Below, in pieces: positions 1 to 32,256 of a stretch of DNA of 32,256 bases. This stretch comes from Actinomycetota bacterium (GTDB lineage: Bacteria; Actinomycetota; Thermoleophilia; Gaiellales; Gaiellaceae). The position numbers were made by a program, and so were the translations under genes. The stretch lies in contig JAIBJO010000059.1 of NCBI GenBank assembly GCA_020029615.1, positions 1-32,256 of the forward strand. The letters run 5' to 3'. The stretch's first letter is position 1; the number at the start of each line of letters is the position of its first letter. A model generated the notes under the pieces. It had not been told where the DNA came from, ran no database searches, and was given only the letters and a program-made list of their open reading frames with translations.

Positions 1-1018
1 GGTCTTCGCCGCGACGGCGCAGGTCGGGGATCAGGGCCTCACGCTCGGGCGTGCCGTCGCGCTTCTCGCCGGCCTGCCCACGACCGTCCCGGGCTTCGCG
101 GTCGACCGCATGTGCGCAGGCGCGCTCACCGCGACGACTGCGGGAGCCGGGGAGATCGCGATGGGCGCCGCCGACGTCGTCCTCGTGGGTGGCGTCGAGC
201 ACATGGGCCACCATCCGATGGGCGACGACGTCGACTTCAACCCCCGCTTCGTCGCCGAGCGGCTGATCGACGAGTCGGCAGCCAGCATGGGACAGACGGC
301 GGAAAACCTGCACGATGCGTTCCCGCACCTGACGAAGGAGGCTGCCGACACGTACGCGGTGGAGTCGCAGCGGCGTGCGGGCAAGGCATGGGACGACGGC
401 GTCATGGACGAGATCGTCGTACCGATGTCGGTCTTCACGGACGAGGGCTGGAAGGTCGCGGACCGTGACGAGTTCCTCCGTCCGGACACGACCATGGAAG
501 CGCTCGCGACCCTCCGCACCCCGTTCCGCGCGGGCGGACGCGTGACGGCGGGGAACTCCGCAGGCCTGACGGACGGCGCGACTGCGGCTCTGATCGCCTC
601 CGCGGACGCTGCGAAGGAGCTCGGCCTCGAGCCGAGAATGCGTCTCGCCGGCTTCGCCTACGCGGGCGTCGAGCCGCATCTCATGGGGCTCGGGCCGGTT
701 CCGGCGACCGAAAGGGTGCTCGGACGCGCCGGCCTGACGATCGAAGACGTCGACCTCTTCGAGCTCAATGAGCCGTTCGCCGTCCAGGTGCTGACGTGGT
801 GCGACGGCGCCGGCGTCGCGCCGGACGACCCGCGGCTCAACCCGTACGGCGGCGCGATCGCCTGCGGCCATCCGCTTGCCGCAACCGGTGTCCGCCTGAT
901 GGCTCAGCTCGCGCGGGGCTTCCGCGACCTGCCCGGGTCGCGGTTCGGCCTCACCGCTCTCTGTATCGGCCTCGGGATGGGCGCAGCGATCCTCTGGGAG
1001 AACCTCCAGGGTGACTAG
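1..1018 (+). CDS. Thiolase (acetyl-CoA acyltransferase), 5' end outside window
   Basis: This thiolase catalyses thiolytic cleavage of 3-ketoacyl-CoA, the last step of beta-oxidation. The reading frame is open from base 2, so the N-terminus lies before the window. The nucleophilic Cys sits in DRMCAGALTA (codon 113-115), followed by the NEPF segment near 764, the NPYGGAIACGHPLAATG signature around 838-890, and the second catalytic Cys in ALCIGLGMGAA (codon 962-964). Both cysteines and the His of GHP are present, so the enzyme looks active. Its stop codon overlaps the GTG start of the FadB-like gene by 8 bp, which implies translational coupling and a two-subunit fatty-acid oxidation unit. Whether it is degradative or biosynthetic rests on this pairing; the degradative role is favoured. 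Confidence 0.95.
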   Translation, partial: VFAATAQVGDQGLTLGRAVALLAGLPTTVPGFAVDRMCAGALTATTAGAGEIAMGAADVVLVGGVEHMGHHPMGDDVDFNPRFVAERLIDESAASMGQTAENLHDAFPHLTKEAADTYAVESQRRAGKAWDDGVMDEIVVPMSVFTDEGWKVADRDEFLRPDTTMEALATLRTPFRAGGRVTAGNSAGLTDGATAALIASADAAKELGLEPRMRLAGFAYAGVEPHLMGLGPVPATERVLGRAGLTIEDVDLFELNEPFAVQVLTWCDGAGVAPDDPRLNPYGGAIACGHPLAATGVRLMAQLARGFRDLPGSRFGLTALCIGLGMGAAILWENLQGD

Positions 1019-3005
1019 GGCCACCGAGTTCAAGCTCCAGAGGATCGCTACGCGTGTCGGCCCGATCGCGCTCGTGACGATGGACAACGGCGAGGATTGG
1101 CAGAAGCCGAACACGTTCGGCGAGGCGGCGTTGCGCTCGCTCGAAGGGGTGCTCGACCAGCTGAGGACGCGTGACTGGCGCGGGCTGCTGCTCACCGGGA
1201 AGCCCTTCGTCTTCGCCGTCGGCGCGGACATCGGCGAGTTCGGGGAGATAACGCCCGAGCGCGCGCGACTCGGCGGCGAGGCAGGGCACGAGCTCTTCGG
1301 CCGCATCCGCGACCTCCCGTTCGTCACCGTGGCGGCGGTCAACGGCGCGGCGCTCGGAGGCGGAGTCGAGATCGCGCTGCATTGCGACTACCGCACGATC
1401 TCGTCGTCCGTCCGTCACTTCGCCTGCCCGGAGGTCTTCCTGGGCCTGATTCCTGGCTGGGGCGGGACGCAGCTCGTCCCGCAGCTGGTCGGTGCCGAGC
1501 AAGCGGTGAAGTTCATCGTCGAGAGCCCGCTCCGGCAGAACCGCATGCTGAACGCGCAGCAGGCACTCGAGGCCGGGCTCGCGGACGCGGTGCTCGAGCC
1601 CGTCGAGTTCCTCGACGAATCGCTCGCTTTCCTGCTCGACAAGGTCGAGGAGGGCGAGGGCAAGCGCCGCCCGGCTGCGGACCTTTCTGACGTCACCGAG
1701 GTGTGCCGGAAGGCGCGCTCGCGCCTCGACGGGCAGGTGCACGGCGCGGCTCCGGCCCCGTACCGCGCGCTCGACCTGATCGAAGGCGCAGCGACGTGGT
1801 CGCTCGAGGACGGCTACCGCGCGGAGGAGGACGCACTTGCCGAGCTCCTTCCCGGGCCGCAGGCGCAGGCGTCCGTGTACGCCTTCAACCTCGTCGAGCG
1901 GCGCGCGAAGCGGGGGTTAGGGATGCCCGACGCCGACCCTCGCCTCGTGCAGAAGGTCGGCATCGTCGGCGCTGGGCTCATGGCGCGCCAGCTTGCGCTG
2001 CTGTTCCTGCGACGCCTCGAGGTGCCGATCGTGCTGCGCGACCTGACGCAAGAGCAGGTCGACGAGGCGGTCGCCTGGATACGCGAGGAGCTCGACGACC
2101 TCGTGCGCCGCGGCCGCCTCGGCGAAGGCAAGGCGAGGTTCCTCGGCACTCTCGTCACCGGCGACACCGAGTGGGACGTCTTCGAAGGCTGCGACCTCGT
2201 CCTCGAGGCGGTCTTCGAGGAGCTAGCCGTCAAGAAAGAGGTCTTCGCGGAGCTCGAGCGCGTCGTCTCGCCTGGGTGCGTCCTCGCAACGAACACGTCC
2301 TCTCTTTCGGTCACGGAGATGGGCGGCGAGCTCGAGCACCCCGAGCGCCTCGTCGGAATGCACTTCTTCAACCCCGTGGCCGTGCTTCCGCTCGTCGAGC
2401 TCGCGCGCACGCCGCAGACCGACGACGCCTCGCTGGCGACCGCGCACGCGGTGACGAAGGCGCTCCGCAAGACAGGCGTGCCCGTCCGGGATGCGCCGGG
2501 CTTCGTCGTCAACCGACTGCTCGGTCGCCAGGGCTCGGTCGTCACCGAGGCGCTCGATCATGGCAACACCGTCGACGAGACCGACGAGGCAGTGCTCCGA
2601 ATGGGCCTGCCCATGGCACCGTCGGTCCTGCTCCAGCTCGTCGGCCCGAAAGTCGCGAATCACGTTCGCCACACGCTCCACGATGCGTGGCCCGATCGCT
2701 TCCCTCTGTCGAAGACCCTCGAGAGCCTCGCCGACGGCGGGGAGCCGGTGGTCGTCGAGCACGCGCCGCGGAGCGTGGACGCGCTCCACACTGCGGTGCT
2801 CGAGGCTCTCGCGGACGAGTCGCGGCACATCCTCGAGGACGGCGTCGTCGCCGAGGCCGCGGACATCGACACCTGCCTCCTCCTCGGCGCCGGCTTCCCG
2901 TTCTGGCTGGGAGGGATCACCAAGCACCTCGACCAGACGGGCGTGTCTGAACGCGTCGTCGGCCGCCCGCTCGCCGACATTGCGGCGGCGACCCCGGCAG
3001 CCTGA
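1011..3005 (+). CDS. FadB-like enoyl-CoA hydratase / 3-hydroxyacyl-CoA dehydrogenase
   Basis: A 664-aa bifunctional beta-oxidation subunit. The hydratase domain (about residues 10-200) has the oxyanion segment AVGADIGEF and both catalytic glutamates, E120 in ALGGGVEIAL and E141 in CPEVFLGLIPGWGGTQ. The NAD-binding domain starts at 315 with GIVGAGLMA, continues to TNTSSLSVTEM and has the catalytic His at 451 in GMHFFNPV. The C-terminal 3HCDH domain begins at APGFVVNRLLG (495-505). The third Gly of the usual GxGxxG is Ala (GAGLMA), which some homologues tolerate. The length is a little short of E. coli FadB (about 730 aa). The GTG start at 1011 lies within the end of the thiolase gene, so the two should be co-translated, together hydrating, oxidising and cleaving acyl-CoA in the cytoplasm. 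Confidence 0.95.
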   Translation: MTRATEFKLQRIATRVGPIALVTMDNGEDWQKPNTFGEAALRSLEGVLDQLRTRDWRGLLLTGKPFVFAVGADIGEFGEITPERARLGGEAGHELFGRIRDLPFVTVAAVNGAALGGGVEIALHCDYRTISSSVRHFACPEVFLGLIPGWGGTQLVPQLVGAEQAVKFIVESPLRQNRMLNAQQALEAGLADAVLEPVEFLDESLAFLLDKVEEGEGKRRPAADLSDVTEVCRKARSRLDGQVHGAAPAPYRALDLIEGAATWSLEDGYRAEEDALAELLPGPQAQASVYAFNLVERRAKRGLGMPDADPRLVQKVGIVGAGLMARQLALLFLRRLEVPIVLRDLTQEQVDEAVAWIREELDDLVRRGRLGEGKARFLGTLVTGDTEWDVFEGCDLVLEAVFEELAVKKEVFAELERVVSPGCVLATNTSSLSVTEMGGELEHPERLVGMHFFNPVAVLPLVELARTPQTDDASLATAHAVTKALRKTGVPVRDAPGFVVNRLLGRQGSVVTEALDHGNTVDETDEAVLRMGLPMAPSVLLQLVGPKVANHVRHTLHDAWPDRFPLSKTLESLADGGEPVVVEHAPRSVDALHTAVLEALADESRHILEDGVVAEAADIDTCLLLGAGFPFWLGGITKHLDQTGVSERVVGRPLADIAAATPAA

Positions 3006-3040
3006 CGCGCCGCTCGCGCACCGCGTCCGCGCCGTGACGA

Positions 3041-3466
3041 TCAGCGGTTGGCGTCGTTGTCGAGCCAGGAGCCGACGACGACCGACCAGAACTCGGGTTG
3101 CGGCCGGAAACCGAGCGACTCGTACAGCCGCTGCACTTCGTGTGTTTGAAGCCCGACGTGCTGGCCTGGGACCTCGTCGAGCAGGCGACGGATCATGGCA
3201 GCCGCGATGCCGCGCCTCCGGTACGCGGAGGCCGTCCAGACGTCGACGAGGTACGCGTTGCACACCCCGTCCGAGAGGAGACGCGCCATACCGACGACTC
3301 GGTCACCACTCCAGGCGAAGGCCACGTGTTGAGACTGCTCGAACGAGCGTCGCAGGGCTTCCGGGGTTCGGCCGTTGTCGAAGTCGTCCGCTGCCAGATC
3401 GGCCTTGGCCTGCACCCAGTCGACGCCCTCGAGCGATACGTCGATCCGCACGGTCACGACGCCCAC
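3041..3466 (-). CDS. GNAT-family N-acetyltransferase
   Basis: A 141-aa single-domain GNAT protein. The acetyl-CoA pyrophosphate-binding loop is visible as YRRRGIAAAMIRRLL (about residues 82-96), preceded by the central strand NAYLVDVWTA and followed by the C-terminal VQRLYESLGFRPQPEF motif typical of the fold. The substrate cannot be told from sequence. It converges on the fadB-like gene with a 35-bp gap in which I see no convincing terminator. The start is uncertain: the reading begins GTG-GGC-GTC-GTG-ACC-GTG, so any of three GTG codons within 18 bases could be used, and neither a Shine-Dalgarno nor a close -10 box decides between them. Confidence 0.85.
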   Translation of the reverse strand: MGVVTVRIDVSLEGVDWVQAKADLAADDFDNGRTPEALRRSFEQSQHVAFAWSGDRVVGMARLLSDGVCNAYLVDVWTASAYRRRGIAAAMIRRLLDEVPGQHVGLQTHEVQRLYESLGFRPQPEFWSVVVGSWLDNDANR

Positions 3467-3573
3467 GATCGCAGAGAAGCAGCGCAGGGGCGATGCAGCT
3501 TTCGTTCGAAAGCGCTCGGCCGCCCGCGGACAGCAGAGTTCGTCTTCGTAACCCTCTCCGCCGCGCGCTGAGG

Positions 3574-3579
3574 TATGCT
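3574..3579 (+). promoter_or_regulatory. Candidate -10 box for the helicase gene
   Basis: TATGCT lies in the 190-bp gap between the divergent GNAT and helicase genes. No clear -35 box was found. Transcription from here would give a 5' leader of about 70 nt that contains a small hairpin (GCTCGC / GCGAGC around 3591-3612) and GGAAGGAG at 3624-3631. That purine run is 25 nt from the ATG, too far for an ordinary ribosome binding site. Confidence 0.35.
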
Positions 3580-3656
3580 CTGCCGGTACCGCTCGCGGGT
3601 CAACAGGCGAGCGTCAACTCTTCGGAAGGAGCGGCACGGCTGTACGTGCTGCGTGA

Positions 3657-6131
3657 ATGCACGAGGCGACGATCATCCCGACGCTGACGTCGGACACACC
3701 CGAGCACCTGACCGCTGCAGCCCATCGCGCCGAGAGCTGGGTTGGCGAGCCTTTCCTCCAACCCGACGAGGATCCTGTCGCCGCGCTCGCTCCGGGCACT
3801 GCGCGGCGAGCTGCGCTCGACGACGCGATCACGGAGATGGAGGCCGCCAGGACGAAGCCGTCGACACGCTGGAAGGTTCGCTACGGGTTGATGCTCGGGC
3901 TCGAGCGGGTCCTGACCGAGAACCCGGCGCGAACGGCTGCAGGCACGGAGCTTCGCCGCCACCAGGTCGACGCGCTCACCGGCATGCTCGCCGAGCTCAT
4001 CGCGGCGACGCAGCGCTCGGCGGACGAGAACGGGAACGGGAGCGGCGGCAACGGCGTCGTCGTCGAGGCCGAGCTGGACGAGGAGGCCGACGACGACTTC
4101 GACGCCGGCTTCATCGAGGAGAAGGATCTCGAGCCGAGCTTCAGCGGGGCAGATCCGGGCGCCGTCCGTCGCTATCGCTTCCGCCACCCGACCGCCTCCG
4201 GCAAGACCATCGCAGCGGCTGGATTCGTCGAGGCCGCACGTGGCCTCGGTGTCCTGATCCTCACGCATCGACGGCTTCTCGTCTCGCAGTTCAAGCGCGA
4301 CCTCACGACCGAGGGATATGCGGACCGCTTCGCCGACGCCGTTCTGGCCGGGGGGCATGCCCCGCGCGACAACCCGATCACCATCCAGACATATGCCTGG
4401 TTCGCGCGCCACGGAAGCGAGCTCGATCGGCAGACCTACGACCTCGTCCTCTGCGACGAGGCGCACACGGCCCTCGGGGAGAAGACGAGCGCCGCTATTC
4501 GCGCCTTCCACGAGCCCTTGTACATCGGGATGACCGCTACGGAGCACCTCATCGCGAAGCAGGTGTCCGACGTCTTCCCCGCTTCGGTCGACGACCTCCC
4601 GCTGAGCGACGCCGCGCGGCGCGGTCTCATCGCGCCGCTGCGCAACCTGCGCGTTCCCCCGGCGGCGGCCATCAACTCCGTGCCGATCGTGGGCGGCGAC
4701 TTCGAGGAGCGCGCCCTCGCGGCCGCTCTCGACCACGAAGCTCTCAACCAGGCGGCGGCGAGCCTGTACCGAGAGCGCTTCGGCTCGACGCCCGGGATCG
4801 TCTACGCAGCGGGTGTCGCACACGCGTACAACCTCGCGCAGGAGTTCCGCGCGGCCGGCCTCAAAGCAGAGGCCGTGTCCGGGAAGACGCCCCCGGCCCG
4901 CCTCGCGGAGACGCTCGCGGCGTACGAGCGTGGCGAGATCAACGTCCTCATCAACGCTCAGCTCCTCGCCGAGGGGTGGAACTCGCCGCGCGCGACGGTC
5001 TGCATGCACCTCGCGCCCACGGCTTCGCGTCGCGTCTACCAGCAGCGGATCGGTCGGATCATGCGCATCCACCCGCGCAAGGAAGCGGGCGTCGTCGTCG
5101 ACTTCGTGCCCAAGGGGGCAACGCACAACGATCGCGTCGTGTCGCTCCACGCGCTGCTCGACGCGGACTTCTACCGCGAGGGCGCACGAGTGACGCCCGC
5201 ACCACGTCGGCGACAGCAGCGGCGGGCACGCCGCAAGCTCTCCCCGGTTCCGTGGCTCGTCCCGGTGACGCCCGACGTCGGACGGCGGCTCGCCGTGATC
5301 CAGCGCGAATGGCAACGGATCGATCCGAAGTACCTCGACGACGACGAGCAGCGCTTCTGGGCGACCATCGCCGGGCGCCAGATCAGGTTCGACCAGCGAA
5401 CGGAGTTCGCCCGCAAGTTCGCCGAAGGCCGCGCGAACAAGGGCGCGCTCGAGCAGTTCCTGGCCACGTGCGCCGCCGAGAATCCCAACCGCCGCCTGCG
5501 CATGACCGCGCTCCTGGATCGCGTGGCGACCCCGGTCGAGCGCGCCGACTTCGACGATCTCGTCACGCTCGTGACCCAGGCGCCGACGTGGGAGAAGGAC
5601 CGGGCTGCCGGTGTGCGCGTCCTACTCCGCGCAATCGGCGAGGGAAAGCCGGCTGCGCCTGATCAGATCCTGGCCCGGTGGACGTGGAGGCTCGCGCGAA
5701 CGACACGGAAGGTGCAGGACCGGCGGGTCTCGACGGAGTTCCCGGAGGCGAAGCGGCTTCTTGGGGCAGCGGCGAACTCACGGGGTTACCGTCACGAGGA
5801 GAACGTCAACCGCCTCGTCGAGGTGGCGCAGGCGATGCCCCTACCCGTTGGCGCCGCGCTCCTGGCCTCGGCCGACGGCTACACGCCACGTGCGAACAAC
5901 GCGCTCGACAAGGCTCGTGAGGAGCTGGGAACGATCGCCGAGATCGCCAACGCGCTCGCGGACAACCTTCCCGCGCCCAAGCTGACCGCACGCAAGTCGA
6001 GGCGGCGACGTCGGAAGCGCAAGGGCGCCCCGACGGTCGACGCACCCGTCACGGCGGAGGCGCCGACCGAAGAAGTCCTGGAGCCCGGGTTCAGCCAGGC
6101 TCCCGAAGAGCCCGAAGAGGACGCCGCCTAA
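3657..6131 (+). CDS. DEAH-box superfamily II helicase with unusual insert and C-terminal extension
   Basis: An 824-aa ATP-dependent nucleic-acid translocase. It has a Q-like LRRHQVDAL (99-107), motif I PTASGKT (178-184), Ia LILTHRRLL, II DEAH (267-270), III GMTAT (291-295), V NAQLLAEGWNSP and VI QQRIGRIMR (462-470). The core resembles ResIII/ComFA-type SF2 helicases. Between the Q region and motif I is a low-complexity Gly/Asn then acidic insert (124-165). Residues 480-790 form a domain I do not recognise. The tail is a very basic patch (KSRRRRRKRKG) followed by an acidic end. The start is fixed by an in-frame TGA directly before the ATG (3654-3656). No nuclease motif or restriction/methylase partner is nearby, so restriction is unlikely; a DNA or RNA repair role is possible. 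The gene converges on the PAC2 gene, and their stop codons overlap by 4 bp. Confidence 0.9.
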   Translation: MHEATIIPTLTSDTPEHLTAAAHRAESWVGEPFLQPDEDPVAALAPGTARRAALDDAITEMEAARTKPSTRWKVRYGLMLGLERVLTENPARTAAGTELRRHQVDALTGMLAELIAATQRSADENGNGSGGNGVVVEAELDEEADDDFDAGFIEEKDLEPSFSGADPGAVRRYRFRHPTASGKTIAAAGFVEAARGLGVLILTHRRLLVSQFKRDLTTEGYADRFADAVLAGGHAPRDNPITIQTYAWFARHGSELDRQTYDLVLCDEAHTALGEKTSAAIRAFHEPLYIGMTATEHLIAKQVSDVFPASVDDLPLSDAARRGLIAPLRNLRVPPAAAINSVPIVGGDFEERALAAALDHEALNQAAASLYRERFGSTPGIVYAAGVAHAYNLAQEFRAAGLKAEAVSGKTPPARLAETLAAYERGEINVLINAQLLAEGWNSPRATVCMHLAPTASRRVYQQRIGRIMRIHPRKEAGVVVDFVPKGATHNDRVVSLHALLDADFYREGARVTPAPRRRQQRRARRKLSPVPWLVPVTPDVGRRLAVIQREWQRIDPKYLDDDEQRFWATIAGRQIRFDQRTEFARKFAEGRANKGALEQFLATCAAENPNRRLRMTALLDRVATPVERADFDDLVTLVTQAPTWEKDRAAGVRVLLRAIGEGKPAAPDQILARWTWRLARTTRKVQDRRVSTEFPEAKRLLGAAANSRGYRHEENVNRLVEVAQAMPLPVGAALLASADGYTPRANNALDKAREELGTIAEIANALADNLPAPKLTARKSRRRRRKRKGAPTVDAPVTAEAPTEEVLEPGFSQAPEEPEEDAA

Positions 6132-7030
6132 CCCGGCCCGCCCGTCTCGGGCTCGTGGTCGCCGTTCGACTCGCGATCCCGGAGAAAGCGGGTGATCTCG
6201 GCGGCAAGCGCGTCGCCGGACGGCAGTCCTCCCGACTCCTCGAGCCAGTCGAGCGAATCCGCTCGATGCTCGAGCTCCTCGACGTAGGCGGCCGTGTCGG
6301 CATCGGTTGCGACCGCTTGCGACACCTGCTCGACGTACTCGTCCTCCGCCTCGGCGAGCTCGGCGATGTCGATCTCGGTCGAGAGCACGCCCGCGAGTCG
6401 CTCGCACAGCGCCCTGGCGGCGCGCGGGCTGGGCGCGAGCTGAACGTAGTGTGGAACTGCCGCCCACAGGCTCACCGACGGGATGTCCGCACGCCGGCAG
6501 GCGTCGAGCAGGACCCCGACGATCCCGGTCGGGCCCTCGTAGCGAGACAGCTGCAGGCCGAGCTCGTCGACGAGCTGCGGATCGGTTGCCGCACCGGTGA
6601 CAGGTGACGGACGGGTGTGCGGGACGTCCGCCAGCAGGGCACCGAGCGTGACGACCAGCTCCACGCCGAGATCTCGCGCAAGCCCGGCGATCAGCTCGCT
6701 GAACGTGCGCCAGCGGTAGTTGGGCTCGACACCCACGAGCAGGACCGCATCGCGGTTGGCGCCCGGGATGGGTGCTCGGAAGAACGTGTTCTCGGGCCAA
6801 TCGATTTTTCGGGTGGTCCCTTCCTCGAGGGAAACCATCGGCCGCGTCGCCTGGAAGTCAACGAAGAGCTCGGGATCGATGTCCGCGAACTTTCGGGCCC
6901 CCCACAGCCGCGCGAGGTAGCCGGCCGCCAGCGTCGCCGCCTGGCCGCCGTCGTTCCAGCCTCTGAAGGCGCCGATCAGGACCGGTCGCTGGAGCGTCGG
7001 ATGCTCGTGGATGCGGAGCTCGTCGGCCAC
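6128..7030 (-). CDS. PAC2-family protein (proteasome-assembly-chaperone-like)
   Basis: A 300-aa PAC2-family protein. The N-terminus RPVLIGAFRGWNDGGQAAT and later segments VLLVGVEPNYRWRTFSELI, VTLGALLADVPHTRP and SVSLWAAVPHYVQ are typical of the actinobacterial family related to archaeal/eukaryotic proteasome assembly chaperones. In actinobacteria the biochemical role is not settled. The C-terminal third is acidic and probably helical. The start is GTG at 7030. TAGGCT lies 6 nt upstream (7037-7042, minus strand), overlapping the stop codon of ctaA, so the gene may have its own leaderless transcript besides being read from selD-ctaA. No proteasome subunit gene is in the window. Confidence 0.88.
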   Translation of the reverse strand: MADELRIHEHPTLQRPVLIGAFRGWNDGGQAATLAAGYLARLWGARKFADIDPELFVDFQATRPMVSLEEGTTRKIDWPENTFFRAPIPGANRDAVLLVGVEPNYRWRTFSELIAGLARDLGVELVVTLGALLADVPHTRPSPVTGAATDPQLVDELGLQLSRYEGPTGIVGVLLDACRRADIPSVSLWAAVPHYVQLAPSPRAARALCERLAGVLSTEIDIAELAEAEDEYVEQVSQAVATDADTAAYVEELEHRADSLDWLEESGGLPSGDALAAEITRFLRDRESNGDHEPETGGPG

Positions 7031-7039
7031 CCGACAAGC

Positions 7040-7957
7040 CTACTTCCGCGTCAGCGCCGCAGGTGGGCGCCAGAGCACCCAGGCGAGCGCCAGGCTCGAG
7101 GACCAGATCGTCGCCGCCAGGAACACGTGGGCGAGCACGAGCCCCCAGGGCAGGGCGCTGCGGTACTGCACCTCGCCCAGGATCGCCTGCGCGACGAGCA
7201 CGCCGAGAAGGAGCCCCCACAGTCGGACGATGCCCGGATGGGTGTCGCGCAGCCGCCACAGGAGCCAGCCGGCGACCAGGACGCCGATCCCGAACGCGGC
7301 CGCCACTCGCACGTGGACGTACACGGTCTCCGTGATGGCCACACCCAGGCGCTCGACGTCGTCACTGGAGCCCGGGTGCGGTCCCGAGGCGGTAGCGACG
7401 GCGCCCGTCACCACCAGCGCCGCGCACACTGGTAGCCCGATCCACGTCACCACCAGGCGAAGCCAGCGTGAGCCCGCCGGAGTCGCGAGCCCTCCGACGA
7501 GGCTCCACGCCTCGAGAACGACGATCACGGAGAACGCGACGACGGCAAGGCCGAGGAGGAAGTGGGTCATAACCGCGAGCGGGTGCAGATCGAGCGCGAT
7601 CGTGATCCCCCCCATCGGAATCTGCGCCGCGGCGACGAGGAACGCTGCGAGCGCACCCCACCTGGCGTAGCCCGAGAGTCCCGCCACTCTCCGCGATGCG
7701 AGCCAGGTCACCAGTGTGAGCACGATTCCGACGAGGGCGACCATCCGATTCCCGAACTCGACGAAGGCGTGGAAGCCCTGCTCCGGGTACGGCTTGTCGC
7801 CGCAGCTCGGCCAGTTCTCGCAGCCGAGGCCGGACCCGGTGAGCCGTACGAAGGCGCCGGACGTGACGACGAGGAACAGCGCGACACACGACGCGGCCGC
7901 AAGCCGGAGGAAGCCCAGAGCGGACAGCGTCCTGGCTCGGATGACTGCGACGCTCAC
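7040..7957 (-). CDS. ctaA: Haem A synthase CtaA (COX15 family)
   Basis: A 305-aa integral membrane protein with about eight hydrophobic helices. It oxidises the C8 methyl of haem O to give haem A for aa3-type cytochrome oxidase. Features seen: the outer-loop Cys pair GLGCENWPSC (C46, C52), H63 and the ExxNR segment FVEFGNRM (E67, N70), HPLAVMTHFLLGL, the later His in VYVHVRVAA and the last in LVLAHVFLA. Many homologues have His in the ExxHR position. I recall Asn there in actinobacterial versions, with a nearby upstream His like H63 here, so the enzyme is probably active. GTG start; the 4-bp overlap (GTGA) with selD indicates coupling. No ctaB or oxidase subunit gene is adjacent. Confidence 0.93.
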   Translation of the reverse strand: MSVAVIRARTLSALGFLRLAAASCVALFLVVTSGAFVRLTGSGLGCENWPSCGDKPYPEQGFHAFVEFGNRMVALVGIVLTLVTWLASRRVAGLSGYARWGALAAFLVAAAQIPMGGITIALDLHPLAVMTHFLLGLAVVAFSVIVVLEAWSLVGGLATPAGSRWLRLVVTWIGLPVCAALVVTGAVATASGPHPGSSDDVERLGVAITETVYVHVRVAAAFGIGVLVAGWLLWRLRDTHPGIVRLWGLLLGVLVAQAILGEVQYRSALPWGLVLAHVFLAATIWSSSLALAWVLWRPPAALTRK

Positions 7958-8979
7958 GCCTCGAGGACGACGCCGGAGCCGGCTTCGACCCGTCCGATCC
8001 TGCGAGCGAGCAACCCTGCTGTGGAGAACGTCGCTTCGAGGACGGCCGCCCGCTCCCCGGGTACCGAGACGAGCAGGCCGCCGGCGGTCTGCGGGTCGTA
8101 GGCGAGGGTTTCGAATGCTGCGTCGGCGTAGCTCTCGACGTGGGGGCCGGCGTACTCGCGGTTCCTTCGATCTCCGCCCGTTCGAACGCCGTCTCGTGCC
8201 AACTCGAGTGCGCCCGGAAGCGAAGGGAGAGCACCGGCGTCCAGCACGGCGCGAACGGCACTCCGCGAGGCCAGCTCGTGCGCATGGCCGAGCAGTCCGA
8301 AGCCGGTCACGTCCGTCACGGCGTTCGGTGCGAACGGACGAAGCAGGTCAGCCGACTCCTTGTTGAGCTCCACCATCACGGCTACGGCGGCGTCGAGCGC
8401 CCCCGCGGGCGCCGAACCGTCGCGCTCGGCCTGCAGGACGATGCCGGTCCCGAGTGCTTTCGTCAGGAAGAGCACGTCGCCAGGCCGAGCTCCGGCCTTG
8501 GGCCAGACGGCATCGGGATGAACGGTTCCGACAACGGCCAGCCCGTACTTCGGCTCGTCGTCGCGAATCGTGTGCCCTCCGGCGAGGAGCGCCCCCGCGG
8601 CACGCACACGCTCGTCGGCGCCTGCGAGAACCTCGCCGAGCACCTCCGTCGGAAGCTCCTCCGGGAATGCGGCGATGGACAGGGCGAGGAGCGGTGTGCC
8701 ACCCATGGCGAAGACGTCGTTCAGCGCATTCGTCGCCGCGATCGCGCCGAACGTACGCGGGTCGTCGACCAGCGGTGGGAAGAAGTCGACGGTGAAGACG
8801 AGCGCGCGGTCGGCGTCGAGGCGATAGACAGCTGCGTCGTCTGCCGGATCGAGCCCGACCAGGAGATCCTCTGCCTCCGCCGGCGCTAGCCCGGCCAGAA
8901 CGGCTTCGAGCCGGCCGGCCGCGTATTTCGCGGCACAGCCGCCGGCACGCGCCAGAGAGGTCAGCGAGGCGCCTTCCAT
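7954..8979 (-). CDS. selD: Selenide, water dikinase (selenophosphate synthetase)
   Basis: A 341-aa SelD, which makes monoselenophosphate from selenide and ATP for selenocysteine and selenouridine synthesis. The active-site Cys/Lys pair is in RAGGCAAKYAAG (C15, K18); position 15 is Cys, not selenocysteine. Metal/ATP-binding segments include GLDPADDAAVY, FTVDFFPPLVDDP, NALNDVFAMGG and LLAGGHTIRDDEPKYGLAV, with VTDVTGFGLLGHA and the C-terminal QTAGGLLVSV. Length is normal. No selA, selB or tRNA-Sec gene is in the window, so the pathway's other genes, if present, lie elsewhere. TACAGT lies 7 nt before the ATG and no Shine-Dalgarno is seen, so a leaderless transcript probably starts the selD-ctaA-PAC2 operon. 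Confidence 0.95.
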   Translation of the reverse strand: MEGASLTSLARAGGCAAKYAAGRLEAVLAGLAPAEAEDLLVGLDPADDAAVYRLDADRALVFTVDFFPPLVDDPRTFGAIAATNALNDVFAMGGTPLLALSIAAFPEELPTEVLGEVLAGADERVRAAGALLAGGHTIRDDEPKYGLAVVGTVHPDAVWPKAGARPGDVLFLTKALGTGIVLQAERDGSAPAGALDAAVAVMVELNKESADLLRPFAPNAVTDVTGFGLLGHAHELASRSAVRAVLDAGALPSLPGALELARDGVRTGGDRRNREYAGPHVESYADAAFETLAYDPQTAGGLLVSVPGERAAVLEATFSTAGLLARRIGRVEAGSGVVLEA

Positions 8980-9067
8980 CCGTTGAACTGTAGGCGGGAG
9001 GGGAACCCACGGACACGGCGAACAGTCACCGTGGAGAGATCCGTCCCCTTCTCCTCTCCCCCTGACA

Positions 9068-9097
9068 CAGCGGCCGCCGCCCCCTCGGCGGCCGCTG
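9068..9097. repeat. Perfect 11-bp inverted repeat (hairpin) between selD and the SDR remnant
   Basis: CAGCGGCCGCC and GGCGGCCGCTG form a perfect stem around an 8-nt loop. It lies between two divergently oriented genes and has no T-tract, so it is unlikely to be an intrinsic terminator. It could be an operator or a small palindromic repeat. Confidence 0.5.
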
Positions 9098-9137
9098 ACT
9101 TCCTCGTGGGCTCCCGCGTCCCCCTAGACTCGCCGCC

Positions 9138-9657
9138 GTGAAGTCGGCGCTCGTGACGGGAGGCTCGTCCGGGATCGGGCTCGCCATCGCGCGCGCCCTG
9201 CGCGAGGACGGCTACGAGCTCACGCTCGTGGCACGGCGGCCCGAGCCGCTCGAGCAGGCGGCGACCGAGCTGTCCGCGCTCGCGCTGCCGGCGAACCTCG
9301 GGGATGCGGACGAGTGCGTCCGTGTCGTCGCCGCTCACGTCGAGCAGTTCGGCGGGATGAACGTCCTCGTCAACTCGGCCGGCCTCGGCATCGGCGGCTC
9401 GTTCGCGGATCAGGACACGAAGCGGATCGGGCTCGTGGACGAGCTCGCTCAATCGCGAGGAGGCGGAGCATGGCATCCGCGCGACGACCATCTCACCGGC
9501 ATTCGTAGCTACGAAAATGACCGAGTGGACCGGGCTCGCAGGCGAGGAACAGATCCAGCCCGAGGACATCGTCGCGCTCGTCCGGACCGTGCTCTCGTTG
9601 AGCCCGATGGCGCGCGTGCCCAACATCGTCGTCGAACGTCTCGGCGACAGCTACTGA
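9138..9657 (+). pseudogene. Short-chain dehydrogenase/reductase with internal deletion and frameshift
   Basis: The N-terminal half of an SDR reads normally: the cofactor motif TGGSSGIGLAIARAL, VARR, and the NSAGLGIG segment up to about DQDTKRI. From about 9427 the expected continuation is missing. The SDR C-terminus resumes in another frame as GSWTSSLNREEAEHGIRATT, then ISPAFVATKMTEW, ending at the TGA at 9655-9657. By comparison with ordinary SDRs of about 245 aa, roughly 70 codons are gone, including the catalytic Ser and YxxxK. The N-terminal frame stays open to 9968 but encodes shadow sequence there. TAGACT 7 nt before the GTG start and no Shine-Dalgarno suggest the ancestor was leaderless. 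It converges on the lipoprotein gene with a 7-bp overlap. Confidence 0.85.
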
Positions 9658-10571
9658 ATCAGCTTCTCGCGCACCGCGGCCTCGAGCTCCGCGACCGAGA
9701 CCGTCCCTTCGAACCGTTCCGCGATCTTGCCGTCACGTCCGACGAGGAACGTCCACGGCTCCGTCGTCAACCCCCACTCCTGCATCCAGCGGTTGTAGCC
9801 CTTCGCCGGATCGTTGCCCTTGAAGACCTCGACGTGGATGAAACGGACGTCGCTTTCCTCGAGACGACGCGCGACCTCCTCGACGACATCGACGACCGGG
9901 CCGCACGTCCGGCTCGAGCAGAACTTGGGTGTCGAGAACGTGACGACGAAAGGCGCCTTCGCCCGTAACGAGCCCGCGACCGAGTGCTCGAGGAGCAGCT
10001 CGTCCGGGGGCGTGCGTGTCGTGAGCTTCGAGAAGTCACGTCGGGTGGAGGCGATCGTCGGGTTGTCGGAGGCGATCGCCGGGTCGCCGACGTCCGGAGC
10101 GGAGTCGGTTTCGGTGACCACAACGTTCCCGACGGCCTGCACGGGCTTAGGCCCGCCCTCGGGCTCGGCGAGCAGCCAGTACTTCCCCGGATGGTCGAGC
10201 TCGAGCTCGGCAACGTAGATGTGGCTCGCATCGGCGACGTCGCCACCGGGTACGCCGATCCGCTCGAGCTTGGCGCTCGTCTCGAGGAACGGCCGCGCGT
10301 CGAGGGCTTTCGCGACCCACACGCGCGCGGTGGGCAGGGTGACCACCTGCCCTTCGGCGTCGACGACGAGAAACGACACGCGATTCCTCCCCGGCTCGTG
10401 ACTCGTAGTCCCGGAGATGACCGCGACGTCGTCGCCAGGAGCTCGCCAGAGTTGCTCGAGCGTCATGCCCCCGCCAGGGTCGGCCGCCGTGGTGGCGCCG
10501 TTGTCGCCCGACCCGCCGCACGCGGACGCGAGCAGGCACGACAAGACGGTCAGTGCCGCAGCAGGGCGCAT
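9651..10571 (-). CDS. Lipoprotein with C-terminal thioredoxin-like domain
   Basis: A 306-aa predicted lipoprotein. MRPAAALTVLSCLLASACGG is a classic type II signal peptide with the lipidated Cys at residue 18. Residues 40-150 are beta-rich with no family I can name. Residues about 190-306 are thioredoxin-like: FVVTFSTPKFCSSRTCGPV carries a CX4C pair (C218, C223) instead of CXXC, and the domain ends with EPWTFLVGRDGKIAERFEG. It probably acts outside the membrane in disulfide or metal chemistry. I chose the Met at 10571 because the 31 codons before it are not signal-like and would run over the upstream small gene. TACACT lies 9 nt upstream (10581-10586, minus strand), consistent with a leaderless start. 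Confidence 0.88.
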   Translation of the reverse strand: MRPAAALTVLSCLLASACGGSGDNGATTAADPGGGMTLEQLWRAPGDDVAVISGTTSHEPGRNRVSFLVVDAEGQVVTLPTARVWVAKALDARPFLETSAKLERIGVPGGDVADASHIYVAELELDHPGKYWLLAEPEGGPKPVQAVGNVVVTETDSAPDVGDPAIASDNPTIASTRRDFSKLTTRTPPDELLLEHSVAGSLRAKAPFVVTFSTPKFCSSRTCGPVVDVVEEVARRLEESDVRFIHVEVFKGNDPAKGYNRWMQEWGLTTEPWTFLVGRDGKIAERFEGTVSVAELEAAVREKLIQ

Positions 10572-10599
10572 ACGCGCCCGAGTGTAGCCACGCGGTGTT

Positions 10600-10698
10600 T
10601 TAGTTCCCGTCGGGCCAGGAGTGTCCGGGACGGACCTTCCCGAGCCACGCCGCGAGCAACGCAAGGTTGAGCAGCAGGAGCAACAGCCTCGGCTTCAT
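10600..10698 (-). CDS. 32-aa signal-peptide-like or single-pass peptide, downstream of the XRE-TPR regulator
   Basis: A very short gene: ATG at 10698, TAA at 10600-10602. The peptide begins MKPRLLLLLLNLALLAAW: a positive N-terminus, then a Leu/Ala-rich hydrophobic stretch (residues 5-18). It ends with a hydrophilic tail KVRPGHSWPDGN. A perfect AGGAGG (10704-10709, minus strand) lies 5 nt before the ATG, one of the best ribosome binding sites in the window. It starts 14 nt after the stop codon of the XRE-TPR gene on the same strand, so co-transcription is likely. Positive residues before the hydrophobic stretch predict the tail is outside the cell. A secreted pro-peptide sensed by the regulator, as in PapR- or NprX-type systems, is an inference. 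A small membrane protein is the alternative. Confidence 0.72.
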   Translation of the reverse strand: MKPRLLLLLLNLALLAAWLGKVRPGHSWPDGN

Positions 10699-10712
10699 GG
10701 CGACCTCCTCTC

Positions 10713-12053
10713 TTAGAAGCGGATTTCCTGGAGCGCCTCAGCGGCGTTCCGGTAGAGACGTGCGGCCTCGCGGTCTTCACCACGACGTGCTGCGAGGTCC
10801 CCCAGCGCGACCCACGCCTCCGTCCGGTGGCTGATCGACGCCAGCTGCTCAGCAGCCGCATCAGCCGCCCGGAAACACTCTTCCGCCTCTTCAAGCCGTC
10901 CGCGCTCCAACAGCGCTCGTCCCAGTACGAGCTGCGACGGACAGACCTCGTGGAGGTAGTCCTCCCGATCCTGCAGGAGAGCGAGCGCCTTGCGTGCGAG
11001 CTCGTCTGCCTGGTCGTACTCACCACGGTTCAGATGCACCCTGGCTATCCCCTCGAGCGCCTGTGCGGCGTCCGCTGGGGAATCGGTGTCGAGCGCCCGA
11101 GAGTAGGACGCCTTCAGATGCTCGACTGCGTGCTCCTCGTCTCCGAGGAGAAGCGTGAGACCGCCGAGCATGAGCAGCAGCCGGCCGACGTTTCGCTCGT
11201 CGTTCAACTGCTGATACAGCTCCTTCGCACGCTGCGCATAGCTGCGTGACAGGACGTAGTGGCCCTGGCGCTGCGAGACCAGCGACGCCTGGAAATAGGC
11301 GTTGGCGATCGCTGCGCGGTCACCGAGATCCTGCGCGAGCTCCAGTGCCCGCTCGACGTCGTCGCGCGCAGCGACGTAGTCGCGCAGTCGCCGATGACAG
11401 CGGGATCGCCTCTGCAGGATGTCCGACCGCAGGAGATCGCACGGGAGTCCCGAGCGCTCAGCCAGCTCGAGCGCCTCATCGAACAGCGAGATCGCCGTCG
11501 AGGTGCTCGAAAGCTTGTACCGGCACACAGCCAGCCGGAAGAGGACGTCTGCCCGGTCGACGTCGGAGAACTCGACGCGCTCCGCGAGCCCGCGAGCGCG
11601 CTGAAGCAGCTCGATCGCTCGCCGGACGTCGCCCGACTCCTGCAACGCCCAGGCCTCGCCGGAGAGGGCCCGCAGCTCGAGCGCCGGCGCGCCTGTCGCA
11701 TCGACGCCGGGGCGTGCCTCGTGGAACGCCTCGATCGCCTCGTCGTACTGGTGCGCCTCCGAAAGGGCTTCGGCACGAGCCAGCGCTGCCTCTACCTTCG
11801 TGCGCTCCTCGGTGGAGACGCCCGACGAGATGAGGGCCGCGTCGACTCCGAGCCGCTCGGCCAGCCATGCGATCGTCGAATCGGTCGGGCGGGTCTTGCC
11901 GCGCTCGATCTGGCTGATGTACTCCTTGGAGAAACGCTCGCCGGCGAGTTCCGACTGCGTGAGGCCGGCAGATATGCGAAGCGCGCGGACACGCTCGCCG
12001 AGGCGCAACCCGGTAGTCGGCGCAGACGTAGCGGCGGTTTCGATCATGCTCAT
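10713..12053 (-). CDS. XRE-family HTH regulator with tetratricopeptide repeats
   Basis: A 446-aa cytoplasmic regulator. The HTH domain is at residues 17-75: LGERVRALRISAGLTQSELA, then FSKEYISQIERGKTRPT and AWLAERLGV. From about residue 85 to the end the protein is built of TPR-like helical pairs (for example ALSEAHQYDEAIEAFHEA, GDVRRAIELLQRARGLAE, LNRGEYDQADELARKALALL, RRGEDREAARLYRNAAEAL). HTH plus TPR is the architecture of RNPP peptide receptors (PlcR, NprR, Rgg) but also of other actinobacterial regulators. The TPR region is longer than the five or so repeats of PlcR. No strong Shine-Dalgarno precedes ATG 12053. Upstream lies a perfect inverted repeat that may be its operator. A 32-aa peptide gene follows directly. 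Confidence 0.92.
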   Translation of the reverse strand: MSMIETAATSAPTTGLRLGERVRALRISAGLTQSELAGERFSKEYISQIERGKTRPTDSTIAWLAERLGVDAALISSGVSTEERTKVEAALARAEALSEAHQYDEAIEAFHEARPGVDATGAPALELRALSGEAWALQESGDVRRAIELLQRARGLAERVEFSDVDRADVLFRLAVCRYKLSSTSTAISLFDEALELAERSGLPCDLLRSDILQRRSRCHRRLRDYVAARDDVERALELAQDLGDRAAIANAYFQASLVSQRQGHYVLSRSYAQRAKELYQQLNDERNVGRLLLMLGGLTLLLGDEEHAVEHLKASYSRALDTDSPADAAQALEGIARVHLNRGEYDQADELARKALALLQDREDYLHEVCPSQLVLGRALLERGRLEEAEECFRAADAAAEQLASISHRTEAWVALGDLAARRGEDREAARLYRNAAEALQEIRF

Positions 12054-12120
12054 TTCAGTGAACTCGGCGTCCTGCTCCGCCGCACTCCCCCTGGCGGGTG
12101 ATGTGCGACTGCCCGTTTCT

Positions 12121-12165
12121 AGTCAAGTAACCCTACCCGAAATCACTTGACCGGGCTACTTGACT
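12121..12165. promoter_or_regulatory. Palindromic operator with divergent -35 boxes (ACTTGAC repeats)
   Basis: AGTCAAGTA (12121-12129) and TACTTGACT (12157-12165) form a perfect 9-bp inverted repeat 27 bp apart. A third related copy, TCACTTGACC, starts at 12143. The two outer arms each contain TTGACT on opposite strands, so they can serve as -35 boxes for divergent promoters. The rightward one has a good -10 box. For the leftward one (XRE gene) the 17-bp position holds only CATCAC. A regulator bound here would control both directions; the adjacent XRE protein is the obvious candidate. Confidence 0.65.
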
Positions 12166-12188
12166 TTTTAGGACATGGCTCCTATAGT
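12160..12188 (+). promoter_or_regulatory. Near-consensus sigma70-type promoter of the orphan RNA
   Basis: TTGACT (12160-12165), a 17-bp spacer and TATAGT (12183-12188) give the best promoter match noticed in the window. Transcription would begin around 12194-12196. Its -35 box is the right arm of the inverted repeat, so occupancy of the operator should affect it. No plausible coding gene follows on this strand before the terminator at 12335-12374. Confidence 0.7.
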
Positions 12189-12194
12189 CAGGCC

Positions 12195-12374
12195 CACACC
12201 GCAACCGATCGGACGCCAGATCGGGTGCGCGGGCACCACCGCCGGATCCGCCGGTGAGTACAGGAAACCGTGGCTGGGCCGCAGAGCCACGAGATTTCCG
12301 GCTCGCCGCCCCGGGAAGGGGTCGCCTCGAACGGAAAACGCCCCCGGAGCCGCAGCCGGGGGCGTTTTGTTTTT
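12195..12374 (+). ncRNA. Putative orphan structured RNA of about 180 nt
   Basis: The stretch lies between a near-consensus promoter and a strong intrinsic terminator and holds no convincing reading frame. Hairpins that can be drawn: CCGATC/GATCGG (12205-12210 with 12219-12224); CACCG-CGG/CCG-CGGTG around 12237-12256 with one mismatch; GTGGCT/AGCCAC (12270-12275 with 12285-12290), extended by GGAAA/TTTCC (12263-12267 with 12295-12299); and a possible closing stem CCG..GAG (12251-12258) with CTC..CGG (12326-12334). I do not recognise a known family. AGGAAACC (12262), CCGCAGAGCC (12279) and GGGGTCGCC (12318) loosely recall, in order, the conserved blocks of cyclic-di-GMP-I aptamers, but key bases differ. 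The exact 5' end is inferred. Readthrough would run antisense to the MFS gene. Confidence 0.55.
12335..12374 (+). terminator. Strong intrinsic terminator, probably bidirectional
   Basis: A perfect 13-bp stem, AAAACGCCCCCGG with CCGGGGGCGTTTT, surrounds an 8-nt loop and is followed by GTTTTTG. On the plus strand it ends the orphan RNA. On the minus strand the same stem ends in TTTT and lies just downstream of the MFS gene, so it can also terminate that transcript. Confidence 0.88.
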
Positions 12375-12390
12375 GGAGAAGGCGACGCGG

Positions 12391-13824
12391 CTAGGCGACA
12401 GGCTCAGGAGCCGTGGGTCCCGTGCGTTCCTTGCCGGCGCCTTCGTGGGGGCGTACCAGAGTGAACGCGACGACGGCGCCGACGACGGCGATCACCGCGG
12501 CAACGAGCAGGGCGCTCTCGAAGCCGTCCATGAAGGCCGCCGGAGACGGCCGGCTGCCCAGCTGCGCGGCCATGATGGCCCCCATTACCGCGATCCCCAT
12601 AGTCCCTCCCACCTGGCGTGCCGTGTTCAGCACCGCCGAACCGACGCCGGACTTCGCGACAGGAACGCTCCTCGTCGCGGCGGCGGCGCTGGGCGTCATC
12701 GTGAGCGCCATCCCGACCCCTCCGACCATGAGCGCCGGCAGCAGATCCCAGAACGACGCGTCGAGCCCGAGCCGGGAGAACAGCAGGAGCTGAGCTGCGA
12801 CGAGGAGCATTCCCGCAGTCATGAGCCCGCGCGACCCGACCCGGTCGCTGGTCTTGCCCGCGACGGGGGCGACGAGGATGATGAGGACGGTCATGGGCAG
12901 GAACGCGGCGCCGGTCTGCACCGCCGAGTAGCCGAGGATGTTCTGCATGTACAGGGACACGAAGAAGAAGACCCCGAACATGGCGAGCGCGACGAGCAGG
13001 ATCACCAGGTTCGCACCCGTGTACGTCCCGCTCCGGAAAAGCTCGAGCGGCAGCATCGGCTCGCGGCGATGGCGCTCGATGAGAACGAACGCAGCCAGAG
13101 AGGCGCCTGCGAGGACGAACGCGCCCACGATGCGCGGTGAGCTCCATCCGTAGGTGTTGGCCTCGATCAACGCGTACGTGAGCGCGAACAGCCCGACTGC
13201 GGACGTGACGAGACCGGGAAGGTCGAGGCTGGAGTGCCCCTCGTCGCGCGACTCGTCGATGAACAGGTAGCTCGCCGCGATTCCGAGGATGCCGATCGGG
13301 ACGTTGACGAAGAAGATCCAGCTCCAGTCGAGATGCTCCGTGATGAGGCCGCCGACGAGCGGTCCGATCGCGAGAGCGAGGGCGGAGGTCCCGGCCCATA
13401 TGCCAATCGCGGTCCCTCGCTGACGAGGAGGAAACGTCGCCGCGATGATCGAGAGCGTCGCGGGGTTCATCAACGCCGCGCCCGCTCCCTGCAGGACACG
13501 AGCGCCGATGAGCATCTCCGACGACCCGGCGAGACCGCAGAGGAGTGATGCGACGGTGAAGACGACGATCCCGAGGACGAAGATCCGGCGCCGCCCGTAG
13601 GCGTCGGCGGCCTTTCCCCCGATCAGCATCAGCGACGCGAAGGTCAGCGCGTAGCCGGTGACGATCCACTCGAGCTCCGAGAGGTCGGCACCGAGCTCGC
13701 GTTGGATCGACGGCAAAGCGACGTTCACCACCGTGTTGTCCAGCATGATCATGAACAGGCCGAACGAGACGGCCGCCAGCGTCAGCCACTTGCGATTCTC
13801 CTCTGCGAAGATCCGGGCGCTCAT
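12391..13824 (-). CDS. MFS drug exporter, DHA2 (EmrB/QacA-like) family
   Basis: A 477-aa membrane transporter with about 14 predicted helices, the DHA2 pattern of proton-driven multidrug or metabolite exporters. Seen: first helix AAVSFGLFMIMLDNTVVNVALP with the DHA2 motif LDxTVVNVALP, motif A in GGKAADAYGRRR after helix 2, and motif C-like ALAIGPLVGGLITEHLDW followed by SWIFFVNVPIGI. The tail (HEGAGKERTGPTAPEPVA) is hydrophilic. The substrate cannot be predicted. The ATG at 13822-13824 shares two bases with the ATG of the divergent acyl-CoA synthetase, so each promoter would lie inside the other gene unless one start is further in. A bidirectional terminator follows at 12335-12374. Confidence 0.93.
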   Translation of the reverse strand: MSARIFAEENRKWLTLAAVSFGLFMIMLDNTVVNVALPSIQRELGADLSELEWIVTGYALTFASLMLIGGKAADAYGRRRIFVLGIVVFTVASLLCGLAGSSEMLIGARVLQGAGAALMNPATLSIIAATFPPRQRGTAIGIWAGTSALALAIGPLVGGLITEHLDWSWIFFVNVPIGILGIAASYLFIDESRDEGHSSLDLPGLVTSAVGLFALTYALIEANTYGWSSPRIVGAFVLAGASLAAFVLIERHRREPMLPLELFRSGTYTGANLVILLVALAMFGVFFFVSLYMQNILGYSAVQTGAAFLPMTVLIILVAPVAGKTSDRVGSRGLMTAGMLLVAAQLLLFSRLGLDASFWDLLPALMVGGVGMALTMTPSAAAATRSVPVAKSGVGSAVLNTARQVGGTMGIAVMGAIMAAQLGSRPSPAAFMDGFESALLVAAVIAVVGAVVAFTLVRPHEGAGKERTGPTAPEPVA

Positions 13825-15763
13825 GTCTCAGGAGCCTAGCCACCACGACACGGGTGACTTCACGTGGGCCCCGAGCGCAGCGCAGCTCGAGGAAGCGAAC
13901 GTCGCGCGCCTGGCCGCGTTGCTCGAGTGCAAGACGTACGAGGCGCTGCACCGTGTCTCGATCGAGGAGCCCGACCGCTTCTGGCGCGGAGTCGCCACCG
14001 ATCTCGGCATCCCGCTCTCGCACGACTGGAGCGCAGTGCGCGACGAGTCGCGCGGTGTCGAGTGGACGACGTGGTTCGTCGGAGCGCACCTGAACATCGC
14101 CGACGCCTGCGTCCACCGGTGGGCACGCGAGCGTCCGGACGACGAAGCGGCCGTGTGGGTGCCAGAGAAGGGAGACCGGCGGTCGCTCTCGTGGGCCGAG
14201 CTTTCGCGCGAGGTCAAACGGACCGCCGAGGCGCTTCGAGCGCTGGGCGTCGAGGAGGGCGATGCCGTGGGCATCTTCCTGCCCATGGCGCCGGAGGCCG
14301 CTATCGCGTCGCACGCGTGCGCGCACATCGGGGCCGTCCAGGTGCCGATCTTCTCGGGCTTCGCGGGTCCGGCCGTGTCGTCGCGGCTCGCCGACGCCCA
14401 CGCCAAGGTCGTCATCACGGCCGACGCGTCGTACCGTCGAGGTCGGCTCGTTGCCATGAAAGCGGCTCTGGACGAGGCGCTGCCCGGCGCGCCCACGGTC
14501 GAGCACGTCGTCGTCTGGCGCCGCGCAGGCGTGAACTGCCCGATGACGAGCGGCCGCGACGTGTGGTGGGACGAGATCGTCGCCGACGAGCCCGGAGCGC
14601 TCGAGGCGACACAGGTCGAGAGCGAGGCCCCGTACCTCATCGCATACACGTCGGGGACGACCGGCCGCCCGAAAGGCGCGCTCCACGTCCAGGGCGGCTT
14701 CCTCCTCTCGATCGTGCGCGAGACTGCCTACCAGGCCGACCTCCGCGCAGGCGATCGGGTTCTGTTCGCGACGGACATGGGCTGGATCATGGGCCCGTGG
14801 ACGGTCGTGGGAGCCATGGGCTGTGGCGCCATGGTGGTGTTCATAGAGGGAGCGCCGGACCGACCACCGGACCGCGTCTGGACGATCGTCGAGCACGAGC
14901 GCGTGACGATGCTCGGAGTGTCGCCCACGCTCGTGCGCGCTCTCATCCCACACGGCGATCCGGAGGCCGATCTCTCGTCGCTGCGAAGCGTCGTCACCAC
15001 CGGTGAGCCGTGGAATCGCGGGCCGTACGACTGGCTCGACGAGCACGTCTGCGGCAGTGGGCGTATCCCGATCGTCAACTGCTCCGGTGGCACCGAGGTC
15101 GGCGCGTGCTTCCTCTCGGTGACGGTCTTGCGTCCCACGAAGCCGTGCTCCGTCGGCTTTCCGGCACTCGGCGAGGACATGGACGTCTTCGACGACGAGG
15201 GCCGGCCGGTCCGCGGCGAGGTCGGCGAGCTGGTCTGCAAGCACGCCTGGCCGGGTATGACCCGTGGGCTCTGGGGAGATCCAGAGCGCTACGTGGAGAC
15301 GTACTGGAGCCGCTTCCCCGGCGTCTGGACCCACGGCGACTGGGCGTCGGTCGACGAGGACGGATACTGGTTCCTTCACGGACGCTCTGACGACACGCTC
15401 AACATCGCGGGCAAGCGCATCGGGCCTGCCGAGCTCGAGTCGGCGGCCGTGAGCCACCCCGCGGTCGCCGAGGCTGCGGCCATCGGCATGCCCCACGAGG
15501 TGAAAGGCGAGGTCGCATGGCTGTACTGCGTGCTCGCGCCTGGCGCCGAGGCGACGGAGGACGACGTCGCGGGAGCAGTCGCGCAGGAGCTCGGCAAGGC
15601 CTTCGCGCCCGATCGCGTGCTCTTCGTGTCGGCCCTGCCCAAGACGAGGAGCGCCAAGATCGTGCGCCGCGCCGTGCGGGCCCGTGCCCTCGGACACGAT
15701 CCTGGTGACCTGTCGACGCTCGAGAACCCCGAGGCGCTCGAGGAGATCGCGCGAGCGACCTGA
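13823..15763 (+). CDS. Acyl-CoA synthetase, acetyl-CoA-synthetase-like (AMP-forming)
   Basis: A 646-aa ANL-superfamily enzyme that adenylates a carboxylic acid and transfers it to CoA. It has an ACAS_N-like region (TYEALHRVSIEEPDRFWRG, 38-56), the A3 P-loop YTSGTTGRPKG (275-285), A5 NCSGGTEVG, the A7/A8 region THGDWASVDEDGYWFLHG then RSDDTLNIAGKRIGP, and the A10 Lys at about 612 in PKTRSAKIVRR. That Lys is the usual acetylation-controlled catalytic residue. It is more divergent than the acs gene at 29122 and its acid substrate is uncertain (acetate, propionate or another short acid). The frame is open further upstream to 13658, but that part lies antisense to the MFS gene; homology begins near GDFTWAPSAAQLEEAN, so ATG 13823 fits. 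Confidence 0.92.
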   Translation: MSQEPSHHDTGDFTWAPSAAQLEEANVARLAALLECKTYEALHRVSIEEPDRFWRGVATDLGIPLSHDWSAVRDESRGVEWTTWFVGAHLNIADACVHRWARERPDDEAAVWVPEKGDRRSLSWAELSREVKRTAEALRALGVEEGDAVGIFLPMAPEAAIASHACAHIGAVQVPIFSGFAGPAVSSRLADAHAKVVITADASYRRGRLVAMKAALDEALPGAPTVEHVVVWRRAGVNCPMTSGRDVWWDEIVADEPGALEATQVESEAPYLIAYTSGTTGRPKGALHVQGGFLLSIVRETAYQADLRAGDRVLFATDMGWIMGPWTVVGAMGCGAMVVFIEGAPDRPPDRVWTIVEHERVTMLGVSPTLVRALIPHGDPEADLSSLRSVVTTGEPWNRGPYDWLDEHVCGSGRIPIVNCSGGTEVGACFLSVTVLRPTKPCSVGFPALGEDMDVFDDEGRPVRGEVGELVCKHAWPGMTRGLWGDPERYVETYWSRFPGVWTHGDWASVDEDGYWFLHGRSDDTLNIAGKRIGPAELESAAVSHPAVAEAAAIGMPHEVKGEVAWLYCVLAPGAEATEDDVAGAVAQELGKAFAPDRVLFVSALPKTRSAKIVRRAVRARALGHDPGDLSTLENPEALEEIARAT

Positions 15764-15819
15764 CATCGGGTAGCGACGTAACGCGGTGTGAACGGCCGCG
15801 TCCCCTACGCTGCGTCGGC

Positions 15820-16257
15820 GTGCCCTACTTCATCTGCCCCAACTGCAAGCAGCGATCGGTCGACCTCGACGGCTACGACGGGTTCACGATGCAGGCGGTT
15901 CAGTGCCGGAGCTGTGCGTTCGGCTTCCTCTTCGAGCTGCTCGAGGACTACTACCCCGCCCCGGAGACCGGGTTCGTCGTGTGTGACCGCGACACGCGCG
16001 TGCTGGCAGCCGGCCGTGGTGTCTTCGAGCTCACCGGGTACCGCGACGCGGACCTCATCGGACGCGACGTCGTCGAGGCACTCGCCCTCTCGGACGGGTC
16101 CCCGATCGAGCTCGTGCGCGAGTGGGGTGTACGCAAGCTCGGGCAGGAGCTCGAGATCCGCACCCGAGCGGGCATCGAGAAACGCGTCGTCGTCGATTTC
16201 TTCCCGGCGTACGACGACGACGGGGGGCTCTTGCTCGCGCTGACGCCGCGCTCGTAG
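15820..16257 (+). CDS. Zinc-ribbon plus PAS-domain protein
   Basis: A 145-aa protein. MPYFICPNCKQRS and VQCRSCAFGF give two CXXC pairs (C6/C9, C29/C32), a short zinc ribbon. Residues about 50-142 look like a PAS domain: TGFVVCDRDTRVLAAGRGVF, then ELTGYRDADLIGRDVVEAL and the final strand VVVDFFPAYDDDGGLLLALT. There is no output domain, so it may bind a partner or act as a small sensor; the ligand is unknown. The GTG start is supported by TACGCT (15806-15811) 8 nt upstream with no Shine-Dalgarno, consistent with a leaderless mRNA. Its stop codon lies inside the 32-nt palindrome at 16252-16283. Confidence 0.85.
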   Translation: MPYFICPNCKQRSVDLDGYDGFTMQAVQCRSCAFGFLFELLEDYYPAPETGFVVCDRDTRVLAAGRGVFELTGYRDADLIGRDVVEALALSDGSPIELVREWGVRKLGQELEIRTRAGIEKRVVVDFFPAYDDDGGLLLALTPRS

Positions 16258-16283
16258 GGGCGAGATATATCTCGCCCCTACGA
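16252..16283. terminator. Perfect 32-nt palindrome between convergent genes
   Basis: TCGTAGGGGCGAGATA is followed at once by its exact reverse complement, so the whole 32 nt is a perfect palindrome centred on TATA. It includes the stop codon of the PAS gene and ends 23 bp before the stop of the convergent thioesterase-like gene. It could fold in RNA on either strand and act as a bidirectional terminator, although there is no T-run. A dispersed REP-like palindromic element is the alternative. Confidence 0.6.
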
Positions 16284-16306
16284 CCCTCGCTGAATCCCGC
16301 CCGTGC

Positions 16307-16975
16307 TCACGCCCGCGGGGCGATCCAGGTCTGCTTCGCTGCAGCGAGAAGCTCGCCGTCCTCCGCGAAGAGAGCCGTACCGGCGAAGAGCTTGCGCCCG
16401 TCCTCTCCCAGCGGCCAGGCCGTCACGACACACTGCTCGCCGACGCCAGGGACCCGCGACACCCGCGCGGTCATGCGCCCGAGAACGACTTCCCCGCGCC
16501 CTTCGGCGCCCACCGCGTACGCGCCCGGGCAGTCGATGGCTGCCCAGACGATCTCCGGGATGGCCTCAGGAAGCGCGACCGGCGCCGCGTGCAGCGGCTC
16601 CCGCCCTGCGACAAGGCCGACGCGGATCTCCAGGCCGTCCTCGCGGACGCCGCAGACGAAGCACTCGCCGAACTCCGTGCTCCACTCGCGGATATGCCTC
16701 TCTCTCGACGCCTCGGCGGCCTCGACCGAGACCGGAGGCGGAGCATGGACGGCGAGGAGCGCGGGTCGAGCCTCGGCCACCAACGCCAGGTCGTCGAGGA
16801 GGCGTACGGCGTCTCCGTCGCGCTCGATCGTGAGTGGGCGGTCGAGGGGCGGTGGAAGGCGGAGCGTCACTTCGACCTCGTCGGCTGCCACGTACTCCGC
16901 GAGCCGGCCGCAGGCATACCCGCCGTTCGCGGACGTCAGCGGACCGCGAAAGTGACGCTCGAAGGTGATCTCCAT
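16307..16975 (-). CDS. Hotdog-fold thioesterase-like protein
   Basis: A 222-aa protein resembling a conserved actinobacterial family annotated as hotdog/PaaI-like thioesterases. Recognisable segments are FRGPLTSANGGYACGRLAEY near the N-terminus, VEVTLRLPPPLDRPL (35-49), the central GECFVCGVREDGLEI, and WAAIDCPGAYAVG, then VVLGRMTARV and the end LLAAAKQTWI. I infer acyl-thioester hydrolysis but see no residue that proves it. The ATG start is supported by TAGAGT (16984-16989, minus strand) 8 nt upstream without a Shine-Dalgarno. It is divergent from nadE; the two -10 candidates are only 2 bp apart. Confidence 0.85.
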   Translation of the reverse strand: MEITFERHFRGPLTSANGGYACGRLAEYVAADEVEVTLRLPPPLDRPLTIERDGDAVRLLDDLALVAEARPALLAVHAPPPVSVEAAEASRERHIREWSTEFGECFVCGVREDGLEIRVGLVAGREPLHAAPVALPEAIPEIVWAAIDCPGAYAVGAEGRGEVVLGRMTARVSRVPGVGEQCVVTAWPLGEDGRKLFAGTALFAEDGELLAAAKQTWIAPRA

Positions 16976-16983
16976 GTCCGCCG

Positions 16984-17015
16984 ACTCTAGTTACACTCAG
17001 TTTGTGACTGTGAGG
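16984..17015. promoter_or_regulatory. Divergent promoter region for the thioesterase-like gene and nadE
   Basis: On the minus strand TAGAGT (16984-16989) lies 8 nt from the thioesterase-like ATG. On the plus strand TACACT (16992-16997) would start transcription about 20 nt before nadE. GAGG (17012-17015) with an 8-nt spacer is a modest Shine-Dalgarno for nadE. The two genes therefore appear to use leaderless and leadered starts side by side. Confidence 0.5.
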
Positions 17016-17023
17016 CGAAAACT

Positions 17024-18736
17024 ATGAGAATCGCGCTCGCACAGCTGAATACGGTCGTCGGCGACCTGGCCGGCAACCGAGCGAAGATCATTCGAGCGCT
17101 CTCCGACACGCAGGCGCTCGGAGCCGACCTGGTCGTCTTCCCGGAGCTCGCCACCACGGGCTATCCGCCGGAGGATCTCCTGCTGCGACCCGGCTTCGTG
17201 CGCGCGGCACGCGAGTCGCTCGAGGAGATCGCGCTCGCCACCGACGGAGTCGTCGCGCTGGTCGGCACGCCGTGGTTCGACCGCGACCTCGCGAACGCGT
17301 GCGCGGTGTGCGCTGGCGGACGCGTCGAGGCGATCTATAGCAAGCACTTTCTCCCGAACTACGGCGTGTTCGACGAGCACCGGTACTTCGCCGAGGGTCA
17401 CGACCTCGTCGTCCTCGCCCTTGGCGACGCCTCGGTGGGGATCACGATCTGCGAGGACGTCTGGCAGCCCGGGCCGCCCGCGACGGATCTCGCGCTCGCC
17501 GGCGCTCAGCTGATAGTCAACCTCTCCGCCTCTCCGTATCACGTCGGCAAGGCCGAAGCGCGGGAGGAGATGCTTGTGACGCGAGCACGTGACACGAGCT
17601 CGTACGTCGCCTTCTGCAACCTCGCCGGTGGCCAGGACGAGCTCGTGTTCGACGGGCACTCGGTCGTTCTCGACCCTGCGGGCGACGTCGTTGCCCGTGC
17701 GCCCGGCTTTCGGGAGCACCTGCTCGTCGTCGACCTGGAGCCGCGGGACGCAATCGGCCGGCGGCTCAGCGACATCCGTCGCCGCGAGCTCGATCGCTCG
17801 CGCGAAGCGGCTCCCGAGGTCGCGACCGTCGAGCTTGCCGCTCCGCCCGCGCACGACGATCCCGTCGCTGCGGAGACTCTCCCGTTCGAGCCGAAGCTCG
17901 AACAGATGCGTCTCGCCCTCACGCTCGGCCTTCGCGACTACGTCGAGAAGAACGGGTTTCGAGACGTGGTCGTCGGCGTCTCGGGTGGGATCGACTCGGC
18001 CGTCACCGCAACTCTCTGCGTCGATGCGCTCGGTGCCACTCGTGTGCACTGCGTCTCGATGCCGTCACGGTTCTCGTCCGAAGGGACGAAGAGTGACGCC
18101 CGCGAGGTGGCCGAAAGGCTCGGCTGCGACTTCCGCGAGCTTCCGATCGAGCCGCCCGTCCGAGCATTTCACGACGCGCTGGGAGGAGAGATCGACGGCG
18201 GCCTCGCCGGCCTGGCGGCCGAGAACCTGCAAGCACGCGTGCGCGGCGTGCTCCTGATGGCTCTCTCGAACACCTACGGCTGGCTGGTCGTCTCGACCGG
18301 GAACAAGTCGGAGCTCGCAGTCGGGTACTCGACGCTGTACGGCGACATGGTCGGCGGCTTCTCACTGCTGAAGGACGTCTTCAAGACCGACGTCACCCGG
18401 CTCGCCCGGCATCTGAACGAGCGCGCAGGCCGGGAGATCGTTCCGCGAAGCACGATCGAGCGCCCTCCGAGCGCCGAGCTGCGCGAGGATCAGCGCGACG
18501 AGGACTCGATTCCGGCCTACGAAGCACTCGACCCGGTGCTGGAGGCGTACGTCGAGGAAGATCGGTCCCGCGAGGACCTGCTCGTCCTGTTCGATCGAGA
18601 CGTGGTCGAGCGCGCGGTCGCCCTCGTCGACCGCGCCGAGTACAAGCGCCGGCAGGCACCGCCGGGCGTGAAGCTCCGTCCCAAGGCGTTCGGCCGTGAC
18701 CGGCGCACACCGATCACGAATCACTGGCGGGGTTGA
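17024..18736 (+). CDS. nadE: Glutamine-dependent NAD+ synthetase
   Basis: A 570-aa two-domain enzyme that makes NAD+ from deamido-NAD+, ATP and glutamine. The N-terminal nitrilase-like glutaminase has the Glu-Lys-Cys triad: E41 in FPELATTGY, K107 in YSKHFLPNYGVF and C143 in TICEDVWQP. The C-terminal synthetase starts near residue 295 with the PP-loop VGVSGGIDSA (SGGIDS 320-325), followed by STGNKSELAVGYSTLYGD and RPPSAELREDQRDED. All motifs are intact and the length is usual for the short glutamine-dependent class. It ends 34 bp before the ArsR start; its stop codon lies within the -35 box (TTGACA) of the arsR promoter. Confidence 0.96.
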   Translation: MRIALAQLNTVVGDLAGNRAKIIRALSDTQALGADLVVFPELATTGYPPEDLLLRPGFVRAARESLEEIALATDGVVALVGTPWFDRDLANACAVCAGGRVEAIYSKHFLPNYGVFDEHRYFAEGHDLVVLALGDASVGITICEDVWQPGPPATDLALAGAQLIVNLSASPYHVGKAEAREEMLVTRARDTSSYVAFCNLAGGQDELVFDGHSVVLDPAGDVVARAPGFREHLLVVDLEPRDAIGRRLSDIRRRELDRSREAAPEVATVELAAPPAHDDPVAAETLPFEPKLEQMRLALTLGLRDYVEKNGFRDVVVGVSGGIDSAVTATLCVDALGATRVHCVSMPSRFSSEGTKSDAREVAERLGCDFRELPIEPPVRAFHDALGGEIDGGLAGLAAENLQARVRGVLLMALSNTYGWLVVSTGNKSELAVGYSTLYGDMVGGFSLLKDVFKTDVTRLARHLNERAGREIVPRSTIERPPSAELREDQRDEDSIPAYEALDPVLEAYVEEDRSREDLLVLFDRDVVERAVALVDRAEYKRRQAPPGVKLRPKAFGRDRRTPITNHWRG

Positions 18737-18765
18737 CAAGCTCCTATCGTAAGTAGTAGCTTACG
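18733..18765 (+). promoter_or_regulatory. arsR-type promoter with overlapping palindromic operator
   Basis: TTGACA (18733-18738), an 18-bp spacer and TAGCTT (18757-18762) form the promoter. CGTAAG-N6-CTTACG (18748-18765) is a perfect inverted repeat lying over the -10 box. The GTG start is 7 nt after the -10 box, so the transcript should be leaderless. Binding of the ArsR dimer to the repeat would block polymerase, a standard autoregulation arrangement. Confidence 0.75.
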
Positions 18766-18769
18766 GTAA

Positions 18770-19084
18770 GTGTTCGCTAACGGTCATCCTCTCGACGCGC
18801 TGGGCGATCCGACACGCCGGCAGATCTTCGAGCTGCTGCGCTCGGGGCCCAGATCGGTCGGGGCGCTCGCATCAGAGCTCCCGGTGAGCCGCCCCGCGGT
18901 CTCGCAGCACCTGCGTGTCCTCGAGGACGTCGGCCTCGTCACGCACCGGCGAAACGGGACGCGGCACCTGTACGAGCTCGACTCGGCCGGAATGCATGTG
19001 CTCCGCGACTGGGTCGACGGATTCTGGAACGAGGCCCTCGCCCGGTTCAAGGCGGCGGCCGAGACGAAAGGAGAGCCGCAATGA
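18770..19084 (+). CDS. ArsR-family transcriptional regulator
   Basis: A 104-aa winged-helix protein: HPLDALGDPTRRQIFELLRS, then ALASELPVSRPAVSQHLRVL as recognition helix and DVGLVTHRRNGTRHLYELD as wing. The C-terminal helix (LRDWVDGFWNEALARFKAAA) would dimerise. No metal-binding CxC pair is seen, so it belongs to the metal-independent branch commonly linked to AHSA1/SRPBCC proteins. Indeed its stop codon overlaps the ATG of such a gene (ATGA). The GTG start at 18770 is chosen because the -10 box lies 7 nt upstream and the HTH fold needs the following residues. Confidence 0.92.
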   Translation: MFANGHPLDALGDPTRRQIFELLRSGPRSVGALASELPVSRPAVSQHLRVLEDVGLVTHRRNGTRHLYELDSAGMHVLRDWVDGFWNEALARFKAAAETKGEPQ

Positions 19085-19527
19085 GCGACGCGATCGTCAT
19101 CGAGGTCGTGCGCAAGTCGGTCACGGTCGACTGCACGGTGGAGGAGGCATTTCGCATCTTCACCGCGGATGCGACGAGCTGGTGGCCGTACGAAAGCCAC
19201 TCGATCCACGAGACCGTGAGCGAGATCGTCTTCGAGCCGCACGTGGGCGGCGAGGTGTACGAGATCGCGGATTCGGGCGAGCGAGGACACTGGGCCACGG
19301 TGCTCGAGTGGGATCCGCCGCGCAGGCTCGTCCTCGCCTGGAACATCCGCAAGCGGGAGGAGCCGACCGAGGTCGAGGTTCGGTTCACCGCTCGAGAGGG
19401 TGGCACCAGCGTCGAGCTCGAGCACCGCGGCTGGGAACGCCTCGCCGAGGCTGGCACCGAGAAGCGCGCCAACTACGACACGGGGTGGGACTTCGTTCTG
19501 GGCAAGTACGTCGACCGCCTCGCCTAG
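19081..19527 (+). CDS. AHSA1/SRPBCC-domain protein
   Basis: A 148-aa SRPBCC (START-like) protein. Its pattern is VIEVVRKSVTVDCTVEEAFR, FTADATSWWPYESHS, HVGGEVYEIADSGERGHWAT, then VLEWDPPRRLVLAWNI and GGTSVELEHRGWERL. The fold makes a hydrophobic cavity; the ligand is unknown. It is translationally coupled to arsR (ATGA overlap) with AAAGGAG 6 nt before the ATG. In such pairs the ArsR protein usually controls the AHSA1 gene. Its end overlaps the convergent NUDIX gene by 4 bp. Confidence 0.9.
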   Translation: MSDAIVIEVVRKSVTVDCTVEEAFRIFTADATSWWPYESHSIHETVSEIVFEPHVGGEVYEIADSGERGHWATVLEWDPPRRLVLAWNIRKREEPTEVEVRFTAREGGTSVELEHRGWERLAEAGTEKRANYDTGWDFVLGKYVDRLA

Positions 19528-19997
19528 ACGCCGACGTCGACGGGCTCGGCAGGCGGCCCGCGCCGGATCAGGTCGCGGAGCGGGAGGCGGCGTGGCGCGA
19601 ATCGCGCCTCGGCCGCCTCCAGCTCGCCGATCGTCCACCAGCGGACCGCGGTCATTCCCTCTGCATGGAGCCTGTCCCACGAGAGACCGGGCGCCGGGTC
19701 GAACGCACGGGTTCGCACGAGGTAGATCCGCTCGGTCTCACCGTCCCAACGCCCGGCATCCAGCGGTGGGTGCACCGTTCGGATCCAGATGAGGGGGCCG
19801 AGGGCGGCCGGCACGAGTCCGACCTCTTCGAACAGCTCTCTGCGCACGGCCTCCTCGTCGGTTTCCCCCTCCTCGATCCCGCCTCCTGGCGTCGCCCATA
19901 CCGGCCGCTCACCAGCTCCCATCCGAACGAGGAGGACGCGGTCGTCCTCGTCCAGCACGAGTGCGCGAGCCGCCAGCCGCAGTCGCAAGTCGCTCAT
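19524..19997 (-). CDS. NUDIX hydrolase
   Basis: A 157-aa NUDIX enzyme that cleaves a nucleoside diphosphate linked to another moiety. The complete Nudix box GX5EX7REUXEEXGU is at residues 39-61: GGIEEGE, then TDEEAVRRELFEEVGL. Strands on either side are LAARALVLDEDDRVLLVRMG and RIYLVRTRAFD. The precise substrate (mutagenic nucleotide, ADP-ribose, dinucleotide polyphosphate) cannot be read from sequence. Its start overlaps the stop of the mug gene (ATGA), and the link to a base-excision glycosylase suggests nucleotide-pool or DNA sanitation. Confidence 0.92.
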   Translation of the reverse strand: MSDLRLRLAARALVLDEDDRVLLVRMGAGERPVWATPGGGIEEGETDEEAVRRELFEEVGLVPAALGPLIWIRTVHPPLDAGRWDGETERIYLVRTRAFDPAPGLSWDRLHAEGMTAVRWWTIGELEAAEARFAPRRLPLRDLIRRGPPAEPVDVGV

Positions 19998-20512
19998 GCG
20001 ACGAGATCATGCAGTGCCTGGAACCAGCGAAGCCGCTCGTCCCACGGGACCGCAGCGTTCGCGGGCGACGTCGAGGGGAGCACGAACAGCGCCGTCTCGC
20101 CCAACGTCCGCTCCTGCAAGCCGTGCTCGGGCCGCTCGCGGAACACGCCCTGGTACGCCGCCTTCCCGACGAACGCGATCGCGCGCGGCGCCAGCGTCGC
20201 GGCGAGCAGCTCAAGCCGCTCACCGCTGCCCTCGAAGTCGGCGACTCGAAGGTCGCTCGAGCCGCGAGTCGCCCTGCGGGCGGCGTTGGTCAGCCCGATA
20301 CCGAGCGCGAGCAGATCGCGCTGCTCCCGCGGCTCGAAGACGCGCGGTGTGAATCCGCCCGAGTGCAGCAATCGCCAGAAGTCGTTGCGCGGATTCGCAT
20401 AGTGCGCACCTGCAGTCGCGCTCGCCCGACCGGGGTTAATGCCGCAGAAGACCACTGCAAGGCGTGGCGCGAGCACGTCGGGCACCGCGCTCGGGATGTT
20501 CCCTTGCGTCAT
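19994..20512 (-). CDS. mug: Mismatch-specific uracil/thymine-DNA glycosylase (MUG/TDG family)
   Basis: A 172-aa glycosylase that flips out and excises U or T mispaired with G. Signature segments are VVFCGINPGRASATAGAHYA (motif 1, GINPG), NPRNDFWRLLHSGGFTPRV and LGIGLTNAARRATRGSSDL, then AFVGKAAYQGVF and the insertion loop VLPSTSPANA near the C-terminus. The first motif has Asn (GINPG), as in E. coli Mug. It is coupled to the downstream NUDIX gene by a 4-bp overlap and follows a GNAT gene by 27 bp on the same strand. These three may form one transcript. Confidence 0.93.
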   Translation of the reverse strand: MTQGNIPSAVPDVLAPRLAVVFCGINPGRASATAGAHYANPRNDFWRLLHSGGFTPRVFEPREQRDLLALGIGLTNAARRATRGSSDLRVADFEGSGERLELLAATLAPRAIAFVGKAAYQGVFRERPEHGLQERTLGETALFVLPSTSPANAAVPWDERLRWFQALHDLVA

Positions 20513-20539
20513 CGCATACAGCCTGACATCGCCGCGCCG

Positions 20540-20998
20540 TTACAAGATCCTGGTCATGAAGGCGCTGTTGGGATCGGCTTCGTAGTCGCCGAAAGGACCG
20601 CAGAGCTCGAAGCCGTGCTTGAGATAGAGGCGTCGAGCCGGCTCGGAGAACGCGAACGACCCGGTCTCGAGAGACAGGCGCGAGACCCCCATCCGCCTGG
20701 ACTCGGCGATGATGTGCCGAAGGAGCGCCGAAGCCAGCCCGCGCCGTCGGTGTGTCGGCGCGACGCGCATCGACTTGATCTCTGCATGGTCGTGGCCGAG
20801 CAGCTTGATCGCAGCGCAGCCCAGGATCTCTCCGTCCTCGATCATCGTCCAGAAGGTGACCTCGGGGACGCGCAGACCGTCGAGATCCAACGCGTGCTTG
20901 CTCTCTGGTGTCACGGAGACGGCCTTCATCTCCTCGATGTGCTCCTCGATGAACTCGGCGATCTCGGGTCCGGTCAGATCGTCGATGATGAGCTCCAT
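20540..20998 (-). CDS. GNAT-family N-acetyltransferase
   Basis: A 152-aa GNAT. The acetyl-CoA loop is AEIKSMRVAPTHRRRGLASA, with the last conserved segment ARRLYLKHGFELCGPFGDY. It resembles uncharacterised acetyltransferases described in general terms as acting on amines or amino acids; no substrate is assigned. A near-perfect Shine-Dalgarno (CAGGAGGTG, 5-6 nt before ATG 20998) makes this one of the few clearly leadered genes here. It is the first gene of the GNAT-mug-NUDIX group. Confidence 0.9.
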   Translation of the reverse strand: MELIIDDLTGPEIAEFIEEHIEEMKAVSVTPESKHALDLDGLRVPEVTFWTMIEDGEILGCAAIKLLGHDHAEIKSMRVAPTHRRRGLASALLRHIIAESRRMGVSRLSLETGSFAFSEPARRLYLKHGFELCGPFGDYEADPNSAFMTRIL

Positions 20999-21077
20999 CG
21001 CACCTCCTGCTCGGCGTGAACACGAGGAATACTCCTCAAGACGACGCGGACGCCCGGGCCGAGTACGTCAGGAACGC

Positions 21078-21266
21078 TCAGACGGCTTCGACTTCGCGTG
21101 CGTCCAGGCGGAGCTCGAGCATCATCCGAAGGCGCTCGCCCACATCGGACGGATCACGTCCGGGGTCCCGCTGACGCTCGAGCACTTTGACGGTGTCCTC
21201 CGTATAGCGCCAGCCGTAGCAGCGCTCGTAGCACTCCGCCTCACTGAGCGTCCGGAGCCGCTCCAT
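21078..21266 (-). CDS. Small hypothetical protein, 62 aa
   Basis: I do not recognise this family. The sequence MERLRTLSEAECYERCYG begins with a short segment containing C-x3-C flanked by aromatic residues, then WRYTEDTVKVLERQR, and finishes with a charged, probably helical region RLRMMLELRLDAREVEAV. It is soluble and shows no signal peptide. I prefer ATG 21266 to the GTG 6 bases upstream because TAGCCT (21275-21280, minus strand) lies 8 nt before that ATG, the spacing seen at other leaderless genes here. The coding look, the promoter and the otherwise empty stretch support a real gene. Confidence 0.62.
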   Translation of the reverse strand: MERLRTLSEAECYERCYGWRYTEDTVKVLERQRDPGRDPSDVGERLRMMLELRLDAREVEAV

Positions 21267-21274
21267 TCGCACGC

Positions 21275-21310
21275 AGGCTAGGTCACGATCCGGACGACGC
21301 CGGTTAGGCT
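21275..21310. promoter_or_regulatory. Divergent leaderless-type -10 boxes
   Basis: TAGCCT on the minus strand (21275-21280) is 8 nt from the ATG of the 62-aa gene. TAGGCT on the plus strand (21305-21310) is 6 nt from the GTG of the OsmC gene. The two boxes are 24 bp apart, so the -35 regions of the two promoters overlap. Confidence 0.5.
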
Positions 21311-21316
21311 CCGTTC

Positions 21317-21733
21317 GTGCCGACGCGCCCGCGTGTCCTGCAGTTCGACATAGCCGTGGACCGCGCTGGTGACGCGCGCAGCGCTCTCGGCGGAAGCCCG
21401 CTCCCGCGCGAGGCCGAGTGGTGGGCCGAGCACATCGTGCTCGCCGGGCTCGTACGGTGCACGCTCGCGAGCATGGACTACGCGGCGCGGCGGGCGGGCT
21501 ACAAGGTCGCCAGCTCCGGGAGAGCCCACGGGGTGGTCACGAAGCGCGAGGAGGACGGCCTGTATGCGCTCGTGGAGATCGAGACGACCCTCGACGTCCA
21601 GCTCGCGCCGGTTCCAGAGGCCGACGCGCTCAAACAGCTCGTCGCGAAGGCAGAGCGCGGCTGCTTCGTCTCGAACTCGTTGACGGCAAGACCGCGGCAT
21701 CGCTGGCTCGTCAACGGCGAGGACGTCGCGTGA
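21317..21733 (+). CDS. OsmC-family protein
   Basis: A 138-aa OsmC/Ohr-fold protein, a family of thiol-dependent peroxidases that reduce organic hydroperoxides. The two conserved cysteines are present: C48 in AEHIVLAGLVRCTLASM and C116 in ERGCFVSNSLTARPRH. The middle strand DGLYALVEIETTLDV fits the fold. It differs from classical Ohr and belongs to the general OsmC group, so peroxide specificity is inferred. The GTG start is fixed by TAGGCT 6 nt upstream. The stop codon overlaps the GTG start of the class V aminotransferase (GTGA), suggesting coupled expression. Confidence 0.9.
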   Translation: MPTRPRVLQFDIAVDRAGDARSALGGSPLPREAEWWAEHIVLAGLVRCTLASMDYAARRAGYKVASSGRAHGVVTKREEDGLYALVEIETTLDVQLAPVPEADALKQLVAKAERGCFVSNSLTARPRHRWLVNGEDVA

Positions 21734-22884
21734 GCACGACGACGCTCGACGTCCCGTCGGTCCGCGCCCGCTTCTCGGCGCTGCAGAGACATCTTGCGTT
21801 CTTCGACGGCCCCGGCGGAACGCAGTGCCCCGACGAGGTCATCGATGCGATCGCCGGCTACCTCCGGGAGTCGAACGCGAACGTCGGAGCGCCCTTCGAG
21901 ACGAGCAGACGGACGGACGAGCTGGTGGCGCTCGCCCACGAGCGTGCCGGCGCGTTCCTCGGCTGCTCGGATGCGGAAGTCGCGTTCGGCCAGAGCATGA
22001 CGGCGCTCAACTTCCTCTTGACCCGGGCGTGCGCGCGCACGCTCCGCGCAGGGGACGAGGTCGTCGTAACGGCACTCGACCACGATGCGAACGTATCGCC
22101 CTGGCTCGAGCTCGCCCACGATCTGGGGATCGTCGTCCGAGTCACCGGCCTCACGGAGGATCTCGAGCTCGACTACGACGGCCTGGCCAACCTCCTCTCC
22201 GAACGAACACGGGTCGTTGGCTTTCCCGCGGCGGCGAACTCCGTGGGCACCGCCCCGCCCGTTCGGCGCATCGTCGAGCTCGCGCATTCCGCCGGTGCTT
22301 TGGCCTGGGCCGACGCCGTCCACTACGCGCCCCATGGTCCGATCGACGTCGCCGATTGGGACGTCGACGTCCTCGTCTGCTCGCCGTACAAGTTCTTCGG
22401 GCCGCACCTTGGGCTCGCGTTCGGCAAGCGCGAGCTGCTGGAGTCCTGGCGCGCGTACAAGGTTCGGCCGGCCGCCGACGATCCGGTCGGGCACCGCTTC
22501 GAGCTCGGAACATTGCAGCACGAGCTCCTCGCGGGCTTCGTCGCAGCCGTCGAGTACGTCGACTCGCTCGGCTGGGACGCGATCCGGGCGCACGAGCATG
22601 TTCTCGGAGACCGGTTCCTCGCAGGGCTGCCCGGGCCGATCGAGCTCTACGGCCTTCCGACGATGGCGGGGCGCGTTCCGACGTTCTGCTTCAACGTCCC
22701 GGATCGGAGCCCCTACGAGGTCGCGACGTTCCTGGCCGAGCGCGACATCGCCGTCTGGCACGGGAACTACTACGCGCTCGAGACGATGCGCTACCTCGGC
22801 CTCGAGGACGGCGCCGTCCGGGCCGGCATCGTGCACTACAACACGGAAGACGAGGTCGACCGCTTGCTGGCCGGGCTCAGGAGA
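21730..22884 (+). CDS. Cysteine-desulfurase-like class V aminotransferase, 3' end lost
   Basis: A PLP enzyme of the SufS/cysteine-desulfurase-like group. The PLP Lys is K221 in VCSPYKFFGPHLG; other PLP contacts are H118 (ALDHDANVSPW), D195 and H198 (WADAVHYAPHG). The N-terminus HLAFFDGPGGTQCP is typical. Homology runs to about residue 385 (NTEDEVDRLLAGLRR). Beyond this the frame has no stop until 24396 and encodes meaningless sequence through the next genes. At 22872-22884 the DNA switches to the C-terminus of a DUF3052 protein in another frame, so the true stop codon has been lost by deletion. The core may still fold, but the natural product would carry a very long false tail. I give the end of homology, not a stop codon. 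Confidence 0.75.
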
Positions 22885-22982
22885 TCGGCCTCGCGCACGG
22901 GCTCGTGGACAACAAGTCGTGCTCCATCGACGACCGCTGGCAGGCGCTCCGCTTCGTCTACCGGCTCACAGACCGGCGCTGA
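22872..22982 (+). pseudogene. C-terminal remnant of a DUF3052 protein
   Basis: In frame with the TGA at 22980-22982 the DNA encodes QEIGLAHGLVDNKSCSIDDR, then WQALRFVYRLTDRR. This matches what I know of the end of DUF3052 proteins (GLVDNKVC, then a W-x-LRFV segment), a family common in actinobacteria. About three quarters of the protein is missing and no start codon or promoter is present. The fragment abuts the truncated aminotransferase in a different frame, so no fusion protein is made. It overlaps the convergent SIS gene by 17 bp. Confidence 0.65.
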
Positions 22983-23856
22983 GGTCCTGGGCCTTCCGGG
23001 CGCGGTCCCATGGCTCCTCGTCCCAGCGGATCAGGTCCGGGTCGACCCCCCGCGCCTCGGCGAGATCGCAGGTGAGTCGTTGGAAGCGCGCGATGTCGAC
23101 GACCGGATGGCTCGTCGGTACGAGCGTGGCGTCGCAGCCGAGCTCGCCCAAGGCTCGCATGGCGTTGGCGGCCCGCTCGGCAGCGCGACCCTCGCCCTCG
23201 AGCACGAAGCAGCGCACGGTGTCGTCGATCGCGGCCAGATGGCCGTGGAGGAGCTGCTCGGTGTGGTGCGCCTCGGCGGCGACGTGCGCGCCTTCGCGCA
23301 GCTTCAGGACCGCCTCGAGCACGGTTGCGACGTCGCGCCCCGCACCTGCGACGACGAAGCGGTCGTGCCCCGAGGCACCGAGCGGCACCGCGTCCAGCTC
23401 GAGCTCGACCGACGCTGCGAGCCCGCTGACGTCCTCGCCGCGAAGCGCGCGTCCGGCCGCGACCGCGCACATGTAGCTCACCGTGTGGCAGTAGCTTTCC
23501 TCGACCTCGGGGGTCACGACGAGTACGCGATCCACCACCCTCCCGATCGGCCCGTCCGGCGCACCCGTGATCAGCCACGTCTCGCCGTCGAATCTCTCGA
23601 CGGCCTCGCGCGTGAGCGGGGTCTCACCTTCGTGGCTGATCGCGACGAGCACGTCGGCCGGTGGCGCAGTTCCGAGAACGAGCTCGAGCGCCTGCGCTGC
23701 CGAACCGCAGCCGAGGGCCGCGTGGTACGACGTGCCGCAGCCCGTGAACAAGACACTTGCTCCTTCCGGAAGTCGCAGGCCCCCGACCAGATCGGGTATC
23801 CGGCGAAGCCACTCGGGCTGAGCTGCAATGGCCTTTCGGGTCAGCTGTCCGGGCAC
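22966..23856 (-). CDS. SIS-domain protein (GlmS isomerase/AgaS-like)
   Basis: A 296-aa sugar-isomerase-fold protein with two SIS domains. The first has VLFTGCGTSYHAALGCGSAA (phosphosugar binding) and AISHEGETPLTREAVE, the second VVAGAGRDVATVLEAVLKL and AEAHHTEQLLHG. It resembles the isomerase half of glucosamine-fructose-6-phosphate aminotransferase without the glutaminase domain, so it probably isomerises, deaminates or senses an amino-sugar phosphate. No sugar genes are adjacent to refine this. The GTG start at 23856 is supported by TATAGA (23865-23870, minus strand) 8 nt upstream with TGG before it (an extended -10). This box overlaps the -10 box of the divergent M16 gene. Confidence 0.88.
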   Translation of the reverse strand: MPGQLTRKAIAAQPEWLRRIPDLVGGLRLPEGASVLFTGCGTSYHAALGCGSAAQALELVLGTAPPADVLVAISHEGETPLTREAVERFDGETWLITGAPDGPIGRVVDRVLVVTPEVEESYCHTVSYMCAVAAGRALRGEDVSGLAASVELELDAVPLGASGHDRFVVAGAGRDVATVLEAVLKLREGAHVAAEAHHTEQLLHGHLAAIDDTVRCFVLEGEGRAAERAANAMRALGELGCDATLVPTSHPVVDIARFQRLTCDLAEARGVDPDLIRWDEEPWDRARKAQDLSAGL

Positions 23857-23864
23857 GAGCGCTG

Positions 23865-23874
23865 TCTATACCAT
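23865..23874. promoter_or_regulatory. Shared -10 element of two divergent leaderless genes
   Basis: The sequence TCTATACCAT reads TATAGA on the minus strand, 8 nt before the SIS GTG, and TATACC/TACCAT on the plus strand, 7 nt before the M16 GTG (23882). The two genes are only 25 bp apart, so both promoters must use nearly the same base pairs. Confidence 0.5.
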
Positions 23875-23881
23875 CGAATCC

Positions 23882-25150
23882 GTGCCCGTGTTCGACAAGA
23901 CACGCCTTGGAAACGGCGTTCGCGTCGTCACCGCGCCGATGCCTCAGATGGGCTCGGTGTCGTGCTTCGTGACGCTCGCTGCCGGATCGCGCTACGAGAA
24001 TCCAGGCTCCAAGGGGATCGCGCACTTCGCCGAGCACATGTTCTTCAAGGGCACCGAGCGGCGTCCCACCGCGCGCACTATCTCGACGGAGATCGACGCC
24101 ATCGGGGGCGAGTTCAACGCTTTCACGGGCAAGGAGCTGACCGGGTATTACGTCAAATGCGGCTCGGAGACGCGCGACGTCGCCCTCGACGTTCTCTCCG
24201 ACATGCTCCTCCACTCGCGCTTCGAACCGGTGGAGATCGAGAAGGAAAAAGGCGTGATCCTCGAGGAGATGAACGTGTACCTCGACACGCCGCAACGCTA
24301 CGTCGGCAACGTGTACGAGCGACTGCTGTACGCCGACCAGCCTCTCGGCTGGGACATCCTCGGGACGAAGGAGACGATCGAGGGAGCCACACGTGAGACG
24401 TTCACGTCGTACCTGGACGCGTGGTATCGCCCCGAGCGAATCGTCGTCGGCGTCGGTGGGCGAATCGGTGACGGCCTCACGGATCGACTCGAGGAGCTGC
24501 TGGGCGGAATCGACCCCACGCCGACCGGGGCGCCTGCACCGGTCGCAATCCCACCGGACGCGTCACCGGTCGCCTTGCATACGAAGGCGTCGGAGCAGGC
24601 GCACCTCATCATCGGTGTCCGCGGATACCCGATCGGCCATCCGAGCCGCTACGCGCTCCAGCTCCTCGCCGTCGTGCTCGGAGGCGGAATGTCGTCCCGG
24701 CTCTTCACCGAGGTGCGAGAGAAGCGCGGGCTTGCGTACTACGTCCACGCGTCGCACAGCGGATACACGGACACCGGCAGCTTCTACTCCAGCGCGGGGG
24801 TAGACGTCGACCGCGTCGACGAGGCGATCACGACGATCCTCGAAGAGCTCCGCAAGGTCGCCGCCGAGCCTCTTCCGGCGGACGAGCTCGAGAAAGCGCG
24901 CGGCTATGCGAAGGGGCGTTTCGTGCTCCGGCTCGAGAGCCCGCAGGGGACGATTCAGTACGGCCTCAGGCACGAGGTGCTCGAAGGCGAGATCGAGGAG
25001 CCGGACGACCTCCTTGCCCGCCTCGACGAGGTGACGGTCGAGGACGTCCAGCGCGTCGCGAAGGACCTCTTCGAGGGGAAGCGGCTCTATCTCGCACTCG
25101 TGGGCCCGTTCGACGATCCGGCCCGGTTCGAGAAGCTGCTCGCGGCCTGA
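23882..25150 (+). CDS. M16-family zinc metallopeptidase (processing-peptidase-like)
   Basis: A 422-aa M16B peptidase. The inverted zinc motif HXXEH is in GIAHFAEHMFFKGT, with the downstream Glu in LEEMNVYLDTP. The second half contains LQLLAVVLGGGMSSRLFTEV then REKRGLAYYVHASHS, the typical R/Y motif. In this family it degrades or processes peptides in a clam-shell chamber; bacterial members often lie near polynucleotide phosphorylase, which is not the case here. I start it at GTG 23882 (PVFDKTRLGNGVRVV) since homology begins there. The longer reading from 23828 would overlap the divergent SIS gene, and the -10 box lies 7 nt upstream. Confidence 0.92.
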   Translation: MPVFDKTRLGNGVRVVTAPMPQMGSVSCFVTLAAGSRYENPGSKGIAHFAEHMFFKGTERRPTARTISTEIDAIGGEFNAFTGKELTGYYVKCGSETRDVALDVLSDMLLHSRFEPVEIEKEKGVILEEMNVYLDTPQRYVGNVYERLLYADQPLGWDILGTKETIEGATRETFTSYLDAWYRPERIVVGVGGRIGDGLTDRLEELLGGIDPTPTGAPAPVAIPPDASPVALHTKASEQAHLIIGVRGYPIGHPSRYALQLLAVVLGGGMSSRLFTEVREKRGLAYYVHASHSGYTDTGSFYSSAGVDVDRVDEAITTILEELRKVAAEPLPADELEKARGYAKGRFVLRLESPQGTIQYGLRHEVLEGEIEEPDDLLARLDEVTVEDVQRVAKDLFEGKRLYLALVGPFDDPARFEKLLAA

Positions 25151-25181
25151 CGAGGCCCCTCTGCGCCTATCCTCGTGTGGC

Positions 25182-25961
25182 GTGCCACATGCGAGGGTCA
25201 ACAGCGTGCAGCTCTACTACGAGGAGAGCGGATCCGGCGCGCCGATCCTCGGCATCCACGGAGGAGGGAGCTCGGCGGTCTTCTGGGAGGACGCCGCGGC
25301 GCAGCTGTCCGAGCTTGGGCGGGTGATCGTCTACGACCGTCGTGGCTCCAACCGCAGCGAGCGCCCGGACGCGTACGAGGTCACGAGTGTGCGCGAGCAC
25401 GCAGACGACGCCCTCGCGCTCATGCGGGCGCTCGACGCCGAGCCGGCGGTCCTGATCGGACGCAGCTACGGCGGGACCGTTGCTCTCGATCTCGCGCTCC
25501 GCCATCCCGGGTCGGTGCTCGGCGTCGCCCTGCTCGAGGCGGGCGCGCAGGGCCTGTCACCCGAGTACGACACGTGGTTCGCATCGGTCGCCACGACGGT
25601 CGAGCTAGCGGCCGCCGAGCGCGGCGTCGACGTCGTGGGTGAGGTCGTGCTCCGAGACGTCTTTGGTGCCTGGGAGGAACTGCCGGAGAGGTGGCGCGAG
25701 GTCTTCACCGTGAACGGCCCAGCGCTCCTCGCCGAGGTCCGCGGGGGGGAGACGACCGACAACGCTCGACTGGGAGAGCTGCGCGTTCCGACCCTCGTCG
25801 TGACCGCCGAGGCCTCGCCGGAGCCCATCCGGCGAGGGTCGGAGGCGCTGGCACGGGCGCTCCCGCAGGCGCGATCGGTCCGCGTGGGAGGAGGCCACGT
25901 GATCGACCCGGCCGGGCCCGAAGTGCTGGCGTTCGTCTCGGAGATCATCGAGGCCGGATAG
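25182..25961 (+). CDS. Alpha/beta-hydrolase
   Basis: A 259-aa alpha/beta-hydrolase. The oxyanion segment is GIHGGGSSAVFWED, the nucleophile S95 sits in LIGRSYGGTVALDLALRHPG, and the catalytic His is about H239 in VGGGHVIDP. The usual acid position after the sixth strand reads VVTAEASPEP, so Glu may replace Asp. The substrate is unknown; the family includes esterases, haloperoxidase-like and dehalogenase-like enzymes. TATCCT (25168-25173) lies 8 nt before GTG 25182 without a Shine-Dalgarno, which supports a leaderless start. Its 3' end overlaps the convergent MerR gene by 17 bp. Confidence 0.9.
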   Translation: MPHARVNSVQLYYEESGSGAPILGIHGGGSSAVFWEDAAAQLSELGRVIVYDRRGSNRSERPDAYEVTSVREHADDALALMRALDAEPAVLIGRSYGGTVALDLALRHPGSVLGVALLEAGAQGLSPEYDTWFASVATTVELAAAERGVDVVGEVVLRDVFGAWEELPERWREVFTVNGPALLAEVRGGETTDNARLGELRVPTLVVTAEASPEPIRRGSEALARALPQARSVRVGGGHVIDPAGPEVLAFVSEIIEAG

Positions 25962-26817
25962 ACGCGAACTGGTCGAGCACGATGCTCGCCTCGTCGCGAA
26001 CGATCGGGAACTGGATCTCGGTGAGCCATGCCTCGGACGGCGTATCGTCAGGACTCGTGATGTAGATCTCGCGGGGAGAGCCGGTCACGGTCAGTCCTTC
26101 ATGCTCGACGATCGCCTGGAGCGCGCGATAGGACCGGTCGAGCTCCTGGTAGTGGCCGCGGTGGACGTATGTCAGCATCGTGGCGGCGGGAAGCGTCGCG
26201 TACTCGATCCGATCACTGCCGGACACTTCCGCGGACACGGGCCAACCGACGTCGAGGTCGACCATCCCGTCGTCGTCGGCGTACGGGCAGACGATGAACG
26301 GCGGTCCCGCGAACCCGGCTCCGACCGTATCGATGTGCTCGTGAACCTCGGCTATTGCAGCGGGGATGACTTCGGGCAGCTTCTCCTGTGGCGCGCGGTC
26401 GCGAATCACCAGCACGGGTTGGTCAGGAACCTCCTTGATCTCCACCTCGCCGCGGATGTCGATCGTGTCTGGCACGAGCTCCTCCTCTCCTTCGATCAGT
26501 CGTTGCAGGGTCGCCAGGATGTGCTCGGTCGTCAGCGCCAGCTCGGCCATCTTCGCCCTGTGCTGCACGAGGCGGGACCGCGTGAAGGACGGGTCGTCGG
26601 CATCGACGATCTCACGAATCTCGTCGAGCGCGAGCTCGAGGAAGCGCAGTCGCCGGATGGCCGCAGCGTCGGTCAGCTGATCAGTCGAGTAGAAGCGATA
26701 GCCCGTCTCCGGGTCGATGTAGGCGGGCTGCAGGAGTCCGAGCTCGCCGTAGTGACGGACCGCGCGGACGGTCAGGCCGCTGAGTCGTGCGAACCGTCCG
26801 ATCGCAAGTAGCTGCAT
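25945..26817 (-). CDS. MerR-family regulator with GyrI-like effector domain
   Basis: A 290-aa regulator of the BmrR/BltR layout. The MerR HTH is LLAIGRFARLSGLTVRAVRH, then YGELGLLQPAYIDPETGYRF and the second helix region RRLRFLELALDEI. A dimerisation coiled coil spans about 75-115. Residues 120-290 form a GyrI-like small-molecule domain (VEIKEVPDQPVLVIRDRAP, then EIYITSPDDTPSEAWLTEIQFPI). There is no metal-binding Cys set, so the effector is likely an organic, perhaps cationic, compound. The target gene is not obvious: the neighbours are a hydrolase and a PLP decarboxylase, with no adjacent efflux pump. TAGGCT (26825-26830, minus strand) 7 nt before the ATG marks a leaderless start. Confidence 0.92.
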   Translation of the reverse strand: MQLLAIGRFARLSGLTVRAVRHYGELGLLQPAYIDPETGYRFYSTDQLTDAAAIRRLRFLELALDEIREIVDADDPSFTRSRLVQHRAKMAELALTTEHILATLQRLIEGEEELVPDTIDIRGEVEIKEVPDQPVLVIRDRAPQEKLPEVIPAAIAEVHEHIDTVGAGFAGPPFIVCPYADDDGMVDLDVGWPVSAEVSGSDRIEYATLPAATMLTYVHRGHYQELDRSYRALQAIVEHEGLTVTGSPREIYITSPDDTPSEAWLTEIQFPIVRDEASIVLDQFASIRPR

Positions 26818-26878
26818 GGATCCGAGCCTACGGTCTCACGCTGCGGAAGAGTCAAGGGCTGCCGCATAGACTCGAATC

Positions 26879-28267
26879 GTGAGCGACGAGCGCGAGTTTC
26901 TGCGACTGACGGCCGACCTCGCTGCCGACTTCGTCGACTCGCTCGCGGAGCGGCCGGTGCGGCCGGAAGCCTCCGTCGAGGAGATGCGTCGTGCGCTCGG
27001 CGGTCCGTTGCAGGAGCAGCCGCGCGATCCGCGCGAGGTGATCGACGAGCTCTCTCGGGCTACCGAGCCAGGGCTCGCAGCGATGGGCAGCGGCCGCTAC
27101 TTCGGCTTCGTGATCGGCGGTGCAGTGCCAGCAGCGCTCGCCGCGGACATGCTGACCAGCGCCTGGGATCAGAACGCCGCACTCGCCCTGCCCACGCCGG
27201 CGGCGGCGGTTGTGGAAGAGGTCGTGGGCGGGTGGCTCGCTGAGCTGCTCGGCATCCCCGGGTCCGCGTCGTTCGCGCTCGTCACCGGCTGCCAGATGGC
27301 CCACGCGACCTGCCTCGCGGCGGCTCGACACCATGTGCTCGCGCAGGTCGGGCACGACGTCGAGCGTGCCGGCCTCGCCGGCGCGCCCCCGATTCGCGTC
27401 GTCGCGGGCGCCAAGCGGCACGGGACGCTCGATCGTGCGCTCCGCCTCCTCGGGATCGGCACCGACGCCGTCCGGGAGGTGCCGGTCGACGATCAGGGGC
27501 GGATGCTCACGCGCGCTCTGCACGAAGAGCTCCGGGGCGACCGCAACGGCCCGACGATCGTGTGCGCGCAGGCCGGCGAGGTCAACACCGGCGCGTTCGA
27601 CGATCTCGAGACGGCGGCCGACGCGACGCGGGACGCAGGCGGGTGGCTGCACGTGGACGGCGCTTTCGGTCTCTGGGCGGCGGCGTCGCCGACCCTCCGT
27701 CATCTGATCGCAGGCGCCGAGCGGGCGGACTCGTGGGCGACTGACGCCCACAAGTGGCTGAACGTCCCGTTCGACTGCGGCGTCGCCTTCTGCGCGCATC
27801 CCGAGCCGCACCGAGCGGCGATGGGAATCCGGTCGGACTATCTCCTCCACGCCGAGCCCGAAGCAGGCCGTGACCCTGTCGACTGGAACCCCGAACACTC
27901 TCGACGAGCGCGAGGGTTCACCGTGTACGCGGCACTCCGCTCGCTTGGCCGTTCCGGCGTGACGGAGCTTGTCGACCGCTGCTGCGCGCACGCGCGTCGT
28001 TTCGCCCTCGAGCTGGGCGACCTACCCGGCTGCGAGATCCTCAACGACGTCGTCCTCAATCAGGTGCTCTTCCGCTTCGAGGACGACGAGAAGACGAACG
28101 CGGTCCTCACCCGCGTCCAGGCGGGTGGCGAAGCCTGGATGGGCGGAACGATGTGGGACGGGCGCGCCGCGATCCGCGTCTCGGTCACGAACTGGCGCAC
28201 GACAAGTGCCGACATCGACCGCACAATCGCTGCCTTCGAGCGTGCGCTGGCCGACCTCGCAGGCTGA
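26879..28267 (+). CDS. Group II PLP-dependent amino-acid decarboxylase
   Basis: A 462-aa enzyme of the aromatic-L-amino-acid/glutamate decarboxylase family. The PLP-binding Lys is K292 in SWATDAHKWLNVPFDCG, D260 in LHVDGAFGLW pairs with the pyridine nitrogen, and the N-terminal segment GSGRYFGFVIGGAVPAAL is typical. Length and domain order are normal. The substrate cannot be named; an aromatic or acidic amino acid is usual. It is divergent from the MerR gene, with TAGACT (26867-26872) 6 nt before GTG 26879. The -10 boxes of the two genes are 36 bp apart, so the MerR protein could regulate this gene. Confidence 0.92.
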   Translation: MSDEREFLRLTADLAADFVDSLAERPVRPEASVEEMRRALGGPLQEQPRDPREVIDELSRATEPGLAAMGSGRYFGFVIGGAVPAALAADMLTSAWDQNAALALPTPAAAVVEEVVGGWLAELLGIPGSASFALVTGCQMAHATCLAAARHHVLAQVGHDVERAGLAGAPPIRVVAGAKRHGTLDRALRLLGIGTDAVREVPVDDQGRMLTRALHEELRGDRNGPTIVCAQAGEVNTGAFDDLETAADATRDAGGWLHVDGAFGLWAAASPTLRHLIAGAERADSWATDAHKWLNVPFDCGVAFCAHPEPHRAAMGIRSDYLLHAEPEAGRDPVDWNPEHSRRARGFTVYAALRSLGRSGVTELVDRCCAHARRFALELGDLPGCEILNDVVLNQVLFRFEDDEKTNAVLTRVQAGGEAWMGGTMWDGRAAIRVSVTNWRTTSADIDRTIAAFERALADLAG

Positions 28268-28289
28268 GTCGGCTCGCGCGAGGCTCTAG

Positions 28290-28394
28290 CTGGAGGACGA
28301 GGGCTATCAAGTAGCCGTCCGCGCTGGACAGGCCATGTCGCTCGATCAGGCCGTCGAGCTCGCGCTCAGCCTCGAGGCGCGGGAGCCGGAATGA
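28290..28394 (+). pseudogene. C-terminal remnant of a regulator or ATPase-type protein
   Basis: The frame after an in-frame TAG (28287-28289) reads LEDEGYQVAVRAGQAMSLDQ then AVELALSLEAREPE and stops at 28392-28394. The pattern G-x-AMSL-x-x-AV-x-x-AL is what I know from the extreme C-terminus of large LuxR/SARP-like and adenylate-cyclase-like ATPases of actinobacteria. Nothing of the rest of such a gene precedes it; the decarboxylase ends 22 bp upstream. It looks like the stub of a gene lost by deletion. Chance resemblance of a 34-codon stretch remains possible. Confidence 0.4.
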
Positions 28395-28408
28395 CGTACG
28401 CGCAGGCA

Positions 28409-28444
28409 TGTCGCTACAAGCCAGCTGTTCTATGTAGCTACAAT
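28409..28444 (+). promoter_or_regulatory. Toxin-antitoxin promoter with tandem palindromic operator
   Basis: TGTAGCTACA (28433-28442) is a perfect 10-bp palindrome and overlaps the -10 box TACAAT (28439-28444), which is 7 nt from the GTG of the antitoxin. A near copy, TGTCGCTACA, lies at 28409-28418, 24 bp upstream. Two operator copies over the promoter are usual for autoregulated toxin-antitoxin operons bound by the antitoxin or the complex. Confidence 0.65.
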
Positions 28445-28451
28445 ACGACCC

Positions 28452-28706
28452 GTGGAAGTCGGGATCCGGGAGCTGCGCGCGCACCTCAGCCGCTACATCG
28501 AGCAGGTTCACGACGGCGAGGACATCGTCGTCACCGATCGAGGCGTCCCGGTTGCGCGAATCGTCCCGATGAACGGTGAGCGGAAGATCGACCGGCTCAT
28601 CGCGGCAGGCCTCGTGCGTCCCGCCCCTAAACCCAAGGGGCCTCCTCCCCGCCCGGTCAAGACGGACGGGACCGTGAGCGACCTCGTGGCGGAGCAGCGG
28701 CGCTGA
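28452..28706 (+). CDS. Type II antitoxin, Phd/YefM family (VapB-like)
   Basis: An 84-aa antitoxin. The N-terminal half is the Phd/YefM DNA-binding fold: VEVGIRELRAHLSRYIEQVH, then DGEDIVVTDRGVPVARIVP. The C-terminal half is Pro-rich and charged (PAPKPKGPPPRPVKTDGTV) and would bind and block the toxin. The start is GTG 28452, set by the -10 box 7 nt upstream (leaderless). Its stop codon overlaps the toxin start by 4 bp, so the pair is translationally coupled. It would neutralise the PIN-domain toxin and repress its own promoter at the palindromes upstream. Confidence 0.9.
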   Translation: MEVGIRELRAHLSRYIEQVHDGEDIVVTDRGVPVARIVPMNGERKIDRLIAAGLVRPAPKPKGPPPRPVKTDGTVSDLVAEQRR

Positions 28707-29140
28707 TCGCGTACTTCGACACGTCGGCATTCCTCAAGCTCGTCGTGGACGAGCCAGGGTCATCCGAGATGAGCGCGCTGTGGGAGGATGCCGACCGTCG
28801 GATCTCGTCGCGGCTGCTCTATCCCGAAGCCCGTGCGGCCGTGGCTGCCGCCGCTCGTGCCGGACGCCTCCGCACCGAGGCTCGCACGGCGGTCCTGTCC
28901 GAGTTGGAGCGTCTTTGGACCGAGATCGACGACGTCGATCTCGACCCGGAACTCACCCGCCGGGCGGGTGACCTGTCTCAGCTTCTGGCGCTCACGGGCG
29001 GAGACGCAGTGCACCTCGCAACCGCCGAAGCGGTGATCGACGAGGACGACCTCGTCGCGTGCACCGACGTCCGCCTCGCGAGCGGTGCGCGCGCCCTCGG
29101 TCTCGCCGTCGCGGGTGCGCCTCAGTCCTCGGCCGGCTGA
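28703..29140 (+). CDS. PIN-domain toxin (VapC-like), probable CTG start
   Basis: A 145-aa PIN ribonuclease toxin. The four acidic residues of the active site are D6 in IAYFDTSAFLKL, E42 in LLYPEARAAV, D101 in TGGDAVHLATA and D122 in ACTDVRLASGARAL. The first Asp lies upstream of every in-frame ATG or GTG near the 5' end; the first GTG is at 28745 and would delete it. The codon in the right place is CTG (28703-28705), overlapping the antitoxin stop as CTGA, exactly where ATGA or GTGA is found in other pairs, with GGAG (28691-28694) 8 nt upstream. I therefore propose a CTG start. Its end overlaps the convergent acs gene by 19 bp. Confidence 0.87.
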   Translation: MIAYFDTSAFLKLVVDEPGSSEMSALWEDADRRISSRLLYPEARAAVAAAARAGRLRTEARTAVLSELERLWTEIDDVDLDPELTRRAGDLSQLLALTGGDAVHLATAEAVIDEDDLVACTDVRLASGARALGLAVAGAPQSSAG

Positions 29141-31080
29141 GCCACCGCCCGGTCGGCGATCTCGGCCACGACGGCCGGATCCGCGAGAGTCGTCGTGTCC
29201 CCGAGAGGGCGCTCCTCGGCGACGTCACGCAGGAGCCGCCGCATGATTTTCCCCGAGCGGGTCTTCGGGAGCTCTGGGGTGAAGACGATGTTCGCCGGCT
29301 TCGCGATCGGACCGATCTTCACCGCGACGTGGTCCCGGAGCTCCTCGAGACGCTCGACGGTACCCTCCTGCCCGCCCTTCAACGTCACGAACGCGACGAT
29401 CGCCTGGCCGGTCAGCGCATCGGCCCGCCCACACACGGCGGCCTCCGCCACGCTCGGATGGTCGACGAGGGCCGACTCGACCTCGATCGTCGAGATGCGA
29501 TGCCCGGAGACGTTCATCACGTCGTCGACGCGACCGAGGAGCCAGAAGTCGCCGTCCTCGTCGATGCGCGCTCCGTCGCCCGCGAAGTACATCCCCGGGA
29601 AGCGCTCCCAGTAGGTCGCGCGAAAGCGCGCATCGTCGCCGTAGATCCCACGCAGCATCGCCGGCCAAGGTCGCTTCAACACGAGGTAGCCGCCGCCGCC
29701 CGGACCGACCTCCTCACCTCGATCGTTCACGACAGCGGCCTCGACACCGGGGAACGGCTTCGTCGCCGAGCCCGGCTTGGTCGTCGTCACGCCGGGGAGG
29801 GGCGTGATCAGGATCATCCCTGTCTCCGTCTGCCACCACGTGTCGACGATGGGCGCCCGCTCGAGCCCGATGTGCTGGCGGTACCACATCCAGGCCTCGG
29901 GGTTGATCGGCTCGCCCACGGTTCCGAGCAGTCGCAGCGAGGAGAGGTCGTGCTTCGCCGCGTGCTCGGGACCCCACTTCATGTGCGCGCGGATCGCGGT
30001 CGGCGCCGTATACAGGATCGTGACCCTGTAGCGCTCGACGATGTCCCACCAACGATCCTTGTCGGGGAAGTCGGGCGTGCCCTCGTACAGGACGCTCGTC
30101 GCCCCGTTGCAGAGCGGCCCGTAGACGATATAGCTGTGGCCCGTCACCCAGCCGATGTCGGCGGCGCACCAGTACACGTCCGTCGCGGGCTTGAGGTCGA
30201 AGATCGCGCGATGCGTCGCCGCGACGCCGACGAGGTAGCCCGCCGTTGTATGCGCGATTCCCTTCGGCTTCGCGGTGGTTCCGCTCGTGTACAGGAGGTA
30301 CAGCAGGTCTTCGGAGTCCATCGGCTCGCACGGGCAGGAGGCCGGATCGCTCGACTGCCCGTCGACGAGCTCGTTCCAGGTGAGGTCGCGCCCTTCGACC
30401 ATCGGCACGTCGCCACGCGTCCGCTGACCCACCACGACCGAGCGCACGCCCGGGCACGACTCGAGCGCCTCGTCCGCGTTGCGCTTGAGCGGCACGATCG
30501 TCCCGCGCCGGTAGCTCTCGTCCTGCGTGAGGAGCACCTCGCAGCGCATGTCGTTGAGCCGGCCTGAGAGGGCCTCCGCCGAGAAGCCGCCGAAAACGAC
30601 TGTGTGCGGCGCCCCGAGGCGCGCGCACGCGAGCATGGCGACCGGGAGCCCAGGCCCCATCCCCATATAGATGCCGACCGGTGTTCCCTTCCCGACTCCC
30701 AGAGCCTTCAATCCGTTCGCCGCTCTGACGACCTCGTCGAGCAGCTGGGAGTACGTGATCGCGGCGCGCTCGTCGGCGGGCTCTCCCTCGTAGTAGTACG
30801 CAACGCGATCGCCCAACCCCGCCTCGACATGACGATCGAGGCAGTTGTAGGTGACGTTGATCTTCCCGCCGCCGTACCACCTGGCATACGGGAGCTCCCA
30901 CTCGAGGAGCGAGGTGTAGGGCTCGAACCAGGTGACCCGTTCGCGCCCTTGCTGGTCCCAGAACTCCTCGAAGGGCACGTCGTAGACGTCGGCCGTGGCA
31001 TTGGCCGTCGCCGCGAAGTCGGGAGGCGGCGGATAGCGACGGTCTTCCTCGAACAGGGTTTCGATCGCCTGGTTGCTCAT
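29122..31080 (-). CDS. acs: Acetyl-CoA synthetase (AMP-forming)
   Basis: A 652-aa enzyme that makes acetyl-CoA from acetate, ATP and CoA. N-terminal ACAS_N region: FEEFWDQQGRERVTWFEPY and YARWYGGGKINVTYNCLDRH. A3 P-loop YTSGTTAKPKG (264-274); acetate-pocket region WWQTETGMILITPLPG; hinge and A8 region DVMNVSGHRISTIEVE; and the acetylatable catalytic Lys about K611 in PKTRSGKIMRR. Length equals that of bacterial Acs. Its ATG overlaps the stop of the upstream M24 peptidase gene (ATGA), so the two are coupled. It is a closer match to true Acs than the synthetase at 13823. No acetyltransferase or deacetylase regulator is next to it. Confidence 0.95.
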   Translation of the reverse strand: MSNQAIETLFEEDRRYPPPPDFAATANATADVYDVPFEEFWDQQGRERVTWFEPYTSLLEWELPYARWYGGGKINVTYNCLDRHVEAGLGDRVAYYYEGEPADERAAITYSQLLDEVVRAANGLKALGVGKGTPVGIYMGMGPGLPVAMLACARLGAPHTVVFGGFSAEALSGRLNDMRCEVLLTQDESYRRGTIVPLKRNADEALESCPGVRSVVVGQRTRGDVPMVEGRDLTWNELVDGQSSDPASCPCEPMDSEDLLYLLYTSGTTAKPKGIAHTTAGYLVGVAATHRAIFDLKPATDVYWCAADIGWVTGHSYIVYGPLCNGATSVLYEGTPDFPDKDRWWDIVERYRVTILYTAPTAIRAHMKWGPEHAAKHDLSSLRLLGTVGEPINPEAWMWYRQHIGLERAPIVDTWWQTETGMILITPLPGVTTTKPGSATKPFPGVEAAVVNDRGEEVGPGGGGYLVLKRPWPAMLRGIYGDDARFRATYWERFPGMYFAGDGARIDEDGDFWLLGRVDDVMNVSGHRISTIEVESALVDHPSVAEAAVCGRADALTGQAIVAFVTLKGGQEGTVERLEELRDHVAVKIGPIAKPANIVFTPELPKTRSGKIMRRLLRDVAEERPLGDTTTLADPAVVAEIADRAVAQPAED

Positions 31081-32237
31081 GGGACATCCTTCGTCCCATG
31101 AGTGACCTCCATCTCGTACGGGCAGTCGGTCAGGAGCTCGTACCCGTCATCGGTGACGTACAGGAGATCCTCGACGCGCACCCCGCCGAAGCCCTGCCGG
31201 TAGAGGCCAGGCTCGATGGTGATGACGTCACCGGCGACGAGCTCCTCGCCGATCATCCCGAGGCTCGGAGACTCGTGCACCTCGAGGCCGACCCCGTGGC
31301 CGAGCCCGTGGTAGAAGCCGTCGAGCAGCGGCTCGCCCTCCTCCTTCGTGAGCAGGGTCGGGAAGTCGCGCGCGGCGAAGAACTCGGAGACGAGGCGGTG
31401 GATGGCGCCTCCGTCGACCCCGGGGCGCACCTGCGCCGCAGCGAGATCGAGCGCCTCTCGACAAAGGCGATGCCATTCGTGGAGCTCGTCTGGGACGTCG
31501 CCGACGACGTAGGTGCGCGTGATGTCCGCGACACAGCTCGACTCGAGGTCGACCGGGAACAGGTCGAGGAGGACGACGTCGTCCGCCGCGATCGGGCCGG
31601 AGCCCATGTCGTGGCCGGTGGCCGTCTGGGAGCCGTGGGAAACGATCATCTCTTCCGCGAGCGCGCCGTTCCGGAGGAACGCCTCCTGCACCTGCTCCTT
31701 CACGAGCTCGCACGTGAGCTGTGACCCGTCCACCGTGAGACCGCCGTTCGAGCGCTCGGCACGACGAAGGAGGTCGCGCGCAACCGCCATGCCCTCCTCG
31801 GCCGCCCGCTGCGCGCGACGGATTCCGGCCAGCTCGTGACCGCTCTTACGCCGTCGACGATCGTCGAAGAGCTTCTGGTCGACGACGAGCACGACCCCTC
31901 CGGCCCGAAGCGCGTCCGCGATGCCGAGCGGGAAGTCTCGCGGGACCGTGGCCGAGGCGAGCGCGAGGCCCCGCACGATCCGGGCGGCGAGCTCGGTCTC
32001 GTACCCATGTGGGTCGAGGCCGCTCCGCCGGAGCTCGTCCGCTCCGAACTCGTCCACCGTGTGCACGTCGAGACCGGTGCCGAGGCCCTCGACCCGCAGC
32101 GCCTCCATCGCGCTCGTGACCACCACCCGACGACCGTCGATCTCCGCATAGAAGAACGTGTCGGGGATGCCGAGCGGGACCTCGTGCCGGAGCTCTGGCG
32201 TGCGACGTGTGTCGCCGACGATCAGCACGTTCGACAT
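31077..32237 (-). CDS. M24-family metallopeptidase (Xaa-Pro aminopeptidase-like)
   Basis: A 386-aa creatinase-fold peptidase. The five metal ligands of the pita-bread domain are visible: D225 in VVLLDLFPVD, D238 in VADITRTYV, H314 in GLGHGVGLEVHE, E342 in VITIEPGLY and E356 in GVRVEDLLYV. Residues 1-130 form the N-terminal creatinase-like domain. It probably removes N-terminal residues ahead of proline from peptides in the cytoplasm. TAGGAT (32247-32252, minus strand) lies 9 nt before ATG 32237, so a leaderless transcript is likely to begin the M24-acs operon close to the window edge. Confidence 0.93.
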   Translation of the reverse strand: MSNVLIVGDTRRTPELRHEVPLGIPDTFFYAEIDGRRVVVTSAMEALRVEGLGTGLDVHTVDEFGADELRRSGLDPHGYETELAARIVRGLALASATVPRDFPLGIADALRAGGVVLVVDQKLFDDRRRRKSGHELAGIRRAQRAAEEGMAVARDLLRRAERSNGGLTVDGSQLTCELVKEQVQEAFLRNGALAEEMIVSHGSQTATGHDMGSGPIAADDVVLLDLFPVDLESSCVADITRTYVVGDVPDELHEWHRLCREALDLAAAQVRPGVDGGAIHRLVSEFFAARDFPTLLTKEEGEPLLDGFYHGLGHGVGLEVHESPSLGMIGEELVAGDVITIEPGLYRQGFGGVRVEDLLYVTDDGYELLTDCPYEMEVTHGTKDVP

Positions 32238-32256
32238 CGGACGCCGATCCTACCGC

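Follow-up and report, generated by a model that had tools for sequence, protein, structure and literature searches.

The locus lies in the window, a 32,256-nt stretch of the forward strand of contig JAIBJO010000059.1 (assembly GCA_020029615.1) from an Actinomycetota bacterium of the Gaiellaceae. A first-pass annotation had described a 446-residue HTH-TPR regulator, followed after 14 nt by a 32-codon open reading frame (ORF) with a perfect AGGAGG, and had proposed that the tail of the small product, or part of it, may be exported and sensed. Both genes, on the minus strand, were borne out by the sequence, the regulator also by its Pfam HTH_31, HTH_3, and TPR matches. The annotation did not mention two further elements that we found in the follow-up: a structured noncoding RNA (ncRNA) of about 180 nt, which is divergent from the regulator (hereafter, receptor) gene and ends in a terminator, and an operator between the two (Table 1).

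Table 1. Features of the receptor-peptide-RNA locus, in window coordinates
Feature	Position	Strand	Basis
Pro-peptide gene, 32 aa, MKPRLLLLLLNLALLAAWLGKVRPGHSWPDGN	10600..10698	-	ATG ORF, 32 codons; conservation; dN/dS
Conserved C-terminal tail SWPDGN, predicted end of mature signal	10603..10620	-	motif in 103/120 loci; dN/dS 0.18
Shine-Dalgarno AGGAGG of peptide gene	10704..10709	-	sequence; conserved in orthologues
XRE-TPR receptor, 446 aa	10713..12053	-	ORF; Pfam; AlphaFold2
Receptor HTH	residues 17-74, about 11832-12005	-	Pfam HTH_31/HTH_3
Third, inverted half-site, weakly conserved	12122..12128		sequence; position-wise conservation
Operator, direct repeats GTCAAGT-N6-GTCAAGT (minus strand), 13 bp apart	12144..12164		genome pattern search; alignment
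ncRNA promoter TTGACT-N17-TATAGT	12160..12188	+	sequence; alignment
Divergent structured ncRNA	12195..12376	+	modelled as 12188-12378; covariation
ncRNA hairpin 1 (helices 1 and 2), conserved loop GGACGCCA	12197..12232	+	covariation; drawn by hand
ncRNA hairpin 2 (helix 3), nearly invariant loop GGGCCGCAGA	12270..12290	+	covariation; RNAalifold
ncRNA terminator hairpin (helix 4), invariant loop GCCGCAG, then U run	12339..12376	+	covariation; RNAalifold

The receptor has the domain order of the RRNPP regulators: an XRE-type N-terminal HTH (HTH_31, 3.4e-12; HTH_3, 3.6e-9), then a C-terminal TPR superhelix with multiple Pfam TPRs and nine TPR-like helix pairs. Its AlphaFold2 model is all helical, with a mean pLDDT of 92.9. 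The top Foldseek matches to this model were generic peptide-binding TPR proteins (LGN and designed TPRs), not RRNPP receptors; RapJ with its bound peptide (PDB 4gyo) ranked 38th, with a TM score of 0.59 by query (0.59/0.71 from Foldseek). Profile searches matched RapJ at 2.8e-7 and the HTH of ComR and PlcR at about 1e-5, with generic TPR proteins scoring higher. The predicted fold is a TPR superhelix that could in principle accommodate a peptide, a property that does not by itself establish membership in RRNPP. The receptor is present in a single copy in its own genome, where the two other matches are weak TPR similarities. We also noted an inverted repeat of a C run and a G run in the receptor leader (window about 12070-12105) that recurs in orthologues and could form a leader hairpin.

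A search for the receptor returned 27 named genome records, mostly Thermoleophilia, Gaiellaceae, or unspecified actinobacteria. Sampling 399 genomes of the window's class, we found the gene in 101, mostly in the same family; a phylum-wide draw of 396 genomes gave 6, all of that class. The module is retained by most sampled genomes of one actinobacterial family, a little-studied group.

The first-pass annotation had made its proposal depend on the small ORF being kept beside orthologous regulators and being under purifying selection. About 145 loci were gathered, and 120 nonredundant receptor loci were used for the count. A small ORF that was Shine-Dalgarno led and hydrophobic, had 22 to 85 codons, and started no more than 70 nt downstream was found at 107 of these receptor loci and beside none of 323 other genes taken from those loci; for small ORFs carrying the tail motif, the counts were 103 and 0, respectively. 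The thresholds were fixed after the pattern had first been seen, so no exact P value should be read at face value; the difference between the receptor loci and the other genes is nonetheless very large. Among the 13 loci missed by the filter, four (L047, L057, L059, and L098) have a tail-bearing ORF that was filtered out or lies farther off. The receptor loci L112 and L119 are without a peptide, and no recognizable peptide accompanies the distant f7 receptors (L138-L140). Peptides of the window clade gave a dN/dS (computed as pN/pS) of about 0.29 for the hydrophobic N-terminal part and 0.18 for the tail, both well below 1; these values are pairwise sums and so not independent. The receptor therefore has an adjacent pro-peptide gene under selection, as RRNPP receptors do, and the annotation's two expectations held. 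The ORF had no match to any Pfam or NCBIfam family.

In the window clade, the product consists of one strongly hydrophobic segment and a short polar tail, and canonical AxA signal peptidase sites are absent. The polar tail is the most conserved part of these peptides, and the linker of 5 to 6 residues between it and the hydrophobic part is hypervariable; it reads KVRPGH in the window and HYGLDR in L004, though the two receptors are 93% identical. Across the receptor loci, the tail motif is typically [W/F/M]-x-D-G, as in SWPDGN, TWSDGH, GMSDGGYW, GFWDGPA, GMYDGA, GFSDGR, and GFSSGG. Tandem tails built of S[MA]FDG repeats occur in four related precursors (L048, L049, L051, and L052); on a separate branch, L053 has repeats of a GMHDGHG-type tail. 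When read by eye, the precursors of L024-L028, L048-L052, and L102-L108 have Sec-type signal peptides ahead of the tail, with a long cleavable-looking signal followed by 20 to 35 aa in related precursors of this type. Candidate tail forms of the window pro-peptide are SWPDGN, GHSWPDGN, and KVRPGHSWPDGN. Receptor columns 346, 315, and 301, among others, differ between receptors with W tails and the rest, a comparison of only three independent pairs that is inseparable from descent.

The structure of the ncRNA was evaluated on 56 sequences and showed strong covariation. In total, 86.9% of cells were paired, two-sided changes occurred in 19 of 25 pairs, none of 500 shuffles scored as high, and slid versions of the structure collapsed. 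Hairpin 2 and the terminator were recovered independently by RNAalifold, while hairpin 1 was drawn by us from the alignment. Hairpin 2 and the terminator both display the invariant GCCGCAG in their loops. The RNA model matched in 87 of the 399 genomes of the window's class, and 84 of 88 matches lie divergent from a receptor at 88 to 298 nt; of the remaining four, two sit at the ends of contigs, another is weak, and the last is in G138, described below. The window's own genome has one credible copy, at this locus. The model did not match at f3, f7, or paralogue loci. Rfam gave no credible family at gathering or permissive thresholds for the window or five orthologous loci; a GEMM-like riboswitch, suspected by eye, was rejected. 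No ORF of at least 15 codons was found in the RNA of the window, L004, L008, or L024. The module adds a structured RNA family.

In an alignment of 61 distinct loci, the pattern GTCAAGT-N6-G[TG]CAAGT lies between the RNA and the receptor, and the -10 element of the RNA promoter is at a fixed offset in 59 of them. One half-site is the -35 element of this promoter, and the second lies upstream of it. Because of this overlap, part of the operator's conservation may be promoter conservation; the conservation of the second half-site and of the GATT after it is not accounted for by a promoter role. A perfect operator occurs only here in the window's own genome (about 90% complete), and copies with up to three mismatches occur elsewhere at the rate of the reversed control, which suggests a single target. 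If the receptor has the promoter suggested by a TAnnnT seen in about a third of loci, the second half-site would lie within its spacer, a position that would fit autorepression, though weakly. GTCAAGT-like repeats also precede the receptors of families f3 and f7.

In one genome, G138 (L165), the receptor and peptide have been lost together and the RNA is kept, while the operator and the -35 element have decayed, the operator reading GGCAAGTCGCTCGGTCGGGTG. The RNA there adjoins a homologue of the same chromosomal gene that lies downstream of the module in the window. This gene (9651-10571) is lipoprotein-like, carries a CSSRTC motif, and by eye resembles thioredoxin or SCO1; it had no Pfam match.

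Twelve loci (L131-L137 and L141-L145) encode TPR paralogues without the HTH, which form one clade in a quick tree (SH-aLRT, 86); rows that had been tagged as lacking the HTH by a regular expression and proved HTH bearing or truncated were left out of this set. Since most of these paralogues retain a downstream tail peptide (GFSSGG, GFSTGN, or GFYSGL), the presence of the tail follows that of the TPR domain and not that of the HTH or the RNA. A gene for a secreted trypsin-like protease comes after the paralogue in L131, L133, L134, L136, and L143; in L131, L136, and L143 this was confirmed by a Pfam Trypsin match. In L134 (2432-3763), the receptor frame continues through the peptide to give one ORF of receptor and precursor ending in GFSSGG. 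By eye, response regulator-like genes lie near the L143 locus.

The conserved association of a regulator, a secreted-looking peptide, and an RNA suggests a switch for cell-to-cell peptide signaling. We propose that the 32-aa product would leave the cell as a pro-peptide and be cut down to a short signal from its C terminus, which would end in the W-P-D-G-N tail or a piece of that tail. This signal would reenter the cytoplasm, probably via Opp-type permeases, and bind the TPR superhelix of the receptor. Binding would alter the receptor's hold on the single operator between its own promoter and that of the divergent RNA, in one direction or the other, and the peptide could in this way control the abundance of the RNA and the expression of the receptor-peptide operon. 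The output may then reach its targets through the RNA, which has two GCCGCAG loops. The window's own genome encodes nine oligopeptide-binding proteins (SBP_bac_5 matches), which are not specific to such a function. In an AlphaFold model of L006, where reading through an in-frame stop (TAG as Q) fuses receptor and peptide, the hydrophobic part of the peptide is modeled as a continuation of the final TPR helix, and the tail as disordered; as docking evidence, the model speaks neither for nor against binding.

Several other explanations deserve consideration. The small ORF could encode a membrane protein that stays and acts in the membrane, where its tail might, for instance, tether or inhibit the receptor; the first-pass annotation had already raised a small membrane protein as the alternative. 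The single hydrophobic segment, short polar tail, and lack of a canonical AxA site in the window clade would fit this, as would L047, whose precursor has kept its frame and tail (MKARLILHRSWTDGH) and lost its hydrophobic core; since the tail has outlived the core, it may act inside the cell. On the other hand, the long cleavable-looking Sec signals of related precursors, with 20 to 35 aa after them, and the tandem tails make sense as a processed peptide and not as a membrane anchor. These features, together with the HTH-less paralogues that retain a tail peptide, favor a processed, TPR-sensed peptide, and we consider a membrane protein unlikely. Independently of this argument, the L047 tail could represent an unexported signal or early decay.

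It is also conceivable that peptide and receptor signal and that the RNA is an unrelated housekeeping neighbor, with the receptor regulating its own operon only. The near-consensus hexamers of the RNA promoter might make regulation unneeded, and G138 retains the RNA without the receptor; yet in G138 the operator and -35 element have decayed, and elsewhere the RNA is divergently adjacent to the receptor in nearly every match, with one operator half-site serving as its -35 element and the second conserved upstream. We regard an unrelated RNA as improbable. A small hydrophobic peptide with a structured RNA nearby also recalls a type I toxin-antitoxin set, in which the peptide would be the toxin and the RNA the antitoxin. 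In such systems the RNA is complementary to the toxin mRNA, but complementarity here was no higher than shuffled for the peptide start region (mean z, -0.33; 53 loci) or the receptor start region (mean z, +0.36; 56 loci), and the part of the peptide that is most conserved is its polar tail, making this reading very hard to credit.

Intracellularly sensed peptide pheromones have been described mainly from Bacillota and their phages. Among them, PlcR-PapR and NprR-NprX are RRNPP systems in which receptors with an XRE-type HTH and TPRs have pro-peptides encoded downstream. The present module resembles them in its XRE-type HTH, its TPR domain, and a secreted-looking small ORF within tens of nucleotides downstream, and differs in its occurrence in Actinomycetota, its [WFM]-x-D-G tail motif, and its dedicated ncRNA; kinship with PlcR and NprR is seen here only as generic HTH and TPR similarity. 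The agr-RNAIII system of Staphylococcus likewise pairs a peptide signaling operon with a structured regulatory RNA transcribed from a divergent promoter, as here, but the agr receptor is a membrane histidine kinase, whereas ours is TPR based and cytoplasmic. Rap-Phr systems, such as RapJ with the competence and sporulation factor, share the TPR superhelix and have a counterpart in the HTH-less clade, which lacks a DNA-binding domain and has a cognate peptide; no Rap-type N-terminal 3-helix domain was identified in our proteins. A large survey of RRNPP systems covered Bacillota and viruses only (PMC10075063), and we found no actinobacterial RRNPP system in the openly accessible literature, subscription papers and preprints being outside the search.

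The nearest working analogue is arbitrium. In SPbeta-like Bacillus phages, the receptor AimR combines an HTH with nine TPR-like motifs and is accompanied by the short peptide AimP and the small ncRNA AimX; the AimR operator consists of 6-bp inverted repeats with a spacer of about 25 bp (PMC6458997). Our module shares the HTH with nine TPR-like motifs, the pro-peptide gene adjoining the receptor, and an adjacent small ncRNA, the putative local target, whose -35 element overlaps the operator. In contrast to arbitrium, the module is chromosomal and in another phylum, its RNA is divergent rather than downstream, some of its precursors hold tandem tails, and its operator is made of direct repeats 13 bp apart, with a weak third, inverted half-site, rather than inverted repeats. 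A phage origin was considered and rejected: no viral relatives were found, the one viral-contig match to the receptor covers the HTH only, a viral fold library gave generic TPR proteins only, and in G138 the empty site has the same chromosomal neighbor gene. Because of its origin and operator type, we do not file the module as arbitrium and see it as independently paralleling that system in its receptor-peptide-RNA logic.

We consider it quite probable that the locus is a chromosomal, arbitrium-like, three-part peptide-signaling module (receptor, pro-peptide, and RNA) outside Bacillota. We also lean toward a broader view, in which this would be family-wide peptide quorum sensing of the RRNPP working type in Actinomycetota, with a dedicated, previously unlisted structured RNA as the receptor's single output and the TPR paralogues that lack the HTH, some of which adjoin genes for secreted trypsin-like proteases, as a second, Rap-like branch. 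The peptide motif, operator, and RNA are concrete, and they make peptide signaling in Actinomycetota directly testable.

Variants of the arrangement were seen in other receptor groups. In several genomes of one genus (g5), a second XRE-TPR paralogue (L102-L108, L111, and L116) is accompanied by Sec-type precursors ending in GFSDGR and is without the RNA. The f3 receptors (L125-L129), with GTCAAGT-like repeats and tails reading RGFHEW or GFHQW, have upstream a GC-rich hairpin, unrecognized by the RNA model, that is perhaps a diverged form of the RNA.
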